Shown: positions 1 to 64,000 of the stretch, piece by piece
How positions within the stretch are numbered: position 1 is the first letter of the stretch
Layout of the letters: each line of letters starts with the position of its first letter
Assembly (NCBI RefSeq): GCF_900109575.1
Contig: NZ_FOAF01000007.1
Span: 186,001-250,000 of the forward strand
Source of the DNA: Olivibacter domesticus
Lineage (GTDB): Bacteria > Bacteroidota > Bacteroidia > Sphingobacteriales > Sphingobacteriaceae
Length of the DNA stretch: 64,000 nt
Reading direction: 5' to 3'
Made by a program: the position numbers and the translations under genes
Notes under the pieces: generated by a model
What the model was told of the DNA's origin: nothing
The model's database searches: none
The model's input: the letters and a program-made list of their open reading frames with translations, nothing else

Positions 1-863
1 TGTCCGGGCCGAGCGGCCATGATATGTCCCTTTAAGGGTCTTCCAACCAAGGCTAAATCACCAATCATGTCAAGCAACTTATGACGAGCAGGTTCGTTTT
101 GATGACGTAATTTGATATTATTTAAAATGCCTTCGCGCGCTACATCAATATCTTCTCTATTAAAAAGTTTCGCTAGGTGCTTCAATTCGTCCTTACTTAC
201 ATCTTTATCTACTACCACAATTGCATTGTTCAGATCTCCACCTTTAATCAAATTATGTTCCAATAACATTTCAAGCTCATGTAGAAAACAAAATGTCCTT
301 GAAGAAGCTACTTCCTTTTTAAATTCACTAATACTAGTGATTGCAGAGTGCTGGCTTCCCAAAACCGGAGAATTATAATCAATCATACAAGTAAATCGGT
401 AACCATCTAAGGGCATAGCAACCATTTCGACTTTTCGTTCTGTTTCGGTATAATGTATATTGTGGGGTATTTCATAATATTCCCTATCGGCTTCTTGATC
501 TTTATATCCTGCTTTCTCAATTGCTTCCACATAAACCAACGCACTTCCATCCATAATAGGCACTTCCGGCCCATCAATCTCCACCAATACATTGTCAATT
601 TCCATGCCTACCAATGACGCTAGCAAATGCTCTACCGTGCTAACGCTAGCGCCATTTTGAGAGATGGTAGTCCCTCTAGAAGTATCCGTCACATTATCAA
701 CATCAGCATCAATGATAGGTTGCCCTTCCATATCAACCCGCTTGAATTTATATCCATGATTTACAGGGGCCGGTTTGAAAACCAATGTAGCTGGTTTACC
801 TGTATGAAGCCCAACTCCTGAAATAGTAATTTCTGAATTTAATGTTCTTTGTTTAACATTCAT
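1..863 (-). CDS. lpxC: LpxC, UDP-3-O-acyl-GlcNAc deacetylase (3' end outside window; probably LpxC-FabZ fusion)
   Basis: Catalyses the zinc-dependent deacetylation that commits UDP-acyl-GlcNAc to lipid A synthesis, in the cytoplasm. The first 287 codons are visible, opening MNVKQRTLNSEITISGVGLH, which is the usual LpxC N-terminus (GxGLHTG). The zinc-ligand motif STVEHLLASL lies near residue 60 and the segment EGILNNIKLRH near residue 240. The coding sequence runs off the window at base 1. In Bacteroidota LpxC is normally fused to the FabZ 3-hydroxyacyl-ACP dehydratase; that part would lie outside the window and is inferred only. It follows lpxD by 51 nt on the same strand, consistent with an lpxD-lpxC(fabZ) operon. 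The ATG at 863 fits the family start. Confidence 0.95.
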   Translation of the reverse strand, partial: MNVKQRTLNSEITISGVGLHTGKPATLVFKPAPVNHGYKFKRVDMEGQPIIDADVDNVTDTSRGTTISQNGASVSTVEHLLASLVGMEIDNVLVEIDGPEVPIMDGSALVYVEAIEKAGYKDQEADREYYEIPHNIHYTETERKVEMVAMPLDGYRFTCMIDYNSPVLGSQHSAITSISEFKKEVASSRTFCFLHELEMLLEHNLIKGGDLNNAIVVVDKDVSKDELKHLAKLFNREDIDVAREGILNNIKLRHQNEPARHKLLDMIGDLALVGRPLKGHIMAARPG

Positions 864-914
864 TTTCTTGCATAATTTTTCACTGATGTCTCTTTTATTT
901 CCATCATCAGCCTA

Positions 915-1961
915 TTATTTATTTTTTTCTTCTTTAAATTCCTTTAAGATCTTTTCCAGCTGATCAATACGCCGTTCTAAATCGGGTAGCCTTTGCAATA
1001 CAACCTGCGCACGCATCTGGGTTTGGAATTGGCTTGCCGGCGTACCTGCCCATTTTAATCCGGGATCCTCAATGGATCGGTTAATACCGGATTGCGCCTG
1101 CACCTGTGTTCCATCTGCTATAGTTATATGTCCTACTGCTCCTACCTGACCACCAAGGATGACCTGCTTACCTACCTTTGTACTGCCAGAAATACCCGTT
1201 TGAGCTGCTATTACTGAATTTTCACCGACTTCTACATTATGAGCCAATTGGATTAGATTATCTAATTTAACACCCTTCCGCACTATAGTGTGCCCCATTG
1301 TGGCTCGATCTATCGTCGTATTAGCACCTATCTCTACTTGGTCTTCAATCACAACATTTCCAATCTGACTAATCTTGCGATAAGTACCATCTTCTTGCGG
1401 AGCAAAACCAAATCCATCACTGCCAATGACAGCGCCTGAATGGATTGTTACTTGTTCACCAAGGACACAATCATGGTAAATTTTAACTCCAGGAAATAAG
1501 ATCGCTCCATTCCCTATTTGTACATTATCTCCAATATAAACTTGTGGATAAACACTCACATTATCTCCCAGAACTACCTCAGCGCCGATATAGGAAAAAG
1601 CGCCGATATATACGTCGTTGCCAATCTTTGCTGTGGGGTGAATAAATGAAGGTTCTTCAATTCCAGTCTTATGGAATCGAATATTGTTATATTGATCTAA
1701 TAATAATGTGATGGCCGTATAGGCATTTTTCACCCGGATTAAAGTAGCATTTATAGCTGCTTCAATTTCCAAATCATTATTCACTATAACAACTGATGCT
1801 CCAGTAGTATATAGATAGTTTTCATATTTAGGGTTTGCAAGAAAAGTGAGCCCTCCTTCAGTAGCTTCCTCAATTTTTTCCACCCGCGATACCACAACAT
1901 CTCCATTTCCTTCAATAGAACCGTTAACGATTTCGCTAATTTGTTTCGCAGTAAATTGCAT
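915..1961 (-). CDS. lpxD: LpxD, UDP-3-O-(3-hydroxyacyl)glucosamine N-acyltransferase
   Basis: Transfers a 3-hydroxyacyl chain from ACP to the amine made by LpxC, the third step of lipid A synthesis. The 348-residue protein has the usual LpxD plan: an N-terminal uridine-binding domain (about 1-100) with the [11 protein letters not shown] motif, a left-handed parallel beta-helix of hexapeptide repeats (about 105-310; for example [14 protein letters not shown] and [14 protein letters not shown]) and a C-terminal helix ([15 protein letters not shown]). The catalytic His is probably in [10 protein letters not shown] near residue 240. It lies between an HD phosphohydrolase gene and lpxC on the same strand. 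A promoter box ends four bases before the ATG, so it may also be made from a leaderless transcript. Confidence 0.96.
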
Positions 1962-1965
1962 CGCG

Positions 1966-1973
1966 CAAATTTA
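1966..1973 (-). promoter_or_regulatory. lpxD promoter -7 box abutting the start codon
   Basis: On the minus strand the box reads TAAATTTG (consensus TAnnTTTG). A TTTG -33 element lies at 1993-1996, exactly 19 nt upstream. Only four bases separate the box from the lpxD ATG, so transcription should begin at or within a few bases of the start codon. Confidence 0.75.
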
Positions 1974-2023
1974 TATGTTAAATTATTATGAACAAATTTA
2001 AATTCCTTTGTCTATCAACTACA

Positions 2024-3250
2024 TTAATGAATTTCTTTTGGATAGGCAATCATAAATTTCTGGACTTTTTTGGCAAGCACTTCTAAATTCGACAAGTCAG
2101 AAGCCGTCGTAATATCCTGAATAGTGCCATCCTTCATTAAAATATTTATATTCCCTTCACCCAAATCATAGGCACTATTCTCTACCAATTGAGTAAAAAC
2201 AAAATAATGTACTTCTTCTTCTGATACATTAAACAATTTCATGGCAGCAACTCTCAGCTGTTCAATCTTCTCGGCCGAGGGAATATTATTGCTAAGTTCT
2301 ACATGATAAAGTCTTCTATTCATAAATCGATCACAAAGCTTAGCTAGCACCTTGTCTTCACTCAATACACCCATTTTAACCGTCGCCAGCACATCGGTAT
2401 CATCCAGCATTATAAAGTGCTGTAAGTGATTTTTATCGCTAATAAAATCATCCTTAGTAAGCCTATTTTTTATAAAATGTCTTAATGATGAAGTAGAAAA
2501 AACGTCTATGCCTTTATCTGTTAATTCTTTGGCTCGCTGCAAAATCTTTATTAACATCTGCTCTGCACTAAGAACAGTCTTATGCAAGTAAACCTGCCAG
2601 TACATCAATCTCCTGGCAATCAAAAATTTTTCTACTGAGTAGATCCCCTTTTGCTCCACCACCAATCCGTTATTTGCTACATTCAGCATTTTAATGATCC
2701 TATCAAAACTTATTACTCCTTCAGACACCCCTGTAAAAAAACTATCCCTATTTAAATAGTCCATACGATCGGTATCCAATTGGCTTGCTACTAATTGATG
2801 AAGGAAATGTTTAGGATATTTATCTTTAAAAATTTCAATAGCCATTGTGAGTTTTCCTTCAAACATTTGATTTAGCTCATTCATTATTAACGATGAAATG
2901 TGTTCATGTGATACACCCTGAACTAAGGTATGTTCTAAAGAATGAGAAAATGGCCCATGACCAATGTCGTGTAATAGTATAGCAATAGTAGCGGCTTCTT
3001 CTTCTTCTGGACTAATATCAATGTCTTTGCCTTTTAGCGTTTCGAGCGCCAAACCCATTAGGTGCATCGCTCCCAGTGCGTGTTGAAAACGCGTATGCAA
3101 GGCCCCTGGATAAACTAAATGGGTTAAGCTTACTTGTTTAATATAACGCAAACGCTGGAAGTATCGATGCTGAATTAAATCAAATACCAAATCAGACGGA
3201 ATGGATACAAAACCGTAGACGGGGTCGTTGATAATTTTTTTCTTATTCAA
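2024..3250 (-). CDS. HD-domain phosphohydrolase, dNTPase-like
   Basis: A 408-residue cytoplasmic protein of the HD superfamily. The metal-binding HD signature is seen as HDIGHGPFSHSLEH near residues 93-106, with an upstream HTRFQHALGAMHL block typical of the dGTPase/SAMHD1-like group and a later LDTDRMDYLNRD segment that completes the family pattern. The probable activity is hydrolysis of a nucleotide triphosphate; the substrate cannot be read from sequence. The start codon is TTG at 3250: there is no suitable ATG nearby, and the MNKKKIINDPVYGFV N-terminus matches homologues. It is followed 62 nt later by lpxD on the same strand. Confidence 0.85.
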   Translation of the reverse strand: MNKKKIINDPVYGFVSIPSDLVFDLIQHRYFQRLRYIKQVSLTHLVYPGALHTRFQHALGAMHLMGLALETLKGKDIDISPEEEEAATIAILLHDIGHGPFSHSLEHTLVQGVSHEHISSLIMNELNQMFEGKLTMAIEIFKDKYPKHFLHQLVASQLDTDRMDYLNRDSFFTGVSEGVISFDRIIKMLNVANNGLVVEQKGIYSVEKFLIARRLMYWQVYLHKTVLSAEQMLIKILQRAKELTDKGIDVFSTSSLRHFIKNRLTKDDFISDKNHLQHFIMLDDTDVLATVKMGVLSEDKVLAKLCDRFMNRRLYHVELSNNIPSAEKIEQLRVAAMKLFNVSEEEVHYFVFTQLVENSAYDLGEGNINILMKDGTIQDITTASDLSNLEVLAKKVQKFMIAYPKEIH

Positions 3251-3442
3251 TAGTTAAAAAAATTTAAAGCACAAAGGTGCTATTTTTTAATGAAACCTTT
3301 ATGCATAAACCTTTATTCTCCCTATATAATTAATCAAATCTAATCGGATTTAAAATATACCGCTGTTAATTTATGTTAAAAATAACATACGGGTACAAAC
3401 ATTTCAGTAAGTTCGTATCTATTATAATATAGCCATTCTTTA

Positions 3443-3450
3443 TAACTTTG
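3443..3450 (+). promoter_or_regulatory. porX promoter -7 box
   Basis: TAACTTTG matches the Bacteroidota -7 consensus TAnnTTTG about 60 nt before the porX ATG at 3512. I see no clean TTTG at the usual -33 spacing. Confidence 0.5.
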
Positions 3451-3511
3451 TAAAGTAAGCTTACTTTGATTTTTACATAGCTTCGGAAAAAGCTATTAAT
3501 TTAATTGTAAC

Positions 3512-5065
3512 ATGCAAGAAACTAATATATTATGGGCGGACGATGAGATTGATTTACTCAAACCTCATATTATGCTTCTCAACGAAAAAGGGTACTTTGT
3601 CAAAACCGTCACTAACGGGCATGACGCAGTAGAAGCTTTTAAAAATTCATATTTTGACCTCGTCTTTTTAGACGAGAATATGCCCGGACTTACCGGACTA
3701 GAAACACTTGGCATCCTGAAAGGAATAAATCCTTCAGTACCAATGGTCATGGTAACAAAAAACGAAGAAGAATTTCTAATGGAAGATGCTATTGGCTCTC
3801 AAATAGATGACTATCTCATTAAACCCGTTAACCCCAAGCAGATTCTATTAACCATAAAAAAATTAACTGACAATAAACGTTTAGTTAGTGAAAAAACATC
3901 CATGGCTTATCAGCAAGAGTTCAGAACCTTAGGGATGACGCTCAATGATAACCTAGATTTCAATGAGTGGGTTGATGTATATAAAAAACTTGTTTATTGG
4001 GAGCTATCTTTAGAAAAGCTTGAAGACGAGGGGATGCATGAAATTCTTACCATGCAAAAAGCAGAAGCTAATGCTCAGTTTTCTAAGTTCGTTGAAAAAA
4101 ATTACCCAAATTGGATAAAAAACCCTGAGAGCGGGCCTGTTACCTCGCATCAGCTGCTAAAGAAAAAAGTATTCCCCACCCTTGAAAGTGGAAAGCCTAC
4201 GTTTTTCTTTTTGATAGATAACTTAAGATACGATCAGTGGAAAGTAATTAATGACATCATTGGCAATTATTATCGCTTAGATGAAGAAGAGACCTATTAC
4301 AGCATCTTACCAACTGCTACCCAATATGCACGTAATGCGATCTTCAGTGGAATGATGCCCTTAGATATGGAAAAACATTTCCCAAATTTATGGCAAAACG
4401 ATGAAGATGAGGGTGGAAAAAACCTCTATGAAGAAGATTTCCTTGCCGCTCAAATAAAAAATACGCTTAGAAAAGAGTGTAAATTTTCTTACAATAAGAT
4501 TCTTACCTTGGAACAAGGGCGGGACATTACCGAAAATTTGCCTAATTTAATGGGTAATGACTTAAATGTGCTTGTGTATAATTTTGTCGATATGCTTTCT
4601 CATGCTAGAACAGACATGGCCATGATTAGAGAGCTGGCAAACGATGAAGCGGCCTATCGCTCACTTACCGTATCATGGTTTAAACATTCACCTTTACTAG
4701 ATGCGTTGAAATGGTTATCACAAAAAAATGTAAGGGTTATTATAACCACTGATCATGGAACTATCCGAGTAAAGCATGCCAGCAAGGTAATTGGTGATCG
4801 TAACACGAACAGTAATTTAAGATATAAACAAGGAAAAAATCTTAATTTTATAGATAAGGATGTGCTGCATATTAAAAACCCGCATGATGCAAAACTTCCC
4901 AAGCTACATGTTAGCTCAAGTTTTATTTTTGCGAAGGAAGACACCTATTTTGTATATCCTAACAACTATAATCAGTTTGTGAATTACTTTAATGAAACTT
5001 TTCAGCATGGTGGGATTTCACTGGAAGAAATGATTATACCATACATTACTTACAGCACAAAATAA
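3512..5065 (+). CDS. porX: PorX, response regulator with PglZ effector domain
   Basis: A 517-residue protein with an N-terminal CheY-like receiver (about 1-120) and a C-terminal PglZ/alkaline-phosphatase-like domain (about 200-515). The receiver has the acidic pocket (WADDE), the phospho-acceptor Asp in FLDENMP, the switch Thr in MVTKNEE and the Lys in LIKPVNP. The effector part shows FFFLIDNLRYDQW and TTDHGTIRVKHA, metal-binding positions of the PglZ fold. This architecture is PorX, which with the kinase PorY controls type IX secretion in Bacteroidota and has been reported to act as a zinc phosphodiesterase. No porY or T9SS structural gene is in the window. It is followed by tsaE and ald on the same strand. 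Confidence 0.93.
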   Translation: MQETNILWADDEIDLLKPHIMLLNEKGYFVKTVTNGHDAVEAFKNSYFDLVFLDENMPGLTGLETLGILKGINPSVPMVMVTKNEEEFLMEDAIGSQIDDYLIKPVNPKQILLTIKKLTDNKRLVSEKTSMAYQQEFRTLGMTLNDNLDFNEWVDVYKKLVYWELSLEKLEDEGMHEILTMQKAEANAQFSKFVEKNYPNWIKNPESGPVTSHQLLKKKVFPTLESGKPTFFFLIDNLRYDQWKVINDIIGNYYRLDEEETYYSILPTATQYARNAIFSGMMPLDMEKHFPNLWQNDEDEGGKNLYEEDFLAAQIKNTLRKECKFSYNKILTLEQGRDITENLPNLMGNDLNVLVYNFVDMLSHARTDMAMIRELANDEAAYRSLTVSWFKHSPLLDALKWLSQKNVRVIITTDHGTIRVKHASKVIGDRNTNSNLRYKQGKNLNFIDKDVLHIKNPHDAKLPKLHVSSSFIFAKEDTYFVYPNNYNQFVNYFNETFQHGGISLEEMIIPYITYSTK

Positions 5066-5132
5066 ACAAGGAGCTTAATGGCGGCGCTTTCCATCATCAA
5101 TAAATATGTGTAAGCGATCTTCAGTATTAAAA

Positions 5133-5555
5133 ATGGATATTACTGTTAACAATATAAATGAATTACCCCTTATTTCTGCACAGATTTTAAACTATATAGC
5201 AGATTATCGGGTAATTCTTTTTTTTGCTCCGATGGGAGCCGGAAAAACAACACTCATAAATGAACTCTGTAAGCAATTAGGCGTGACAGACCAACCTTCT
5301 AGTCCAACCTTCTCTATCGTAAATGAATATCAAAGCGTTAACGGTGCTGTTTATCATTTCGATTTTTATCGGTTAAAAGATGAGCAGGAAGCCTATGATC
5401 TGGGATACGAAGATTATTTCTTTTCGGGTAATTACTGTTTTGTTGAGTGGCCGGAAAAAATAAGCAATTTACTTCCGTCAGTAGCCGTTTCAGTATTCAT
5501 TTCAGTATTGGCGGATGGTACAAGAAAAATTGTCTTGCAGAAAGGCTTGAGCTAA
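5133..5555 (+). CDS. tsaE: TsaE, tRNA threonylcarbamoyladenosine synthesis ATPase
   Basis: ATPase subunit of the TsaBDE complex that makes the t6A modification of ANN-decoding tRNAs. The 140-residue protein (normal length) contains the P-loop APMGAGKTTLI near residues 31-41, the PSSPTFSIVNEY block and the HFDFYRLKDEQEAYDLG and FVEWPEK motifs that mark the family. An earlier in-frame ATG at 5106 would add nine residues; the ATG at 5133 is preferred because family members begin close to the M-D-I-T segment. It lies 67 nt after porX on the same strand. Confidence 0.93.
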   Translation: MDITVNNINELPLISAQILNYIADYRVILFFAPMGAGKTTLINELCKQLGVTDQPSSPTFSIVNEYQSVNGAVYHFDFYRLKDEQEAYDLGYEDYFFSGNYCFVEWPEKISNLLPSVAVSVFISVLADGTRKIVLQKGLS

Positions 5556-5728
5556 ATCTTAGACTACTCTTTGCTGCCGATTTTTTGTCCTAAATTTAAC
5601 ATATTATTGTTACTTAATCAAACCCAACGAGAACCTAACTGCATAGATTTAGGTTACAAAGCAATGATACCGATAAATCTTGATTGTTTTTTGTAAATTG
5701 ACCCGATTTTTGTGTAATTGAGATCAAT

Positions 5729-6940
5729 ATGACCGAATTATCTAACTTGGCGCGACAAGCCATGATGCAGCCACAGGAGGCAATGCTAGAAACAGGCAAG
5801 AGAAAGAACAGCTTAGTCATTGGATTGCCAAAAGAACTAAGTTTTCAGGAAAACCGCATAGCCTTAACACCTTTATCCGTTGCGTTATTAGTAGAAAATG
5901 GCCACCAAATCATGTTGGAATCTGGCGCTGGTAACGGTGCCAACTTCTTGGATCACCATTACAGTGAGCAAGGTGCAATTATTGTACATGAAAGGGAACG
6001 CATTTACACTTGTGACATTATTATCAAGATTGGGGCCCCTTCACTCGAAGAAATCGCCATGATGAAAACTGGCCAGGTACTCTTTTCAAGTCAGCAACCC
6101 TCGTTACTTGGCTTTGAGCATCTCCAGGCAATGATGAAGAAAAAAATCACCGCTTTATCTTACGAATACCTTCGTGACGAAGACAATATATTAACAGTAG
6201 TGAGGGCCATGAGTGAAATCGTCGGAGCAACTTCTATTCTTGTTGCTGCCGAATATTTAAGTAATATATTTAATGGCAAAGGGCTCATGTTAGGGGGTGT
6301 GACAGGCGTACCACCTACCGAAATAGTTATTATTGGCGCGGGAACAGTTGGCGAATACGCTACGCGAACTGCGCTCGCACTGGGAGCTCAGGTAAAAGTT
6401 TTTGATAACTCCCTTTACAGGCTTAGAAGGCTTCAAAATAATTTAGGAAACAAAGTATTTACGTCCGTTATTCAACCGATCGTTTTGCAAAAAGCCGTAT
6501 TATCATGCGATGTTGTGATTGGAGCCATGCGTGCAACAAATGGTAGGAGCCCTTGTATTATCACAGAAGAAACCGTATCGAGAATGAAACCCAATTCTGT
6601 ATTGATAGATGTAAGCATTGATCAAGGAGGATGTTTTGAAACGTCGCATATTACTAATCATGCTGATCCTATTTTCAGAAAATACGATGTTATTCACTAT
6701 TGTGTCCCAAATATTGCCTCTCGTGTAGCGAGAACCGCCACTTATGCCTTAACAAACATTTTCACCCCCATTTTGTTGGATATTGGGGAACAAGGTGGGC
6801 TCTTAAATGTGATATGGAATAAGCCGGGTGTAAGAAACGCCGTTTATCTCTATCAAGGGCAGTTAACTAATAAAGACATCGCCCATAAGTTTAATTTAAC
6901 GCCAAAGGATCTTGAGTTATTAATCGTATCGCACAGATAA
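5729..6940 (+). CDS. ald: Alanine dehydrogenase
   Basis: NAD-dependent interconversion of L-alanine with pyruvate and ammonia. The 403-residue protein has the AlaDH/PNT N-terminal domain beginning IGLPKELSFQENRIALTP (near residue 32, with the substrate-site Arg), and a Rossmann NAD-binding domain with IIGAGTVGEYATRTALALGA near residues 205-225. The later segments VLIDVSIDQGGCFETS and YCVPNIASRVARTATYAL are AlaDH signatures. The first 28 residues or so are a non-conserved extension typical of Bacteroidota copies; a downstream Met is possible but unproved. A near-consensus box GATTTTTG lies about 20 nt upstream. Confidence 0.92.
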   Translation: MTELSNLARQAMMQPQEAMLETGKRKNSLVIGLPKELSFQENRIALTPLSVALLVENGHQIMLESGAGNGANFLDHHYSEQGAIIVHERERIYTCDIIIKIGAPSLEEIAMMKTGQVLFSSQQPSLLGFEHLQAMMKKKITALSYEYLRDEDNILTVVRAMSEIVGATSILVAAEYLSNIFNGKGLMLGGVTGVPPTEIVIIGAGTVGEYATRTALALGAQVKVFDNSLYRLRRLQNNLGNKVFTSVIQPIVLQKAVLSCDVVIGAMRATNGRSPCIITEETVSRMKPNSVLIDVSIDQGGCFETSHITNHADPIFRKYDVIHYCVPNIASRVARTATYALTNIFTPILLDIGEQGGLLNVIWNKPGVRNAVYLYQGQLTNKDIAHKFNLTPKDLELLIVSHR

Positions 6941-6971
6941 TACCTTTGGGTTTACTTGTGTTAACGTATTC

Positions 6972-7940
6972 ATGAAAATTTTAAAGAAACAGTTTTTTAA
7001 AGATTCTTTTACATTGCTCAAAGCAACAGTAGTAGGATTTGGAGATGATAAAGTTTCCAAAATGAGTGCGGCCCTTTCTTATTATACGATTTTCGCATTA
7101 GCACCTTTATTAATTATTGTATTAGCTGTAGTAAGTTTTGTATTAGGAGATGATGCACAACAAGGGAAAATTTTCCAGCAGATCAACGAATATGTAGGAG
7201 CGGACGCCGCAGCATTAATACAGTCACTTATACAGAACCTTTCAGTAGGAAAGGGCTCTTTAATAGCAACAATTATTGGCGTGGGAACATTAATTTTTGC
7301 TTCAACAAAAGTCTTTGTTGAAATGCAAGATTCCCTAAATATGATTTTCAATGTAAAGCCTAAACCTAAACGTGGATGGGTCAAGATATTGGTCGACCGT
7401 GCGTTGTCTTTTTCATTAGTGCTAATACTTGGATTTCTATTAGTTGTATCCTTACTACTTAATGTAATAATTTCTTTTATAAGCAGCTCGCTAATTAAAT
7501 ATTTGCCTGATTTAACAATTTTTGGTCTAAACTTATTCGATGAGACTACCAATGTGGTGCTTTACCTAACAAATACGGTTATCACATTTTTTGTGTTAGC
7601 GGTTCTTTTTGGATCCATTTTCAAATTTTTACCAGATGTTAAAATCAAATGGAAAGATGTCCGTGCTGGAGCTTTCTTTACCGCTATCCTGTTTATGATA
7701 GGCAAATGGGGTATTGGTTTATATATGCAGTATGCAGCCCCAGCCTCCGGATATGGTGCTGCAGGTTCAATAGTCATCATATTGCTATGGATTAATTATA
7801 CCTCTTCCATTCTGTTTTTTGGCGCCGAATTTACAGAAAAGAACGCAGAAATGTTTGGCGACGGCATTCATCCTTCTTCCATTGCTGTTAGGATAAATCA
7901 TAGTGAGGAAACTGGTAAAGCATCCTTTAAAGAGACCTAA
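6972..7940 (+). CDS. YihY/BrkB family inner-membrane protein
   Basis: A 322-residue polytopic membrane protein of the YihY (formerly 'ribonuclease BN', BrkB) family. About six hydrophobic helices are visible, including ALSYYTIFALAPLLIIVLAV (45-65) and the C-terminal IVIILLWINYTSSILFFGAE. The A-L-S-Y-Y-T-I-F-A-L-A-P-L segment is the family hallmark. The biochemical role is unknown in the family. It starts 32 nt after ald on the same strand, and its stop is only 8 bp from the convergent oxyR stop. Confidence 0.9.
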   Translation: MKILKKQFFKDSFTLLKATVVGFGDDKVSKMSAALSYYTIFALAPLLIIVLAVVSFVLGDDAQQGKIFQQINEYVGADAAALIQSLIQNLSVGKGSLIATIIGVGTLIFASTKVFVEMQDSLNMIFNVKPKPKRGWVKILVDRALSFSLVLILGFLLVVSLLLNVIISFISSSLIKYLPDLTIFGLNLFDETTNVVLYLTNTVITFFVLAVLFGSIFKFLPDVKIKWKDVRAGAFFTAILFMIGKWGIGLYMQYAAPASGYGAAGSIVIILLWINYTSSILFFGAEFTEKNAEMFGDGIHPSSIAVRINHSEETGKASFKET

Positions 7941-7947
7941 ACCATGC

Positions 7948-8886
7948 TTAACTTATACCCATAATTTCCTTTTTCTTTCTACTTTTAAATCGTTTTGGTA
8001 AAACTGCGAGAATCTCTTCCTTCAATGCCTCAATAGCCTTTTTCTTTAAGTAGTTTTCTTGCGTTACAAGACTTATTTCCCGAACAGGTTCAGGCGATTT
8101 AAAATACCGGACTTTATCCAGCTCTTTTACAGAAAATTCAGCAATGCTTAATTCAGGCATAATGGTTACACCGGCATTCATATCAACCATTCTTTTTAAC
8201 GTTTCCACACTACCTGTATTATATTCAAAAGCCTCATCTGGGTGCATAGATTTTCTTCGATTACAAATGTTAAGCACCTGATTTCGCATGCAATGCCCTT
8301 CATTTAAGAGCCATAACTTTTCACTTAAAATATCATTCGCCGTAACAGCCTTTTTAGTGTTAAGCTCGCTCTCTTTCGAAATGTAGGCAACAAATGTTTC
8401 ATAAAACAAGGGGTGCTCTTGTAAATTGCTTTCGTGAACAGGGGTTGACAAAATACCACAATCTAACAATCCTACCTTTAGCTCCCGAATAATTTTTTCT
8501 GTGGTATATTCCCAAACATGCAAATGGAGCTTTGGGTAATTCCCCATAAAATTACCTAATACCTTTGGCAGCAAATAGGGAGCAATAGTAGGGATAACCC
8601 CGATTCTAAGCTCACCTTCTAATTCTCTATTTTTATAAGCGACAATTTCTTTTATTTTCTGGCTTTCCAAAACAGCAGCTCGCGCCTGTTTAATGATCTC
8701 TTCCCCTATTTCAGTAGGAACCACAGGCTGTCGTGTCCGATCAAAAATCCGTGCACCTAAAGATTCTTCTAATTTTTGAATTTGCATACTCAATGTGGGT
8801 TGCGTAACAAAACACCTTTCGGCGGCGGCAACAAAACTTCTATATGTATCTACAGCTATAATATATTCTAATTGGACCAGGGTCAT
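7948..8886 (-). CDS. oxyR: OxyR, peroxide-sensing LysR-type activator
   Basis: LysR-family regulator: N-terminal winged helix (LVQLEYIIAVDTYRSFVAAA... QPTLSMQIQKLE) and a C-terminal periplasmic-binding-like sensor domain. The sensor segment NEGHCMRNQVLNIC carries two cysteines nine residues apart, matching the redox pair of E. coli OxyR (C199/C208), so disulfide-based H2O2 sensing is likely. I take the ATG at 8886, which gives 312 residues and the normal LysR N-terminus; longer readings add a tail that overlaps its promoter box. It is isolated from the peroxiredoxin genes at 54 kb, which it might regulate; that link is inference. Confidence 0.93.
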   Translation of the reverse strand: MTLVQLEYIIAVDTYRSFVAAAERCFVTQPTLSMQIQKLEESLGARIFDRTRQPVVPTEIGEEIIKQARAAVLESQKIKEIVAYKNRELEGELRIGVIPTIAPYLLPKVLGNFMGNYPKLHLHVWEYTTEKIIRELKVGLLDCGILSTPVHESNLQEHPLFYETFVAYISKESELNTKKAVTANDILSEKLWLLNEGHCMRNQVLNICNRRKSMHPDEAFEYNTGSVETLKRMVDMNAGVTIMPELSIAEFSVKELDKVRYFKSPEPVREISLVTQENYLKKKAIEALKEEILAVLPKRFKSRKKKEIMGIS

Positions 8887-8905
8887 ACTATCAATTTTAT
8901 TTATA

Positions 8906-8913
8906 CAAACATA
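8906..8913 (-). promoter_or_regulatory. oxyR promoter -7 box
   Basis: Minus-strand TATGTTTG fits TAnnTTTG, 19 nt upstream of the chosen ATG. This gives a very short 5' leader and supports the downstream start. Confidence 0.5.
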
Positions 8914-9065
8914 AGAATTATTGATGTAAATCATGAACCCCTGAGCGTTATCTTTGGTTTCAACAAGCATCGTGTTAAACCTATCATGCAGGCCATCTTG
9001 TGCTTGCCTGGTAGATTTAACATTATTTCACTAAAACTAAGCTGTAGGGGTTAAGAACATTTTTG

Positions 9066-9073
9066 TACTTTTG
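9066..9073 (+). promoter_or_regulatory. Promoter -7 box for the lipoprotein gene at 9151
   Basis: TACTTTTG fits TAnnTTTG and lies 77 nt upstream of the ATG at 9151. No TTTG is seen at the -33 position. Confidence 0.4.
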
Positions 9074-9150
9074 TTTGGACGACTTGGAGAAGTTTGTAGC
9101 ATTTAAGTGCTTAACATAGTTTAATTTCCAGTTGATAAGCAAAAATCCGA

Positions 9151-10254
9151 ATGAAACGCATTTTATTATATAGCCTTCTTATATTATCCATCGCCGGTAT
9201 TTGGTATGCCTGTAAAAAAGCTGATGACGAGCCCATTTATCCAACGGCTCCTATCTCGCGGTTGTATATATCTCTTTCGGATCTTGAAAGTTCGGAAACG
9301 GCACAATTTAGGAACGTAATGGTTATTGATCCAGCCGACAGCACTGTTGGAACGGATGAATTACCTGTCGCCGATTCTTACGATACAGATCCTAAAAGGG
9401 GTATGGGAATTACATTTGACCCAACGATAAAAAGAGTCTTTCAGGTTAGCAGAAACGACTCTACTGTAAGACTATTCACGGTGAGTGAAGCGGGTGCTTT
9501 AACTGCGTCAACTTCCTTTAAAGATACCATTAATCTTCGCGAAGGACGCGCAATTGCCTATCACCGTGCATCAGATCAGCTGATCGTCACGGACAATGCG
9601 CTGAACGCATCGAGCATACACATTTTCAGCAACCCGCTAAGGCTTACCGGCCAAAGAAAAGCGCGCAAACGCCTTTTACTAAAATCTCAACCCTATGGGA
9701 TAGCATTAAGTGAAAAAACCGATTCAAGTATGATGGTGAGTATGCAGGGAGATAAAAGAGAAATATTACAATATGATTTAGAAGCAATATCCGGTCTTCC
9801 TGATAGTACGGTAGCCGATACCCTCAAACCAAAAGCAAGCATTGGCATTGCCACGGCGACCGACTTAAGAGGTATTTCCTATTCCTCTGCGCTTGATGTT
9901 TTAGTGATTGCTGATATTGGTGTCGTAGATCAGTCTTCTCCAGATGGCAGTATTTATATCATTGAAAATGCGCTCAGTAAATTTGCTACAGGCGGTACAA
10001 TTACACCCGATAGAGTCATTTCAGGAAGTAATGCAAATCTAATGGATCCTATAGACGTTGCTATTGATGATCGGGATGATAAAGAACACTATATTTATGT
10101 TACTGATCGTTATGGAAGAAGGATTTCCCGATTTTTGCTATCTGCAAATGGAAACACAGCACCAAATGCGACAAGATCAGTCGGCCAGATGACTCCAGAG
10201 TTTATCTACCTTGATGCTAGGCCACGACCGAGCTTAACCGAAAATAGCCAATAA
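9151..10254 (+). CDS. Lipoprotein with beta-propeller-like repeats, function unknown
   Basis: A 367-residue predicted lipoprotein. The signal peptide (LLYSLLILSIAGIWYAC) ends at a lipobox-like Cys21. The mature part repeats a blade-like pattern (hydrophobic strand, then VxVxD or VxVS; for example KRVFQVSRNDSTVRLFTV, DQLIVTDNALNASSIHIF, LDVLVIADIGV, HYIYVTDRYGRRISRF), suggesting an NHL/YVTN-type beta-propeller. Such proteins usually bind ligands or act in the envelope; no specific function can be given. The last 21 bp overlap the convergent SirB1-like gene. Confidence 0.7.
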   Translation: MKRILLYSLLILSIAGIWYACKKADDEPIYPTAPISRLYISLSDLESSETAQFRNVMVIDPADSTVGTDELPVADSYDTDPKRGMGITFDPTIKRVFQVSRNDSTVRLFTVSEAGALTASTSFKDTINLREGRAIAYHRASDQLIVTDNALNASSIHIFSNPLRLTGQRKARKRLLLKSQPYGIALSEKTDSSMMVSMQGDKREILQYDLEAISGLPDSTVADTLKPKASIGIATATDLRGISYSSALDVLVIADIGVVDQSSPDGSIYIIENALSKFATGGTITPDRVISGSNANLMDPIDVAIDDRDDKEHYIYVTDRYGRRISRFLLSANGNTAPNATRSVGQMTPEFIYLDARPRPSLTENSQ

Positions 10255-11088
10255 GCGTTCGATTTCGGTTGCCTTTTCCACGGTTCCTGCTTGATTATAA
10301 GATGCCTGTAAATTTCGTAGCACCCTACTAATAATGGCAAAGTTATCACAGGGCAAAAAGAACTGTTTGTCATTTGGAAGATTCAACTGTTTTAAAAAAG
10401 ATAAAACATCGTGCTTTCCAAAAATCTGTCCCCTATTAAAGGCATTGATGTAAAACAGCACACCCCCATTTTCGTCTTTGAGATGCTCATCCATATAGGC
10501 TAAGATAAAGTGCCGTGGCAGATTAACACCATATATAGGTATATCCAAACGCTGTGCTATAATGGCGTATATCGCTGCCAGTAAAATTGGATTACCCTTA
10601 CGTGTCTCCAACACTTTTCCAACAAATGAATTTTGGGGATCATGGTAATTTTTTGTGTTCCCTTTAAACCCGTGTACATTATAAAAAACATTATTCAACA
10701 AGCGCACCTTTTCAACCGCATTCATATTGTACATCATTTCCAGCCAAGCATCGCGCTTTATCTCGTCCATCGTTCGGATAATAGCTTGTTCATCTAAATC
10801 CGGATATTGGTACTTATTTACAATTATCAATCCTTGTAATAAATCAAACCCTCCCCCTAAACGCCACAGATCTAACTCATTCACAATATGCTCGAATTGT
10901 ATTTTATGAATGAGATTTTCTATTCTACCCTGCAAAAACGGATCAAAAGATTTTTCCCAGGCAGCTTCCAAAGGAGGAATCACAGGCGCTCCTAAAGTCA
11001 TTAATTTTTCCTCTACATGAAGGTATATCCCTTCATCTGGATCGTCCAGGAGATGTATCAATGAACTTATTTCTTTATCATTAAGCAT
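10234..11088 (-). CDS. SirB1-like (transglutaminase-like) protein
   Basis: A 284-residue cytoplasmic protein. The N-terminal third is helical and HEAT-like (LIHLLDDPDEGIYLHVEEKL). The centre matches the SirB1/YchA transglutaminase-like domain: FYNVHGFKGNTKNYHDPQNS, LETRKGNPILLAAIYAIIA and GVNLPRHFILAY. Family members often lack a proven activity. I start at the ATG at 11088 because a TAATTTTG promoter box occupies the bases just upstream and would overlap the longer TTG start at 11094. Its 3' end overlaps the convergent lipoprotein gene by 21 bp. Confidence 0.8.
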   Translation of the reverse strand: MLNDKEISSLIHLLDDPDEGIYLHVEEKLMTLGAPVIPPLEAAWEKSFDPFLQGRIENLIHKIQFEHIVNELDLWRLGGGFDLLQGLIIVNKYQYPDLDEQAIIRTMDEIKRDAWLEMMYNMNAVEKVRLLNNVFYNVHGFKGNTKNYHDPQNSFVGKVLETRKGNPILLAAIYAIIAQRLDIPIYGVNLPRHFILAYMDEHLKDENGGVLFYINAFNRGQIFGKHDVLSFLKQLNLPNDKQFFLPCDNFAIISRVLRNLQASYNQAGTVEKATEIERLLAIFG

Positions 11089-11091
11089 ACA

Positions 11092-11099
11092 CAAAATTA
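11092..11099 (-). promoter_or_regulatory. -7 box abutting the SirB1-like gene start
   Basis: Minus-strand TAATTTTG (TAnnTTTG) ends three bases before the ATG at 11088, which predicts a leaderless mRNA. No clear -33 TTTG is present. Confidence 0.55.
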
Positions 11100-11220
11100 G
11101 ATAAATTGCCTTTTAAATGCAATAATTAACCAGTATGTGAAAAGCACGACCATCCATATCGGCCACCGAATAAGACAAGGGCAATTTGCCTACTTTACTT
11201 TAATTCAATTGAACTTATAT

Positions 11221-11228
11221 TATCTTTG
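11221..11228 (+). promoter_or_regulatory. -7 box abutting the methyltransferase start
   Basis: TATCTTTG lies four bases before the ATG at 11233. A TTTA at 11199-11202 is one mismatch from the -33 TTTG, 18 nt upstream of the box. The arrangement predicts a leaderless transcript. Confidence 0.6.
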
Positions 11229-11232
11229 TCTC

Positions 11233-12018
11233 ATGGCAAATTATCGCTTTTTTCTTGACTATCTTAAACATTATCTGACTGCCAAAACAAGACATGGTGT
11301 ACATTCTCCTTTTGTTTATAAATTAATAGATGAGGTGATCTACGATTTCAGGGAGAAATCATATGAAAAATCGATAGAACAGGAAAGAACCAAACTTAAA
11401 AACAATGACCATAGTATTGTGGTAACGGATCTCGGTGCAGGTTCCATGATGAATAATGGTAGAAAAAAAATGATAAAGACCATTGCTAAGAATGCTTTAA
11501 AACCTAAAAAAGTAGCGCAATTATTAGCACGATTAGCCTACAACTTTCAACCAGCTTCCATCATTGAATTAGGAACATGTTTAGCAATTACCAGCTCCTA
11601 CCTCGCAAAGGCAGTACCCACTGCGCATGTTGTGAGTGTAGAAGGATGCCCTGAAACAGCCAAAGTAGCACGTACAACACTTAGCAACTTAGCGATAGAT
11701 AACGTTGAAATTAAAGTGGGCAATTTCGATGTTTTACTCGCGCCAATAATTGATAATCTAGAGAAACTGGACTTCTTATTTGTTGATGGAAATCATCGTA
11801 AAGAGGCAACATTAACTTATTTTAAAACGTGTTTGCCGAAGGTTAGCAGTCGGTCCGTTTTAATATTTGATGATATTTATTGGAGTACAGGAATGAAGGA
11901 AGCCTGGCAGGAAATCAAGAATCATCCCGATGTCACGCTTACCATAGACCTATTTTATATCGGCTTAGTTTTTTTCAAACAAGACCAAGTAAAAGAACAT
12001 TTTAAGATTAGGTTTTAG
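11233..12018 (+). CDS. Class I SAM-dependent O-methyltransferase-like protein
   Basis: A 261-residue protein with the Rossmann methyltransferase fold in its second half: motif I as IIELGTCLAITSSYLA (near 114), the acidic strand end VVSVEGCPETA, and LDFLFVDGNHRKEAT followed by VLIFDDIYWSTGM. This is the pattern of the O-methyltransferase family 3/24 (FVDGxH, DDI). The N-terminus (FFLDYLKHYLTAKTRHGVHSPF) is typical of Bacteroidota homologues. The substrate is unknown. The ATG at 11233 is chosen because the promoter box sits just before it and family members start with M-A-N-Y-like residues; a longer reading from 11137 would be transcribed only from an unseen promoter. Confidence 0.85.
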   Translation: MANYRFFLDYLKHYLTAKTRHGVHSPFVYKLIDEVIYDFREKSYEKSIEQERTKLKNNDHSIVVTDLGAGSMMNNGRKKMIKTIAKNALKPKKVAQLLARLAYNFQPASIIELGTCLAITSSYLAKAVPTAHVVSVEGCPETAKVARTTLSNLAIDNVEIKVGNFDVLLAPIIDNLEKLDFLFVDGNHRKEATLTYFKTCLPKVSSRSVLIFDDIYWSTGMKEAWQEIKNHPDVTLTIDLFYIGLVFFKQDQVKEHFKIRF

Positions 12019-12176
12019 TCGTGAATAGTAGCAAGATATGAGTATCAAGTATCAAGACTTTATTAGTCAACGGCTGTGAGTATCGAGCAGTCTGACACCC
12101 GCTTTACCGCTTACCTATTTAACGGTCAACTCATTAACCACCCAACTACTTAACGACTCAACTACTTCCCCTCTTT
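12019..12176. repeat. Degenerate word-repeat spacer, copy A
   Basis: The spacer contains AGTATCAAGTATCAAGACTT (12041-12060) and then a run of phrases such as CAACTCATTAACC, CAACTACTTAACG and ACTCAACTACTT up to 12166. The 11-mer AGTATCAAGAC at 12048-12058 is the exact reverse complement of GTCTTGATACT found at 17237 and 22634. The phrases are short, similar and not coding. Confidence 0.55.
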
Positions 12177-13355
12177 CTAGAAAGCTTCGCCTAAAGACAA
12201 ATAAAAGGCTGTTTGTCGAGGTTCTCCAGGTCTTTTCTCACCAATACCATAATCTATTCTTATACTAGAGTTGTGCTCAAGATCAAAGAAATAGCGTAAA
12301 CCTCCTCCATAAGAAGGTTTAAGTGCCGAAAAATCAAATTTCTTTGAATATGCGGTTCCGGCTCCTACAAAAGCGGCAAAGCCAATTCTTGGATGTATGC
12401 GATACCTTAATTCTGCCTGAGAAGTAACCGCCGTTTTATCACGATATCTTCCGGGATAATAGCCGCGCATTGTTTCATCACTTCCTAATTGGGGGTATAA
12501 GTAAAAGGGAACATTGCCAAAATACTCATCATAGGTTGCGTTCAATCCCAACGTAAGCTTAGGCGTTAACGGGTAGAAGGCCCTTAGGTCGACATTAATC
12601 CGGCTCCCCTCAAAATTATCCTTTCCCCAAAAATCCGGTGCATAATTATAAACTAACCGTGCAAAATATCCCTTAGTAGTATAGATATTTGTATTCCTGT
12701 TATCGTACAACTGTGAAATGCCAAAAGCAAGGTACTTTCCTCCCTCTTTTCCATATAATGAAGATTGATCATAAATACCTCCCGGCCCTTCATCTGTGTA
12801 TGCATAGTTCTCATAAACCAACCCCAGTCCAGCATAATAATTTTTAACAATCTTTTTTTCTCCTTCAAGCTTAAATCTAAAAAGGCGTTGTGTAAGCGAG
12901 TCCTTATCCTTTTTCAACGTCTGATCGCCAATGCCATAAAAATTAAATGGAAAATCACGATACCGAATCTCTGTAATGTAATGATAATTGTTTCCCTTCG
13001 TCCAAATATCTGTTGTAAGCTTTAAATTGGATTGCTTTTTTGTGGTTAACGATCCTTGTAAAACAATACTTGACGTTCTTATTAACGTATCATGTTTATC
13101 AAGATAGAAATTGTAGAGTCCCGAAATACCATATTCAAGCCCTGTCTCGGGAGCATAGCCTAATAAAGGCAAAACCATAAAGCCAGCAGATCTACTAGAA
13201 TCTTTTTCGGATGAAATAAACTTTTGCGCCAGTTTACTTTGCATCAATTTACCATTCATAAAACGCTTATATAAGCTTGGTTTCTCTTGTGCCAGCAAAA
13301 TAGTAGGTAAGAGCAAAAAACAAAAAAAACTTAATCGGCTTAACTTAAAGCTCAT
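12177..13355 (-). CDS. BamA/TamA-family (surface antigen D15-like) outer membrane barrel
   Basis: A 392-residue secreted protein. The signal peptide (FFCFLLLPTILLAQ) is followed by a C-terminal 16-strand-like barrel of the Omp85/D15 superfamily. Seen features are alternating aromatic strands, the GYYPGRYRDK segment near residue 305 (resembling the L6 loop VRGY/F motif of Omp85 proteins), GFAAFVGAGTAY, and a final aromatic-ended strand FYLSLGEAF. No POTRA domains precede it, so it is a short type with a role not defined by sequence. The ATG at 13355 is chosen by the signal peptide and the promoter box immediately upstream. It follows the small lipoprotein gene by 37 bp. Confidence 0.85.
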   Translation of the reverse strand: MSFKLSRLSFFCFLLLPTILLAQEKPSLYKRFMNGKLMQSKLAQKFISSEKDSSRSAGFMVLPLLGYAPETGLEYGISGLYNFYLDKHDTLIRTSSIVLQGSLTTKKQSNLKLTTDIWTKGNNYHYITEIRYRDFPFNFYGIGDQTLKKDKDSLTQRLFRFKLEGEKKIVKNYYAGLGLVYENYAYTDEGPGGIYDQSSLYGKEGGKYLAFGISQLYDNRNTNIYTTKGYFARLVYNYAPDFWGKDNFEGSRINVDLRAFYPLTPKLTLGLNATYDEYFGNVPFYLYPQLGSDETMRGYYPGRYRDKTAVTSQAELRYRIHPRIGFAAFVGAGTAYSKKFDFSALKPSYGGGLRYFFDLEHNSSIRIDYGIGEKRPGEPRQTAFYLSLGEAF

Positions 13356-13360
13356 AAAAA

Positions 13361-13368
13361 CAAATATA
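13361..13368 (-). promoter_or_regulatory. -7 box abutting the D15-like gene start
   Basis: Minus-strand TATATTTG (TAnnTTTG) lies five A/T bases before the ATG at 13355, in the gap after the upstream lipoprotein gene. This suggests an independent, nearly leaderless transcript. Confidence 0.55.
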
Positions 13369-13392
13369 TACTTAATGAATAGAAAATTCTTA

Positions 13393-13917
13393 TTATATAG
13401 GTTTTGGAATACAATCAATGTTTCCAACTTTCTTTAATTTAACTTCTGTTTGATAGTATTGGCTCTCGAGCTGTAGGGAATCTGATCCATGTTGAATTAT
13501 TTTAAAGCGAGGTAAAAATTGCCCTATACGATGGCATCCAGATAACTTTTGTCGCCAATTTTCCCTTGTAAAGGTTGATTCTATTAATAAACTATCATTC
13601 CTTACTAGGTAAACTCCTCTTGCATATTCTGCCCAATGACCGTTACCGAAGCAAGAGTCAACAACTGTCCGAACCTTACTATGTGTATTAAGGGTAATAT
13701 ACACCGAATCACAGGTAAATTTAAATTTATACAAGCTATAAGTTAATCGTTTATCTTGATTAGCAATAGAATCTTGCTCCCACACTCCTTGGAGATAAGG
13801 TTCTCCCTCATCCTGTACATTCGGATTAAATTTGCAACTTGTATATAGTCCACATATACCTACCAATATTGGTAGGTATATGTGGAAACGATTAAAGTAG
13901 TGATAGATGCTTCTCAT
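13393..13917 (-). CDS. Small predicted lipoprotein downstream of fumC, function unknown
   Basis: A 174-residue predicted lipoprotein: hydrophobic leader IYLPILVGICGLYTSC with a lipobox-like Cys28, then a soluble domain with repeated beta-type strands (YKFKFTCDSVYITL, GVYLVRNDSLLIES, SLQLESQYYQTEVKLKK) and several Cys and Trp residues. It starts 16 nt after the fumC stop on the same strand, so it is probably cotranscribed; any tie to fumarase is only positional. Codons 12-23 lie within a perfect 36-bp palindrome (13850-13885). I do not recognise a family. Confidence 0.75.
   Translation of the reverse strand: MRSIYHYFNRFHIYLPILVGICGLYTSCKFNPNVQDEGEPYLQGVWEQDSIANQDKRLTYSLYKFKFTCDSVYITLNTHSKVRTVVDSCFGNGHWAEYARGVYLVRNDSLLIESTFTRENWRQKLSGCHRIGQFLPRFKIIQHGSDSLQLESQYYQTEVKLKKVGNIDCIPKPI
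13850..13885. repeat. Perfect 36-bp palindrome inside a signal-peptide coding region
   Basis: Bases 13850-13885 equal their own reverse complement over all 36 positions: the left arm begins CCACATATACC and the centre is CCAATATTGG. It spans codons for H-I-Y-L-P-I-L-V-G-I-C-G of the lipoprotein leader. In RNA it could form an 18-bp stem (less the few loop bases) about 30 nt after the start codon. Confidence 0.9.
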
Positions 13918-13933
13918 GCCGACGCCATCGCCT

Positions 13934-15331
13934 CTACTTTAATCCTCCTATCATATCCTCAGGACGAACCCATTGATCAAATTGTTCATTAGTAAGTAAG
14001 CCCAACTCTAGTGCAGCTGCGCGCAGAGAAGTATTTTCTTTATGTGCTTTTTTAGCAATTTTTGCAGCATTTTCGTAACCAATATGAGGGTTAAGTGCGG
14101 TCACCAACATTAAAGAATTTTCTACATGTTTCTTTATGCCTTCATAATTTGGCTCAATACCAATGGCGCAATGATCATTAAAAGACACGCAAGCCTCCCC
14201 TAGCAGGCGGGCCGACTGTAAAAAATTGGCAGCCATTAATGGCTTAAAGACATTGAGCTCATAATGCCCATTGGCTCCTCCAATACTAATCGCAACATCG
14301 TTACCCATCACCTGCGCTGCCACCATCGTTAAGGCCTCACATTGTGTTGGATTAACTTTTCCCGGCATAATGGATGAACCCGGTTCATTTTCAGGAATAA
14401 ATATCTCTCCGATACCAGATCTCGGGCCTGATGCGAGCATACGAACATCATTTGCAATTTTCATTAATGAAACGGCCAATTGCTTTAATGCACCATGGCT
14501 CTCCACAATAGCATCATGAGCCGCCAGTGCTTCAAACTTATTCTCTGCGGTTTGAAAAGGCAATCCCGTAAATTCTGCTATATACTTCGCCACATTCACG
14601 TCATAGTTTTTTGGCGTATTAATACCAGTCCCAACGGCAGTACCTCCTAATGCCAGTTCTGACAAATGTGCCAAGGTGTTGTTCAATGCCTTTAAACCAT
14701 AAGTTAATTGGGCAACATATCCAGAAAATTCTTGTCCCAATGTCAGCGGTGTCGCATCCATTAAGTGAGTTCTCCCGATTTTCACAACATCTTTAAACTG
14801 CTCTGACTTCTCTTTCAATGTATTACGCAATTTCTCAACCCCGGGAATAGTTGTTTCTATCAACATTTTATAAGCTGCTATATGCATAGCAGTCGGGTAA
14901 GTATCGTTGGAAGATTGTGACTTATTCACATCATCATTAGGATGTATAAACGTCTTTCCTTCACCTAATTTATTACCTTGCATAACATGGGCACGGTTCG
15001 CTATCACCTCATTTACATTCATATTAGATTGCGTGCCTGAACCTGTTTGCCAGATTACGAGTGGGAATTCTGTACTGAGCTCTCCAGCTAAAATTTCATC
15101 GCAAACTTGTGCGATTAAATCGCGTTTTTCTTCTGGCAAAATGCCTGCATCTTTATTTGTGAAGGCTGCAGCTTTCTTTAAATAAGCAAATGCCTGGATA
15201 ATTTCTCTTGGCATAGATCCTTCAGGACCGATCTTAAAATTCTCATGGGATCTTTCTGTTTGTGCACCCCAATACTTATCGGCAGGAACTTTTACCTCGC
15301 CCATTGTATCGTGTTCTATTCTATATGACAT
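13934..15331 (-). CDS. fumC: Class II fumarate hydratase
   Basis: Reversible hydration of fumarate to L-malate in the TCA cycle; cytoplasmic, iron-independent homotetramer. The 465-residue protein has normal length. Visible motifs: [14 protein letters not shown] (near 100), [29 protein letters not shown] with the catalytic-site His, [13 protein letters not shown], and the superfamily signature [15 protein letters not shown] near residue 320. The gene is followed 16 nt later by a small lipoprotein gene. A TAACTTTG promoter box lies 25 nt upstream of the ATG. Confidence 0.97.
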
Positions 15332-15356
15332 GTTAGCGATATTTTATTTTATCCTA

Positions 15357-15364
15357 CAAAGTTA
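15357..15364 (-). promoter_or_regulatory. fumC promoter -7 box
   Basis: Minus-strand TAACTTTG, an exact TAnnTTTG match 25 nt before the fumC ATG. No -33 TTTG at the ideal spacing. Confidence 0.5.
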
Positions 15365-15515
15365 AAAAACTTATACACTTCGCCATGCGACGAAGCTTTA
15401 AAATGACCCATCTTCCATACATATCAGTAAAATTTTTATTAAATTGGTTTTTAACACAATATTTTACCAAATTCGCCATTCCTATTAGTATAGATTAACA
15501 AACAAACAGTATACG

Positions 15516-16700
15516 TTGAAACAATTACCAAAATTATTATTTTGTGCCATTATTGCATTGGCTTCATGCAGCTCCGCGGAACAAAAAAAAGAACAACAAG
15601 CTAAAGAACAAGCAATTACCGACAGCATTAAGCTCATTTATGACCCCCACAAAGCCAATCGGGAAATTGATGCCTTTATGCAGAAGTTACATAAAAAGTC
15701 TGCGTTTAATGGAAATGTGCTCATTGCTAAAAAAGGTAAAATTATTTACGAAAACGCATTTGGCTGGGCCGATTATCTACGAAAAGACAGTTTAAATATA
15801 AATTCCAAGTTTGAATTAGCTTCTGTATCTAAACCATTAACCGGAACAGGAATATTACTTTTAGTTCAGGAAGGAAAGATAAAACTTGACCAACAGGTGA
15901 AAGAATTCTTCCCCGATTTCCCTTATGAAGGAATAACCATACGTATGTTATTAACCCATCGTTCGGGACTTATAAATTATGTTTATTTTACAGATGATAT
16001 TTGGAAAGACAAGAAAAAGGGAATGACAAATATGGATGTCATGAAAATTTTTGCAGAACATAAACCTAGCCCTTATAGTAAGCCTGATATGCGTTTTCAC
16101 TATAATAACTCCAATTTCATGATATTAGGAGCCATTATTGAGAAGGTCAGTGGCCAATCGTTTACTGTATTCATGCAAGAAAATATCTTTATGCCTCTAG
16201 GCATGAAACATACGGCAGTATATTCCAAAGCAGATTATGAAAAAATCCCAACAAATGTAGTAGGACACGACCGTGTTTGGCGTAGATCGGTAGTACAGAA
16301 TTTTCATGATGGCCCTGTTGGCGACAAAGGAATTTATAGTACTGTTGAGGATTTATTTTTGTTTGATAGAGCATTGAGAGAAGGACGTTTATTAAGTGCG
16401 GCACTTCAAGATTCTGCCTATGCCCCGCATAATCAAAAATCAATGAAAGGTGTTTTTAATTATGGTTATGGTTGGCGTACCTTTGAGCAGGGGAATGAAC
16501 ATGTGGTATATCATACCGGATGGTGGCATGGGTTTAAAAACTTATATGTGCGTGATCTCAAAAATGACGTAACCATTGTTCTTTTAAGTAATATGGCCAA
16601 TGGCAGTTTAATGCATTTAGATGATTTATATAAAATACTCGAAATGCCTGTGATTAGACAAGGGGCATATAATGGGAGTGGGGATTATGTAGGGGAGTAG
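15516..16700 (+). CDS. Beta-lactamase-family serine hydrolase lipoprotein (class C/PBP-like)
   Basis: A 394-residue predicted lipoprotein: leader KLLFCAIIALASC with lipobox L-A-S-C, then a serine beta-lactamase/DD-peptidase (AmpC-like, 'beta-lactamase related') domain. The catalytic S-x-x-K is in FELASVSKPLTG near residue 104, the Y-x-N equivalent in HYNNSNFMILG near 200, and a late HTGWWHGFKN supplies the KTG-equivalent (HTG). These proteins are usually esterases or peptidases rather than drug-resistance enzymes. The start must be TTG: a stop lies ten codons upstream and no ATG precedes the signal peptide. Confidence 0.87.
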   Translation: MKQLPKLLFCAIIALASCSSAEQKKEQQAKEQAITDSIKLIYDPHKANREIDAFMQKLHKKSAFNGNVLIAKKGKIIYENAFGWADYLRKDSLNINSKFELASVSKPLTGTGILLLVQEGKIKLDQQVKEFFPDFPYEGITIRMLLTHRSGLINYVYFTDDIWKDKKKGMTNMDVMKIFAEHKPSPYSKPDMRFHYNNSNFMILGAIIEKVSGQSFTVFMQENIFMPLGMKHTAVYSKADYEKIPTNVVGHDRVWRRSVVQNFHDGPVGDKGIYSTVEDLFLFDRALREGRLLSAALQDSAYAPHNQKSMKGVFNYGYGWRTFEQGNEHVVYHTGWWHGFKNLYVRDLKNDVTIVLLSNMANGSLMHLDDLYKILEMPVIRQGAYNGSGDYVGE

Positions 16701-16705
16701 GTAAA

Positions 16706-16832
16706 ATAGTTGAGTAAGTTGAATAGGAATTAGTTAAGTCGTGATAGAATATGAGAAGGCTCATACTTACTTAACGTTTCAACAATTTAACGTTTCTACG
16801 ACTTAACAAATAACGGAAAACCAATAACAAAT
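16706..16832. repeat. Degenerate word-repeat spacer, copy B
   Basis: Between the hydrolase and ybaB the spacer is built of similar short phrases: GTTGAGTAAGTTGAATAGG, TAGTTAAGTCG, ACTTACTTAACGTTTC, CAATTTAACGTTTC, CGACTTAACAAATAACGG. It resembles the spacers at 12.0, 17.1 and 22.5 kb in style, not in exact sequence. Confidence 0.4.
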
Positions 16833-16837
16833 AAAAT

Positions 16838-17143
16838 ATGTTTGATAAATTAGTCCAGGCCCAGCAGAAGGCCGAAGAAATAAAAAAACGCCTAGATACA
16901 ATCAGCGTTTCAGGCGAAGCAGAAGGTGGACTTATAAAAGTCATTGCTACCGCGAATAAGGAAATAAAGTCTATAAGTATAGACCCTACTTTTCACACGG
17001 TGGCAGCGTTAGAAGAATTGGAAGAGTTGTTAGCTGTTGCTATTAATAAAGCTTTACAGCAAGCTGAAAATATTAGCCAAACAGAGATGCAAGCCGCTAC
17101 TAAAGATATGTTAGGTGGTCTTGGCGGAATGTTTGGAAGCTAA
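16838..17143 (+). CDS. YbaB/EbfC family nucleoid-associated protein
   Basis: A 101-residue protein of normal YbaB/EbfC length and layout: an N-terminal helix (KLVQAQQKAEEIKKRLDTI), a central beta-sheet with GLIKVIATANKEIKSISIDP, a second helix and a C-terminal Gly-rich tail (MLGGLGGMFGS). Family members bind DNA as dimers without strong sequence specificity. No recombination gene (recR, dnaX) is next to it, unlike in many bacteria; it sits between a serine hydrolase and a metallo-hydrolase, separated on both sides by word-repeat spacers. Confidence 0.92.
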   Translation: MFDKLVQAQQKAEEIKKRLDTISVSGEAEGGLIKVIATANKEIKSISIDPTFHTVAALEELEELLAVAINKALQQAENISQTEMQAATKDMLGGLGGMFGS

Positions 17144-17287
17144 AAAAGGAAGTAATGAACGATGAGTTATAAATGATGAATTTTTAGCGATAACTGATAA
17201 CTCACAACAATTTACGTCTTGAGACTTGGTACTTATGTCTTGATACTAATAACTAATAACCAGTAACGAACAAAAACAAGCAATAAC
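17144..17287. repeat. Degenerate word-repeat spacer, copy C
   Basis: This spacer contains GTCTTGAGACTTGGTACTT (from 17217) and GTCTTGATACTAATAACTAA (from 17237), then ATAACCAGTAACGAAC. The 13-mer GTCTTGATACTAA recurs at 22634-22646 and its 11-base core in inverted form at 12048-12058. Confidence 0.55.
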
Positions 17288-17971
17288 ATGAAAGCAACAT
17301 TTTATGGACACGCATCTATTGCGCTGGATTTAGAAGGAGCAAATGTACTGTTTGATCCTTTTATAACGCCGAATGAACTGGCGAAAGAGATTGACATTAA
17401 CACGTTAAAACCAGACTATATTATGCTCAGTCACGCTCATAGCGATCACGTGGCTGATGTAGCGGCTATACAAAAAAACGCAGATGCGACGGTTATAGCG
17501 GTGGTAGAAACCGCTGCTTGGGTTAGTAGGCAAGGAATTAGTCAGGACAAAATAATCGAAATGAATTTTGGGGGGACGGTAAAAACCAATTTCGGCACAG
17601 CCAAAATGGTATATGCCCTACACACAAATAGTACTCCCGACTTACAATACGGCGGTGTTCCTGCGGGTTATATCATTACTAGTGGCAATAAAAAAATATA
17701 TTTTGCTGGCGATACGGCGCTAACGCTCGAAATGAAACTGTTAGCAGATGAGGCACTGGACTGGGCAATTTTGCCCATCGGAGATCATTACACGATGGGA
17801 GTAGACGATGCTATTAAAGCTGCGGGTTTTATTAATTGTAAAAATATAATTGGTATCCATTATAACACTTTCCCTCCCATAGCAATTGATGAAGCAGAGG
17901 CAAAGAAAAAGTTTGCCGATGCCGGACTACATTTACATTTATTACCAATAGGGGGTTCTCTAACACTTTAA
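17288..17971 (+). CDS. UPF0173 metal-dependent hydrolase (metallo-beta-lactamase fold)
   Basis: A 227-residue cytoplasmic metallo-hydrolase. The metal-binding motif H-x-H-x-D-H appears as SHAHSDHVAD near residues 49-58; a further ligand set is in YALHTNSTP, FAGDTALTLEM (Asp) and IGIHYNTFPPI (His). The start MKATFYGHASIALDLEG and overall length match the UPF0173/YtkL group. Its physiological substrate is unknown. A strong hairpin directly downstream separates it from the convergent YwqK-like gene. Confidence 0.93.
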   Translation: MKATFYGHASIALDLEGANVLFDPFITPNELAKEIDINTLKPDYIMLSHAHSDHVADVAAIQKNADATVIAVVETAAWVSRQGISQDKIIEMNFGGTVKTNFGTAKMVYALHTNSTPDLQYGGVPAGYIITSGNKKIYFAGDTALTLEMKLLADEALDWAILPIGDHYTMGVDDAIKAAGFINCKNIIGIHYNTFPPIAIDEAEAKKKFADAGLHLHLLPIGGSLTL

Positions 17972-17975
17972 TTAG

Positions 17976-18010
17976 ACAAGAAAAGAACCACGGGGCGGTT
18001 CTTTTCTTGT
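17976..18010. terminator. Bidirectional terminator hairpin
   Basis: A 14-bp perfect stem (ACAAGAAAAGAACC / GGTTCTTTTCTTGT) with a 7-nt loop lies exactly between the convergent genes ending at 17971 and 18011. The arms contain A- and T-rich ends that can serve both strands. Confidence 0.8.
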
Positions 18011-19144
18011 TTATATCCCATTTTCTCTACTTATACGCAAATTATAAAACCGAAGCTGTTTTGTTTCTTGATCTACAAGAACTCCGGCATTTATCGTTAA
18101 AACATCATCAATATAAGCGTCATTGGCGTACGAAGGAATCCAATAACTGATATCTTTAAGTGTATTAACTAAAATTTTATTAACGTCTTTTTCTTCGAAG
18201 CCCTTAACAACCTCTATTTTCGAAAGACTTCCCGACTTATCAACCTCTGCTTGTACTTCAATAGGGCTTGCAACGATTTCTGATGCATCATATGGCGAAA
18301 ACGCGAGGTCCAATTTATTCGTGATGAACAGTGAAAAATCTTGGTTTTCATCTATCGTACAGTTCTTGCTGATCATGTTCTCCGCTTGGATGAAAAATAG
18401 CGAAGGTCCTATTTGTAAACGCGAGGTTTTCGTATATGGCGCTCCTTTAAGTTCATCGTAACCCATTGTGAATGCCCCTTCCTTAAATCGCTCATATCCA
18501 GCATAACCACGCTCATTCTTTGGATATACCAAGAAAATATCCCATTGACCATCAGGTTTCCCGTCTTTAATATACCCCTGATAATCTGTAAATTCATAGC
18601 CAAACTCATTATATCCTTCAGCTTTCACCGCAAACTCAAATTTCCCTTTTCCATCTATGACCCGTTGGCGTCTACGCGTATCCCAAAAGTTTTGAACATA
18701 AGCCTGCCCCTCTTTATATAAAATCTCCATCATCGGTAAACCATCCGGATAATTATAGGTAGATACCCCCTCTGCGCTTCCATTTTTAAAGGTTGTTATC
18801 CAATTAACTTTACCGTTCGGAAAATAAGCAGTAAAGACACCATCCTTTTTGCCGTTACTGTAATTACCCGTTAGGATCACATTCCCATCATTATTATAAT
18901 CAGTAAAGGAGCCATCGTAGCTTTTAAGTTCAAGATTATATTTACCTACTCGTTCAATAGATTTATATTGACAAAATTTATCCACTAAAAAGTAATGTTC
19001 GTCAAAATAGAACTGTGTTCTTCCATCGGTTGTCTGTTCAAAATAAACAGGTTTTTCATCTGTAGTTGTCTGTGCTGCAATTCTATCTGCCTTTATCCAA
19101 CAAAGCAAAATAACCAAAAAAACTGTTATATATCTCTTAATCAT
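18011..19144 (-). CDS. Secreted YwqK-like (MORN-repeat) protein with a TonB-C-like end
   Basis: A 377-residue exported protein. A signal peptide (ITVFLVILLCWIKADRIAAQ) is followed by several MORN_2-type repeats (GNVILTGNYSNGKKDGVFTA, FPNGKVNWITTFKNGSAEGV, YPDGLPMMEILYKEG) as in the YwqK family. The last 100 residues (VQAEVDKSGSLSKIEVVKGF ... LKDISYWIPSY) look like a TonB C-terminal/energy-transducer-like domain. The role is unknown; the name 'YwqK antitoxin' seen for relatives should not be taken literally. It begins one base after the polA stop, so it is cotranscribed with polA. Confidence 0.75.
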   Translation of the reverse strand: MIKRYITVFLVILLCWIKADRIAAQTTTDEKPVYFEQTTDGRTQFYFDEHYFLVDKFCQYKSIERVGKYNLELKSYDGSFTDYNNDGNVILTGNYSNGKKDGVFTAYFPNGKVNWITTFKNGSAEGVSTYNYPDGLPMMEILYKEGQAYVQNFWDTRRRQRVIDGKGKFEFAVKAEGYNEFGYEFTDYQGYIKDGKPDGQWDIFLVYPKNERGYAGYERFKEGAFTMGYDELKGAPYTKTSRLQIGPSLFFIQAENMISKNCTIDENQDFSLFITNKLDLAFSPYDASEIVASPIEVQAEVDKSGSLSKIEVVKGFEEKDVNKILVNTLKDISYWIPSYANDAYIDDVLTINAGVLVDQETKQLRFYNLRISRENGI

Positions 19145-19145
19145 T

Positions 19146-21932
19146 TTAATGTGCTTCTAGCCAGTTTCTACCTTCACCAATTTCGACAACAATGGGAACT
19201 TCCATTTTGATTGCCTCTTTCATACGAGAGGCTATTATTTCCTTGAACACTTTCACCTCCTCTTTTGGAACATCAAATACCAATTCATCATGTACCTGCA
19301 TGGTCATCTTACCCTTTAACCCTGCTTTTACAATATCATCATGAATATTAATCATCGCAATCTTAATAAGATCTGCGGCTGATCCTTGTATGGGTGCATT
19401 AATTGCATTTCGTTCTGCAAATCCTCTTATTGTTGCGTTCGCAGAATTAATATCTCTTAAATAACGTCTTCTTTTTAAAAGAGTTTCAACATATCCGTGC
19501 TCTTTTGCAAAGGTAATGGTGTTATTCATATAATCCTTAATTCCAGGATATTGTATGAAGTACTGTTCAATCATGTCTGCAGCCTCTCTTCTTGGAATGC
19601 CTAAACTTTGTGAAAGTCCAAATGCGGACTGACCATATATAATTCCAAAATTCACCGCCTTAGCGTTACGTCGTTGATTAGCGCTTACTTCCTCCAGCGT
19701 TACACCGTAAACTTTCGCTGCAGTAGCCGTGTGAATATCCAACCCTTTTGCGAAAGCATCTAGCATATTAACATCCTTACTGATTTCTGCAATTAACCTA
19801 AGCTCAATCTGCGAATAATCTGCAGATAAGATCACGTGATTTTCATCTCTGGCAATAAACGCTTTTCTCACCTCCCTACCTCTTTCAGTTCTAATTGGAA
19901 TATTTTGGAGGTTAGGGTTATTTGAGCTAAGGCGACCTGTAGCCGCCACTGCTTGATTATAGGAAGTGTGTACACGTCCAGTTTTAGGATTAATTAATTG
20001 GGGTAATGCATCAACATAGGTCGACCTCAGCTTCTGCAACTGTCTATAATCTAATATGTCTTGTACAATATCACTTTTGCTAGCCAATGTTAAAAGCACA
20101 TCCTCTCCAGTTTGGTATTGTCCGGTTTTAGTTTTTTTGGCTTTCGGGTCTAGCTGCAATTTGTCGAACAAAACTTCGCCCAATTGTTTAGGAGAAGCAA
20201 TATTAAATGGTACGCCGGCTTTTTCATAAATTCGTTCCTCCAATACCAACACCTCGTTCTGAATAGAAATTGAGAACTCTTTGAGCGCTTCAACGTCAAT
20301 TCTAACACCCTCTTTTTCCATATCCACTAATACATAAACAAGTGGGAATTCTACCTCGTTAGCAAGTTTATCCGCTTCAACTTTTTGGAGCAATGGATCA
20401 AAAACTTCTTTAAGCTGTAGTGTTATATCGGCGTCCTCTGCAGCGTAATCACTTACTACTTGAGGATCGATGTCTCGCATGTTCAATTGTTTCTTTCCTT
20501 TCGGTCCAATCAACGTAGTGATAGACACAGGAGTGTACCCAAGATAATTTTCTGCCAGTACATCCATGCCATGCCTCGTTTCAGGATCAATTAGATAATG
20601 TGCTAACATTGTATCGAACAAAACGCCCTTTACATTAATGCCGTACCAGCTAAGTACCAATATGTCAAATTTCAAATTTTGACCGATTTTTAGAATATTT
20701 TCATTTTCGAATATAGATTGAAACTTAGTCACTAATTGCATACATGCGCTTTGATCTGCTGGGGCAGGGATGTACCAGGCGCTACCTTTTTCGAAAGAAA
20801 AGCTAAGCCCTACGAGCTCACAGTTATTAGCATCTGTACCGGTAGTTTCCGTATCAAAGCAAATTACCTTTTGCCTTTCAAGCATTGCAATAAGTTCAGT
20901 CTGCTTCTGTTCTGTATCGGCGTAAGTATAAGTATGGTCGGTATTCTCAATATGTTTTCCTAATGTTGGGGCGGTATATATCGCCTCTTCAGTTACAATA
21001 GAAGGTGCAGAGCCAAAAAGATCCATTTGGCCACCACCGGAAGTTTTACTATCTACCACGTTAAATTCTTCCCCAAACACCCGTTTCCCTATTGTTCTAA
21101 ATTCTAGCTCCGCAAAAAGAGGTTCCAATAACTCTTTACTTGGATCTTGTATCGTTAAGCTTTCCTGATCAAATTCAACGGGCACATCCAAAATGATAGT
21201 CGCCAATTTCTTTGAGATCAGGCCTTGCTTAGCATATATTTCTACGTTTTCCCGTAATTTGCCTTTCAATTTATCGGCATTCGTTATAATCTCCTCTACT
21301 GAACCAAAATCCTGTATCAGCTTTTTAGCTGTCTTCTCACCAATTCCCGGGATACCCGGAATATTGTCGACGGCATCCCCCCAAAGGCCTAATATATCAA
21401 TCACCTGATCTACCCGCGCAATCTCCCACTTTTCCAGCACTTCTTTTACACCTAATACCTCGTGTCCATTTCCCATTCGAGCTGGTTTGTATATTTTTAT
21501 CCGTTCACTAACCAATTGCGCAAAGTCCTTATCAGGCGTCATGCAAAAAACGTCAAAACCTTCCTGCTCCGCTTTCTTGGCTAAGGTTCCAATAATATCA
21601 TCGGCTTCATACCCATCCTTTACGATAACAGGAATGTTAAATCCTTCAATTAAACGATAAATATAGGGAATGGCTGTTGCTAAATCTTCTGGCATAGCTT
21701 CTCGATGCGCCTTGTAGGCTTCAAATGAAGTATGTCGTTCTGTAGGAGCATCTGTATCAAAAACCACTGCCATATGAGTAGGGCTTTCCTTTTTCAACAC
21801 CTCTAATAACGTGTTAGTAAAACCCATGATGGCCGAGGTGTTCAGTCCAGTCGATGTAAAACGAGGCGCCTTACTCAAAGCAAAATGAGCCCGGTATATC
21901 AGGGCCATACCATCTAACAAAAAGAGTTTCAT
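19146..21932 (-). CDS. polA: DNA polymerase I
   Basis: A 928-residue family A polymerase with all three domains. Residues 1-290 form the 5' nuclease (LFLLDGMALIYRAHFA, EADDIIGTLAKKA, GDAVDNIPGIPGIGEKTA). Residues 330-520 form the 3'-5' exonuclease, with an intact D-x-E in ICFDTETTGTD, so proofreading should be active. The polymerase domain has motif A DYSQIELRLIAE, motif B RRNAKAVNFGIIYGQSA and motif C MQVHDELVFDV. It repairs DNA and removes RNA primers. A TAACTTTG promoter box lies about 95 nt upstream. A MORN-repeat gene follows with essentially no spacing. Confidence 0.98.
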   Translation of the reverse strand: MKLFLLDGMALIYRAHFALSKAPRFTSTGLNTSAIMGFTNTLLEVLKKESPTHMAVVFDTDAPTERHTSFEAYKAHREAMPEDLATAIPYIYRLIEGFNIPVIVKDGYEADDIIGTLAKKAEQEGFDVFCMTPDKDFAQLVSERIKIYKPARMGNGHEVLGVKEVLEKWEIARVDQVIDILGLWGDAVDNIPGIPGIGEKTAKKLIQDFGSVEEIITNADKLKGKLRENVEIYAKQGLISKKLATIILDVPVEFDQESLTIQDPSKELLEPLFAELEFRTIGKRVFGEEFNVVDSKTSGGGQMDLFGSAPSIVTEEAIYTAPTLGKHIENTDHTYTYADTEQKQTELIAMLERQKVICFDTETTGTDANNCELVGLSFSFEKGSAWYIPAPADQSACMQLVTKFQSIFENENILKIGQNLKFDILVLSWYGINVKGVLFDTMLAHYLIDPETRHGMDVLAENYLGYTPVSITTLIGPKGKKQLNMRDIDPQVVSDYAAEDADITLQLKEVFDPLLQKVEADKLANEVEFPLVYVLVDMEKEGVRIDVEALKEFSISIQNEVLVLEERIYEKAGVPFNIASPKQLGEVLFDKLQLDPKAKKTKTGQYQTGEDVLLTLASKSDIVQDILDYRQLQKLRSTYVDALPQLINPKTGRVHTSYNQAVAATGRLSSNNPNLQNIPIRTERGREVRKAFIARDENHVILSADYSQIELRLIAEISKDVNMLDAFAKGLDIHTATAAKVYGVTLEEVSANQRRNAKAVNFGIIYGQSAFGLSQSLGIPRREAADMIEQYFIQYPGIKDYMNNTITFAKEHGYVETLLKRRRYLRDINSANATIRGFAERNAINAPIQGSAADLIKIAMINIHDDIVKAGLKGKMTMQVHDELVFDVPKEEVKVFKEIIASRMKEAIKMEVPIVVEIGEGRNWLEAH

Positions 21933-22025
21933 CTGTAAAATATTTTCCGAATAGCTTATCGTTATTCCATCTCATCTGCTTTTCCAAAAAAATAACCGTT
22001 GGCGCTATCAGTATATGGTTGGATA

Positions 22026-22033
22026 CAAAGTTA
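22026..22033 (-). promoter_or_regulatory. polA promoter -7 box
   Basis: Minus-strand TAACTTTG matches TAnnTTTG, 93 nt upstream of the polA ATG. It is the only exact box in the divergent 22.0-22.17 kb spacer on that strand. Confidence 0.4.
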
Positions 22034-22166
22034 ACAGAATCATGCAATAATAGCACATCATAGTCGGCTAACTAATAACCTAAATCAGGTTAATAAATAA
22101 AATAGATCTAAAAACTTTTATTACGAGCATATGTTATACCTCTAGTTGAATGGTAATTTAGATTAT

Positions 22167-22514
22167 ATGAGTACTTCTGCATCAATGACCACGCTATCCC
22201 AAGTAATGACAAAATTAGCAGATAGGGGATATAGCGAAGAAATAAAAATTAAAAAAAATGGCGCAACATTAGGTTCTGAAGATTCAACGATCTATCAACC
22301 AAATGAACTGACCATCGTACGCACTTATCGTTTTGAAGGCGAAAGCGATCCAGCGGATATGTCTGTGCTCTACGTTATAGAAACGAAAGACGGAAAAAAA
22401 GGAATTTTCTTAAATGCGTATGGAACTTATTCAGATCAGGATAGTGAATATTATGATACGTTTATTTTAGGCGTTCCAATAGATGAGAAAGCAGAACTGG
22501 AAGAATTGAGGTGA
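22167..22514 (+). CDS. Conserved-type small protein, function unknown
   Basis: A 115-residue soluble protein beginning MSTSASMTTLSQVMTKLADR. The N-terminal helix is followed by alternating strands (ELTIVRTYRFEG, SVLYVIETKDGKKGIFLNAY) and an acidic C-terminus (VPIDEKAELEELR). Related Bacteroidota proteins are sometimes labelled 'phosphoribosylpyrophosphate synthetase', but nothing in this sequence supports a synthetase: no P-loop or PRPP motif is present. I use the ATG at 22167; a TTG reading from 22146 would add seven residues. It is divergent from polA. Confidence 0.7.
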   Translation: MSTSASMTTLSQVMTKLADRGYSEEIKIKKNGATLGSEDSTIYQPNELTIVRTYRFEGESDPADMSVLYVIETKDGKKGIFLNAYGTYSDQDSEYYDTFILGVPIDEKAELEELR

Positions 22515-22653
22515 CCTGATATAATGATGAGTGATCGTTAAGTAGTAAAGTGTCAAGTGGTTCTGGGTCGCGCGATCATTAATAAATCTATTTCATACGC
22601 ACAACGGGCAACTCGCAACGCACAACTCACATGGTCTTGATACTAAATATAAT
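22515..22653. repeat. Degenerate word-repeat spacer, copy D
   Basis: The spacer contains GATGAGTGATCGTTAAGTAG, AAGTGTCAAGTGG, CAACTCGCAACGCACAACTCAC and GTCTTGATACTAA (22634-22646). The last word is shared exactly with copy C. Confidence 0.5.
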
Positions 22654-23229
22654 CTACAGGTATATTCCCTTTTTATCTATAAAATCAAGCACTTTATTCG
22701 GAAGAAAATAACGGACGTTCTTGCGCTCTTTAATAGCATTTCTAATAAAAGTAGAAGAAATCTCCATTAAAGGCATATTCGTAATGGTTATTTTGGAATG
22801 ATTAGCCCATTCGCTGCTATCAAAGCCAGGCCTTGGATAAACGTAAATTGCAAAATCACGTAAAATTATCTCATAATTTTTCCATTTTTTTAGTGTTATT
22901 AAATTATCGGCTCCCATTATCAGAACAAAACTTTTATCTGGATAGCGTTCTCGTAAATAAATGAGGGTATCTATGGTATAAGAAGGTTTTGGAAGTCTAA
23001 ATTCAATGTCGTTAGAGCGTATATTTTCAGCATCCTCCAAGGCTAAATTAACCATTTCAAGCCTATCGTACATATTTAATAAGTTGTCTTTCTTTTTTAG
23101 GGGATTCTGCGGAGAAACAACCAGCCAAACTTCTGACAAATCGGTGTGATTTGCCATATAGTTCGCGATGATAAGATGGCCAGTATGTATCGGGTTAAAA
23201 GAGCCGAAGAAAAGTCCAATCTTCTGCAT
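22654..23229 (-). CDS. nadD: Nicotinate-nucleotide adenylyltransferase
   Basis: Adenylates nicotinate mononucleotide to deamido-NAD in NAD synthesis. The 191-residue protein opens with the nucleotidyltransferase signature GLFFGSFNPIHTGHLIIANY (H-x-G-H motif), has SFVLIMGADNLITLKKWKNY in the middle, and the C-terminal ISSTFIRNAIKE (ISSTxxR) motif. Its ATG is 4 bp from the gmk stop, so it is the last gene of a yicC-gmk-nadD operon, an order common in Bacteroidota. Confidence 0.97.
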   Translation of the reverse strand: MQKIGLFFGSFNPIHTGHLIIANYMANHTDLSEVWLVVSPQNPLKKKDNLLNMYDRLEMVNLALEDAENIRSNDIEFRLPKPSYTIDTLIYLRERYPDKSFVLIMGADNLITLKKWKNYEIILRDFAIYVYPRPGFDSSEWANHSKITITNMPLMEISSTFIRNAIKERKNVRYFLPNKVLDFIDKKGIYL

Positions 23230-23233
23230 AAAA

Positions 23234-23800
23234 TTATTTTACAAAATTTACAAGTAAGTCAGACGCTTCGTTACAAGCATCTTCCAAATTATCGTTCTTA
23301 AGAATTGTATCAAATTGATCTGCATATGCCAGTTCCTTATCTGCCTTTTCTATACGTTCTTTCAGCTTTTCTTCGCTATCGGTACCTCTACCCCTTAAGC
23401 GGTCTATTAATACATCCAAGGTAGGAGGTTGAACAAATATAGCCAACGCATTATCGCCAAACTTTCGCTTTAAGTGCAAGCCTCCAATAACATCGATATC
23501 GAAAATAACGGCTTTGCCCTTCTCCCAAATCCGCTCTATCTCAGAACGTAGGGTCCCATAGAAAGTTCCCGAATAAACCTCTTCAAATTCGACAAATTCT
23601 TTCTTAGCGATACGGTGTAAAAACTCTTCTTTACTTATAAAATAATAGTCTTTGCCATCTACTTCACCTGCTCTAGGCTCTCTCGTACTTGCTGAAATAG
23701 AAAAAGCAATTTTATCTCCATACTTTTCTAATAATCGTTTTACTATAGTTGTTTTCCCAGCACCTGAGGGTGCAGAAAATATGATGAGTTTCCCTTCCAT
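23234..23800 (-). CDS. gmk: Guanylate kinase
   Basis: Phosphorylates GMP to GDP. The 188-residue protein shows the P-loop SAPSGAGKTTIVKRLLE near residue 9, the GMP-binding block SASTREPRAGEVDGKDYYFI, EEVYSGTFYGTLRSEIE and IFDIDVIGGLHLK. Length is normal. It starts 27 bp after yicC and is followed by nadD. Confidence 0.98.
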   Translation of the reverse strand: MEGKLIIFSAPSGAGKTTIVKRLLEKYGDKIAFSISASTREPRAGEVDGKDYYFISKEEFLHRIAKKEFVEFEEVYSGTFYGTLRSEIERIWEKGKAVIFDIDVIGGLHLKRKFGDNALAIFVQPPTLDVLIDRLRGRGTDSEEKLKERIEKADKELAYADQFDTILKNDNLEDACNEASDLLVNFVK

Positions 23801-23827
23801 TCAATTTTTAATATAATGCAGCAGCGT

Positions 23828-24703
23828 TTATAAAATATTCAACAATTGCTCTTTAATTTTTTCAAGCTCTTCTTTCATTCCTACTACAATTTGCTGAATT
23901 TGGGCATTATTAGCTTTTGAGCCAAGTGTATTGATTTCTCTACCCATTTCCTGGGAAATAAAACCTAGTTTTTTTCCATTAGCATCACTGCTGTTTAAAG
24001 CCTTGGCAAAATATTCACAATGGCTTCTCAGCCGCACCTTTTCTTCTGTTATATCTAATTTATCTATATAATAAATCAGTTCTTGTTCAAAACGGTTTCG
24101 ATCAACATTTTCTTTACCAACAGTTTCTTCCAGATAGTGATTAATCCGTTCCCGAATCATCGGAATTCGTGACGTCTCAAATTTTTCTACCTCTTCTAGA
24201 GAATCCAATATAGACTGGTTGCGTTTTACTAAATCAGTTTTTAAGACAGCCCCTTCATCATCCCTAAATTGTTGAAATTTCTCGAGCGCTGAATAAAAGG
24301 TAGACAAGAGATCCTTCCACTCATCTTCATCGGCAGCATCTTCATCATAATTAATGACATCTGGTAAATTAAGTGCTAATGCCAACGCATTTTGTACATC
24401 CTCCCCCAATTCTACCGCAACATTTTTTATCTGTATGTAATAATTTTTTAAGAGCTGGGTATCTATCTTTGCAGCATTGACAGTAGTATCTGTATATTCT
24501 ATGTTTAGTAACATGTTAACTTTACCACGTTCTATTAGCTTCGTACATTCATTTCTTAGAAATAATTCTTTTTCGGAGAATACTTTAGGTAATTTTAAAT
24601 TGAGCTCCAGATATTTTGAATTTAGAGACTTAATTTCTACGGTATACTTCGCTTTGGCACTTTCTTTGGTTCCAATACCAAATCCGGTCATTGATTTTAT
24701 CAT
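23828..24703 (-). CDS. YicC/YloC family endoribonuclease
   Basis: A 291-residue protein starting MIKSMTGFGIG, the invariant N-terminus of the YicC family, with the YicC_N domain (to about 155) and the C-terminal DUF1732 domain with KLGFISQEMGREINTLGSKA near 250. E. coli YicC is an RNase that promotes decay of certain RNAs. The ATG at 24703 is certain: it matches the family start, and a TACCTTTG box ends three bases before it, overlapping any longer start. It is first of an operon with gmk and nadD. Confidence 0.95.
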   Translation of the reverse strand: MIKSMTGFGIGTKESAKAKYTVEIKSLNSKYLELNLKLPKVFSEKELFLRNECTKLIERGKVNMLLNIEYTDTTVNAAKIDTQLLKNYYIQIKNVAVELGEDVQNALALALNLPDVINYDEDAADEDEWKDLLSTFYSALEKFQQFRDDEGAVLKTDLVKRNQSILDSLEEVEKFETSRIPMIRERINHYLEETVGKENVDRNRFEQELIYYIDKLDITEEKVRLRSHCEYFAKALNSSDANGKKLGFISQEMGREINTLGSKANNAQIQQIVVGMKEELEKIKEQLLNIL

Positions 24704-24706
24704 ATG

Positions 24707-24714
24707 CAAAGGTA
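24707..24714 (-). promoter_or_regulatory. -7 box abutting the yicC start
   Basis: Minus-strand TACCTTTG (TAnnTTTG), then CAT, then the ATG of yicC. No -33 TTTG is present at 17-21 nt. Predicts a leaderless mRNA for the yicC-gmk-nadD operon. Confidence 0.6.
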
Positions 24715-24936
24715 GTGAAAATGGTTAATAATTTTGGTTATGTGTTGTTAGTTCTGCATGGAGCGTGAATGGAAGATCATTCTTCAATATTTTGCCAAGC
24801 TAAATATGGGCATTTGCAAAACGCGCAAAGATTAAAAACGATTAATTATGCTTTAAGCTAGAGAAGGCCGATAGCTAATTTAACATTTTTTAGCATCAAA
24901 AATGTCAATGATTTATTATGTTTACCGAGTATAAGA

Positions 24937-25710
24937 ATGAAGAATAGAAAATATAACTATGCGTTGCCATTTTTTCTGGCGTTAATTTCCTTTATATTGC
25001 CCCATCCATTAAAGGCGCAAGAAAAATTACAGGGGATTGTCCTGGAAAAAGGGACCACAAAAAGGGTTGACGAAGCAACTATTACAAATAGAAGAACGCT
25101 GGAAAAAGCTATTTCTAACAGCGAAGGGGGTTTTGTTATTCCGGCGAAAGTTGGAGATACACTTATTGTTACTAAATATGCTTATTCTTCTGATTATTAC
25201 CGTATAGTAGATCCTAAAAATATAACAGTGAGCCTTAACCCAACTATAGAGCTCCAAACGGTTACGGTAACGGGAAAAACACGCAAGGAAGAGTTACAAG
25301 ACGTTTTGGAGGATTATAAAAAGCAAGGTATATACAGCATTGGTAAACCAAAAGCGCTTTCTTATATATTTAATCCATTGAGCGCTTTATACGGAGCATT
25401 TGGTAAAACAGCAAAGAATGCACGACGATTTAACAATTATGCACAGCACGAAATTGAAGAAACTGAAGTGGATAAAAAGTTCAACAAATATAATGTGTCC
25501 GAAATAACTGGTTTAGAGGGCAATGATCTACTTAACTTCATGTCCCTTTATCGCCCAAGTTACGAAGAGTGTAAATATTGGAATGAATATGATGTCCGTA
25601 ATTATCTTAAAACGTCTTTAGAGAGATTTGAGAAAGATGGTAGACCAACAGCTGATACACTCCCCAAAATCCCTATTCCAACACAAAAATTAAATGAAAA
25701 AGAACAATAA
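24937..25710 (+). CDS. Exported carboxypeptidase-regulatory-like protein
   Basis: A 257-residue exported protein. The signal peptide (LPFFLALISFILPHPLKAQ) precedes a CarboxypepD_reg-like beta-sandwich (about 30-115; KLQGIVLEKGTTKRVDEATI ... GGFVIPAKVGDTLIVTKYAY ... VSLNPTIELQTVTVTG). The C-terminal half is charged and helical with no recognised domain. The same N-terminal domain is found on TonB-dependent receptors, but no plug or barrel follows here. It is convergent with an M16 protease gene; both stop codons lie in the arms of one hairpin. Confidence 0.75.
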   Translation: MKNRKYNYALPFFLALISFILPHPLKAQEKLQGIVLEKGTTKRVDEATITNRRTLEKAISNSEGGFVIPAKVGDTLIVTKYAYSSDYYRIVDPKNITVSLNPTIELQTVTVTGKTRKEELQDVLEDYKKQGIYSIGKPKALSYIFNPLSALYGAFGKTAKNARRFNNYAQHEIEETEVDKKFNKYNVSEITGLEGNDLLNFMSLYRPSYEECKYWNEYDVRNYLKTSLERFEKDGRPTADTLPKIPIPTQKLNEKEQ

Positions 25711-25736
25711 AGGAGAGGTATAACCCCTCTCCTTTA
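25708..25736. terminator. Hairpin overlapping two convergent stop codons
   Basis: An 11-bp perfect stem (TAAAGGAGAGG / CCTCTCCTTTA) with a 7-nt loop. The left arm begins with the TAA of the plus gene and the right arm ends with the TTA (TAA) of the minus gene. The U-tracts are short on both strands, so it may mark 3' ends rather than act as a strong terminator. Confidence 0.6.
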
Positions 25737-28664
25737 ATATCCAAAAAGCGTTTTTAAATCAAGCTCTTCTACTTGTCCATACTTAGCTAAGTCGGCAACC
25801 TTTACACGATTTTTGTTGGCTACGATGCAATAAGCATACGTTTTATCTTTGAATTCCTGATCATGGAAATTCTTTAAGTCATCGAATGTAAGCTTTTTAG
25901 CATCCTCGTACACCTTCTTGCGCATATCATAATCAATCCCCAAGCGTTTAGCTCCTAAATAAGAAAAGATGATACCGTCTTCTGTTATTCTGCTGGTAAT
26001 TAAAGACTTTAACAAACTTTCTTTACTGGTAATAAAAACCTTCTCAGAAGCGGGCAATTCCTGCAATAACTCACTCATTCCGGCAACGGCATCATCTAGT
26101 TTGTCTGCCTGCGTGCCTACATAAGCAAGAATACTATAAGAATCTTCTTTCTTTGTGGGAGATGAATATACCGCGTATGTAGAATAAGCTAAAGCCTTAG
26201 ATTCTCTAATGGTCTGGAAAACAATACCACTCATACCTCCTCCAAAGTAATTGTTAAACAGTTGAATAATCGCGGTTTTGTTGGGATCGTACTTGTTTGA
26301 ATTTCTAAACCAATCAATTTCCGCCTGTACCATATCATAATCAGCAAAATAAACAAGCGGCTTCTCTTGTACCGTTTTTTCGAATTTTATAGCTGCTGGA
26401 TAGGGAAGGTACGACGTTGGTATGTAGTGTAAGGAAGCCAATTCTTTCGTTATGTCTGTATTGGACTTAGGTCCGTAGTAAATAATGTTATGTTGATAGC
26501 TAATAAGATCATGCAAAATATCCGTTAGTTGCTTACCTGTGATCGAATCAAGGTCAGCATCTGAAAGCGTATAATTAAAAGGATTTTTTTCACCATATTG
26601 CGCATAGCTAACCAAACCTCGTAATATTGTTCCTTTATCTAATTTTGCGTCTTCCCTTGATTTTTTCACACGTACCTTCAAACGTTGCCACGCTTCTTCA
26701 TCCGCCTTACAATTTTTTATTAAATCTTCTAACAAAACGACTGCCTGCCCAAAATTTTCCTGCAAACCATCTAAACTTATGGAACTGATTTCCGAAGATA
26801 CATTCACATCAAAAGAAGAGGCTATTTGATAAAAAGCTTTACTAATCTCCTCTGCGGTTTTCGTATCCGTACCGATGTACTGTAAATATTCAGCAGCCAA
26901 TGGAAGCAATTTATTGTTATAGCTACCCATCTCGAAACGATAATTCAGGCGAAAAATCTCATTATTTTTGTTTTCAACGGTTAACAGTTCCAGCCCTTTT
27001 AGCTTATTTTTAGTGATGTCTTTCTTGAAATCTAACCAAACGGGCGACACAGCGGTTTCGCTCATTTCATTAACTTGTTTTAAAAATACCGACTGCGCGT
27101 CCCTGTTTACCTCCACTGGTGTAATGCTGGGTTTCTCTACTTTTTGTATATTTTTATCTTCCCCTTTTCGCTTATATACAGCAACATAATTATCATTAAG
27201 GTATTTATTGGCAAAGGCAATGATATCTTTCTTTGTAATATTGGCTAGTGTAGTATTATAAGAAACAATTCTTTTCCAGTCAATATCCGAAGTAAAAGCA
27301 TCCATTAAGCTACCAGCCCTTGATTCATAACTTTCATTTGATTCGATCGTATTCTTTTTTGCATTATTCACTATAGCGGTTAGTAGATCGTCAGAAAAAT
27401 CACCTTTTTTTAGTTTTTCAATCTCTCCTAGCATTAGATTTTTGACTTCATCGAGGGATTGATCTTTCATGGGTCTTCCTTGTAATAATAAGGTGCTGTA
27501 GTCTTTGAGAACATACGAAAATGCCGCTGCCGAAAGCAGACGCTGTTTTTTAACAAGGTTCAGATCAAACATGCCTGCATTACCATTTGTTAAAATGTTT
27601 CCAACTAACTCTAATAGCTGAGTATCTTTACTTTGAGAACCTGGAAACCGAAATCCGATCATAATGCTTTCCGGTGTAGGGCCTTTAACTTCTTTAATAA
27701 CCGGAGTTGTTATTGCTCTTTCTGCATCAAAATGATACGAAGGCACCTCTTTTCTTTTCATATAAGAGAAATTGGCATCTATTTTTTTTATCATTTCGTT
27801 TGGATCAAAGTCTCCCGACATGATTATTGCCATGTTGTTTGGAACATAAAATTTATTATAGTAATCGCGAATAGCAATGAGCGATGGATTTTTTAAATGT
27901 TCGACCGTACCAATAGTGGTTTGCTTACCGTAGCTATTAGGAAATAAATTGGCAAACATGGCTTCAAAAGATTTAGTGCCGTCATTATCTAAACCTCGGT
28001 TTTTTTCTTCGTAAACGGCTTCCAATTCTGTATGAAAAATACGGAAAATAGGATTACGAAATCGCTCAGCTTGCACCCTCAAAAATTTATCAACGGAGGT
28101 AGAAGGTATGTTTTCGATGTAAACAGTTTGCTCAAATGAAGTGAAGGCATTGCTACCTTGCGTGCCCATGTTTGCCATTACTTTATCATATTCGTTAGCG
28201 ATTGCAAACTTGGCGGCTTCACCCGAAACCTTGTCTATTTGTGCATAAATGGCTTTTCGTTTAGCGGAATCAACGCTAGCGTTATATTCTTCATATAGAT
28301 TATCGATACTATCTAGTAATGGTTTTTCTTTTTTCCAATCGAGTGAGCCATATTTATCTGTACCTTTAAATAGTAGGTGTTCTAGGTAATGGGCTAACCC
28401 TGTATGGTTGGCAGGGTCTGTTTTACTTCCGGCTTTGATAGCTATATACGTTTGAATGCGTGGTTCTTTAATAGTGGGACTTAATATAACGGTTAGTCCG
28501 TTATCCAGGGTATAAAAGCGGGAGGTGGTTGGGTCATCTGAGACATACTTATAAGTATATCCATCGTGAGTTGCAGTTTTCCATTCGGCAGCTTCTTGTG
28601 CTAGTAGGTTTCCAAAGCTTATAAAAAGAAAAATACAAGAAAAAAAGTTTCGTTTAAGGTTCAT
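25734..28664 (-). CDS. M16 family zinc metallopeptidase (exported, two-half insulinase type)
   Basis: A 976-residue exported protease. A signal peptide (FFSCIFLFISFGNLLAQ) precedes an active M16 half with the inverted zinc motif H-x-x-E-H (LAHYLEHLLFKG near residue 85) and the distal Glu in EAVYEEKNRGLDN. It continues with M16_C domains (NNMAIIMSGDFDPNEMIKKI) and a second inactive half (to the C-terminus, with FNNYFGGGMSGIVFQTIRE). It probably degrades peptides in the periplasm. The ATG at 28664 is chosen because it starts the signal peptide; a longer reading adds 29 residues without signal-peptide character. Confidence 0.93.
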   Translation of the reverse strand: MNLKRNFFSCIFLFISFGNLLAQEAAEWKTATHDGYTYKYVSDDPTTSRFYTLDNGLTVILSPTIKEPRIQTYIAIKAGSKTDPANHTGLAHYLEHLLFKGTDKYGSLDWKKEKPLLDSIDNLYEEYNASVDSAKRKAIYAQIDKVSGEAAKFAIANEYDKVMANMGTQGSNAFTSFEQTVYIENIPSTSVDKFLRVQAERFRNPIFRIFHTELEAVYEEKNRGLDNDGTKSFEAMFANLFPNSYGKQTTIGTVEHLKNPSLIAIRDYYNKFYVPNNMAIIMSGDFDPNEMIKKIDANFSYMKRKEVPSYHFDAERAITTPVIKEVKGPTPESIMIGFRFPGSQSKDTQLLELVGNILTNGNAGMFDLNLVKKQRLLSAAAFSYVLKDYSTLLLQGRPMKDQSLDEVKNLMLGEIEKLKKGDFSDDLLTAIVNNAKKNTIESNESYESRAGSLMDAFTSDIDWKRIVSYNTTLANITKKDIIAFANKYLNDNYVAVYKRKGEDKNIQKVEKPSITPVEVNRDAQSVFLKQVNEMSETAVSPVWLDFKKDITKNKLKGLELLTVENKNNEIFRLNYRFEMGSYNNKLLPLAAEYLQYIGTDTKTAEEISKAFYQIASSFDVNVSSEISSISLDGLQENFGQAVVLLEDLIKNCKADEEAWQRLKVRVKKSREDAKLDKGTILRGLVSYAQYGEKNPFNYTLSDADLDSITGKQLTDILHDLISYQHNIIYYGPKSNTDITKELASLHYIPTSYLPYPAAIKFEKTVQEKPLVYFADYDMVQAEIDWFRNSNKYDPNKTAIIQLFNNYFGGGMSGIVFQTIRESKALAYSTYAVYSSPTKKEDSYSILAYVGTQADKLDDAVAGMSELLQELPASEKVFITSKESLLKSLITSRITEDGIIFSYLGAKRLGIDYDMRKKVYEDAKKLTFDDLKNFHDQEFKDKTYAYCIVANKNRVKVADLAKYGQVEELDLKTLFGY

Positions 28665-28762
28665 ATTTTTGTGAATATTAATAATGTTTAAAGTTAATGT
28701 TTGAAATCGAAACTTTTTGGCACTTCGTTTGTATAATTTAAACATCATCAATAAATATTAAA

Positions 28763-29452
28763 ATGAGAGTAAACAAAAACATAGCGATCTTTGGCGTTGC
28801 GTTGGCAACCTCATGTATGTTATTTACCAGCTGTAATACAGTTAAATCAATGAACAACACGCAAAAAGGTGCTGGCATTGGTGCTGTTGGCGGTGCAGGC
28901 TTGGGAGCTTTAATAGGTAAAAAAGCAGGTAATACTGCGGTCGGAGCTATTATCGGCGGTGCCTTAGGTGGTGTTGCCGGAGGCCTGATTGGAAAAAAAA
29001 TGGATAAGCAAGCAGCAGAAATAGAGCGGACCGTAGATGGGGCGGAAGTTGTAAAAGCTGGTGAAGGTATTATCGTTAAATTTGACTCGGGCATTCTTTT
29101 TGGCTTTGATCAGACAGCCCTTCGCCCTGAAGCACAAACAAATATTAAGAATTTAGTTAATTCGCTAAATTCAAATCCTGACACAGATATTCTAGTTATT
29201 GGTCACACGGATAACAAGGGTACTGAACAATACAATCAAGGGTTATCGGAACGTAGAGCAAATGCCGTTAAAACCTATGCTGTATCTCAAGGATTGGCCG
29301 GTGGCAGAGTTAAAACCGAAGGAAAAAGCTTTAGCGAACCAATTGGAGACAATAGTACCGAGGCTGGTCGCGCGCAGAACCGTCGTGTAGAAATCGTTAT
29401 TGTGGCAAATGATAAAATGAAAGCAGACGCCAAACAAGAAACGTCTATGTAA
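28763..29452 (+). CDS. OmpA-family lipoprotein with glycine-zipper segment
   Basis: A 229-residue predicted lipoprotein: leader ending at C24 (SCMLFTSC), a glycine-zipper (YMGG-like) region GAGIGAVGGAGLGALIGKKA ... IIGGALGGVAGGLIGKK (about 38-82), and a C-terminal OmpA/MotB peptidoglycan-binding domain with VIGHTDNKGTEQYNQGLSER (Asp and Arg that contact peptidoglycan) near 155-175. It resembles YiaD-type proteins that tether the outer membrane to the wall. It is divergent from the M16 gene and is followed by a clear terminator. Confidence 0.93.
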   Translation: MRVNKNIAIFGVALATSCMLFTSCNTVKSMNNTQKGAGIGAVGGAGLGALIGKKAGNTAVGAIIGGALGGVAGGLIGKKMDKQAAEIERTVDGAEVVKAGEGIIVKFDSGILFGFDQTALRPEAQTNIKNLVNSLNSNPDTDILVIGHTDNKGTEQYNQGLSERRANAVKTYAVSQGLAGGRVKTEGKSFSEPIGDNSTEAGRAQNRRVEIVIVANDKMKADAKQETSM

Positions 29453-29470
29453 TTTTTATTTACAAACATA

Positions 29471-29503
29471 AAAAAAGGCAGATATGATTTATCTGCCTTT
29501 TTT
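29471..29503 (+). terminator. Intrinsic terminator after the OmpA-like gene
   Basis: A-rich tract, an 8-bp GGCAGATA / TATCTGCC core extended by A/T pairs to 14 bp, a 5-nt loop and a run of six T residues, 18 nt after the stop. Confidence 0.85.
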
Positions 29504-29605
29504 ATACAACCTAACAGCGCAATTTAATTGTTAAAAAAGCTTAATCCGGAAGCCTAATCCCTAAAATTACTTAAATTCACGCTTTCAATTTTAATCGCAT
29601 TTAAT

Positions 29606-30907
29606 ATGGTGAGGGTCTTGCTAATAGTTATTTTTTCTTTTCTCTATGTAAACACCTATGCACAAAAAAAGACTAAAAAAGCAGCGAAGCCTCAAGTACT
29701 TGTATACGGTCACGACGCGGGCGCATTTTCAGCGGCCATTCAATCGGCCCAGTCAGGAGTGGAGACGCTGCTTATCATAGATTCAACACACATCGGAGGA
29801 ACACTCATCAGTGGAAAAAATAAACAAATAAGCACCAACCATCATTTAGATATAGGAACTTGGGCTTTTTTCTTAAGGGGAATTGCAAATGTTAAAACTA
29901 TATCTGACTCTGCCTCTAGGGCTGCCAAAAACAATATATCGCCTCGCATCGCTCAAAATGTATTTGAAGGAACACTAGATACAGTTCAAAGGCTTAGCTT
30001 TCGAAAAAATTTAAAAATTAGCGCCCTAGAGAAATCGGGCAAAAACTGGCAGGTTACACTCAGCAGTAAAGAGAAAATAAAAGTGAAAGCAATAGTAGAC
30101 GCCTCTTTAAATGCCTCATTATCTGCATTAATAACTAAAAATGAAGAGCCTGCTCCTAAGGCTCAACTGAAGACAATTCAGTATAATGACCCACTCTATA
30201 GAACAGGAATAGCTGTTGGAGCTATTGAAGACAAAATTTTTAATATCCCTTTAAAAAGTATCCTGCCTGACAGCAACCGTGCTAATTATTTCGTTGTAAA
30301 CACGCTAAATGATACTCACTTGTTGAATGGCAACGATGTGCCAATAACAATGCTCCTGGCCCAAGCGTGTGGCGCTGCTGCAGCCTATTGCGCATTTTTT
30401 GATGTTTCGTCTGATAAAATTAACGCAAGAACGCTTCAAGGTGAATTATTAGCCTATAAAAGTTTTATTATGCCCTTTCAAGACGTATCGTTAGACGATC
30501 CACATGCGACCCAGATTCAACATGTTGGAGCAACTGGTATATTGCAAGGAGTATATAAGAAAGAAGGCAATAGTAAAAAGTTTTTATTCCTGCCCGACAG
30601 CCTTGTCTCTTCAAAACAGATTGAACCTGTTATCAAGCAATTATTTACGAGAAGCCAAATTTGGTTTAAAGATAAAAACATTTCCACCTTGAAATCAAGT
30701 GATGTACTTAGTTTAATAAAATATGTTGCCAATAGAGGTGATGAATTAGATGCGGAGGTAGAAAAGGGTTGGAAAAAACGATTTAGGTTCAAAGGGGAGT
30801 TTAAGCAAAGTAATCTGCTCACCAGAAGGCAACTAGCAGTTCTGCTTGATACTTATTTGCAACCCTTTAACGTCCGAATCACATCTGACGGAAATTTTCA
30901 ATATTAA
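29606..30907 (+). CDS. Exported FAD-dependent oxidoreductase-like protein
   Basis: A 433-residue exported protein. The signal peptide (LLIVIFSFLYVNTYAQ) is followed by a variant dinucleotide-binding motif VLVYGHDAGAFSAAIQSAQ (GxxxGxxxA) and DSTHIGGTLISGKN, as in the FAD_oxidored family. A later block AQACGAAAAYCAFFDVSSD near 250-270 matches the C-terminal FAD contact of that family. The C-terminal 130 residues look like a separate domain. The protein is shorter than typical family members (about 550), and the first motif departs from GxGxxG, so FAD binding is not certain. The substrate is unknown. Confidence 0.7.
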   Translation: MVRVLLIVIFSFLYVNTYAQKKTKKAAKPQVLVYGHDAGAFSAAIQSAQSGVETLLIIDSTHIGGTLISGKNKQISTNHHLDIGTWAFFLRGIANVKTISDSASRAAKNNISPRIAQNVFEGTLDTVQRLSFRKNLKISALEKSGKNWQVTLSSKEKIKVKAIVDASLNASLSALITKNEEPAPKAQLKTIQYNDPLYRTGIAVGAIEDKIFNIPLKSILPDSNRANYFVVNTLNDTHLLNGNDVPITMLLAQACGAAAAYCAFFDVSSDKINARTLQGELLAYKSFIMPFQDVSLDDPHATQIQHVGATGILQGVYKKEGNSKKFLFLPDSLVSSKQIEPVIKQLFTRSQIWFKDKNISTLKSSDVLSLIKYVANRGDELDAEVEKGWKKRFRFKGEFKQSNLLTRRQLAVLLDTYLQPFNVRITSDGNFQY

Positions 30908-30921
30908 AAAAGCACATTAAA

Positions 30922-30967
30922 ATAAGGGTGTATAAAAGCCTGTAAACAGCTTTTTATACACCCTTAT
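30922..30967. terminator. Bidirectional terminator hairpin
   Basis: A 16-bp perfect stem (ATAAGGGTGTATAAAA / TTTTATACACCCTTAT) separated by 14 nt lies between the FAD-protein stop and the convergent nagB stop. Confidence 0.8.
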
Positions 30968-30987
30968 CCAAAAAATTATTTTAGCGA

Positions 30988-32907
30988 TTAGAACTTCCAG
31001 CGCACAAATGCTTCTATCGCTTCGTAATCGGCCAGTCCTAATTCATCGTATTTTCGAGCCGTTTCACTTGTCCGGTCTTCAGCCCGCACCCAAAATTCTC
31101 TAGCATCATCTCCTGGAAATACCGGTAAATCCTTTTGCGATTGATGTTTAAATATGGCGAGTCGTTTACGAATTACCTCTTGAGGGGAAAGTGGCACTGC
31201 CATCTCTATTTCATGCACCTCAAACTCATGCCAAGCTCCACGATATAGCCATAACCAACAATCCTTAGTCCACTCTTCTGTTTTATCGAGTCGTTTCAGT
31301 GCTTCTAAAATAATGTCGAAGCACACTTTATGTGTTCCATGGGGGTCTGCAAAATCACCAGCAGCAAATACCTGATGCGGTTTCACCTGCTGTAATAACG
31401 CCATCGTTTGAACAATATCATCCTCATGGGAGACATCTTTCGAAAACTTACTCCTATCATAGAACGGCAAGTTCTGGAAATGGATGTTTTCATCAGGTAG
31501 CCCTGCAAAACGAGCCCCGGCGATCGCCTCTCCTTTCCTTATAAGTCCTTTTATTGTTCTAATCTCTTCTGTGTCAATCTGGTTAGGTTTCTTCGCAGCG
31601 ATGAATTTCCTAGCATCTGTATAAAGACTTTCTAATGTTGTCGTGTCTGCACCCGTCGATTTAGCAAAATCCTTCGCAAATTCAATGTATCTAAGTGCAT
31701 CATCATCCCAGACTGCGGTATTACCCGAGGTTTGATAGGCAACATGTACGTTATGTCCTTGATCAGCCAACCGAATAAATGTACCGCCCATTGAGATTAC
31801 ATCGTCATCAGGATGCGGTGAGAAAATAATAGCATTTTTCTTTGCTGGTACAGCCCTTTCCGGCCGTTGACTATCATCTGCATTGGGTTTACCTCCCGGC
31901 CATCCCGTTATAGTATGCTGCAATTGATTGAAGATATCAATATTTATGTTATATACAGGGCCTTTCTCTGTGGCCAACTGCGCCATACCATGATTGTTAT
32001 AGTCTTCTTCTGTTAATTTCAGTATCGGTTTCCTTAAGGTCTGCGCTAGCCATATAACTGCCTTTTTAATGGTCTTAGAATCCCATACACAATCTTTTAC
32101 CAACCATGGAGTATTAAAGCGAGTAAGTTCACTAGCCGCACCTTCATCAAGAATAAATTCTACACTATCAGATAATTGCAAATAAGTAGCTGGCACTTCT
32201 GAAGACATTTCTCCTTCTACTGCCTTCTTCACAATTTCCGCCTTTACAGGGCTCCATGCCATCAATATAATCTCGCGTGCTTTAAAAATAGTACCAATTC
32301 CCATCGTAATCGCCTTGGTTGGCACATTTTCTTTTCCCCCGAAATCACGCGAGGCATCACGTCTTGTTAAATCATCTAAGGTAACTAATCGTGTACCTGA
32401 ATTGGGTGCGGAGCCCGGCTCATTAAATCCAATGTGCCCAGTCCTACCAATTCCCAACAATTGAAAATCCAATCCTCCAAATTCCGTGATTTTTCGCTCA
32501 TACTCCATACAATAATCAGCAATTGAAGATTGGTCTAGCCGACCATCAGGTATATGAACATTTTCTCTGTTAATGTCAATATGGTCAAACAAATGTTTGT
32601 TCATAAACGTAACATAACTTTGAACGGAATCCGGTTGCATCGGGAAATACTCATCCAGATTAAATGTAATTACATTTTTAAAGCTTAATCCTTCTTCACG
32701 ATGAAGGCGTACAAGCTCTGCATAAACTTGAACAGGAGTTGCACCTGTAGCGAGACCAAGTATGGCCTGCTCACCTTTTTGTTGCTTTTCTTTAATTAAA
32801 GTTGCGATGCGTGCAGCTACGGATAAAGAAGCTGCTTTTGAATTTTTATAAACGCTTACGGGAAGTTTCTCGAAACGCGTTTCTTCCAATAGATTTAATC
32901 TAGCCAT
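30988..32907 (-). CDS. nagB: Glucosamine-6-phosphate deaminase fused to a PIG-L-type deacetylase
   Basis: A 639-residue two-domain protein. Residues 1-265 are NagB (GLATGATPVQVYAEL, FNLDEYFPM, LGIGRTGHIGFNEPGS), which converts glucosamine-6-P to fructose-6-P and ammonia. Residues about 375-639 are a PIG-L/LmbE deacetylase domain (FSPHPDDDVISMGGTFIRLA, the zinc AHPDD-like motif; GDFADPHGTHKVCFDI). This fusion is common in Bacteroidota and suggests coupled use of N-acetylated amino sugars, though the deacetylase substrate is not established. The ATG at 32907 gives the usual start MARLNLLEETRFEKLPV. No nagA or transporter is adjacent. Confidence 0.93.
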   Translation of the reverse strand: MARLNLLEETRFEKLPVSVYKNSKAASLSVAARIATLIKEKQQKGEQAILGLATGATPVQVYAELVRLHREEGLSFKNVITFNLDEYFPMQPDSVQSYVTFMNKHLFDHIDINRENVHIPDGRLDQSSIADYCMEYERKITEFGGLDFQLLGIGRTGHIGFNEPGSAPNSGTRLVTLDDLTRRDASRDFGGKENVPTKAITMGIGTIFKAREIILMAWSPVKAEIVKKAVEGEMSSEVPATYLQLSDSVEFILDEGAASELTRFNTPWLVKDCVWDSKTIKKAVIWLAQTLRKPILKLTEEDYNNHGMAQLATEKGPVYNINIDIFNQLQHTITGWPGGKPNADDSQRPERAVPAKKNAIIFSPHPDDDVISMGGTFIRLADQGHNVHVAYQTSGNTAVWDDDALRYIEFAKDFAKSTGADTTTLESLYTDARKFIAAKKPNQIDTEEIRTIKGLIRKGEAIAGARFAGLPDENIHFQNLPFYDRSKFSKDVSHEDDIVQTMALLQQVKPHQVFAAGDFADPHGTHKVCFDIILEALKRLDKTEEWTKDCWLWLYRGAWHEFEVHEIEMAVPLSPQEVIRKRLAIFKHQSQKDLPVFPGDDAREFWVRAEDRTSETARKYDELGLADYEAIEAFVRWKF

Positions 32908-33261
32908 TTTGAGGATAGTTACATTTAAGGTGAGAAGCAAAAATAATGAAATATTACGTTTAGCATAATAAAATAATGCGCTTTTTAAGTTAAATTTCGC
33001 ACTAGGCACTAAGCAATCGAGTGCGTAATCTATCTTTTTCTCACCTTATGTGCTAATTTGTTCTTTATTTGTAAAGAAATTCTCATCAAAAAAAGGAAAA
33101 CTTTCTTCTATCAAATGCTTTATTAACGCTTTGAAGATTTTTTTATTAATACATAGTATTGAAAGTGAAACGAATAATTATTTCACTTTGTTATTTGGTC
33201 AAACGAACTTTTTGGGAATCCCCATAGAATAGACATCTTTATCTATTTCTTATTGTTGAAT
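32908..33261. other. AT-rich gap upstream of nagB
   Basis: I see no credible gene. It contains one stem-loop with 9-bp arms (AAAGTGAAA / TTTCACTTT) at 33162-33189 and A/T-rich DNA. No exact TAnnTTTG box is in position for nagB. Confidence 0.5.
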
Positions 33262-33820
33262 GAAAAGGAACCTTTAATTTATGCGCTGATCGCGCAGATC
33301 TTTTCCCACTTGCCGCGCCCATTGGCAAGGTGCTTTGGCTGGCTTGCTCCGTTGCAATCCGTGGCTGTCATGCCGGACACAAAAGAAGCACTCTCCCCAC
33401 AAGGCTAGGGCTTCGTTCGTCTTTTGTTCTGTTTCCGTAGCTGCGCTTTAAAATGAATTACAGGCATGTCAGCTGCCGATTGCTGCCTACACAAGCTCAT
33501 GCCATTTCCGTTCTTCGGAACGTCTATGCTTACTCGCAACGACTCTCCGTTCTAATTAATCCAATTAATCCGCCTTGACCGTTAATACCAGTTTTTGGGG
33601 ATCGTGAGCAGGGTCGAATGGCCTTGGAGGATAAGGCAGCAGTGAGCAGCAAAGCATTGGCAGCACCGTTGATTTACAACCTACCAAGCGGATTGAGGAA
33701 GCGTAGCGGCTGCAATACGTGTTATAGATGCTTTGCAATCAGATGCAACGTAGCATCCATAGCCTTGATTTTTGCTCAACTTTTGATCAAGCAAAAGTTG
33801 ATATAAAAAAGGTTCCCTTA
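33262..33820. repeat. GC-richer folded non-coding element with terminal inverted repeats (candidate dispersed repeat)
   Basis: The segment is visibly more GC-rich than its flanks and is bounded by inverted GGAACCTTT (33267-33275) and AAAGGTTCC (33808-33816), each extended by imperfect A/T pairs. It contains several hairpins: TGCGC/GCGCA (33282-33296), ACAAAAGA/TCTTTTGT (33379-33427), CGTTC-TTCG-GAACG with a UUCG tetraloop (33509-33522), and CAACTTTTG/CAAAAGTTG (33777-33800). All frames are interrupted; the longest (33618-33806, 62 codons) has no recognisable content. No transposase is present. It looks like a non-autonomous mobile or repeated element. Confidence 0.6.
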
Positions 33821-33874
33821 TTATCATCAAACAAGACGAATTTACGCTCAAAAGAGTTCTACAATTTCTTAAAT

Positions 33875-34675
33875 TTATGACTGATTCTCTTTATTTAACA
33901 CTGCAACAAAGTCCTTTATAGAAGAGGTCGGGTTAGCAGATTTCATAAAATTTTCGCCAATTAAAAACCCCTGAAAACCTGTGGTTTTTAGTGCTTTTAT
34001 AGATTCCGGATTACTTATACCACTTTCGGAAACTTTTATATATTGACGAGGAATCAGGTCCACCAAATCCAATGAATGTTGAATAGAAACTGAAAAATCC
34101 TTTAAATTTCTATTATTCACTCCTATGGCATCAATTTCCGCAATGGTATTCCCAATAAGCTCCTGCTCATTATGAATTTCTAAAAGCACATTTAATCCCA
34201 GTGACTTAGCATATTTAGCCAATCGTGCTACTTCTTCATTTGATAATACCGCAGCTATTAACAGAATGATGTCTGCACCATATGCTTTTGCTTCTGCTAT
34301 CTGATACTCATCTACGATAAAATCTTTCCTCAATAAAGGAATATTAACTGCTTTTCTTGCTTCCAGCAAATCAGTTAGCGATCCCTGAAAAAAATCATGG
34401 TCAGTTAAAACGGAAATAGCAGAGGCCCCTGCCTCGGCATAACCGGTTACCACTTCGGTAACAGAAACCGCATTGTTTATTATTCCTTTTGAAGGCGATG
34501 CTCTTTTGAATTCAGCTATTATACCTGTTCTTTCCTTATCAAGTATAAAATCTCTTAAATTATGACAGGGTCGATCGTAGAATATTCCATGTTTTAATTC
34601 TTCTTCACTTACTTTCCTTTTTGCCTGTGCTACCTCTATTCTTTTTCTTTCGATTATTTTATCTAATATAGTCAT
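33875..34675 (-). CDS. trpC: Indole-3-glycerol phosphate synthase
   Basis: Closes the indole ring in tryptophan synthesis. The 266-residue TIM-barrel protein has the family motifs IIAEFKRASPSKGII (near 52, catalytic Lys), ISVLTDHDFFQGSLTDL, PLLRKDFIVDEYQI (catalytic Lys) and IGVNNRNLKDFSV, with SESGI near 215 and FLIGENFM at the phosphate-binding end. It follows trpG by 34 nt and is the last trp gene here: neither trpD nor trpF/B/A is in the window. Confidence 0.97.
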   Translation of the reverse strand: MTILDKIIERKRIEVAQAKRKVSEEELKHGIFYDRPCHNLRDFILDKERTGIIAEFKRASPSKGIINNAVSVTEVVTGYAEAGASAISVLTDHDFFQGSLTDLLEARKAVNIPLLRKDFIVDEYQIAEAKAYGADIILLIAAVLSNEEVARLAKYAKSLGLNVLLEIHNEQELIGNTIAEIDAIGVNNRNLKDFSVSIQHSLDLVDLIPRQYIKVSESGISNPESIKALKTTGFQGFLIGENFMKSANPTSSIKDFVAVLNKENQS

Positions 34676-34709
34676 TTTCTTAAGTAGCTATTTTGCTCGA
34701 TCTTTTCAA

Positions 34710-35303
34710 TTAATTATTCAACCAATTTTCAATAAGTTTCTTTCCATGTTCACTCAATACTGATTCGGGATGAAACTGCAAACCCTTAACATCATACTCT
34801 TTATGAGATAAAGCCATAATTACGCCATCATCATCTACTGCTGTTATTTCCAGCACGTCTGGAAAATCCAATTTATCTACCGCCCAAGAATGGTAACGCC
34901 CAATCATGAATCTCTCGGGCAACCCCTTGAATAATGGTTCGTCTCTAGTTAAAATCTTCAGTGGTGTAGCGGTTCCATGGACGGGTTTTTTCAAATTAAA
35001 CAATTTGCCTCCATAAACTTCTGCAATTGCTTGTTGCCCCAAACATATTCCCAGAATGCTTTTTGAATTCCCGTAGGCTCGAATAACATCTAATAACAAA
35101 CCAGCCTCCTCTGGAATTCCAGGTCCCGGAGATAAAAGAATTTTATCGTACGCTGCCACATCTTGCAACAAAAATTTATCGTTTCTCAGGACAGTACAAT
35201 CCATTCCGCATTCCTGCAGAAGGTGTACTAAATTGAAAGTAAAAGAATCATAATTATCTACTACCAATATTTTGGATTCAGTAGCAAGTTCCTTTTGTGC
35301 CAT
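34710..35303 (-). CDS. trpG: Anthranilate synthase glutamine amidotransferase component
   Basis: Supplies ammonia from glutamine to TrpE. The 197-residue class I amidotransferase shows VVDNYDSFTFNLVHLL, the oxyanion loop LLSPGPGIPEEAG, the nucleophile Cys in GICLGQQAIAEVYGG near residue 86, and the His-Glu pair in GLQFHPESVLSEHG near 175. It lies 57 nt after trpE and before trpC. It could also serve 4-amino-4-deoxychorismate synthesis, as in some bacteria with one shared subunit. Confidence 0.96.
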   Translation of the reverse strand: MAQKELATESKILVVDNYDSFTFNLVHLLQECGMDCTVLRNDKFLLQDVAAYDKILLSPGPGIPEEAGLLLDVIRAYGNSKSILGICLGQQAIAEVYGGKLFNLKKPVHGTATPLKILTRDEPLFKGLPERFMIGRYHSWAVDKLDFPDVLEITAVDDDGVIMALSHKEYDVKGLQFHPESVLSEHGKKLIENWLNN

Positions 35304-35360
35304 TTCTTAATAATTGAAAACAGGCATTTTATGCCTTATTATAAGTAATTTAATAATTTA

Positions 35361-36770
35361 TCAGATATTTACAGCGAGTTCTACGGCTTTCCTTAATGCT
35401 GCAATCTTGTTATTGACTTCATTTAACTCTCCTTCAGCAGAAGAATCAGCTACTACTCCTCCTCCAGCTTGATAATGTAATCTGTTATTTTTACTCAGAA
35501 AAGTTCTTATCATGATAGCATGATTAAAATCACCATTAAAACCCATATAACCAATAGCACCGCTGTAAAAACCTCTTTGTTGTTTTTCGTAACGGTCTAT
35601 GAGCTGCATGGCCATATGTTTAGGAGCCCCGCTTAACGTTCCAGCAGGAAAAGTATCTCCAACAACGTCGAATGGATTTGCCCCTTGCTGCAGCTTCCCA
35701 CTTACTTTAGACACCAAATGTATTACATGTGAATAAAATTGCGCCTCTTTGAAAGACTTAACTTCCACATCTACACAATGCCTGCTCAAGTCGTTTCGTG
35801 CCAGATCAACTAGCATGACATGCTCTGCACTTTCTTTAGGATCAGCCTTTAGTTGCTCTGCCACACGTAGATCCTCAACCATATTTCCAGTCCGTTTAAA
35901 TGTTCCAGCAATTGGATAGATACTTGCTTCTTCATCTTTTATAGTAAGTTGCGCCTCTGGAGAAGAGCCGAACAACTTAAAATCGCCATAGTCAAAGTAA
36001 AACAAATAAGGTGAGGGATTTACAGACCGTAAACATCTGTAAACGTTAAATTCATCTCCTAAAAATGGTCTACTAAAAGCTCGTGATGGAACGATTTGAA
36101 AAACGTCTCCTCTAAAAATATGTCCCTTCGTTTTTTCAACCAAGGCTTTATACTCATCATCGGTTTTATTTGAGCTTTCTTCGCCATTAAGTTCAAATCG
36201 ATATTCGGGGAAATTTTTATTTTGTATTATGTATTGAACTCTATTTAACCCATCCTCTTTTGGGTCTTGATAATAATGTTCAAAAATATACAGTTCATTC
36301 CGAAAATGGTCGATAGCGATCACATAACGATAAACATGATATTGAAGATAAGGAATATTTCTGGCTTCATCGATCGTTGTATTCAAGGTTATATCTTCAA
36401 AATGCGCCACCGTATCAAAGGTAAAATAACCAAACAAACCGTTGGAGATAAATTTAAAATCTGAAGGCTGTTCTTCACTGAAAGACTGTCGAAATAATGA
36501 TACTTCCTTTCGTAAATTTAGCCCACTGACAGATTTAGTTTGTTTTTCCCCATCCGGATAATAAACATTTAGCTCCTCGTGATCCAATACTATTCCAGCA
36601 ATAGGATCACAGCATACATAGCTCATATTGTTTTCTCTGCTGTGGTAGTCGGAGCTTTCTAGTAAAATGCTATTAGGAAATACATCTCGTAGACGTAAAT
36701 AAATACTAACTGGTGTTGTGGTATCTGCCAGTAATTTTTTAAATCTTGTTTTTAGCTGATAGTTGCTCAT
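35361..36770 (-). CDS. trpE: Anthranilate synthase component I
   Basis: Makes anthranilate from chorismate. The 469-residue protein has the N-terminal regulatory region with ILLESSDYHSRENNMS near residue 35, the L-L-E-S motif that binds feedback tryptophan, and the chorismate-binding domain with EHVMLVDLARNDLSRHC, GDTFPAGTLSGAPKHMAM and FYSGAIGYMGFNGDFNHAIM. Expression should be controlled by the attenuator and Trp-rich leader just upstream. Gene order is trpL-trpE-trpG-trpC. Confidence 0.97.
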   Translation of the reverse strand: MSNYQLKTRFKKLLADTTTPVSIYLRLRDVFPNSILLESSDYHSRENNMSYVCCDPIAGIVLDHEELNVYYPDGEKQTKSVSGLNLRKEVSLFRQSFSEEQPSDFKFISNGLFGYFTFDTVAHFEDITLNTTIDEARNIPYLQYHVYRYVIAIDHFRNELYIFEHYYQDPKEDGLNRVQYIIQNKNFPEYRFELNGEESSNKTDDEYKALVEKTKGHIFRGDVFQIVPSRAFSRPFLGDEFNVYRCLRSVNPSPYLFYFDYGDFKLFGSSPEAQLTIKDEEASIYPIAGTFKRTGNMVEDLRVAEQLKADPKESAEHVMLVDLARNDLSRHCVDVEVKSFKEAQFYSHVIHLVSKVSGKLQQGANPFDVVGDTFPAGTLSGAPKHMAMQLIDRYEKQQRGFYSGAIGYMGFNGDFNHAIMIRTFLSKNNRLHYQAGGGVVADSSAEGELNEVNNKIAALRKAVELAVNI

Positions 36771-36806
36771 TTATATATTTTTTCACTTTTTAACATCTTT
36801 TTAAAC

Positions 36807-36836
36807 ACAAAAAAACCCGACGTTTTGTGTCGGGTT
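36807..36836 (-). terminator. trp attenuator terminator
   Basis: On the minus strand, AACCCGAC - 7-nt loop - GTCGGGTT, a perfect 8-bp stem directly followed by a T-run, lies between the leader peptide and trpE (36 nt before the trpE ATG). Premature termination here would cut expression of trpEGC when tryptophan is plentiful. The leader also carries GCCGGG, which could pair with the 5' arm as part of an antiterminator. Confidence 0.85.
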
Positions 36837-36863
36837 AATTTTTTAAGGCTTTGGTTGATCAAT

Positions 36864-36944
36864 CTATGCCATAAATACGTGTTCCCGGCGTTGCTCTTTA
36901 TTAGGCCACCACCAGTTACGTAATGAAGTTTCGATTGTCATCAT
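36864..36944 (-). CDS. trpL: trp operon leader peptide with three tandem Trp codons
   Basis: A 26-residue reading frame on the minus strand: MMTIETSLRNWWWPNKEQRR followed by EHVFMA. The three consecutive TGG codons occupy 36906-36914. The stop lies 28 nt before the attenuator stem. A promoter with TTTG and TACGTTTG sits just upstream. This is the arrangement expected for ribosome-mediated attenuation: stalling at Trp codons when tRNA-Trp is uncharged would favour read-through into trpE. A second ATG follows the first, so either Met may initiate. Confidence 0.9.
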   Translation of the reverse strand: MMTIETSLRNWWWPNKEQRREHVFMA

Positions 36945-36948
36945 AAAG

Positions 36949-36979
36949 CAAACGTAATATAAAATTTCAATATATCAAA
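36949..36979 (-). promoter_or_regulatory. trp operon promoter
   Basis: Minus-strand TTTG (36976-36979), 19 nt, TACGTTTG (36949-36956): a full Bacteroidota promoter. The -7 box ends four bases before the leader-peptide ATG, so the leader mRNA may begin at its start codon. Confidence 0.8.
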
Positions 36980-37004
36980 TTTTTTTATTGAGAGAGGGCG
37001 AAAT

Positions 37005-37457
37005 TTAAACGCCCCAAAAAGTTATAAACCCTTTGTTCACCGCCATCATTATCGCCCCTATAATAATAACTAGCGCGATGGTATAAAAAACCGCAATCGG
37101 TTTATGTTTAGCGGCAGAATTTATTGCCTTTTTTGATTTAGAATGGCCTACCGTAATTAATACAATTGCAAGTACCATCATGATAACATGCTCTACCGTC
37201 CAATACCTTAGATTAGCAGTTTTCATAACAGTTCCCATATCACTAAATGATACCATCGTACTCATTGTATATAAAACGATCCCCACAACTAACTGGATAT
37301 GAGCAGCTATTAATGTAAATAAATTTAGTTTACGATTACCTTCCGTATAAGTTTTCTTCCCAATAACACCGCTAATTGCTGTGATGATAGCCAGTATTAA
37401 TAATAAAAGTACTACGTAGCGCAGACCCGAATGTAAGTGTTTAAAAGCTGTATACAT
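37005..37457 (-). CDS. Small four-helix membrane protein ('cytochrome b-like' of Sphingobacteria), function unknown
   Basis: A 150-residue inner-membrane protein with four hydrophobic helices (YVVLLLLILAIITAISGVIG, LFTLIAAHIQLVVGIVLYTM, WTVEHVIMMVLAIVLITVGH, AVFYTIALVIIIGAIMMAV). Histidines at helix ends (HLHSG, AAHIQ, VEHVI, GHSKS) could bind heme, and relatives are sometimes called cytochrome b, but this is unproved. A TATTTTTG box lies at 37481-37488 upstream. It ends just before the trp promoter, transcribed toward it. Confidence 0.7.
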   Translation of the reverse strand: MYTAFKHLHSGLRYVVLLLLILAIITAISGVIGKKTYTEGNRKLNLFTLIAAHIQLVVGIVLYTMSTMVSFSDMGTVMKTANLRYWTVEHVIMMVLAIVLITVGHSKSKKAINSAAKHKPIAVFYTIALVIIIGAIMMAVNKGFITFWGV

Positions 37458-37480
37458 GTTGTTTAGTTTTGTCCTATCAG

Positions 37481-37488
37481 CAAAAATA
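37481..37488 (-). promoter_or_regulatory. Promoter -7 box for the small membrane protein gene
   Basis: Minus-strand TATTTTTG (TAnnTTTG) lies 23 nt before the ATG at 37457, in the 38-nt gap after the outer membrane protein gene. No -33 TTTG is seen at the ideal spacing. Confidence 0.4.
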
Positions 37489-37495
37489 CATCTTT

Positions 37496-39976
37496 TTATT
37501 GCATTTCTCCGCCACCTTGAAAATCCTCTGAATTTTCTTCTCTTTTTCGTTGGCGGTCTTGATCAGGAGGTCGCTTACCAAAACGATAAGAGAGCGTCAA
37601 CATAGCCCTTGGACCTTTCATGAAATTTCGCTGAAATTCACTATTGAACTGTGCGGTAGAACGAGTTCCCCCAAACCTCGCCTTGTTAAAAATATTCTGT
37701 ACATTAAACATGATACTTCCTTTGTCTTCCAATACGGAAAGCTTCAGTCCAGCATCTGCAAAGAACATACTCGTAGACGTTCCTTGTGCCATTACACGCG
37801 GCGCCATATAATTTCCTCTGAGCTGTGCCGTCAATCCTTTGGCAATCCTTCCGTTTGCCGTAAGGTTTGCATCCCAGTTGAAACCGCTATTCGCGTCAAC
37901 ACCATATTCTTCACTACCACTAAAAGACTGATAGTTGCCATTGAAATTGGCCATGAAGTCAAAATTTTTGTTCAGTGTAAATTGCGAAATGAGCTCAACA
38001 CCTGTAGCACGGTTCTGACTGATATTACGGAATGTTGAATAGGTAACATTGGTACCGGCTGCTGCCGAATCGACTATCATCTCTACCACATCATTGGTTA
38101 TTCGATGGTATACGGAGGATGTTAAATTCACTTTTCCGAAGCGCTTACTATAAGCCAACTCTAAGGAGTGAATATCCTCTGGTTTAAGGTTTGGGTTACC
38201 TTGACGATAATTGACAGGATCAGAAATATCTAAGAACGGGTTTACCTGCCAGCCCCGAGGCCGATTGACGCGACGGGTATAACTTAGCTGCAAAGATGAA
38301 CCTTCGGATAATTCCTGTGTCAAATAGATGCTGGGATAAACACGGAAATAATCCAATCGCCCTTTCGTAGACCGATTTTCGGGCGCAAGACTCGGATCAT
38401 AAGATACATACTCCGTATTTAAATATGCTTGTTCTGCCCGCAAACCTACCTGATAACCAAATTTATCGCTCAGCTTATTCTGATAATTGGCATAAAGTGC
38501 GTGCACCACATCATCCAAATTAAAATCATTTGTCAAGTTGTAATCCGGTTCGTACAGTCCGCTAGAAGAAGACAGTGTATTAGATAGTTGTTGCTCGTCA
38601 CTGTAACGTAACGTTGTTCTATACCCGGTTTCAAGCTTTTGCTCTTTGCTGAAGGGGAGGACATAGTCCACCTGTATATTAACATTTTTACCGTCTTCGT
38701 AAGTATCATTAATCCGGTTAGGGTCTATCACAATGGAAGGATCTGTAGCCGTTTGTTCAAACGTTTGGATACCGTCTTCCTTACTACGACCATAAGAGAC
38801 ATTAGCGGTCAATTCCTCTCCTTCTCTTTCAAACTCTCGCTTGAAGTCGAAGTTAAACTCATATCCGGTATCATCCTCATTTTGATTGGTGTAGCGCGGA
38901 CTAGTCCCAATTATAGCCCCTGTAGGATCATAATACGTGTAAAATAGATCTTCTCTCCGAATATTATCTCTTAAGTTCATATTGGCCGAAAGGCCCAACG
39001 TCGTTTTCTCGGTTGCAAAAAAATCAGCCCCTAAGCGAACAGTGTGGCTGTTGCCTTTTCTTCCGTTATCACTGGTGTTGTAAACCCTGCTTCCGTCATT
39101 GTACCTATTATCATTAAAACCACTTCCAGGATTATTCCTTTTTCTGAAGTCATAGCCACCAAAATAATTGAACTTTGTATCTCGGTAATTAAGATCTATC
39201 CCTCCGTTATAGTTATTATATGAGCCTCCGCCGACGCGAGCCATACCATTAAATCCCGTCCGAATATTTTTTTTTAGGATGATATTTACAATACCCCCCT
39301 GTCCTTCCGGATCATACTTAGCGGAAGGGTTTGTCATCACCTCAATTCTTTGAATGGAATTGGCTGGTAGAGATTCTAATAAAGTGTTAATGTTGCTTCC
39401 CGCCAAAGCAGATTGCTTCCCATCGATTAAGATCTTAACATTGGTAGATCCTCTTAACCCTACATTTCCATCCATATCTACCGATAGAGAAGGAACATTA
39501 GCCAGCAGTTCCGAAGCATTTCCCCCTGCACTGACAATACTTTGTTCTGGATTGAAAATCTTTCGGTCAATACCCATCTGCATGGCTGGTGGTGTACCCT
39601 CAATTACAACCTCCTTTAACAAGGTGCTAGAGGAAGAACTTAGTTTGATATTACCAACTGCAAGCGTTTGCCCACTATTTATTTTGATTGCTCTTTGCTC
39701 GTACCCGTTATATCCCACAAAACTAGCTTTAAGCGTATAAGTACCAGGTGAAATATCTCCAAAGGAAAATCTACCCTGTTCGTCGGTCTGCCCTCCTTTA
39801 ACAACTTTATTATTTTGTTGATTCAAAAGGGTAACACTAGCGAAATCGATTGGTTCATTACTTAACGAATCAACTACTGCACCACTAATATTCGCTAGAT
39901 CTTGCCCAAGCGCTATGTTGTAGCAAAAAAAACCAATTAAGAATACGGTAACATTTCTCAAAACGGGTAACTTCAT
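37496..39976 (-). CDS. TonB-dependent receptor-like outer membrane protein (OMP_b-brl_3 type)
   Basis: An 826-residue outer membrane protein. After the signal peptide (LRNVTVFLIGFFCYNIALGQ) come a CarboxypepD_reg-like domain (about 28-115; ANISGAVVDSLSNEPIDFAS, GTYTLKASFVGYNGYE), a TonB plug domain (about 130-235; NVGLRGSTNVKILIDGKQSA, IEVMTNPSAKYDPEGQGGIV) and a large barrel with repeated aromatic strands. It ends LTLSYRFGKRPPDQDRQRKR plus a charged tail. These proteins are common in Bacteroidota; no TonB box or SusD partner is visible, so the ligand is unknown. A promoter box TATTTTTG lies at 40011-40018. Confidence 0.88.
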   Translation of the reverse strand: MKLPVLRNVTVFLIGFFCYNIALGQDLANISGAVVDSLSNEPIDFASVTLLNQQNNKVVKGGQTDEQGRFSFGDISPGTYTLKASFVGYNGYEQRAIKINSGQTLAVGNIKLSSSSSTLLKEVVIEGTPPAMQMGIDRKIFNPEQSIVSAGGNASELLANVPSLSVDMDGNVGLRGSTNVKILIDGKQSALAGSNINTLLESLPANSIQRIEVMTNPSAKYDPEGQGGIVNIILKKNIRTGFNGMARVGGGSYNNYNGGIDLNYRDTKFNYFGGYDFRKRNNPGSGFNDNRYNDGSRVYNTSDNGRKGNSHTVRLGADFFATEKTTLGLSANMNLRDNIRREDLFYTYYDPTGAIIGTSPRYTNQNEDDTGYEFNFDFKREFEREGEELTANVSYGRSKEDGIQTFEQTATDPSIVIDPNRINDTYEDGKNVNIQVDYVLPFSKEQKLETGYRTTLRYSDEQQLSNTLSSSSGLYEPDYNLTNDFNLDDVVHALYANYQNKLSDKFGYQVGLRAEQAYLNTEYVSYDPSLAPENRSTKGRLDYFRVYPSIYLTQELSEGSSLQLSYTRRVNRPRGWQVNPFLDISDPVNYRQGNPNLKPEDIHSLELAYSKRFGKVNLTSSVYHRITNDVVEMIVDSAAAGTNVTYSTFRNISQNRATGVELISQFTLNKNFDFMANFNGNYQSFSGSEEYGVDANSGFNWDANLTANGRIAKGLTAQLRGNYMAPRVMAQGTSTSMFFADAGLKLSVLEDKGSIMFNVQNIFNKARFGGTRSTAQFNSEFQRNFMKGPRAMLTLSYRFGKRPPDQDRQRKREENSEDFQGGGEMQ

Positions 39977-40010
39977 TATGTATATATTTGTTTTAGTTTT
40001 CTGACGGTGT

Positions 40011-40018
40011 CAAAAATA
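40011..40018 (-). promoter_or_regulatory. -7 box for the OMP_b-brl_3 gene
   Basis: Minus-strand TATTTTTG (TAnnTTTG), 34 nt upstream of the ATG at 39976. Confidence 0.4.
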
Positions 40019-40539
40019 ATATAATCAATTAGTGTATGACTGGCTTTTTGGTAACAAGATTAACCGGTAACACCAATATTACAGTACTTTTATTATATGG
40101 TGCTACCTAAATATGCTAAACACCCCCGTTAATCAGAATGAATATATAGCTTTGATAAAAAAATTTATTCAAAAATCAACAAAAGCCAGCAGGTTTCGGA
40201 AGAGAGATATCTAATTAGTATCTGCTCTTCAAAACTATTGAATAGAATGTACAGTTAGGCTTTTAAAGCTGAATACAAATTATTGGAAAGCATTAGCATG
40301 CTTAAAAAAGACATGTATTTGCGGTCATTACCGAAAGCGTTCCAACAAACATTGATTTGCTTATCGTTCTTCAAGAGAGGATAACTTACTTGGGTAATTA
40401 TAAACGAACAGCATTAAGACTATTTCAAAAACAATAATATGCGATAAGCAACACCAGCGAAAGGCATGCCATATTTCAAAGCATTCAGAGCCGAGAATAA
40501 TAATCGAATTCAGGTTTCAAGGATATATCGAAAGAAATA
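40019..40539. other. Gene-poor gap of about 520 bp
   Basis: No intact gene is seen. The first part is A/T-rich with no recognisable content. The second part carries the possible FCD-regulator relic annotated at 40306-40503. Confidence 0.5.
40306..40503 (+). pseudogene. Possible relic of a GntR/FCD-type regulator
   Basis: In one frame the plus strand encodes ITESVPTNIDLLIVLQERIT (from about 40327), then YLGNYKRTALRLFQKQ, a stop (TAA at 40435-40437), and in the same frame YAISNTSERHAIFQSIQSRE before another stop. The pattern N-x-x-L-L-x-x-L-x-x-R-I then E-x-H-x-A-I-F-x-x-I-x-x-R-(D/E) is that of the ligand-binding FCD domain of FadR-like regulators. No winged-helix part is visible. I read it as a decayed fragment; the match is by eye and short. 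Confidence 0.35.
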
Positions 40540-40830
40540 CTATTCAATGCTAACCGTTAACCCCTCTTCTTTCAGTATCTTTCTATACACATCCACTTCG
40601 GTAAAAGTCCCTTCTAACACTGCGCATTTCCCTTCCGTATGAACTTTCCATGCTATTTTTTCCGCCTGACCTTCACTATAATCAAGGTATTTCATGAGGC
40701 AATGAATCACATGGTCAAAAGTATTAACTTCATCGTTCCATAGTATTAAACGATGAAAGCTTTTTGTTCCTGCTAAAATCTCTTCTAGCGTAAAAGTTTC
40801 TTCTTGTGTCTGTGTACCGGCTATTATCAT
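40540..40830 (-). CDS. clpS: ClpS, adaptor of the ClpAP/ClpCP protease
   Basis: Delivers N-degron substrates to the Clp ATPase. The 96-residue protein contains the core ClpS motifs: HRLILWNDEVNTFDHVIHCL (N-D-x-x-x-T with the substrate pocket) near residue 27, and EKIAWKVHTEGKCAVLEG near residue 57. Length is normal. The ATG at 40830 is preferred; an upstream TTG at 40860 would lie inside a TAAGTTTG promoter box (40858-40865). Confidence 0.94.
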   Translation of the reverse strand: MIIAGTQTQEETFTLEEILAGTKSFHRLILWNDEVNTFDHVIHCLMKYLDYSEGQAEKIAWKVHTEGKCAVLEGTFTEVDVYRKILKEEGLTVSIE

Positions 40831-40857
40831 TTTTAACCCTCTATCCAATCTGTTAAG

Positions 40858-40865
40858 CAAACTTA
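40858..40865 (-). promoter_or_regulatory. clpS promoter -7 box
   Basis: Minus-strand TAAGTTTG (TAnnTTTG), 27 nt before the clpS ATG. It helps exclude the longer start. Confidence 0.5.
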
Positions 40866-40999
40866 AGCACCCACCCCATTACACAGCAGAGTGTCAAGTA
40901 TTTATAGTTTATGTTTTAAAGTTTAGACAAAAATACACAAAGCTTGCAAAAATTAGAAATTTGAAGCTATTATAAAGTACCTTCATTTATGTTCCTTTG

Positions 41000-41872
41000 C
41001 TATTTGGCTTTTTTCGTTTGTTCAGCAAGTACATCCCACATTTCGGCAGGAATAGCTTCCAAGGCACTAAATTGGCCTGCCCCTTGAAGCCATTCACCTC
41101 CATCAATCGTAATGATTTCTCCATTTATAAAACCAGCATAATCAGACATTAAGAAGGCGGCGAGATTTGCAAGCTCTTGATGTTCTCCAACTCTTTTTAA
41201 AGGTACCCTTTTCTTAAAATCAAATTTCTCGGCTAGATCGCCCGGTAACAATCTGTCCCACGCGCCCTTTGTGGGAAAAGGCCCGGGGGCAATGGCATTA
41301 TTCCTGATCCCATATTTACCCCATTCAACAGCCAAAGAACGTGTTAAGGCTAATACGCCACCTTTAGCCGCTGCAGAAGGAACAACGTAAGCAGAGCCAG
41401 TAAAAGCATACGTGGTAACTATGTTCAATATGGATGCAGGCATTTTTTCTTTTATCCAATATTTTCCAAAAGTTAATGTACTATTGACCGTTCCCTTTAA
41501 AACGATATCTATTACAGCGGCAAATGCGTTAGCTGATAATCTTTCTGTCGGCGAGATAAAATTTCCTGCAGCATTATTCACCAAGCCGTTAACACTTCCA
41601 AATGTTTCGATCGTTTTCGTTAGCAAGTGTTCTATATCCGTAACTTCACGAACATCACACGCGACAGCCAATACTTGTCCGCCAGTTTTTTCCATTAGCT
41701 CTTTTGCAGTTTGATCAAGCACATCCTGCTTTCTGCTGGCAATTACAACCTTCGCTCCAAGTTCCAAAAAGTAGGTACTCATGGCCTTCCCTAGCCCTGT
41801 TCCTCCTCCAGTTACCACAATTGTTTTATCAATCAACGCATTATCCTGTAGTGCACCCATTTTATTATTCAT
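41000..41872 (-). CDS. SDR-family oxidoreductase (2,4-dienoyl-CoA reductase-like)
   Basis: A 290-residue short-chain dehydrogenase. The cofactor motif TGGGTGLGKAMS is near residue 24, followed by V-V-I-A-S-R-K (NADP preference) and LVNNAAGNFISPTERLS. The usual Y-x-x-x-K is absent: the segment reads PSAAAKGGVLALTRSLAVEWG, where only the Lys remains, as in 2,4-dienoyl-CoA reductases (DECR). It probably reduces unsaturated acyl-CoA in fatty-acid oxidation. Its ATG overlaps the end of the enoyl-CoA hydratase gene by 8 bp, so the two are translationally linked. Confidence 0.85.
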   Translation of the reverse strand: MNNKMGALQDNALIDKTIVVTGGGTGLGKAMSTYFLELGAKVVIASRKQDVLDQTAKELMEKTGGQVLAVACDVREVTDIEHLLTKTIETFGSVNGLVNNAAGNFISPTERLSANAFAAVIDIVLKGTVNSTLTFGKYWIKEKMPASILNIVTTYAFTGSAYVVPSAAAKGGVLALTRSLAVEWGKYGIRNNAIAPGPFPTKGAWDRLLPGDLAEKFDFKKRVPLKRVGEHQELANLAAFLMSDYAGFINGEIITIDGGEWLQGAGQFSALEAIPAEMWDVLAEQTKKAK

Positions 41873-42644
41873 TTTTACTTGGTTGTTTACTTTTGAGATT
41901 ATCAATAATTGTTTTTACAACTGATCGCGTAGAAGGTTCCCACCATTGTTTTAAAACCATATCAATGGCTTCCGCTGGATCTTGACTAAAATGAGCGATG
42001 AGTTCTTTCCGCATGTTCAGTTTACTTAATTGCCATGTTTTCCAATTCAAATTAATATATTTCTTCATTTGCTTGTCGGCTTGTGTGTGCAATTGATTAG
42101 GCAACACCATTTCGTCAATTAAGCCAACCTTTAGGGCGCGTTGCGGGTGAAGCAAGGTTCCTTCTAATAAAAAACGATAGGCTCTTGCCCTTCCAAGCCA
42201 GAAGCTGTATAAATCGAAAATGCTGTCGGGAACAATAATTCCAACTGGAACTTCATTTAATCCAATAATATACTCACCTTCTGTCATAATTCTATAGTCA
42301 CAACACAAAGCAAGTACACACCCGCCGGCTGGACTATGGCCTCCAATGGCGGCAATGGCCGGTTTACGAAAGGCGACGAAGGTTTTTATAAGGTCTAAAA
42401 ATTCAAACCAAAAATCCTTCATCTGCTTTTCATCAAAATCATAAAGCGTGATTAAATCTAAGCCCGAACTGAAAAAACCTTGTTTACCATATAGTATGAG
42501 CCCCCCAATACTTTCATCATTTTCGATTTCAATAAGCACCTTTTTAAGTTCTATTACCATCTTATCATTCAACGCATTAGAGGTTCCTCTATCTAACATC
42601 AAATGCGCTATCCGCTCCTTTACTTCTAATTTTAAATAATCCAT
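41865..42644 (-). CDS. Enoyl-CoA hydratase/isomerase family protein
   Basis: A 259-residue crotonase-fold protein. It shows the CoA-binding and oxyanion-hole segments: GLILYGKQGFFSSGLDLITL near residue 45-65 and AIGGHSPAGGCVLALCCDYR near 100-118, then GLNEVPVGIIVPDSIF. The usual second catalytic Glu is present in the NEVPVG segment; the first is less clear, so isomerase or another crotonase activity is possible. It lies between a plug-domain protein (18 nt upstream) and an acyl-CoA reductase-like SDR (8-bp overlap), which suggests work on acyl-CoA. Confidence 0.85.
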   Translation of the reverse strand: MDYLKLEVKERIAHLMLDRGTSNALNDKMVIELKKVLIEIENDESIGGLILYGKQGFFSSGLDLITLYDFDEKQMKDFWFEFLDLIKTFVAFRKPAIAAIGGHSPAGGCVLALCCDYRIMTEGEYIIGLNEVPVGIIVPDSIFDLYSFWLGRARAYRFLLEGTLLHPQRALKVGLIDEMVLPNQLHTQADKQMKKYINLNWKTWQLSKLNMRKELIAHFSQDPAEAIDMVLKQWWEPSTRSVVKTIIDNLKSKQPSKNE

Positions 42645-42662
42645 ATATGTTTTTTCAGTAAT

Positions 42663-45380
42663 TTATTTTACCGTTATGTAGGTAATCGATCTACCTAGAT
42701 GGCCTTCTGTATCCAATCCTTCCACTACAATTTGATAAACACCCGGTTCATCAGCGGTGTAAAAAGATACATCGGCAAGCCCCTTATCATTAGTAACGAC
42801 ATCAGGCTTCCAATAGATAGTAGACCGTAGGTCTTTCATCTCTGATTTGATCTCTTTAACACTATAATCGGGTGCCGGGAAAGCGCGTATTTCATAAAAT
42901 CCCTGCGGGCTAAACGTAGTAATTCCAGGTGTATATAAATCTCTACTATAATTTCTTGGCTGATCTCCACGCCTCGTGGTAATTATCAAAACGCCACCAC
43001 CTCCATAACTTCCATAGATGGCTGTATTACCAATTGTGCGCAACACTTCAACCGAAGCTACATCTGTAGGTGGTATAATATTTAATGCGGATGCATCCAT
43101 ATACATACCGTCTAGTATAATCTGCATAGGCTGATTTTGCGAGCGCGTACTATAAGGTACACCATTCCTAAAAATCACCCCGACTAGCCGTCCATTTAAA
43201 CACATATCCAGTGTTGGACATCCATTAAAAAAAACCTCATCTCCACTAATCACTTGATCGGCTCTTCCAGGTCCATTTAAATTTGCCGAATATTTTGCTG
43301 GGTCTTTCTTTTTATCTTTTATTTCCACCTCTTCCAATAAAATACTTCGTTCTAGGAAACCATATTTTTGAAGCTCCGAAAAATTCTTTTCTGCATTGTC
43401 CAAATAATTCCCTAAGGATCGATTAGCATCAATGGTGATATCCGGAGAGTTCTTATTTTGAGATACCTGCTGCCTCGGCACTTCATCTAGTTTAATTTCT
43501 ACATTCTTTTTCCCGCGTGCATCTCGCGCCTGTACAACAAAATTTGTACTATCATAAAATAGTATTTTGTCAAAATTAAATCGTCCATCCGGTCCGGTAA
43601 CAGTATCCAATACAGTAGAAATGTTTTGCGGTGATATTACCATCACTTTTGCCTTATCAACCGGCTCCCCATTCGGTTTCGTAACCGTCCCACTAATGCG
43701 AATCTCCTTTTCAGATTGATAAGACTTCTCTGGGAATTCTCCTTTCTTCATATCTTCCCAAAAAGAACGGTCTGCCGTTTGCGTGAGCATCAAATTATCC
43801 AGCTGTCTCCTAATAGTTGGATTATCATCCTTAAAGTAGTATCCAGGTTTTTCAATATATCCTTTAGCTTCTGCACTTAATAGCAAGGACGAAAAAATAT
43901 TGGCTTCTGTTTTGGCGCTATCCACCACCTTGTCCATGTTAGTAACTGCTATGGAGAAGCTTCCAATTCGAGAAGAATCATTGATCCCCAAGTTCTTTAT
44001 TGCTAAAGCTACTTGCTCTCTTCGCGTATAAATATTTTTGTTAGCCTTTACTTCAATGGGTAGAACATCCGTCTCATTTAAATTAAAAACTACGCGCTCC
44101 GCCAGCAAGTCCATCTTTTCATCAAACAAAGAGAAATGTATAACACCAGAAGGAATATTTTTCTTTGGAATATTAATAGCTATCTCCGCTTTGTTCAATT
44201 TACTTTTAGCCGCAAAAAACACCTGCCCGTTGTTCTGAGCCATAACAGATAATGATTGTCCGTTCACTAAGTTGGGTGAAGCGGATATTTGCAACCAAAC
44301 AGCGTCTTTGAGACTATTATTAACGGCTATTGTAAGTCCCTCAGTGGAGGACGCAGGCAGATTTGTTTTTACCGTCTTCCCATTTTCAAAATTCACAATC
44401 GCTTGATATGTTTTTCCTTGTTCTGGAGTAAAAGATAAATTACCTATCCCATTATGATCGCTAGCAAAAGTTGTTACCTGCTGCCCTGCATGCTCAATGA
44501 CACCTTTAACTATTGCTCCCTTACCTTCTTCATTTAACGCCTTGAAGCCTATTTTATTGATTATATTAGCTAGCAATACACCCCCTTCAGGATAAAATTG
44601 TATGGAAGCACCTAGTTGTTGCTTTTGAATAGGAATGTACTTGACTATTGGAGGTTTATCGGCATTGTCAATATTCAACACAATAACACCCTGACTAATA
44701 TCAATCTTATCTTTACTTGCAAAATCAAGATTTAAAGTTCCCTGCTCATCAAAACGAGCCTTCCCTTTCGCTGAACTTTTAGGATCCAATCTTATTTCAT
44801 AATTTACGATTCTATTTGAAACAGGCAAACCGTTAAGGTCTTTCAGATGTATAACTGCATGTCCTACTTTTCTCTTCTTCTCTTCACTATAAGTAAATTT
44901 GCTTGAAGTGATCAGGCCATTAGAAAAGCTGTTCCCAATAACAAATGTTCTATCGAAAAATCTATCCTCATCAAAGTTTCTCATCCAATTGGTATAGGCG
45001 CGGATACGATAGCTACCTTCCCGCAAAGTATCCGGCAATTTAAAGTCGCCAATGGCTAGACCGGAGATCACAGGCAATCGCCTTGATTGTACAATTTCAT
45101 TCTGATTATTAATGAGCTCGACATACATAATCTTACTCACCGCGGAAAGAAAATTGAACTGACTAATGGTAACATAAGCTTTAAACCAAATATCTTCACC
45201 AGCCACATAATATGGCTTATCCATGTGAAGGTAAACTTTCTCTTGCGGATACGTTTTTTGATATTTATCTAAATTACGGAGTAAACGATTAAGGGCATCA
45301 GTACTGTCATTAACTTGCTGCGCAGCACTTATGTACTGCATCGACATTAGCATCAAGAAAAAAAACAATGATTTTTTCAT
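42663..45380 (-). CDS. Large exported protein with MG2-like and TonB plug domains
   Basis: A 905-residue exported protein. After the signal peptide (LFFFLMLMSMQYISAAQ) it opens with an alpha-2-macroglobulin MG2-like strand set (KVYLHMDKPYYVAGEDIWFK near 43-62; SYRIRAYTNWMRNF). It continues with further Ig-like domains, a carboxypeptidase-regulatory-like domain (about 550-620; EIRISGTVTKPNGEPVDKAK), and a TonB plug domain (about 690-790; GNTAIYGSYGGGGVLIITTR). It ends with another beta domain. There is no barrel. This layout is known in Bacteroidota; its role is unknown. It is first of an operon with two acyl-CoA enzymes. Confidence 0.82.
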   Translation of the reverse strand: MKKSLFFFLMLMSMQYISAAQQVNDSTDALNRLLRNLDKYQKTYPQEKVYLHMDKPYYVAGEDIWFKAYVTISQFNFLSAVSKIMYVELINNQNEIVQSRRLPVISGLAIGDFKLPDTLREGSYRIRAYTNWMRNFDEDRFFDRTFVIGNSFSNGLITSSKFTYSEEKKRKVGHAVIHLKDLNGLPVSNRIVNYEIRLDPKSSAKGKARFDEQGTLNLDFASKDKIDISQGVIVLNIDNADKPPIVKYIPIQKQQLGASIQFYPEGGVLLANIINKIGFKALNEEGKGAIVKGVIEHAGQQVTTFASDHNGIGNLSFTPEQGKTYQAIVNFENGKTVKTNLPASSTEGLTIAVNNSLKDAVWLQISASPNLVNGQSLSVMAQNNGQVFFAAKSKLNKAEIAINIPKKNIPSGVIHFSLFDEKMDLLAERVVFNLNETDVLPIEVKANKNIYTRREQVALAIKNLGINDSSRIGSFSIAVTNMDKVVDSAKTEANIFSSLLLSAEAKGYIEKPGYYFKDDNPTIRRQLDNLMLTQTADRSFWEDMKKGEFPEKSYQSEKEIRISGTVTKPNGEPVDKAKVMVISPQNISTVLDTVTGPDGRFNFDKILFYDSTNFVVQARDARGKKNVEIKLDEVPRQQVSQNKNSPDITIDANRSLGNYLDNAEKNFSELQKYGFLERSILLEEVEIKDKKKDPAKYSANLNGPGRADQVISGDEVFFNGCPTLDMCLNGRLVGVIFRNGVPYSTRSQNQPMQIILDGMYMDASALNIIPPTDVASVEVLRTIGNTAIYGSYGGGGVLIITTRRGDQPRNYSRDLYTPGITTFSPQGFYEIRAFPAPDYSVKEIKSEMKDLRSTIYWKPDVVTNDKGLADVSFYTADEPGVYQIVVEGLDTEGHLGRSITYITVK

Positions 45381-45590
45381 GTTTGAAAGGCCTCTAATTG
45401 CTTAATAAAACAACAAAACAAGCAGCAAATAGTTTAAGCTTATTTCATACAAGATACATTTTTTAGCAAGAAAAGCACAATAAAAAATCTATATTCCTAA
45501 AGTCGGCTTTTGAATGATGGGAATGCTATAAATACGAAAAAATCTGTTAGAAGCATTTTAAAAAAATCCGTCAATTCTAGCAAAAAAAAA

Positions 45591-45598
45591 TAACTTTG
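45591..45598 (+). promoter_or_regulatory. purD promoter -7 box
   Basis: TAACTTTG (TAnnTTTG), 63 nt upstream of the purD ATG. Confidence 0.5.
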
Positions 45599-45661
45599 CG
45601 GGTATCTTAATTTAGAGCCTTCGGGCATGTAGGAGAATTCTTTAAAATTAAAAAATAACAG

Positions 45662-46939
45662 ATGAATATTTTATTGATTGGTTCTGGTGGAAGAGAAAGC
45701 GCTTTTGCCTACAAAATTTCAGAAAGCCCCTTGACTTCGCAATTATTTATTGCCCCGGGAAATGCTGGCACAGGAGCCTATGGTAAAAATGTAGATATAA
45801 AGGTTACCGATTTTGAATCATTAGGAGAATTCTCATTAAAAAATGAGATCAACTTAGTGCTTGTAGGTCCTGAAGAACCATTAGTAAAGGGAATACACGA
45901 TTACTTTCTAAAAAACGAAGCACTAAAACATATTCCTATTATTGGCCCAACGGCCATTGGTGCGCAATTAGAAGGAAGTAAAGATTTTTCTAAGCAATTT
46001 ATGCATCGACATGGGATACCTACCGCGCTATCGGCATCATTCACGAAAGCAACCCTTGATGAAGGATTAAAATATTTGGAGTCACGAGAAGTGCCCATTG
46101 TATTAAAAGCAGATGGTCTTGCCGCAGGAAAAGGGGTCCTCATTTGTTCAACAATAGAAGAAGCAAAAGAAGAATTGATAGCAATGCTTGCCGATGCTAA
46201 ATTTGGAGAAGCCAGTAATAAGGTAGTAATAGAAGATTTTTTAAAAGGTATAGAGCTTTCTGTATTTGTATTGACCGACGGAAAGGATTACAAGATCTTA
46301 CCGGCCGCGAAAGATTACAAAAGAATCGGTGAGGGAGATACCGGGCTGAACACTGGTGGGATGGGATCTGTTTCTCCAGTACCTTTTGCAGACGAAATAT
46401 TTCTGAAAAAAGTGGAAGACCTAGTGGTTGTTCCAACTGTAGAAGGCCTAAAAAAAGATGGCATTCCTTATAAAGGGTTCATCTTTATTGGACTTATGAA
46501 TGATAATGGCAACCCTTATGTTATTGAATATAATGTACGCATGGGAGATCCCGAAACGGAAAGTGTGCTGCCACGCATCGAAAGTGATTTTGTTGATTTG
46601 TTATTAGGTGTTGCACAAGAAAATCTTTCCGAAAAATCATTCGAGATTTCAGCTAAAACTGCTGCCACTGTAATGATTGTTTCGGGCGGCTACCCTGGAA
46701 AATATGAAAATGGAAAAGCTATTAGCGGATTGGAGAATGTAAAAGAATCTATCATTTTTCATGCCGGGACGACCTTAGTTAATGATGAGGTTAGAACTGC
46801 TGGAGGAAGAGTCTTGGCCGTAACAGCCTTGAAGGATAATTTGTTAGATGCTCTACAGCAGGCTACAGCTGATGCCGGAAGAATCTTTTTTGAAGGAAAA
46901 GAATTCCGACGTGATATTGGATTTGACCTGATAGACTAG
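45662..46939 (+). CDS. purD: Phosphoribosylamine-glycine ligase (GAR synthetase)
   Basis: Second step of purine synthesis: joins phosphoribosylamine and glycine with ATP. The 425-residue protein shows the N-terminal LLIGSGGRESAFAYKI, the ATP-grasp core VLKADGLAAGKGVLICS (near 145), the PurD signature YNVRMGDPETESVLPRI near residue 295, and a C-terminal domain (AGTTLVNDEVRTAGGRVLAV). Length is normal. It has its own promoter box and a downstream hairpin, so it is probably monocistronic. Confidence 0.98.
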   Translation: MNILLIGSGGRESAFAYKISESPLTSQLFIAPGNAGTGAYGKNVDIKVTDFESLGEFSLKNEINLVLVGPEEPLVKGIHDYFLKNEALKHIPIIGPTAIGAQLEGSKDFSKQFMHRHGIPTALSASFTKATLDEGLKYLESREVPIVLKADGLAAGKGVLICSTIEEAKEELIAMLADAKFGEASNKVVIEDFLKGIELSVFVLTDGKDYKILPAAKDYKRIGEGDTGLNTGGMGSVSPVPFADEIFLKKVEDLVVVPTVEGLKKDGIPYKGFIFIGLMNDNGNPYVIEYNVRMGDPETESVLPRIESDFVDLLLGVAQENLSEKSFEISAKTAATVMIVSGGYPGKYENGKAISGLENVKESIIFHAGTTLVNDEVRTAGGRVLAVTALKDNLLDALQQATADAGRIFFEGKEFRRDIGFDLID

Positions 46940-46956
46940 ATCGCATACCATTAATC

Positions 46957-46997
46957 GAACGTATGTAAAGCATCACCCAATTAGCTTTCATACGTTC
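46957..46997 (+). terminator. Terminator after purD
   Basis: A 9-bp GAACGTATG / CATACGTTC stem extended across a single unpaired base by AAAGC / GCTTT, with a 12-nt loop and a T-rich tail, 18 nt after the purD stop. Confidence 0.75.
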
Positions 46998-47165
46998 TTT
47001 CCTTCTTTTGTTCATTTTGTTCATTCCACTGAACAGGTAGGTTTTCTAAAAGATTATCTACTTTTTTGTAGGTAAAGTCTACAATTACAGACACATAACC
47101 AATTCGGTCTTCTATTAATATGTGCTTAGCATATTAGACTGTTTTTTTAACCTTAAAACCGTATT

Positions 47166-48653
47166 ATGAAAAAACCTACGCTAAACTTATTTTATTTATT
47201 ATTCCTTTTCTTTTTATTTGTTGGTTGCGAAAAAACTGCTCCAATTCCTGCTCCTGAAGAAAATTCAGATGAACTAAAAACTGTTATTTTCAAGTTAACC
47301 GGTTTTAGTTCTGAAATTAGGCCCCTATCATCAAAAATGGCAACAGCAAAGAACGGAGCAAAAAGTAATGTTGCCTTTAACCAAGTTCGATCTCTCTACT
47401 TTTGGTCATTTAATGAGAGTAATTTAATTCCAGAAGTGGCTATTCATCCAGATAACGCGAGTATAATGCTTGAACCCGGAAACACAGCCCTTACATATCC
47501 AACAGGATATAAACACGATATGTTTCCGGAAGGACAGTGTGTTAGTATGAGAGGTGTAAAGCGTATCATTTTTAAAATGCCCATGAAGAATGTTTCCGCC
47601 CTATCGAAAATTGATTTTGATGCTGCGAGCTCCAATACAGGTCCTAAAAATTTTAAAATTTATTGCAGTGTTAATGAAGGAAGTGATTTTACTTTAATAT
47701 CGGAAGACAATCAATTTACAAACATGTCACAGCAAAGCAGAAATCACTTTGAGTTTGACTTAAGTACAATAATAACGAATGAGCATGAACATCTCTGGAT
47801 TATGATAGAGCCTTTTGGTGGAGAGCGAGGGACAGTCGGCGACTATAATGAGGCCACGGGCTTATTGAGATTAGACAATTTTGACATATCAGGTATTTAT
47901 AATGCTGATGGTTCTGAAGAAACAGTCCTTAATAAAATTAACTATTACATTTTTAAAAAGGAGGATAACACATTGGCGCTAGAGGGTGATCTCGCTTTTG
48001 AAGCTGATCATCAGATCTCTCCACTATCCCTCAAATTGCCTGTAGGGTCTTATTATGCTTCATTTGTATCGAACTCATCGAAAAAAAACCTACTCCTTTC
48101 AAAAAGCCCGGCTGCCGCTAAAGATTTCTATGTAGCCAACCATTTTGATAACGATCAAGCCTCGATATTTGGCACACAAATTACTGACATCACGGTATCC
48201 GAAAGCAATAGTCCAATTGACGTTGCACTCAACAGATATTTTAGCAATGTTAAGTTTGAATTTACAGATCCAGCAGACTTATCCTTCATAAATAAAATTG
48301 TTATCAATCGCATGCACGAAAACTTTATTTATACACCTTACGGTAATCCATCTTCTCTACCTGTGTCTGACGCTTCGATGATTACTTTTGTCCAACCATT
48401 TAAAGAAGAAACGAAATCCATAACTTTTAATCAGTTCATTGGTGATGTAAATCAGCCGGTAGATTTAACGTATAACATCTTGGTATATGGCGAAGGAGAT
48501 GAACTACTTAGAGATTTCACAGTTAATAATGCTGTAAAAAACAATGTTCAGCTCCTTTTTAAAGGTGAGCTACTAAAAGACATCGACAAAAGCGGTGATT
48601 TTATTATTGAGTGGAATGAGCAATGGGATGATACCGTCAATGGTGAATTTTAG
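47166..48653 (+). CDS. Large predicted lipoprotein, function unknown
   Basis: A 495-residue predicted lipoprotein: leader FYLLFLFFLFVGC with lipobox F-V-G-C (Cys21), then a Pro/Glu-rich linker (EKTAPIPAPEENSDE). The mature part alternates beta strands and looks like two or more jelly-roll or Ig-like domains (AIHPDNASIMLEPGNTALTY; FKIYCSVNEGSDFTLISEDN; SIDVALNRYF-type strands later). It resembles the surface lipoproteins that Bacteroidota keep in variable loci, but I recognise no family. No partner gene is adjacent: purD and its terminator precede it and an RsmI-like gene converges on it. Confidence 0.7.
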   Translation: MKKPTLNLFYLLFLFFLFVGCEKTAPIPAPEENSDELKTVIFKLTGFSSEIRPLSSKMATAKNGAKSNVAFNQVRSLYFWSFNESNLIPEVAIHPDNASIMLEPGNTALTYPTGYKHDMFPEGQCVSMRGVKRIIFKMPMKNVSALSKIDFDAASSNTGPKNFKIYCSVNEGSDFTLISEDNQFTNMSQQSRNHFEFDLSTIITNEHEHLWIMIEPFGGERGTVGDYNEATGLLRLDNFDISGIYNADGSEETVLNKINYYIFKKEDNTLALEGDLAFEADHQISPLSLKLPVGSYYASFVSNSSKKNLLLSKSPAAAKDFYVANHFDNDQASIFGTQITDITVSESNSPIDVALNRYFSNVKFEFTDPADLSFINKIVINRMHENFIYTPYGNPSSLPVSDASMITFVQPFKEETKSITFNQFIGDVNQPVDLTYNILVYGEGDELLRDFTVNNAVKNNVQLLFKGELLKDIDKSGDFIIEWNEQWDDTVNGEF

Positions 48654-48703
48654 GGATATATTCTTTAAAATCTGCACTTGAACGCCAAACCTTCCTTTCC
48701 ACA

Positions 48704-49411
48704 TTAAAGAATCAGAAAGATTGCTGGCTTCTTGTGCAGATCCACTTTTCGTTTTCTCCATTGCGCTATGGTTTCCGTAATAATAAACTCATCTAACGAG
48801 GTAATATTACAAGCAACACATAATTTGGTTTTCGGAGAACAAACTTTCAATACTTCCTCCAATAGTTGATTATTCCTGAAAGGTGTTTCCATAAAAAGCT
48901 GCGTTTGCAGACTACGCTGGGCAGCTAGCTCTAATTCCTTAATTTTCCTTCCTCTAGCCGCCTTATCAATAGGCAAGTAACCATGAAAAGCAAAACTCTG
49001 CCCATTTAATCCGGAAGCCATTAATGCTAAAATCATTGAATTTGGCCCAACCAAAGGCCTTACTTTAATACCTAATCGATGCGCTTCCGCTACGATATCT
49101 GCCCCCGGATCTGCAATGCCCGGACAACCTGCCTCACTCATTAACCCTACGCTTCTCCCCGCCAATAACCCTTCAAAAAAATCTGTTAAATTATATTTAT
49201 TTCTGGCATGTTTTCCATAATCATGTATAATCAAATCATGCTGCGGAATTGTTAAGCCAGCTTGTTTTAAGAATTTCCTTGCTGTTTTTTCATTTTCTAC
49301 GATATATTCTTTTATTTCATTTATCACTTCCTTAAGAAATGGGGTATAAGATGCCTCGGCAGCATCTTCCGACAAGGGCACCGGCAAGAGATATAATGTT
49401 CCTTTCAACAT
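48704..49411 (-). CDS. RsmI-like SAM-dependent methyltransferase (tetrapyrrole-methylase fold)
   Basis: A 235-residue protein of the SAM-dependent tetrapyrrole methylase superfamily, close to RsmI, the 16S rRNA C1402 2'-O-methyltransferase. Visible: GTLYLLPVPLSEDAAEASYT at the start, GLMSEAGCPGIADPGADIVA near residue 93, and VRPLVGPNSMILALMASGLN. Bacteroidota often have this short form beside or instead of standard RsmI, so the RNA target is less certain. The ATG at 49411 fits the family start; a near-consensus CATATTTG box lies just upstream. It is divergent from the alkyltransferase-like gene. Confidence 0.85.
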   Translation of the reverse strand: MLKGTLYLLPVPLSEDAAEASYTPFLKEVINEIKEYIVENEKTARKFLKQAGLTIPQHDLIIHDYGKHARNKYNLTDFFEGLLAGRSVGLMSEAGCPGIADPGADIVAEAHRLGIKVRPLVGPNSMILALMASGLNGQSFAFHGYLPIDKAARGRKIKELELAAQRSLQTQLFMETPFRNNQLLEEVLKVCSPKTKLCVACNITSLDEFIITETIAQWRKRKVDLHKKPAIFLIL

Positions 49412-49469
49412 ACGCAAATATGCACTTTTTGGAGAGATTTTTACTACTTTAGCCAAGCAATAGAACGAC

Positions 49470-49805
49470 ATGGAGGATTTAAATTTCTATGAAAGTGTTT
49501 ATGCCCTTGTAAGACAGATTCCGGAAGGAAGGGTTACTTCTTACGGTGCCATAGCCCGTGCACTAGGTAGAGAGGGATCAGCCAGAATAGTTGGTTATGC
49601 AATGGGAAATGCTGGAAAGGCTAATCCGCCAGTTCCAGCACATAGAGTACTGAATAGCAAAGGGCAATTAAGTGCGAAGGCGGCCTTCGGCCATCCCGAC
49701 CTTATGCAACAATTACTCGAAAATGAAGGGGTAAAAATCAACAATGATCGGGTAGTTAACTTTAAATCTGTGTTTTGGGATCCTTTAACAGAAGAACTTA
49801 TATGA
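49470..49805 (+). CDS. Alkyltransferase-like (ATL) protein
   Basis: A 111-residue protein with only the DNA-binding domain of O6-alkylguanine-DNA alkyltransferase (VRQIPEGRVTSYGAIARALG, ARIVGYAMGNAG). The active-site P-C-H-R-V of true alkyltransferases reads V-P-A-H-R-V here: the acceptor Cys is Ala. It therefore cannot accept the alkyl group itself and belongs with ATL proteins, which bind O6-alkylguanine and pass it to nucleotide excision repair. Its stop overlaps the start of tag by ATGA, so both are co-translated. Confidence 0.88.
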   Translation: MEDLNFYESVYALVRQIPEGRVTSYGAIARALGREGSARIVGYAMGNAGKANPPVPAHRVLNSKGQLSAKAAFGHPDLMQQLLENEGVKINNDRVVNFKSVFWDPLTEELI

Positions 49806-50353
49806 AACGCTGTGGGTGGTGCGGAAATGACCCTCTTTACATGGATTACCATGATAAAGAATGGGGAAAAAAAGTAAGGGATGATAAAACCTTATTCGAA
49901 TTTTTAATATTGGAATCAGCTCAGGCCGGATTAAGCTGGATTACCATATTGAGAAAGAGAGAAGGGTATAAACAGAACTTTGCAGATTTCGATGTAGAAG
50001 AAGTAGCTAACTTTAGAGAAGAAGATATTGAAAGAATAATGCAGGATCCAGGCATTATTCGTAATCGAGCAAAAGTGAAGGCTGCCATCACAAATGCGCA
50101 GATTTTTAGAAAGATTCAAGAAGAACATGGATCATTTTTTAATTATCTATATTCTTTTATGCCTAACAAAGAAACCATCAGTAACCATGTAATAGAATAC
50201 AAAAATTTTATGACCACTTCACCGCAATCGGATGCGATCGCAAAAGATCTAAAGAAAAGAGGTATGAAATTTTTTGGAAGCACCATTTGCTACGCCTATA
50301 TGCAGGCTGTGGGGATGGTTAACGATCACGAAAAGGACTGCGCTTTTAAATAA
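49802..50353 (+). CDS. tag: DNA-3-methyladenine glycosylase I
   Basis: Removes 3-methyladenine from DNA. The 183-residue protein begins MKRCGWCGNDPLYMDYHDKE: the zinc-binding Cys and His and the Y-H-D-x-E-W motif of Tag. It continues LFEFLILESAQAGLSWITIL and GMKFFGSTICYAYMQAVGMV, with the C-terminal zinc ligands in NDHEKDC. The ATG at 49802 overlaps the stop of the ATL gene (ATGA). An alkylation-damage sensor and a glycosylase thus form one operon. Confidence 0.96.
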   Translation: MKRCGWCGNDPLYMDYHDKEWGKKVRDDKTLFEFLILESAQAGLSWITILRKREGYKQNFADFDVEEVANFREEDIERIMQDPGIIRNRAKVKAAITNAQIFRKIQEEHGSFFNYLYSFMPNKETISNHVIEYKNFMTTSPQSDAIAKDLKKRGMKFFGSTICYAYMQAVGMVNDHEKDCAFK

Positions 50354-50383
50354 TACTATCTCCAGGTGGATTAACAGCTTTTG

Positions 50384-51679
50384 CTAAACTATGGGATAAC
50401 TATCTTTCTTACTACTTTTTGAAATACTTCCAACAATCCCTTTAAGCATTGCTTTTATTATTACACTTTTGGGCGCCCAGTTCTTTGGTGCAATCTCTCT
50501 TGTTAACAATTTAGAAAATTGTTTCAAATAATTCTCATTGGTTAGCAACCACCTCATTGGCCCTTTAATTACTGCAGGTGAAGGCTGAGAGAATAATTCA
50601 CGTTTTAAACGACTAATTGTTTCCTGAAACATGGCGTGTGTTTGATTGTAAATTTCAGCATCATATCCTTGCATTGCTTGGTTCCAGCTGAGTGTGCCAG
50701 CATGCCATGCAAGTAATTGTTTAGCCAATATTTTCGCGCCTAACAATGCGTCGTAAATCCCTTGGCCATCGTAAGAATCCTTTTGATGATAGGCATCGCC
50801 AACCAAAACCCAACCCGCTCCATAAGCTTGCCTGTAAAGATTGGGAACATTTTTAATCCCACTGAGCGCTGAAACCTGTTTAGCACTGATAAGCCGGCGA
50901 TACACTTGAGGATAACTTTTTAATTTTTCCAGGTACCATTTTTCTACTCCCTCTTTTGCCTCAAAAAAATCATGTCGGCATTGCACCAGAACTCCTGTCA
51001 AATTATTTCCGGCTGGGATTAAGATAAAACTGAAACCATCACATCCAGTATGTATCTGAATCCAGTTCTTTCCTTCGTATTCATAAGGAAGCACATTTTC
51101 CCAATAAGCATAGTAAACGGTGGTATTAAATGCGCTCACCTCCTCCGTAACCTTTGCTTCCATCTTACGCGCTACCAAGCTATTCCGCCCATCTGCACCT
51201 ACAACAGCTCTCCCATAAATTTTTTGTTCCTCCTCTCCTCTGAATCGGCCTAAAACGCCAATCATTTCACCTTTTTCATCTTTTAAAATATCTCGAACAG
51301 CAAAGCCTTCCAACCGTTCTACATTTGAAAAACGGCTGAGGTTGTCCCATAAAGCTTTATCAAAAACTTTTCTATTAAGTCCATAAACATAATTTTTCCC
51401 ACTCTCTGTCGGCATTTTGACGAATGTTCTGAAATAAGTAGACATTTCGAGTGATGCTCCTGCCATTTGACTTCCAGGTAGTGTGTAAATATTTTCCTGC
51501 ACCCCTATCTCCTCCATTAACTTTATTCCACTACTAAAAAACAAAGGGCAAGAAACAACCTTTGTCTCCATTACACGATCTTTCTCCACAATTGCAATTT
51601 TTAAGCCGGTAGATGCTAAGCGGGCAGCCAAGCTTGCCCCTGCAGGTTTCCCACCAATGATGATTAAATCAAATTCCAT
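50384..51679 (-). CDS. FAD-dependent oxidoreductase, geranylgeranyl-reductase-like
   Basis: A 431-residue flavoprotein. The N-terminal FAD motif is MEFDLIIIGGKPAGASLAAR (GxxxxG/A type near 9-14), with VVGADGRNSLVARKM near 158 and AGWVLVGDAYHQKDSYDGQG near 290 (the G-D-A motif that contacts the FAD ribityl chain). This pattern fits the geranylgeranyl reductase/PHBH-like superfamily of hydroxylases and reductases. The substrate is unknown. It is convergent with tag and stands alone. Confidence 0.82.
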   Translation of the reverse strand: MEFDLIIIGGKPAGASLAARLASTGLKIAIVEKDRVMETKVVSCPLFFSSGIKLMEEIGVQENIYTLPGSQMAGASLEMSTYFRTFVKMPTESGKNYVYGLNRKVFDKALWDNLSRFSNVERLEGFAVRDILKDEKGEMIGVLGRFRGEEEQKIYGRAVVGADGRNSLVARKMEAKVTEEVSAFNTTVYYAYWENVLPYEYEGKNWIQIHTGCDGFSFILIPAGNNLTGVLVQCRHDFFEAKEGVEKWYLEKLKSYPQVYRRLISAKQVSALSGIKNVPNLYRQAYGAGWVLVGDAYHQKDSYDGQGIYDALLGAKILAKQLLAWHAGTLSWNQAMQGYDAEIYNQTHAMFQETISRLKRELFSQPSPAVIKGPMRWLLTNENYLKQFSKLLTREIAPKNWAPKSVIIKAMLKGIVGSISKSSKKDSYPIV

Positions 51680-51994
51680 ATGAGATTATAAAAAGTGTAT
51701 TTTAGCTGTGTTTATAATAAAGAGGGCCATTCGTCATTCACCGAATTCATTTAGCCTATAGTTAATCCCAGAGCAAATCTATATAAAAAACACCGTTGAC
51801 TGATCGATCTATAACAAAAAAAACGAAAACATATTGATTTCAAGCACTTTAAGCACAACCAAGTAATTATGTGGTGGGCCAGCAGTATTGAAAATTTTCC
51901 CCTTTTATAAAAGATCGGATTATTTAGCGTTTGATTATATTTGTTCTAATTGATGGGTAGTAATGCCGTCCATAATCTTTATAGTTCCAAATAA
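51680..51994. other. Divergent spacer with a promoter box
   Basis: No gene is seen. TATATTTG (51938-51945), an exact TAnnTTTG, points toward the amidohydrolase gene 50 nt downstream. Nothing else is recognisable. Confidence 0.5.
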
Positions 51995-53449
51995 ATGAAT
52001 ATGCTTCGAGACCATTTGAACCACTGTATTGCAGCTCTTTTAGTATCGATCTCATCGCTTTTTTATAGCTGCCAAAACCTATCTAGGCCTTCTGGTAATT
52101 CCCGTTTTCAGTCCCTCAAAGAGCAGCGATTATTTGTAATCGAGCATGTCAATTTAATCCCGATGACTTCAGGAAATGACATCATTAACAACGCTACTAT
52201 AGTAATCAGGGATAACAAAATTACATCGATAAATGGACCTATACCCGATTCTGCCCAGGTTATAGATGGGCGTGGGAAATGGTTAATACCCGGTCTCATT
52301 GATATGCATGTTCACAACCTGGCAAGCACTGGCTTCGGAACCAACTACCCAACCAAAGCAGCCAATTTTTTTATAGATACGCAAGATTTCATGATACTTT
52401 ATGTCGCAAATGGAGTGACTACAGCCTTTGAATTGAGCGGAAGGGCCGAACACTTTGGCCAACGGAATGAGATTGCCCAAGGAAAGGTTATCGGTCCACG
52501 CATTGCTTTAGCCGCATTGATCGATGGAGGTCATGCTACCGGTATGATCGCTAATACCCCTTCTGATGGACGACAAATAGTCCGTGTTGCTAAGGGTATG
52601 GGCTTTGAATTTATAAAAGTCTACTCAAGTCTTGATGCCGAAACCTTTAAAGCCATCGTTGACGAAGCAGCAAAGGGCGAGATGAAGGTAGTTGGGCACA
52701 TACCAAATGCCTTTCAGGGCAAATTGCAGGAGGCCTTTGTTCCCAATTTCGATCTGGTTGCCCATGCCGAAGAATTCGCTAAACAGACTAAGGATTACAG
52801 TGACAGAGATGCAGCACATTTCGCACAGCTTGCCAAAACAAATGGTACCTGGCTATCTCCCACCTTGATCACAATGGTACGTATTGCCCAGCAGGCCCGT
52901 ACGCTAGACAGTATCCGTAATTTGCCCTATCTAGCCTACGTTCATCCACTTATGCAAAGCAAATGGTTAACTTCTAATCAATATAACCGCGGTACCAATG
53001 CAAAGCGTATTGACTACTTTGACCAGTTGGTTGAATTTCATAATAAACTCGTAAAAGCATTTAAAGCCGCGGGTGTTCCGATTCTTGCTGGCACGGATGC
53101 CGGTACTTCAGGAGTAGTATGGGGTTATGCACTACACGATGAACTGGAGCTACTTGTTAAAGCCGGCTTAAGCCCCCAAGAGGCACTAGCCTCAGCTACC
53201 CGACTTCCCGCAGCCTGGTTGCAGATCAGTGATAAAGTGGGAACGATTGAAGTGGGAAAATTTGCTGACCTTGTTTTACTTGAGGCAAACCCTTTAGTGA
53301 ACATTGGAAATACCAGAAAAATTGCTGGCGTTTTTTTTAATGGCAAATGGGTTAGTAAAGACATAATCGATACCAAGCTTTCGGAATTATCTATTCAAAA
53401 CCAAGCAAATAAGGATAAATTTGATTGGCAAAAAAGAAATGAGCAGTAG
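51995..53449 (+). CDS. Predicted lipoprotein amidohydrolase (imidazolonepropionase-like)
   Basis: A 484-residue exported amidohydrolase. The leader (CIAALLVSISSLFYSC) ends at a lipobox-like Cys26. The metal-dependent TIM barrel has the H-x-H motif in LIDMHVHNLAS (near 98), later His residues in VVGHIPNAF and LVAHAEEFA, and the conserved Asp in ILAGTDAGTSG near 365. The C-terminal composite sandwich (IEVGKFADLVLLEANPLVNI) is typical. Such enzymes hydrolyse peptides or cyclic amides; the substrate is unknown. The first ATG is used; the third codon is also Met. Confidence 0.88.
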   Translation: MNMLRDHLNHCIAALLVSISSLFYSCQNLSRPSGNSRFQSLKEQRLFVIEHVNLIPMTSGNDIINNATIVIRDNKITSINGPIPDSAQVIDGRGKWLIPGLIDMHVHNLASTGFGTNYPTKAANFFIDTQDFMILYVANGVTTAFELSGRAEHFGQRNEIAQGKVIGPRIALAALIDGGHATGMIANTPSDGRQIVRVAKGMGFEFIKVYSSLDAETFKAIVDEAAKGEMKVVGHIPNAFQGKLQEAFVPNFDLVAHAEEFAKQTKDYSDRDAAHFAQLAKTNGTWLSPTLITMVRIAQQARTLDSIRNLPYLAYVHPLMQSKWLTSNQYNRGTNAKRIDYFDQLVEFHNKLVKAFKAAGVPILAGTDAGTSGVVWGYALHDELELLVKAGLSPQEALASATRLPAAWLQISDKVGTIEVGKFADLVLLEANPLVNIGNTRKIAGVFFNGKWVSKDIIDTKLSELSIQNQANKDKFDWQKRNEQ

Positions 53450-53459
53450 TGCGGGTAAA

Positions 53460-53585
53460 ATGATTAAAATCGCCATTAATTGAATTTATTCCGCTGCTTG
53501 GGCTAACATTGATGATGATCCAAATGACATTTTGCACAAAATACAAGATGATGGTTATGAACCAATCAAAAAAGAGGCAAAATAA
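53460..53585 (+). pseudogene. Possible coding relic with an in-frame stop
   Basis: One frame from the ATG at 53460 reads M-I-K-I-A-I-N, stop (TGA at 53481), then IYSAAWANIDDDPNDILHKI followed by QDDGYEPIKKEAK and a TAA. The second half has protein-like composition and fair codon usage. It overlaps the tRNA terminator, so it may equally be chance. I recognise no family. Confidence 0.2.
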
Positions 53586-53609
53586 TAGGATGCTATTCTT
53601 TGCCTCTTT
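53571..53609 (-). terminator. Terminator of tRNA-Arg
   Basis: AAAGAGGCAAA and TTTGCCTCTTT form an 11-bp perfect stem around a 17-nt loop. On the minus strand it starts three bases after the tRNA 3' end and is followed by six T residues. The plus strand has a poorer U-tract. Confidence 0.8.
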
Positions 53610-53611
53610 CG

Positions 53612-53683
53612 TAGCCCCGACGGGAATCGAACCCATATCTAAAGTTTAGGAAACTTCTATTCTATCCGTTGAACTACAGGGCC
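53612..53683 (-). tRNA. tRNA-Arg (anticodon CCT)
   Basis: The 72-nt minus-strand sequence folds as a tRNA: acceptor GGCCCTG with CGGGGCT (two G-U pairs), anticodon stem GAAGT/ACTTT with loop TTCCTAA (anticodon CCT, decoding AGG), T-arm TGGGTTCGATTCCCG, and discriminator A. CCA is not encoded. A terminator follows three bases downstream, so it is a single-gene transcript. Confidence 0.95.
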
Positions 53684-53905
53684 AATTTGGAACGCAAACT
53701 TAGACAAATTTCCTTTTATATGCAATTGATAAAAAGAATTCCTGATATTCAAAGAATAATATTAAAGAGTAATATTAAGGTGTATATTTTATGACGGTCA
53801 CTTTTTCATATGACAATCTTTTTATATTTCAACATTGCTCGTCCTCATGCAAAGATATCTTAATCTGGCGATGAAGATAAGACACTATTATAGCTAATTT
53901 TTGGA

Positions 53906-53949
53906 TGAGTCCATAGTGAGTCCGTGTTAAGTCCGTTATGAGTCTGTAT
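53906..53949 (+). repeat. Four tandem 11-bp repeats
   Basis: Units TGAGTCCATAG, TGAGTCCGTGT, TAAGTCCGTTA and TGAGTCTGTAT follow one another without gaps; the conserved part is T-(G/A)-A-G-T-C-(C/T)-(A/G)-T. An 11-bp period is close to one helical turn, so all copies face the same side of the DNA. They lie about 280 bp upstream of the peroxiredoxin promoter. Confidence 0.8.
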
Positions 53950-54228
53950 TTTAAGTTGAAAATATGGAATTATATTGCATAGATATTCGATTATATACCT
54001 TATAATGTAGGACTTTGTATTTTGTTGTTATCCACTTAGCATTCGAAATCCTTACTGCTGTTAATGGCATAAAACAGTAGAGGAGCATATTAAAACGGCT
54101 CAGAAACAGGAAAGGTCTACTAAAAGGCGCCCCCTCAGTATTTTTATTTATAATATCACAGCCTTGTAAATATAGTTTTTATTTATACCATATAAGAAAA
54201 TAAGATACTTTAACCTTTTAGAAACCCT

Positions 54229-54236
54229 TATCTTTG
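54229..54236 (+). promoter_or_regulatory. Peroxiredoxin operon promoter -7 box
   Basis: TATCTTTG (TAnnTTTG), 28 nt before the ATG at 54265. No exact TTTG at -33. Confidence 0.6.
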
Positions 54237-54264
54237 CAACATCAAAAACGAAAAAATATTTAAT

Positions 54265-54903
54265 ATGAGCTTAGTAGGTAAAAAATTTCCGAATCTTACA
54301 ATTGACGCCATGGACCACATGGGAGATGATTTAAGAATTAATGTATTAGAAGAAGCTACGAAAAGAGGTAAAAAGGTGTTGCTATTTTGGTATCCAAAAG
54401 ATTTTACTTTCGTTTGTCCTACAGAACTGCATGCATTTCAAGAAGCATTGCCTGAATTTGAAAAAAGAAATACGATCGTAATCGGAGCCTCATGCGATAC
54501 TAACGAAGTGCACTTTGCTTGGTTAAACACCTCAAAAGATAATGGCGGAATAGAAGGAGTAACATATCCCATCCTAGCAGACACTACCCGTAATCTTGCC
54601 AATGTTTTAGGCATTTTAGATATTCAAAAAGCTGCTTATGACGAAGAATTGGATTCTTTAATTGTGGAAGGCTCTAACGTTACTTTTAGGGCTACGTACC
54701 TAGTAGACGAAGACGGAAAAGTATTCCACGAAAGTGTAAACGATATGCCTTTAGGAAGAAATGTAAAAGAATATATCCGTTTAATTGATGCTTATTCACA
54801 CGTTCAAAAATTTGGAGAAGTTTGCCCTGCCAACTGGGAAGAAGGTAAGCAGGCTATGAATGCTAACCGCGAAGGAGTGGCTAGCTACTTATCCGCAAAT
54901 TAA
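54265..54903 (+). CDS. Peroxiredoxin (AhpC/TSA family, 2-Cys type)
   Basis: A 212-residue thiol peroxidase that reduces hydrogen peroxide and organic peroxides. The peroxidatic Cys is in DFTFVCPTELHAFQEALPEF (near residue 50), and a second Cys is in EVCPANWEEGKQAM near residue 190, the position of the resolving Cys in AhpC-type enzymes. It is followed 6 nt later by a thioredoxin, the probable reductant, and then by a small protein; the three form an operon. OxyR control is plausible, but no OxyR site can be verified. Confidence 0.95.
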   Translation: MSLVGKKFPNLTIDAMDHMGDDLRINVLEEATKRGKKVLLFWYPKDFTFVCPTELHAFQEALPEFEKRNTIVIGASCDTNEVHFAWLNTSKDNGGIEGVTYPILADTTRNLANVLGILDIQKAAYDEELDSLIVEGSNVTFRATYLVDEDGKVFHESVNDMPLGRNVKEYIRLIDAYSHVQKFGEVCPANWEEGKQAMNANREGVASYLSAN

Positions 54904-54909
54904 TCTGAT

Positions 54910-55224
54910 ATGTTACAAGAATTAGAACAAGATAATTTAGCAGCTATTGTAAACGAAAATGATGTTGTATTGGTACAATATGCAGCGTCATGGTGCGGTA
55001 ACTGTAAAATTATGAAACCAAAATTTAAAAAACTGGCTTCAGACAATGAAAAAATTCCATTTGTTATAGTGGATGCAGAAAAACTTCCTGAATCTAGAAA
55101 ATTAGCGAATGTTAACAATTTACCGACATTTGCGGCGTTCAGAGGTGGTAAACTCATCAATCAAATACAAACAAACAAACTGGATGCCTTAACACAATTA
55201 GTAAATGAAGTTACCAATAATTAA
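54910..55224 (+). CDS. Thioredoxin-family protein
   Basis: A 104-residue thioredoxin-fold protein with active site W-C-G-N-C-K (AASWCGNCKIMKPKF near residue 31), in place of the usual CGPC, and the cis-Pro loop NNLPTFAAFRGGKLIN. It probably reduces the peroxiredoxin encoded just upstream. Its last 20 bp overlap the next gene. Confidence 0.93.
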   Translation: MLQELEQDNLAAIVNENDVVLVQYAASWCGNCKIMKPKFKKLASDNEKIPFVIVDAEKLPESRKLANVNNLPTFAAFRGGKLINQIQTNKLDALTQLVNEVTNN

Positions 55225-55465
55225 GCATTTAACAACGTTTATCGAGGAAAACGATGAAGACTATGTTTTAGAAGCAATAGAAACATTAGAATCTTTAACA
55301 GAAGTCTCTTCCTTAAAAGATGAAGAGTTGGATGTAATCGGTGAGTTAATCTCCAATATGTATGGCGCTATCGAAGTTAATAAATTAGTTCGAGAAGAAG
55401 GCCTGGATAAAAAGGAAGCACTTAATACCTTTATGAAAAGAGTATTAGGTTCTATTGACAAATAA
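55205..55465 (+). CDS. Small conserved protein of the peroxiredoxin-thioredoxin operon (DUF6952-like)
   Basis: An 86-residue acidic, mainly helical protein: MKLPIIKHLTTFIEENDEDY, then VLEAIETLESLTEVSSLKDE, ending TFMKRVLGSIDK. It overlaps the thioredoxin gene by 20 bp. I believe that small proteins of this kind (DUF6952) follow the same pair in other Bacteroidota, which would suggest a role in peroxide defence; its biochemistry is unknown. A hairpin terminator follows. Confidence 0.8.
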   Translation: MKLPIIKHLTTFIEENDEDYVLEAIETLESLTEVSSLKDEELDVIGELISNMYGAIEVNKLVREEGLDKKEALNTFMKRVLGSIDK

Positions 55466-55477
55466 AACTTCAATCAA

Positions 55478-55513
55478 AGAAAGAGCAAGTAATATTAATT
55501 ATTTGCTCTTTCT
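55478..55513 (+). terminator. Terminator of the peroxiredoxin operon
   Basis: AGAAAGAGCAA / TTGCTCTTTCT: 11-bp perfect stem, with the 14-nt loop able to pair further, 13 nt after the stop at 55465. Confidence 0.75.
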
Positions 55514-55765
55514 ATTAAAACACCTTTTATAACCCCTCCAAATTTCAACTGTCACGCCTTCAACGTTTTCCACAAAAACATGTTGAAAACCTTCTTATTT
55601 GTTGAAAACTAATTTATTTAAAAAAAATAATTTCCGTAAATTTACTAATGTTAAAGGTTAATACTTTAAGTCGCTTTTTTAAACAGCTAATAGTATATTC
55701 TAACGCAGTGATGTGTCATGCAATGAAGCCAGCTTAAAGACCAAGATTTTTTAATTGTTAATTTA
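55514..55765. other. AT-rich gap with DnaA-box-like cluster
   Basis: No gene. GTTTTCCACA (55565-55574) is followed by two inverted near-copies TGTTGAAAAC (55581-55590 and 55600-55609), which correspond to TTTTCCACA and TTTTCAACA 9-mers, close to the DnaA-box consensus. Directly downstream lies a strongly A/T-rich stretch (55609-55660). The rest of the gap holds no recognised feature. Confidence 0.4.
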
Positions 55766-55800
55766 CAAAGACCGCCGATATAACATTTCGGCGGTCTTTG
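55766..55800 (+). terminator. Orphan terminator-like hairpin
   Basis: CAAAGACCGCCGA / TCGGCGGTCTTTG, a perfect 13-bp stem with a 9-nt loop. No gene ends within 270 bp upstream on the plus strand after the operon terminator at 55.5 kb. Its right arm contains the TTTG -33 element of the next promoter. Confidence 0.7.
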
Positions 55801-55827
55801 TGTTAAGTCGCTTTTGGGTTACCTTTG
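55797..55827 (+). promoter_or_regulatory. Threonine aldolase promoter
   Basis: TTTG (55797-55800), 19 nt, TACCTTTG (55820-55827): full Bacteroidota consensus, 18 nt before the ATG at 55846. The longer TTG start at 55825 would lie inside the -7 box. Confidence 0.75.
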
Positions 55828-55845
55828 AACAAAAAATTAACGTTC

Positions 55846-56886
55846 ATGAAATCATTTGCTAGCGACAACTATGCAGGAGCTATTCCTGAGGTAATAGAAG
55901 CCTTAGTAGCTGAAAACAAATCTCACAAGCCCGCTTACGGTAATGATAGCACCACAAAACTATTAGAAGATACATTATCCTCATTATTAGAGATACCATT
56001 TAAAATGCACTTGGTTTTTAATGGAACAGGGGCAAATCTTTTCGGCTTAAGTTGTACAATACTTCCCTATAGTGCAATACTTTGCGCTGAAACCGCTCAT
56101 ATATATGTAGACGAATCTACTGCACCGGAAACGCTTATGGGGTGTCGATTAATACCCCTTTCTGTTGACGATAGGGGAAAGCTCACTATGGACGTCATTA
56201 CAAGGTCAATAAAAAGACAAGGAGATTTACATCATCCACAAGCAACTACCTTGAGCATTGCACAGCCAACTGAATACGGCACGCTTTACACCTTGGAAGA
56301 ATTACAACAAATCAGAGCTATTACCGCCCAGCATGGCATTTTGCTACATATTGATGGGGCTAGAATTTTTACTGCCGCTACGGCCCTTGGCTGTGAGTTA
56401 AAAGATATAATTGTCGCCAGCGGTGCAGATGTTATATCCATCGGCGGGACGAAAGCCGGCATGCTTTACGGAGAGGCTGTTCTTATCCTTAATCAAAAAT
56501 GTATGGAGCACAGCTCATTTCTCCACAAGAGAAGCATGCAATTAGCTTCCAAAAACCGCTTTATAGCTGCACAGTTTTTGGCCTTGCTACAGCATTGGAA
56601 AACGTATAGTGCCACAGCAATAAATAAAACGAAACAGTTAGAAGAATTGCTTAAAAAGTATGCTTCCATCAAATTAACAAAGCCAGTGGAGGCTAATGCT
56701 ATTTTTGCACGTTTCCCCCCCTCATGGATAAAGCCTCTCCAAGAAATAGCCTCTTTTTATATTTGGGAAGAAGCAAGTCATGAAGTTAGGCTAATGTGTT
56801 CATTTGATACGACAGAAGAAGAGTTAGAGAGATTTGACAAGAAGCTTGCACAGCTAAATAAAGATAGTGTCATATCAAATTCGTAA
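55846..56886 (+). CDS. Low-specificity threonine aldolase-type PLP enzyme
   Basis: Cleaves L-threonine or L-allo-threonine to glycine and acetaldehyde. The 346-residue protein (beta-eliminating lyase/aldolase family) starts MKSFASDNYAGAIPEVIEAL, with YGNDSTTKLLEDTLSSLL, then ILLHIDGARIFTAATALG (PLP-ring Asp) near residue 165 and VISIGGTKAGMLYGEAVLIL near residue 205, where the Lys should bind PLP. Length is normal. The ATG at 55846 is fixed by the upstream promoter. mutL follows after 11 nt. Confidence 0.92.
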   Translation: MKSFASDNYAGAIPEVIEALVAENKSHKPAYGNDSTTKLLEDTLSSLLEIPFKMHLVFNGTGANLFGLSCTILPYSAILCAETAHIYVDESTAPETLMGCRLIPLSVDDRGKLTMDVITRSIKRQGDLHHPQATTLSIAQPTEYGTLYTLEELQQIRAITAQHGILLHIDGARIFTAATALGCELKDIIVASGADVISIGGTKAGMLYGEAVLILNQKCMEHSSFLHKRSMQLASKNRFIAAQFLALLQHWKTYSATAINKTKQLEELLKKYASIKLTKPVEANAIFARFPPSWIKPLQEIASFYIWEEASHEVRLMCSFDTTEEELERFDKKLAQLNKDSVISNS

Positions 56887-56897
56887 ATTCGCAGGGT

Positions 56898-58769
56898 ATG
56901 TCTGATATCATTAAATTACTGCCCGATGCAGTAGCTAATCAAATTGCGGCTGGCGAGGTAGTGCAACGCCCGGCATCTGCAGTTAAAGAACTGATAGAGA
57001 ACGCTATCGATGCTGGTGCTGATAAAATTCAACTGATAATAAAAGATGCCGGGAAAACATTGATCCAGGTAATCGATAATGGTTGTGGTATGAGTATTAC
57101 AGATGCCCGCCTTTGTTTTGAACGGCATGCCACCTCAAAAATACGAAAAGCTGAAGATCTTTTTGCGATACGTACGATGGGTTTTAGAGGAGAAGCGATG
57201 GCATCAATTGCCGCAATTGCCCATGTAGAACTTAAAACGAGAAGGCACGAGGATGAGCTAGGAACTTGTATTGTTATCGAAGGCACACAAATAACCAGTC
57301 AGGAACCGATAGCCGCTGCTCCGGGCACAAGTATTTCTATTAAAAATCTTTTTTTTAACACCCCTGCCCGCCGCAATTTCTTAAAAAGCAATCCTGTAGA
57401 GATGCGGCACATTATAGAGGAATTTCAACGTGTGGCGTTGGCACATCCAAAAATTTTCTTCAGTTTACATAGTGATGGAAACGAAATGTTCCATCTTCCA
57501 GCCGAAGGATTAAAGCAACGGATCATTCATATTTTTGGAAATAATTATAACCAACGCTTGGTACCTGTAGAAGAATCGACAACGATCATCAACTTAAATG
57601 GGTTTATTGGTAAACCCGAATATGCCAAGAAAACAAGGGGAGAGCAGTATTTTTTTGTCAACAACCGATTTATAAAAGACCCTTATCTTAACCATGCGGT
57701 GCTGAATGCTTATGACGAGATTCTTCCCGCAGAAAGTTTTCCATTATACGTGTTATTTATCGAGATTGAACCTGCCCAAATTGATATTAATGTACATCCT
57801 ACTAAAACCGAAATTAAATATCAAGATGAAAAATCGATCTATGCTATCATTCGTTCGGCAGTTAAACGTTCTCTTGGAAAGTATAATATTACGCCAAGTT
57901 TAGACTTTAACCAAGAGACAGGCTTTAGCCACATGATTTCTCAGAAAAAAACGGAAGATATCATACCCCCAACGATCAACTTTAATCCCCAATTTAACCC
58001 TTTCGACATAGGTAATAACCAACCGAAAGAAAGACATAGCAACTACACTGAATCCTTTGAAAAAAAGATTGGTGGAATTCCTCAAAATTGGGACACTTTA
58101 TATGAAATTGCACATAAAACAAATAGTCAGCAGCTAACATTCGATTCAGCGAACAAACAAGAACCGTTAAATACGGTTGATGAACAACAAGAGAAACCAG
58201 CTGGAAAAACCATATTTCAATTACATAACCGCTTTATTTTATCGCAGATAAGATCTGGATTTATGTTAATTGACCAACAAGCGGCCCATGAGCGCATTTT
58301 ATTTGAACGCTTCCTACAACAATTGGAAAACCATCAAGGGGCGAGCCAACAAAGCTTATTTCCGCAAACAATTCACTTAAATACAGCTGATTTTGAGCTT
58401 ATCAATGACTTGCTTCCGGATATCCATGCATTAGGTTTCCAGATAAGGGCTTTTGGCAAAAATACCTTTGTCGTGGAGGGCATTCCTGCCGACATTGGTT
58501 CTGGTATCAGCGAATCTCAAGTTTTAGAGCAATTGTTAGAGGCATATAAAAATAATCAAAATGAGTTAAAATTAAATAAAAGGGAAAACCTCGCCAGAAG
58601 TCTGGCGCGAAATGCTTCTATAAAAGCAGGAACAGCGCTCGGCCCGGATGAGATGAACGATATAATTGATAAGCTTTTTGCCTGCACAAGTCCGAATATT
58701 TCTTTGAGCGGTAAACCCATAATTATTACCTTTACCCTGAAGGAGCTTTTAGAGAAATTTGAAAAATAA
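56898..58769 (+). CDS. mutL: DNA mismatch repair protein MutL
   Basis: A 623-residue GHKL ATPase. Residues 1-335 carry LLPDAVANQIAAGEVVQRPA, VIDNGCGMSITDAR, TMGFRGEAMASIAAIA and FFNTPARRNFLKS, the conserved ATP-binding set. A variable linker (about 335-435) precedes the dimerisation domain, which has QLHNRFILSQIRSGFMLIDQ and ACTSPNISLSGKPIIITF. The metal-binding endonuclease motif DQHA(x)2E(x)4E appears as LIDQQAAHERILFERFL, suggesting, but not proving, endonuclease activity. mutH is not expected in this phylum. Start MSDIIKLLPDAVANQIAAGE is the family start. Confidence 0.97.
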   Translation: MSDIIKLLPDAVANQIAAGEVVQRPASAVKELIENAIDAGADKIQLIIKDAGKTLIQVIDNGCGMSITDARLCFERHATSKIRKAEDLFAIRTMGFRGEAMASIAAIAHVELKTRRHEDELGTCIVIEGTQITSQEPIAAAPGTSISIKNLFFNTPARRNFLKSNPVEMRHIIEEFQRVALAHPKIFFSLHSDGNEMFHLPAEGLKQRIIHIFGNNYNQRLVPVEESTTIINLNGFIGKPEYAKKTRGEQYFFVNNRFIKDPYLNHAVLNAYDEILPAESFPLYVLFIEIEPAQIDINVHPTKTEIKYQDEKSIYAIIRSAVKRSLGKYNITPSLDFNQETGFSHMISQKKTEDIIPPTINFNPQFNPFDIGNNQPKERHSNYTESFEKKIGGIPQNWDTLYEIAHKTNSQQLTFDSANKQEPLNTVDEQQEKPAGKTIFQLHNRFILSQIRSGFMLIDQQAAHERILFERFLQQLENHQGASQQSLFPQTIHLNTADFELINDLLPDIHALGFQIRAFGKNTFVVEGIPADIGSGISESQVLEQLLEAYKNNQNELKLNKRENLARSLARNASIKAGTALGPDEMNDIIDKLFACTSPNISLSGKPIIITFTLKELLEKFEK

Positions 58770-58784
58770 CCTGATATAATAGAT

Positions 58785-59540
58785 ATGCTAAATAATCCAT
58801 CCTCCCCGTTTGGCGGATTACCTCCTGTAATAAAGAACTTGCTTATAGCAAACATCATTTGTTTTATAGGCGCAAACTTTCTGTTTAAGTATGCGTACAC
58901 CATATTTCCTGTATATTATTTAGACTCACCTATGTTTCATTGGTGGCAGCCTATCAGTTACATGTTCATGCATGGAAACATAGCAAGAGGTGGTTTGGCG
59001 CATATATTTTTCAATATGTTTGCGTTATTTATGTTTGGGCCCATTTTAGAAAGGATTATGGGGTCCAAAAGATTTATTTATTTTTATCTTATAACCGGTC
59101 TAGGAGCCCTGGCTCTCCAATTTGCGGTGCAGGCATTTGAAATCTTTCAAATTACAGGTTCTATATCTGCTAAAAGTATTCTTGACTTTGATATGGAAAC
59201 CGGCATGGTAAGAAGTAAAATTGACGGCTTATCGCAAGCAAATTTCAACACCTTGACCTCCATATATTTTACGCCAATGGTTGGGGCCTCGGGTGCTATC
59301 TTCGGTTTATTAGTAGCTTTTGGCTATCTATTTCCTAACACTGAGCTATATTTAATGTTTATTCCCATACCCATAAAAGCTAAAATATTTATTCCTATTT
59401 ATATTGTGTTGGAGTTATTTTTGGGTGTATCAAAATTTGCCGGCGACTCCGTTGCACATTTCGCGCACTTGGGCGGAGCCCTGTTCGGTTTTATATTAAT
59501 CAAAATTTGGGGTATAAAAAGACCCGGATTTTGGAGTTGA
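58785..59540 (+). CDS. Rhomboid-family intramembrane serine protease
   Basis: A 251-residue membrane protein with six hydrophobic helices. The catalytic Ser is in MVGASGAIFGLLVAFG (G-x-S-G-A) near residue 167, and the His in HFAHLGGALFGFIL near residue 230. The conserved N-terminal loop WWQPISYMFMHGNIARGGLA and the following helix carry the usual H-x-x-x-N (AHIFFNMFALFMFG). It sits 15 nt after mutL, and a second rhomboid follows; the mutL-rhomboid-rhomboid order recurs in Bacteroidota. Substrates are unknown. Confidence 0.92.
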   Translation: MLNNPSSPFGGLPPVIKNLLIANIICFIGANFLFKYAYTIFPVYYLDSPMFHWWQPISYMFMHGNIARGGLAHIFFNMFALFMFGPILERIMGSKRFIYFYLITGLGALALQFAVQAFEIFQITGSISAKSILDFDMETGMVRSKIDGLSQANFNTLTSIYFTPMVGASGAIFGLLVAFGYLFPNTELYLMFIPIPIKAKIFIPIYIVLELFLGVSKFAGDSVAHFAHLGGALFGFILIKIWGIKRPGFWS

Positions 59541-59568
59541 GTTCACAATTAGACATTAGTTAATATTT

Positions 59569-60420
59569 ATGAAGAAATCTTTTTTAGGCGAATTGTATTA
59601 TAAAGCATTCCAATCAGGCAATAAGCTTAACTTCTTTATAGCGATTAATACCCTTATTTTTTTATTGCTAGGCATTCTTGTACTGGTAGATTTTTTTGCT
59701 AGAACTGGAATTGCCCCTTTATTGTTGAGACAGCTTGCGCTGCCCGCAGATCTAGGTGCTCTTTTATATAAGCCTTGGACTATTCTGACATATATGTTTA
59801 CGCAGCAAGATTTTTTCCACTTTCTGTTTAACATGCTTTGGCTTTATTGGATCGGAATAATCTTTCTAGACTTCCTTAATAACAGACAATTGACCTTCAC
59901 CTATATTGCAGGCGGGTTAACTGGAGGAATTATTTTTCTCATTCTATATCAATTCATTCCTGCATTCCAAGCCCAACAGGCAATTCTTATAGGTTCATCA
60001 GGAAGTGTTTATGCTGTGGTTATCGCTACAGCAACACTGGTTCCGGACTATACCATTCGCATGCTTTTTTTCGGCAATGTTCGCTTAAAATATCTGGCCG
60101 CTGCCTTCATCGTATTGAATATCCTAGGGTTGGCCGGCAACAACATTGGCGGAAACCTTGCGCATCTTGGTGGTGGACTTTTTGGATTTCTTTATATTAT
60201 TCAACTTAGAAGAGGAAATGATTGGAGCAAACTATTTAAAGCTAGAAATAAAAAACTGAGAGTTATAAAAAATGAAAAAGGCCCAAAGGGTAAAACACCC
60301 TTTACCAATCAAGAATATATTGATAGTATATTGGATAAAATCTCACAGTCAGGCTATAATAGCCTAAGCAAAGCAGAAAAAGAGGCTTTGTTTAATGCAG
60401 GAAAACAGGATCAGGACTAA
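59569..60420 (+). CDS. Second rhomboid-family intramembrane protease
   Basis: A 283-residue membrane protein with the rhomboid core: WTILTYMFTQQDFFHFLFNM (H-x-x-x-N near residue 85), LIGSSGSVYAVVIATATLVP (catalytic Ser, G-S-S-G) near 143, and NLAHLGGGLFGFLYI (catalytic His) near 203. The C-terminal 60 residues are soluble and basic (SKLFKARNKKLRVIKNEKGP) and end in a small helical segment. It lies 28 nt after the first rhomboid; the two are distinct, not recent duplicates. Confidence 0.92.
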   Translation: MKKSFLGELYYKAFQSGNKLNFFIAINTLIFLLLGILVLVDFFARTGIAPLLLRQLALPADLGALLYKPWTILTYMFTQQDFFHFLFNMLWLYWIGIIFLDFLNNRQLTFTYIAGGLTGGIIFLILYQFIPAFQAQQAILIGSSGSVYAVVIATATLVPDYTIRMLFFGNVRLKYLAAAFIVLNILGLAGNNIGGNLAHLGGGLFGFLYIIQLRRGNDWSKLFKARNKKLRVIKNEKGPKGKTPFTNQEYIDSILDKISQSGYNSLSKAEKEALFNAGKQDQD

Positions 60421-60431
60421 ACTGTAAACGC

Positions 60432-61562
60432 ATGCCGCCCCGTAAAAAAAAGAAAAAAACAGGCTCGCTCACATGGGTAATTTTAGGGGTTAATCTATTA
60501 TGCGTAATGGCGTTGCTACTTAGTTATTTGGCTCCGTACATTAATCCTAATACTTTTTGGCCGATTGCCTTTTTTGGGATTGCTTATCCATTACTGCTGC
60601 TGCTTAATATGCTATTTATAATCTTTTGGACTATAAAACGCTCAAAATATTTAGCTCTTTCTTTACTTTTTATTCTAGTTGGATACGCCCCCTTGAAAAA
60701 ACACTTTGGCCTTCATGCGGCACCTGAAGAAAAAGTTATTAAACATCCTGATTCCTCTTCTATTCGAGTACTTACTTATAACATACATTTATTCCGACGG
60801 GAAGATAGCGATGTTCAACCGAAAACAAAAGAAGAGGTTACTGAACTTATCAAATCGGTCTCTCCCGATATAGTTTGTTTACAGGAGTTTTATACCCGAA
60901 AAAAGGGCAAGCATAATATCAAACGGCAAATGACAGCGTCTTTAGGTCTACCATTCAGCTATTTCCATCCAGTTATCGAGAATGAATATGAGGCCTATGG
61001 ACTCATTATACTGTCACGTTACCCTATCAAAAACGCCGGCTCAATTCCGGCTTATAAAGGAAAGAGGACTTTAAATGAGGTAATCTATACCGACATAGTA
61101 AAAGACGGACGGTCATTTCGGGTCTATAATATTCATCTTCAATCTATAGGCTTCCAGCCACAGGATTATGCCTTTGTAAAAGATGTTCAAAAACGTGCCT
61201 TTGAACCCGACAATGTGGCTTCAACTAAGAGGATAGGTGGTCGGTTAAAAAGAGCGTTTTTAGAACGTAGCATACAGGCTAAACATGTAAAAGAAGATAT
61301 AGACCGATGTCGAAAACCCTTTATAATTACAGGAGATTTTAACGATACTCCCTTATCTTATGCTGTTAATACCATTTCAAGTAATTTGAATAATAGTTTT
61401 AGCGAAAAGGGGAGCGGTTGGGGCGTTACATATAATGGGGATTTTCCAAATTTTCAGATCGACTATATTCTGTCTTCAAAAAATTTTGAAGTCAGAAACT
61501 ATCAAATTCTAAAAAAGAAATTATCAGACCATTATGCCGTTTGGAGCGATTTAAAATTATAA
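60432..61562 (+). CDS. Membrane-anchored endonuclease/exonuclease/phosphatase-family protein
   Basis: A 376-residue protein with a basic start (PPRKKKKKTGS) and three hydrophobic helices in the first 95 residues, followed by an EEP-fold domain. The domain shows RVLTYNIHLFRREDSD (metal-binding Asn), DIVCLQEFYTRKKG (Glu), FIITGDFNDTPLSYA (Asp/Asn pair) and LSDHYAVWSDL (catalytic Asp-His). The topology would put the catalytic domain on one face of the inner membrane. The substrate is unknown. It starts 11 nt after the second rhomboid. Confidence 0.9.
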   Translation: MPPRKKKKKTGSLTWVILGVNLLCVMALLLSYLAPYINPNTFWPIAFFGIAYPLLLLLNMLFIIFWTIKRSKYLALSLLFILVGYAPLKKHFGLHAAPEEKVIKHPDSSSIRVLTYNIHLFRREDSDVQPKTKEEVTELIKSVSPDIVCLQEFYTRKKGKHNIKRQMTASLGLPFSYFHPVIENEYEAYGLIILSRYPIKNAGSIPAYKGKRTLNEVIYTDIVKDGRSFRVYNIHLQSIGFQPQDYAFVKDVQKRAFEPDNVASTKRIGGRLKRAFLERSIQAKHVKEDIDRCRKPFIITGDFNDTPLSYAVNTISSNLNNSFSEKGSGWGVTYNGDFPNFQIDYILSSKNFEVRNYQILKKKLSDHYAVWSDLKL

Positions 61563-61722
61563 TGTGATTATCTTTGATTTACACATTTTGGTAATAAAAT
61601 CACCATATAAACGCATATACGCAGAGTAACGAGTTTATTACGAATGAAATTATTAAATTCGCAACTTGAATAGCGGTACGACCTTGTTAAAAAATAATCA
61701 TTCAAGTTCTTACAGGAAAAAC

Positions 61723-61730
61723 TACATTTA
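61723..61730 (+). promoter_or_regulatory. Near-consensus -7 box abutting the cysS start
   Basis: TACATTTA differs from TAnnTTTG only at the last base and ends three bases before the cysS ATG at 61734. Confidence 0.3.
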
Positions 61731-61733
61731 CGA

Positions 61734-63197
61734 ATGGATAGCAAATTAGTCATTTACAACACACTTAGCAGAAGAAAAGAGCTTTTTGAACCCATCAATC
61801 CCCCTTTAGTAGGCTTATATGTATGCGGTCCTACTGTGTATAGTGATGTTCATTTAGGCAATTGCCGTACATTTGTTTCGTTCGATCTCATCTTTCGATA
61901 TCTACTATATCTCGGCTATAAGGTACGTTATGTCCGTAATATCACAGACGCCGGTCACCTCGAAGGTGACCGTGATGAAGGTGATGACAAGTTTGCAAAA
62001 AAGGCTAAGCTGGAGCAATTGGAGCCAATGGAAATTGTTCAAAAATACACACTAGGCTTCCACGACGTACTCCGTTTGTTTAACACTTTACCGCCAAGTA
62101 TTGAACCAACAGCTACCGGTCATATATCTGAACAGATTGAGATGGTGAAGCAAATTATTGAAAACGGTTATGCCTACGAGGTAAATGGTACTGTATACTT
62201 TGATGTTGAAAAATACAGCCAAACCAACGACTATACTTTGCTTACAAACAGGCAGTTAGAAGACATGCTGAACAATACGCGCGAACTCGGGGGGCAAGAT
62301 GAAAAAAAAGGAAGATTGGATTTTGCACTTTGGATTAAGGCTAAACCTGAGCATATCATGCGCTGGCCATCCCCTTGGGGTATTGGATTTCCAGGCTGGC
62401 ATATAGAATGTTCGGCCATGAGCAATAAATATTTAGGAAATCAGTTCGACATTCACGGAGGAGGAATGGACTTAGCGGCTACTCATCATACAAACGAAAT
62501 AGCGCAATCTCAAGCCTGCAATCAAACTGCACCGGCAAAATATTGGATGCACACCAACATGTTAACGGTAAATGGTGCACGTATGTCAAAGTCAGCAGGA
62601 AACGGTTTCCTTCCTCATGAGCTCTTTTCCGGTAATCATCCACTGTTAAATCGTGGTTATGCCCCTATGTCCGTACGCTTTTTTATGCTTCAGGCACATT
62701 ATAGAAGCACGTTAGACTTCTCTAATGAAGCATTAGAAGCATCCGATAAAGGATATAAAAGATTAATGAATGCAATTGCGCTACTTCCGAAACTAAAGGC
62801 CTCCAACACATCGGAAGTTAATATTGCGGAAATAAAAGATAGATGCATACAAGCTATGGATGATGACTTTAATAGCCCAATACTTATTGCCGAGCTATTC
62901 GAAGTAGTACGTATTATAAATAGCGTTTATGATGGCAAAACCAAAATTGACTTGAAAGGACTAGAGCAGTTACATTTATTAATCAATGACTTCGTCTATA
63001 ACATATTGGGACTAAAGGAAGACAGTGCTGAAAATAATGGAGATTTAGAGAAGCTCATGGACTTTCTTATCAAATTACGTCATGAAGCTAAGATTGCTAA
63101 AGACTATTCGACATCCGATTTGATACGTAATAGCTTGCAGGAAATTGGTTTTCAATTAAAAGATAGTAAAGAGGGGACTATCTGGAGTAAATCCTGA
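61734..63197 (+). CDS. cysS: Cysteinyl-tRNA synthetase
   Basis: Charges tRNA-Cys. The 487-residue class I synthetase has VGLYVCGPTVYSDVHLGNCR (the HIGH motif as HLGN, zinc Cys) near residues 26-45, zinc-binding GFPGWHIECSAMS and the H-G-G-G-M-D-L segment, and the MSKSAGN loop (the KMSKS motif) near 285. The C-terminal DALR domain is shorter than in E. coli. The first Met gives MDSKLVIYNTLSRRKELFEP, typical. It follows the EEP gene after 171 nt of A/T-rich spacer. Confidence 0.97.
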   Translation: MDSKLVIYNTLSRRKELFEPINPPLVGLYVCGPTVYSDVHLGNCRTFVSFDLIFRYLLYLGYKVRYVRNITDAGHLEGDRDEGDDKFAKKAKLEQLEPMEIVQKYTLGFHDVLRLFNTLPPSIEPTATGHISEQIEMVKQIIENGYAYEVNGTVYFDVEKYSQTNDYTLLTNRQLEDMLNNTRELGGQDEKKGRLDFALWIKAKPEHIMRWPSPWGIGFPGWHIECSAMSNKYLGNQFDIHGGGMDLAATHHTNEIAQSQACNQTAPAKYWMHTNMLTVNGARMSKSAGNGFLPHELFSGNHPLLNRGYAPMSVRFFMLQAHYRSTLDFSNEALEASDKGYKRLMNAIALLPKLKASNTSEVNIAEIKDRCIQAMDDDFNSPILIAELFEVVRIINSVYDGKTKIDLKGLEQLHLLINDFVYNILGLKEDSAENNGDLEKLMDFLIKLRHEAKIAKDYSTSDLIRNSLQEIGFQLKDSKEGTIWSKS

Positions 63198-63301
63198 TTA
63201 AAATTGAATCATTTATAGTATTATCTCTAAACAAGTAGATATAAATTTACTTGACACCCTCGCAAATTTATTTTTTTGATAAAAGCGAAGTATTGTTAAA
63301 T

Positions 63302-64000
63302 ATGTTAAGAACCTTTTTAATTACCTTATATACATTTGTTTTTAGCGCTATGAGCTATGCGCAGCAGGATCTTAGCGAGCAAGTGAACGAGCTCATATCT
63401 GCAGAATATAACATGTCTGTCTTAGCCAAGAATAGGGGGCTTTTAACGGCCTATAAAACATATTCTGATGAATATACAACGTTTTTCGTTCCTTCCCCGA
63501 TAAATGCCTTATCTTATTTAAATGGAAAGCCAAAGCTACCAGACGTCATGACCTGGAAACCAATTTATGCTAAGGTCTCAAAAAGCAATGAATGGGGCTT
63601 TACCACAGGGCCTACCGATTGGCAAAGCGTTGGCTATAGTAAAAAGTTTGGCGAATATTTATGTTTATGGAAAAGAGACCGAAAGGGGGTTTGGAAAATT
63701 GCCTATCGTGCAATAAGTGAGCATGGGAAACCCAGGGGAGATGTAAACACAATATTTGAAAGCCCTGCAAATAACAAATTCAGGAAACTGCGTTCAAAAG
63801 CACGCATTAAACAGCGCGAAGATATTATCTTCAGTACGGATCAACTTTTTTCTACTATATTAAAAGCTGATAATTTGACCGCATTTAACGAATTTTTATC
63901 GGCAGATGCACGGATTTATATTCCTTCCTATAACCCGATTGTAGGATTAAAAAATATAAAATCTCTTTTACAGAAACAGGAAATAATCATCGAATCCTCC
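63302..64000 (+). CDS. Secreted protein with NTF2/SnoaL-like repeats (3' end outside window)
   Basis: 233 codons are visible and the frame is open at the window edge. A signal peptide (FLITLYTFVFSAMSYAQ) is followed by two similar segments: residues about 25-150 (AEYNMSVLAKNRGLLTAYKT ... VWKIAYRAISEHGKPRGDVN) and a second start near 180 (DIIFSTDQLFSTILKADNLT ... YNPIVGLKNIKSLLQKQE). Both have the alpha+beta pattern of the NTF2-like/SnoaL (DUF4440-type) fold. The function is unknown. The ATG at 63302 is the only suitable start; it lies 104 nt after the cysS stop. Confidence 0.75.
   Translation, partial: MLRTFLITLYTFVFSAMSYAQQDLSEQVNELISAEYNMSVLAKNRGLLTAYKTYSDEYTTFFVPSPINALSYLNGKPKLPDVMTWKPIYAKVSKSNEWGFTTGPTDWQSVGYSKKFGEYLCLWKRDRKGVWKIAYRAISEHGKPRGDVNTIFESPANNKFRKLRSKARIKQREDIIFSTDQLFSTILKADNLTAFNEFLSADARIYIPSYNPIVGLKNIKSLLQKQEIIIESS

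Follow-up and report, generated by a model that had tools for sequence, protein, structure and literature searches.

The window analysed here, a 64,000-nucleotide stretch of the 6.78 Mb genome of Olivibacter domesticus, encodes trpE, trpG and trpC in that order, preceded by a short leader region (Table 1). The trpE reading frame begins with an ATG at 36770, and the closest named trpE among the matches listed is that of Olivibacter jilunii (87% identical). In 77 of the best 80 of 583 trpE relatives, trpG and trpC, without trpD, follow trpE in the 2 kb fetched; in the remaining three loci the sequence ends too early to read the genes after trpE. Just upstream of the leader promoter lies a 150-aa gene (37005-37457) that is membrane-protein-like by eye and gave no match in an NCBIfam search at E 1e-5. 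It shares the strand of the leader, and 60 nt separate its end from the leader ATG.

Table 1. Features of the trp leader, the downstream genes and the second trp leader of the same genome. Positions are those of the window unless a contig is named.
Feature	Positions	Strand	Basis
-33 element TTTG, Bacteroidota primary-sigma promoter	36976-36979	minus	sequence
-7 element TACGTTTG (TAnnTTTG)	36949-36956	minus	sequence; box end to ATG = 4 nt
Predicted +1, A of leader ATG	36944	minus	prediction from Flavobacterium box spacing
Leader peptide gene MMTIETSLRNWWWPNKEQRREHVFMA, 26 codons + TAG	36864-36944	minus	sequence
Leader start ATG	36944-36942	minus	sequence
Leader stop TAG	36866-36864	minus	sequence
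Three Trp codons TGGTGGTGG, codons 11-13, sensor	36906-36914	minus	sequence
Segment 1 CUGGUG, 5' arm of 1:2 (protector) hairpin	36910-36915	minus	minimum-energy fold
Segment 2 CGCCGGG	36884-36890	minus	folds
Segment 3 AACCCGAC, terminator 5' arm and antiterminator 3' partner	36829-36836	minus	sequence, fold
Segment 4 GTCGGGTT, terminator 3' arm	36814-36821	minus	sequence, fold
Terminator hairpin AACCCGAC-loop-GTCGGGTT, 8-bp stem	36836-36814	minus	sequence
T-run of intrinsic terminator	36809-36815	minus	sequence
trpE, anthranilate synthase component I	35361-36770	minus	best NCBIfam match TIGR00564 trpE_most, 427 bits, below cut-off (517.7)
trpG, glutamine amidotransferase component	34710-35303	minus	TIGR00566 trpG_papA, 168.8 bits, above cut-off (121.05)
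trpC, indole-3-glycerol phosphate synthase	33875-34675	minus	NF001377, 306.2 bits, above cut-off (260)
trpD leader, WWW, MKTIFAHINWWWHEG	G000:C12:126324-126373, L235 upstream of trpD	minus	sequence

The initial annotation had placed a trp attenuator at 36807-36979, made up of a 26-codon frame with three Trp codons, a TTTG-N19-TACGTTTG promoter and an 8-bp terminator upstream of trpE. All of these parts are present in the sequence, the coordinates are correct and every part lies on the minus strand. The spacer between the -33 and -7 elements is 19 nt, CTTT separates the -7 box from the leader ATG, and a second ATG directly follows the first. The leader can form three mutually exclusive hairpins: in the folds of the window, the CGCCGG portion of segment 2 pairs with segment 1 and its CGGG portion with segment 3, which is also the 5' arm of the terminator. 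The protector hairpin (1:2), present in the window fold, overlaps the Trp codons through CUGGUG of segment 1. Of 200 shuffled versions of the whole 146-nt leader, 199 fold less well than the native sequence (z -3.0). At the gathering threshold, the sole Rfam match over the window is a tRNA elsewhere. Membership of the Rfam family RF00513 (Trp_leader) was rejected, with a score of 17.7 bits (E 0.27) against a gathering threshold of 41 bits, as was a T-box leader, which is absent from the 24 Rfam matches obtained for 36780-37000 at E up to 10.

The leader is conserved with trpE. Our comparison used an 81-locus set, consisting of the window and the best 80 of 583 trpE relatives from a scan of genome contigs; by title nearly all of these 80 belong to Sphingobacteriaceae genera, the otherwise titled ones being L065 (Flavihumibacter), L024 and L077. 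Loci L083-L112 (30 loci), L001-L002, L195, L226-L231 and L237-L258 lie outside all counts. By eye, a Trp-rich short frame stands upstream of trpE in the window and in 80/80 relatives, and leader and terminator were parsed in 81/81 loci. Loss of the TGG triplet in relatives had been named by the initial annotation as an outcome that would speak against it; Trp codons are kept in all 81 loci, the first three codons of the run being TGGTGGTGG in 51; a further 25 loci have TGGTGG with a different third codon, and 5 have TGG-x-TGG. Nine codons precede the first Trp codon in 51/81 loci (range 6-11), counted from the ATG chosen by the script; the window has 10, counted from its first ATG. An automatic criterion (TTTG, 3-10 nt, ATG, and in-frame WW or WxW within 13 codons) recovered 79 of the 81 loci on the coding strand and none on the opposite strand, missing L024, which has a GTG start, and L059, where the box is not close. 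A chance frame was rejected on this basis, since 50 Markov controls gave a mean of 0.34/81 and a maximum of 2/81.

The alternative pairings are conserved as well. At the position of segment 2, the best 80 of 583 relatives carry GCGUCGGG, GCAUCGGG or GCGCCGGG and variants, and segment 3 occurs as CCCGACG, CCCGAUGC or CCCGGCG, each of these terminator 5' arms being able to pair with segment 2. The spacing is nearly fixed: measured from the first base of the first Trp codon (W1), the median distance to the start of the 2:3 duplex is 21 nt, one unpaired flanking base included, and it is 18-24 nt in 74 loci of the 81-locus set. The footprint of a ribosome stalled on the three Trp codons (W1-W3) would end just short of this start. 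Concerted changes in segments 2, 3 and 4 were seen as GCAUCGGG / CCCGAUGC / GUAUCGGG in ten loci and as GCGCCGGG / CCCGGCGC / ACGCCGGG in one (L036). Over 66 distinct pairs, segment 2 and its own segment 3 reach a mean of -12.5 kcal/mol, compared with -11.0 for permuted partners, and 0 of 20000 permutations were as good as the native partners; duplex controls gave -6.8 for letter-shuffled regions, -3.7 for stretches before W1 and -2.7 for the linker. In 27/81 loci the native partner is no better than the average swapped one. Counted cell by cell over 60 distinct rows, 2:3 is paired in 409/540 cells (0.757; mean 0.728 and maximum 0.748 in 2000 permutations) and 3:4 in 491/540 (0.909; mean 0.854 and maximum 0.876 in 2000 permutations), margins that are small but consistent and that come from permutation tests which ignore the kinship of the loci. 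Slid versions of the pairing alignment reach at most 0.41 paired. An A-C mismatch occurs within the 2:3 helix in 17/60 rows, and L059 has almost no antiterminator (-3.1).

In the window itself the antiterminator core is weak, with 4 G-C pairs and -7.5 kcal/mol as a duplex, and with an inner helix it reaches -9.7, which is not better than shuffles (z -0.87, 37/200). The competing antiterminator stem, for which the initial annotation had looked to an alignment of relatives, is present at a nearly constant spacing from the Trp codons, and its sequence changes in step with that of the terminator; in the window it is weak. The stop codon of the window leader starts about 17 nt past segment 2, so that a ribosome at the stop may leave segment 2 uncovered. 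Between segment 2 and the terminator, a linker stretch like AATCAACCAAAACC (window 36847-36860, minus strand) is conserved in many genera; no obvious pairing partner for it was found in the consensus of the 81-locus set, and it is possibly a pause or spacer element.

The promoter stands close to the leader start almost throughout the 81-locus set. By script, the distance from box to start is 3-10 nt in 79/81 loci (74 with a strict box and 5 with a relaxed one), and 63/81 have an exact TTTG followed 18-20 nt later by a strict TAnnTTTG box. The exceptions are L059, at 34 nt, and L030, at 65 nt by the strict pattern; in L030 a nearer box, AATATTTG, is visible by eye at 7 nt, bringing the count to 80/81. 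In F. psychrophilum the TAnnTTTG box spans -12 to -5 relative to the transcription start (PMC9723704), and a figure legend on F. johnsoniae singles out candidates with a box-to-start-site spacing of 4 or 5 nt (PMC6847099). Because the 4-nt gap between box and ATG in the window matches this published Flavobacterium spacing, the A of the first leader ATG is the likely +1, as predicted from the position of the box. Promoter position predicts a 5' UTR of 0 nt in the window and of about 0-6 nt in 79 loci of the 81-locus set. A start downstream of the leader frame would have told against the initial annotation; the predicted promoter precedes that frame.

Outside the family, a phylum search with trpE at E 1e-100 gave a strong match in 56/247 genomes and none in 191, and we used the upstream regions of 49 of the 56, all outside the family and labelled as the same class. 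A WW or WWW frame stands upstream of trpE in 48 of these 49 genomes; in L185 a Trp leader was looked for upstream of trpE and none was found, and in L186 a terminator parse was attempted and none was obtained. The automatic criterion recovers only 20/49 loci, because box-to-ATG distances are longer there. These distances, obtained in 43/49 loci, are 16-20 nt in 13/14 loci of genus g29 and in 17/26 loci of family f4, and 4-7 nt in several other genera; one f4 locus, L149, was assigned 1 nt owing to an early in-frame ATG. With the terminator 5' arm alone as target, no antiterminator signal was seen in the 47 other-family loci (mean z -0.37, 9/47 below -1.64). With the loop and part of the 3' arm as target, the mean z is -2.7 and at most 10 of 200 shuffles are as good in 35/47 loci, a result that counts as support and not as an independent test, since this target was chosen after the test of the 5' arm alone had come out null. 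The leader/terminator duplex starts 19-29 nt after W1 in 42/47 loci, and 12/47 show little duplex signal (worst in L164, L172, L175, L176 and L182). In f4, leader GUCGUGA pairs with UCACGAC across the loop and 3' arm, at W1+26 in 17/26 loci. In f4 loci (among L142-L178) the antiterminator partner seems to be the terminator loop plus 3' arm, not the 5' arm, and to judge from these pairings the f4 antiterminator seems to differ in topology while lying about as far from the Trp codons.

The genome of the window carries a second trp cluster. There, trpD and trpB are found together on another contig, unlinked to trpE-trpG-trpC, and a single trp operon was rejected on that ground. In one locus (L233), trpD is followed by a frame that we take, by eye, to be TrpF-like. 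A WWW leader precedes trpD in this genome (Table 1) and in three further Olivibacter genomes; in a fifth, the trpD contig ends too early, and a very similar leader, a candidate trpD leader, was found by pattern search on another contig. The genus-wide pattern TTTG-N3..13-ATG-N15..33-TGGTGGTGG gave 18 matches over 5 genomes, of which 10 are trp leaders, with the trpE leader matched in 5/5 genomes and the trpD leader in 4/5; controls gave 0-2 matches per genome. The terminator of the trpD leader, GGCUUGCC...GCAAGCC, has no obvious sequence likeness to that of trpE. By eye, the 1:2 stem of the trpD leaders is compensated among four species (CAUAAAG/CUUUAUG, CACGA/UCGUG), the stop codon lies inside the loop of the 1:2 hairpin, and UUGCC in the terminator arm has a possible partner in GGCAA, the segment 2 that lies about 26 nt past W1. 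From TTTG to ATG these leaders measure 9-11 nt. Both halves of the split trp pathway seem, from their leader sequences, to carry separate attenuators of the same plan.

In most his leaders of the family the box stands about 30 nt from the start. A hisG match was obtained in 48 genomes. Of the 30 best loci (L114/L196, on C2 of the window's own genome, and L197-L225), 28 encode a His-rich leader, which reads MIKVFAHHIHFHHRPCGDM in the genome of the window; these are probable histidine attenuators. A box was found for 27 of the 28; the nearest one is at least 23 nt away in 24 of these (32 nt in the window's genome), so a close box is not general for attenuators of the family. The exceptions among these loci are L198 at 6 nt, L206 at 9 nt and L225 at 7 nt, two of them belonging to Olivibacter, a genus with four genomes listed among the 30 best. 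Judged by promoter position, nearly every family member sampled probably has a leaderless or near-leaderless trp attenuator, in contrast to most his leaders. Phe/Tyr-rich leader frames (AYWFFGYFYF and relatives) stand before the prephenate dehydratase (PDT) gene in 5/5 Olivibacter genomes (L137-L141), with a box distance of about 20 nt as read in L141 only. Thr/Ile-rich short frames (e.g. MATSSTITTSTIITTGIYHRGK) occur in four Olivibacter genomes (L191-L194), near the estimated start of an 815-aa gene containing homoserine dehydrogenase; a thr leader can be seen there, for which an attempt to place the promoter gave no result. A pattern search for an ilv leader upstream of ilvD returned none that was convincing.

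The conservation of the leader, the spacing and the co-variation of 2:3 and 3:4 support the ribosome-mediated trp attenuator proposed by the initial annotation, and we hold with high confidence that the leader is a classical transcription attenuator of trpE-trpG-trpC. Its mechanism would be the textbook one for trp attenuators. A ribosome would start on the leader ATG, at or a few nucleotides from the 5' end of the RNA. When charged tRNA-Trp is scarce, it would stall on the UGG codons, opening the 1:2 hairpin and leaving segment 2 free to pair with segment 3; with this antiterminator in place no terminator would form and trpE would be transcribed. When Trp is plentiful, the ribosome would pass over segment 2, segment 3 would pair with segment 4, and transcription would stop before trpE.

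The leader could instead act through its product, as a regulatory arrest peptide of the kind known from TnaC or as a trans-acting peptide, so that the peptide sequence would matter beyond codon reading. WWWP does recur in many loci of the 81-locus set, and a trans role has been published for another trpL product, peTrpL of Sinorhizobium (PMC7298713); however, by eye the peptide outside its Trp residues varies between genera, whereas codon position, spacing and RNA pairing are conserved, and we consider such a role very improbable. We give practically no credence to an ordinary terminator of the 37005-37457 gene with a chance Trp-rich frame beside it. That gene does end on the same strand just 60 nt before the leader ATG, and chance Trp-containing frames do occur further upstream in the loci, but a promoter lies between the gene and the terminator, the arrangement is conserved across the 81-locus set with controls near zero, and a second copy of the plan is found at trpD.

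It is also possible, though in our judgement unlikely, that the attenuator works as described on a leadered mRNA, a start further upstream or another -7 spacing giving a 5' UTR of 10-30 nt. The start in the window is a predicted one, the longer box-to-ATG distances of f4 lie in the direction of this reading, and a 5' UTR of about 0-6 nt is uncommon within Bacteroidota: 5' UTRs under 10 nt make up about 3.7% in B. thetaiotaomicron (PMC7366714), leaderless mRNAs account for 5.5% in F. psychrophilum (PMC9723704) and 87% of predicted F. johnsoniae transcripts have a 5' UTR of more than 10 nt (PMC6847099). Against it stand the short box-to-start distance in nearly all loci of the 81-locus set and, in most of them, a strict box preceded by an exact -33 TTTG, which place the UTR under about 8 nt even allowing 1-2 nt of slack. 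To our knowledge, Bacteroidota mRNAs do without Shine-Dalgarno sequences, and most of them carry a 5' UTR. A more speculative extension of the attenuator model, which we regard as unlikely, is that initiation at a 5'-terminal AUG is a selected part of the trp switch. The ribosome would load once the RNA 5' end emerges from the polymerase, and the switch would then respond to the initiation machinery (e.g. free 70S ribosomes) besides charged tRNA-Trp.

In the E. coli trp leader, tandem Trp codons are combined with 1:2, 2:3 and 3:4 hairpins and a terminator before trpE. The window leader resembles this enteric arrangement in its tandem Trp codons, three hairpins and terminator before trpE; unlike the enteric leader (RF00513), it probably has no 5' UTR and it has a Bacteroidota-type promoter, and unlike the enteric operon, trpEGC is separate from trpD and trpB. 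The initial annotation considered a leader codon near +1 unusual for an attenuator, which is too strong given the precedents in Streptomyces lividans trpL1 and Sinorhizobium meliloti rnTrpL (PMC8079986, PMC7298713). The former (MFAHSTRNWWWTAHPAAH, upstream of trpE) is reported to be transcribed leaderless and shares with the window three Trp codons, there from codon 9, followed by hairpins and a U-stretch before trpE (PMC8079986); it differs in belonging to Actinobacteria and in preceding a monocistronic trpE. S. meliloti rnTrpL begins with the ATG of trpL and mediates attenuation of trpE(G), so that its Trp leader ATG stands at the RNA start, as predicted for the window; unlike the window, it comes from an alphaproteobacterium, and trans roles are published for the released RNA and peptide (PMC7298713). 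With leaderless trp attenuators already in the literature from Streptomyces and Sinorhizobium, the window leader joins a known type. Within the same phylum, F. psychrophilum is reported to show strong signs of attenuation by leader peptides ahead of its amino-acid biosynthesis operons, in a statement that describes no trp leader (PMC9723704). This general statement on amino-acid operons was all that a search of the open-access literature for a Bacteroidota trp attenuator returned (PMC9723704), and a printed description of one may well exist already.

Our analysis documents classical trp attenuation, with co-variation of terminator and antiterminator, in one Bacteroidota family, and trp attenuation is likely present in seven other families sampled within the class. 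It also provides a comparison within a single genome, where two unlinked trp clusters carry separate attenuators and a trp leader that is probably leaderless can be set against a his leader with its promoter at a distance of about 30 nt. This contrast between trp and his leaders offers a way into the question of how leaderless initiation affects transcription-translation coupling.
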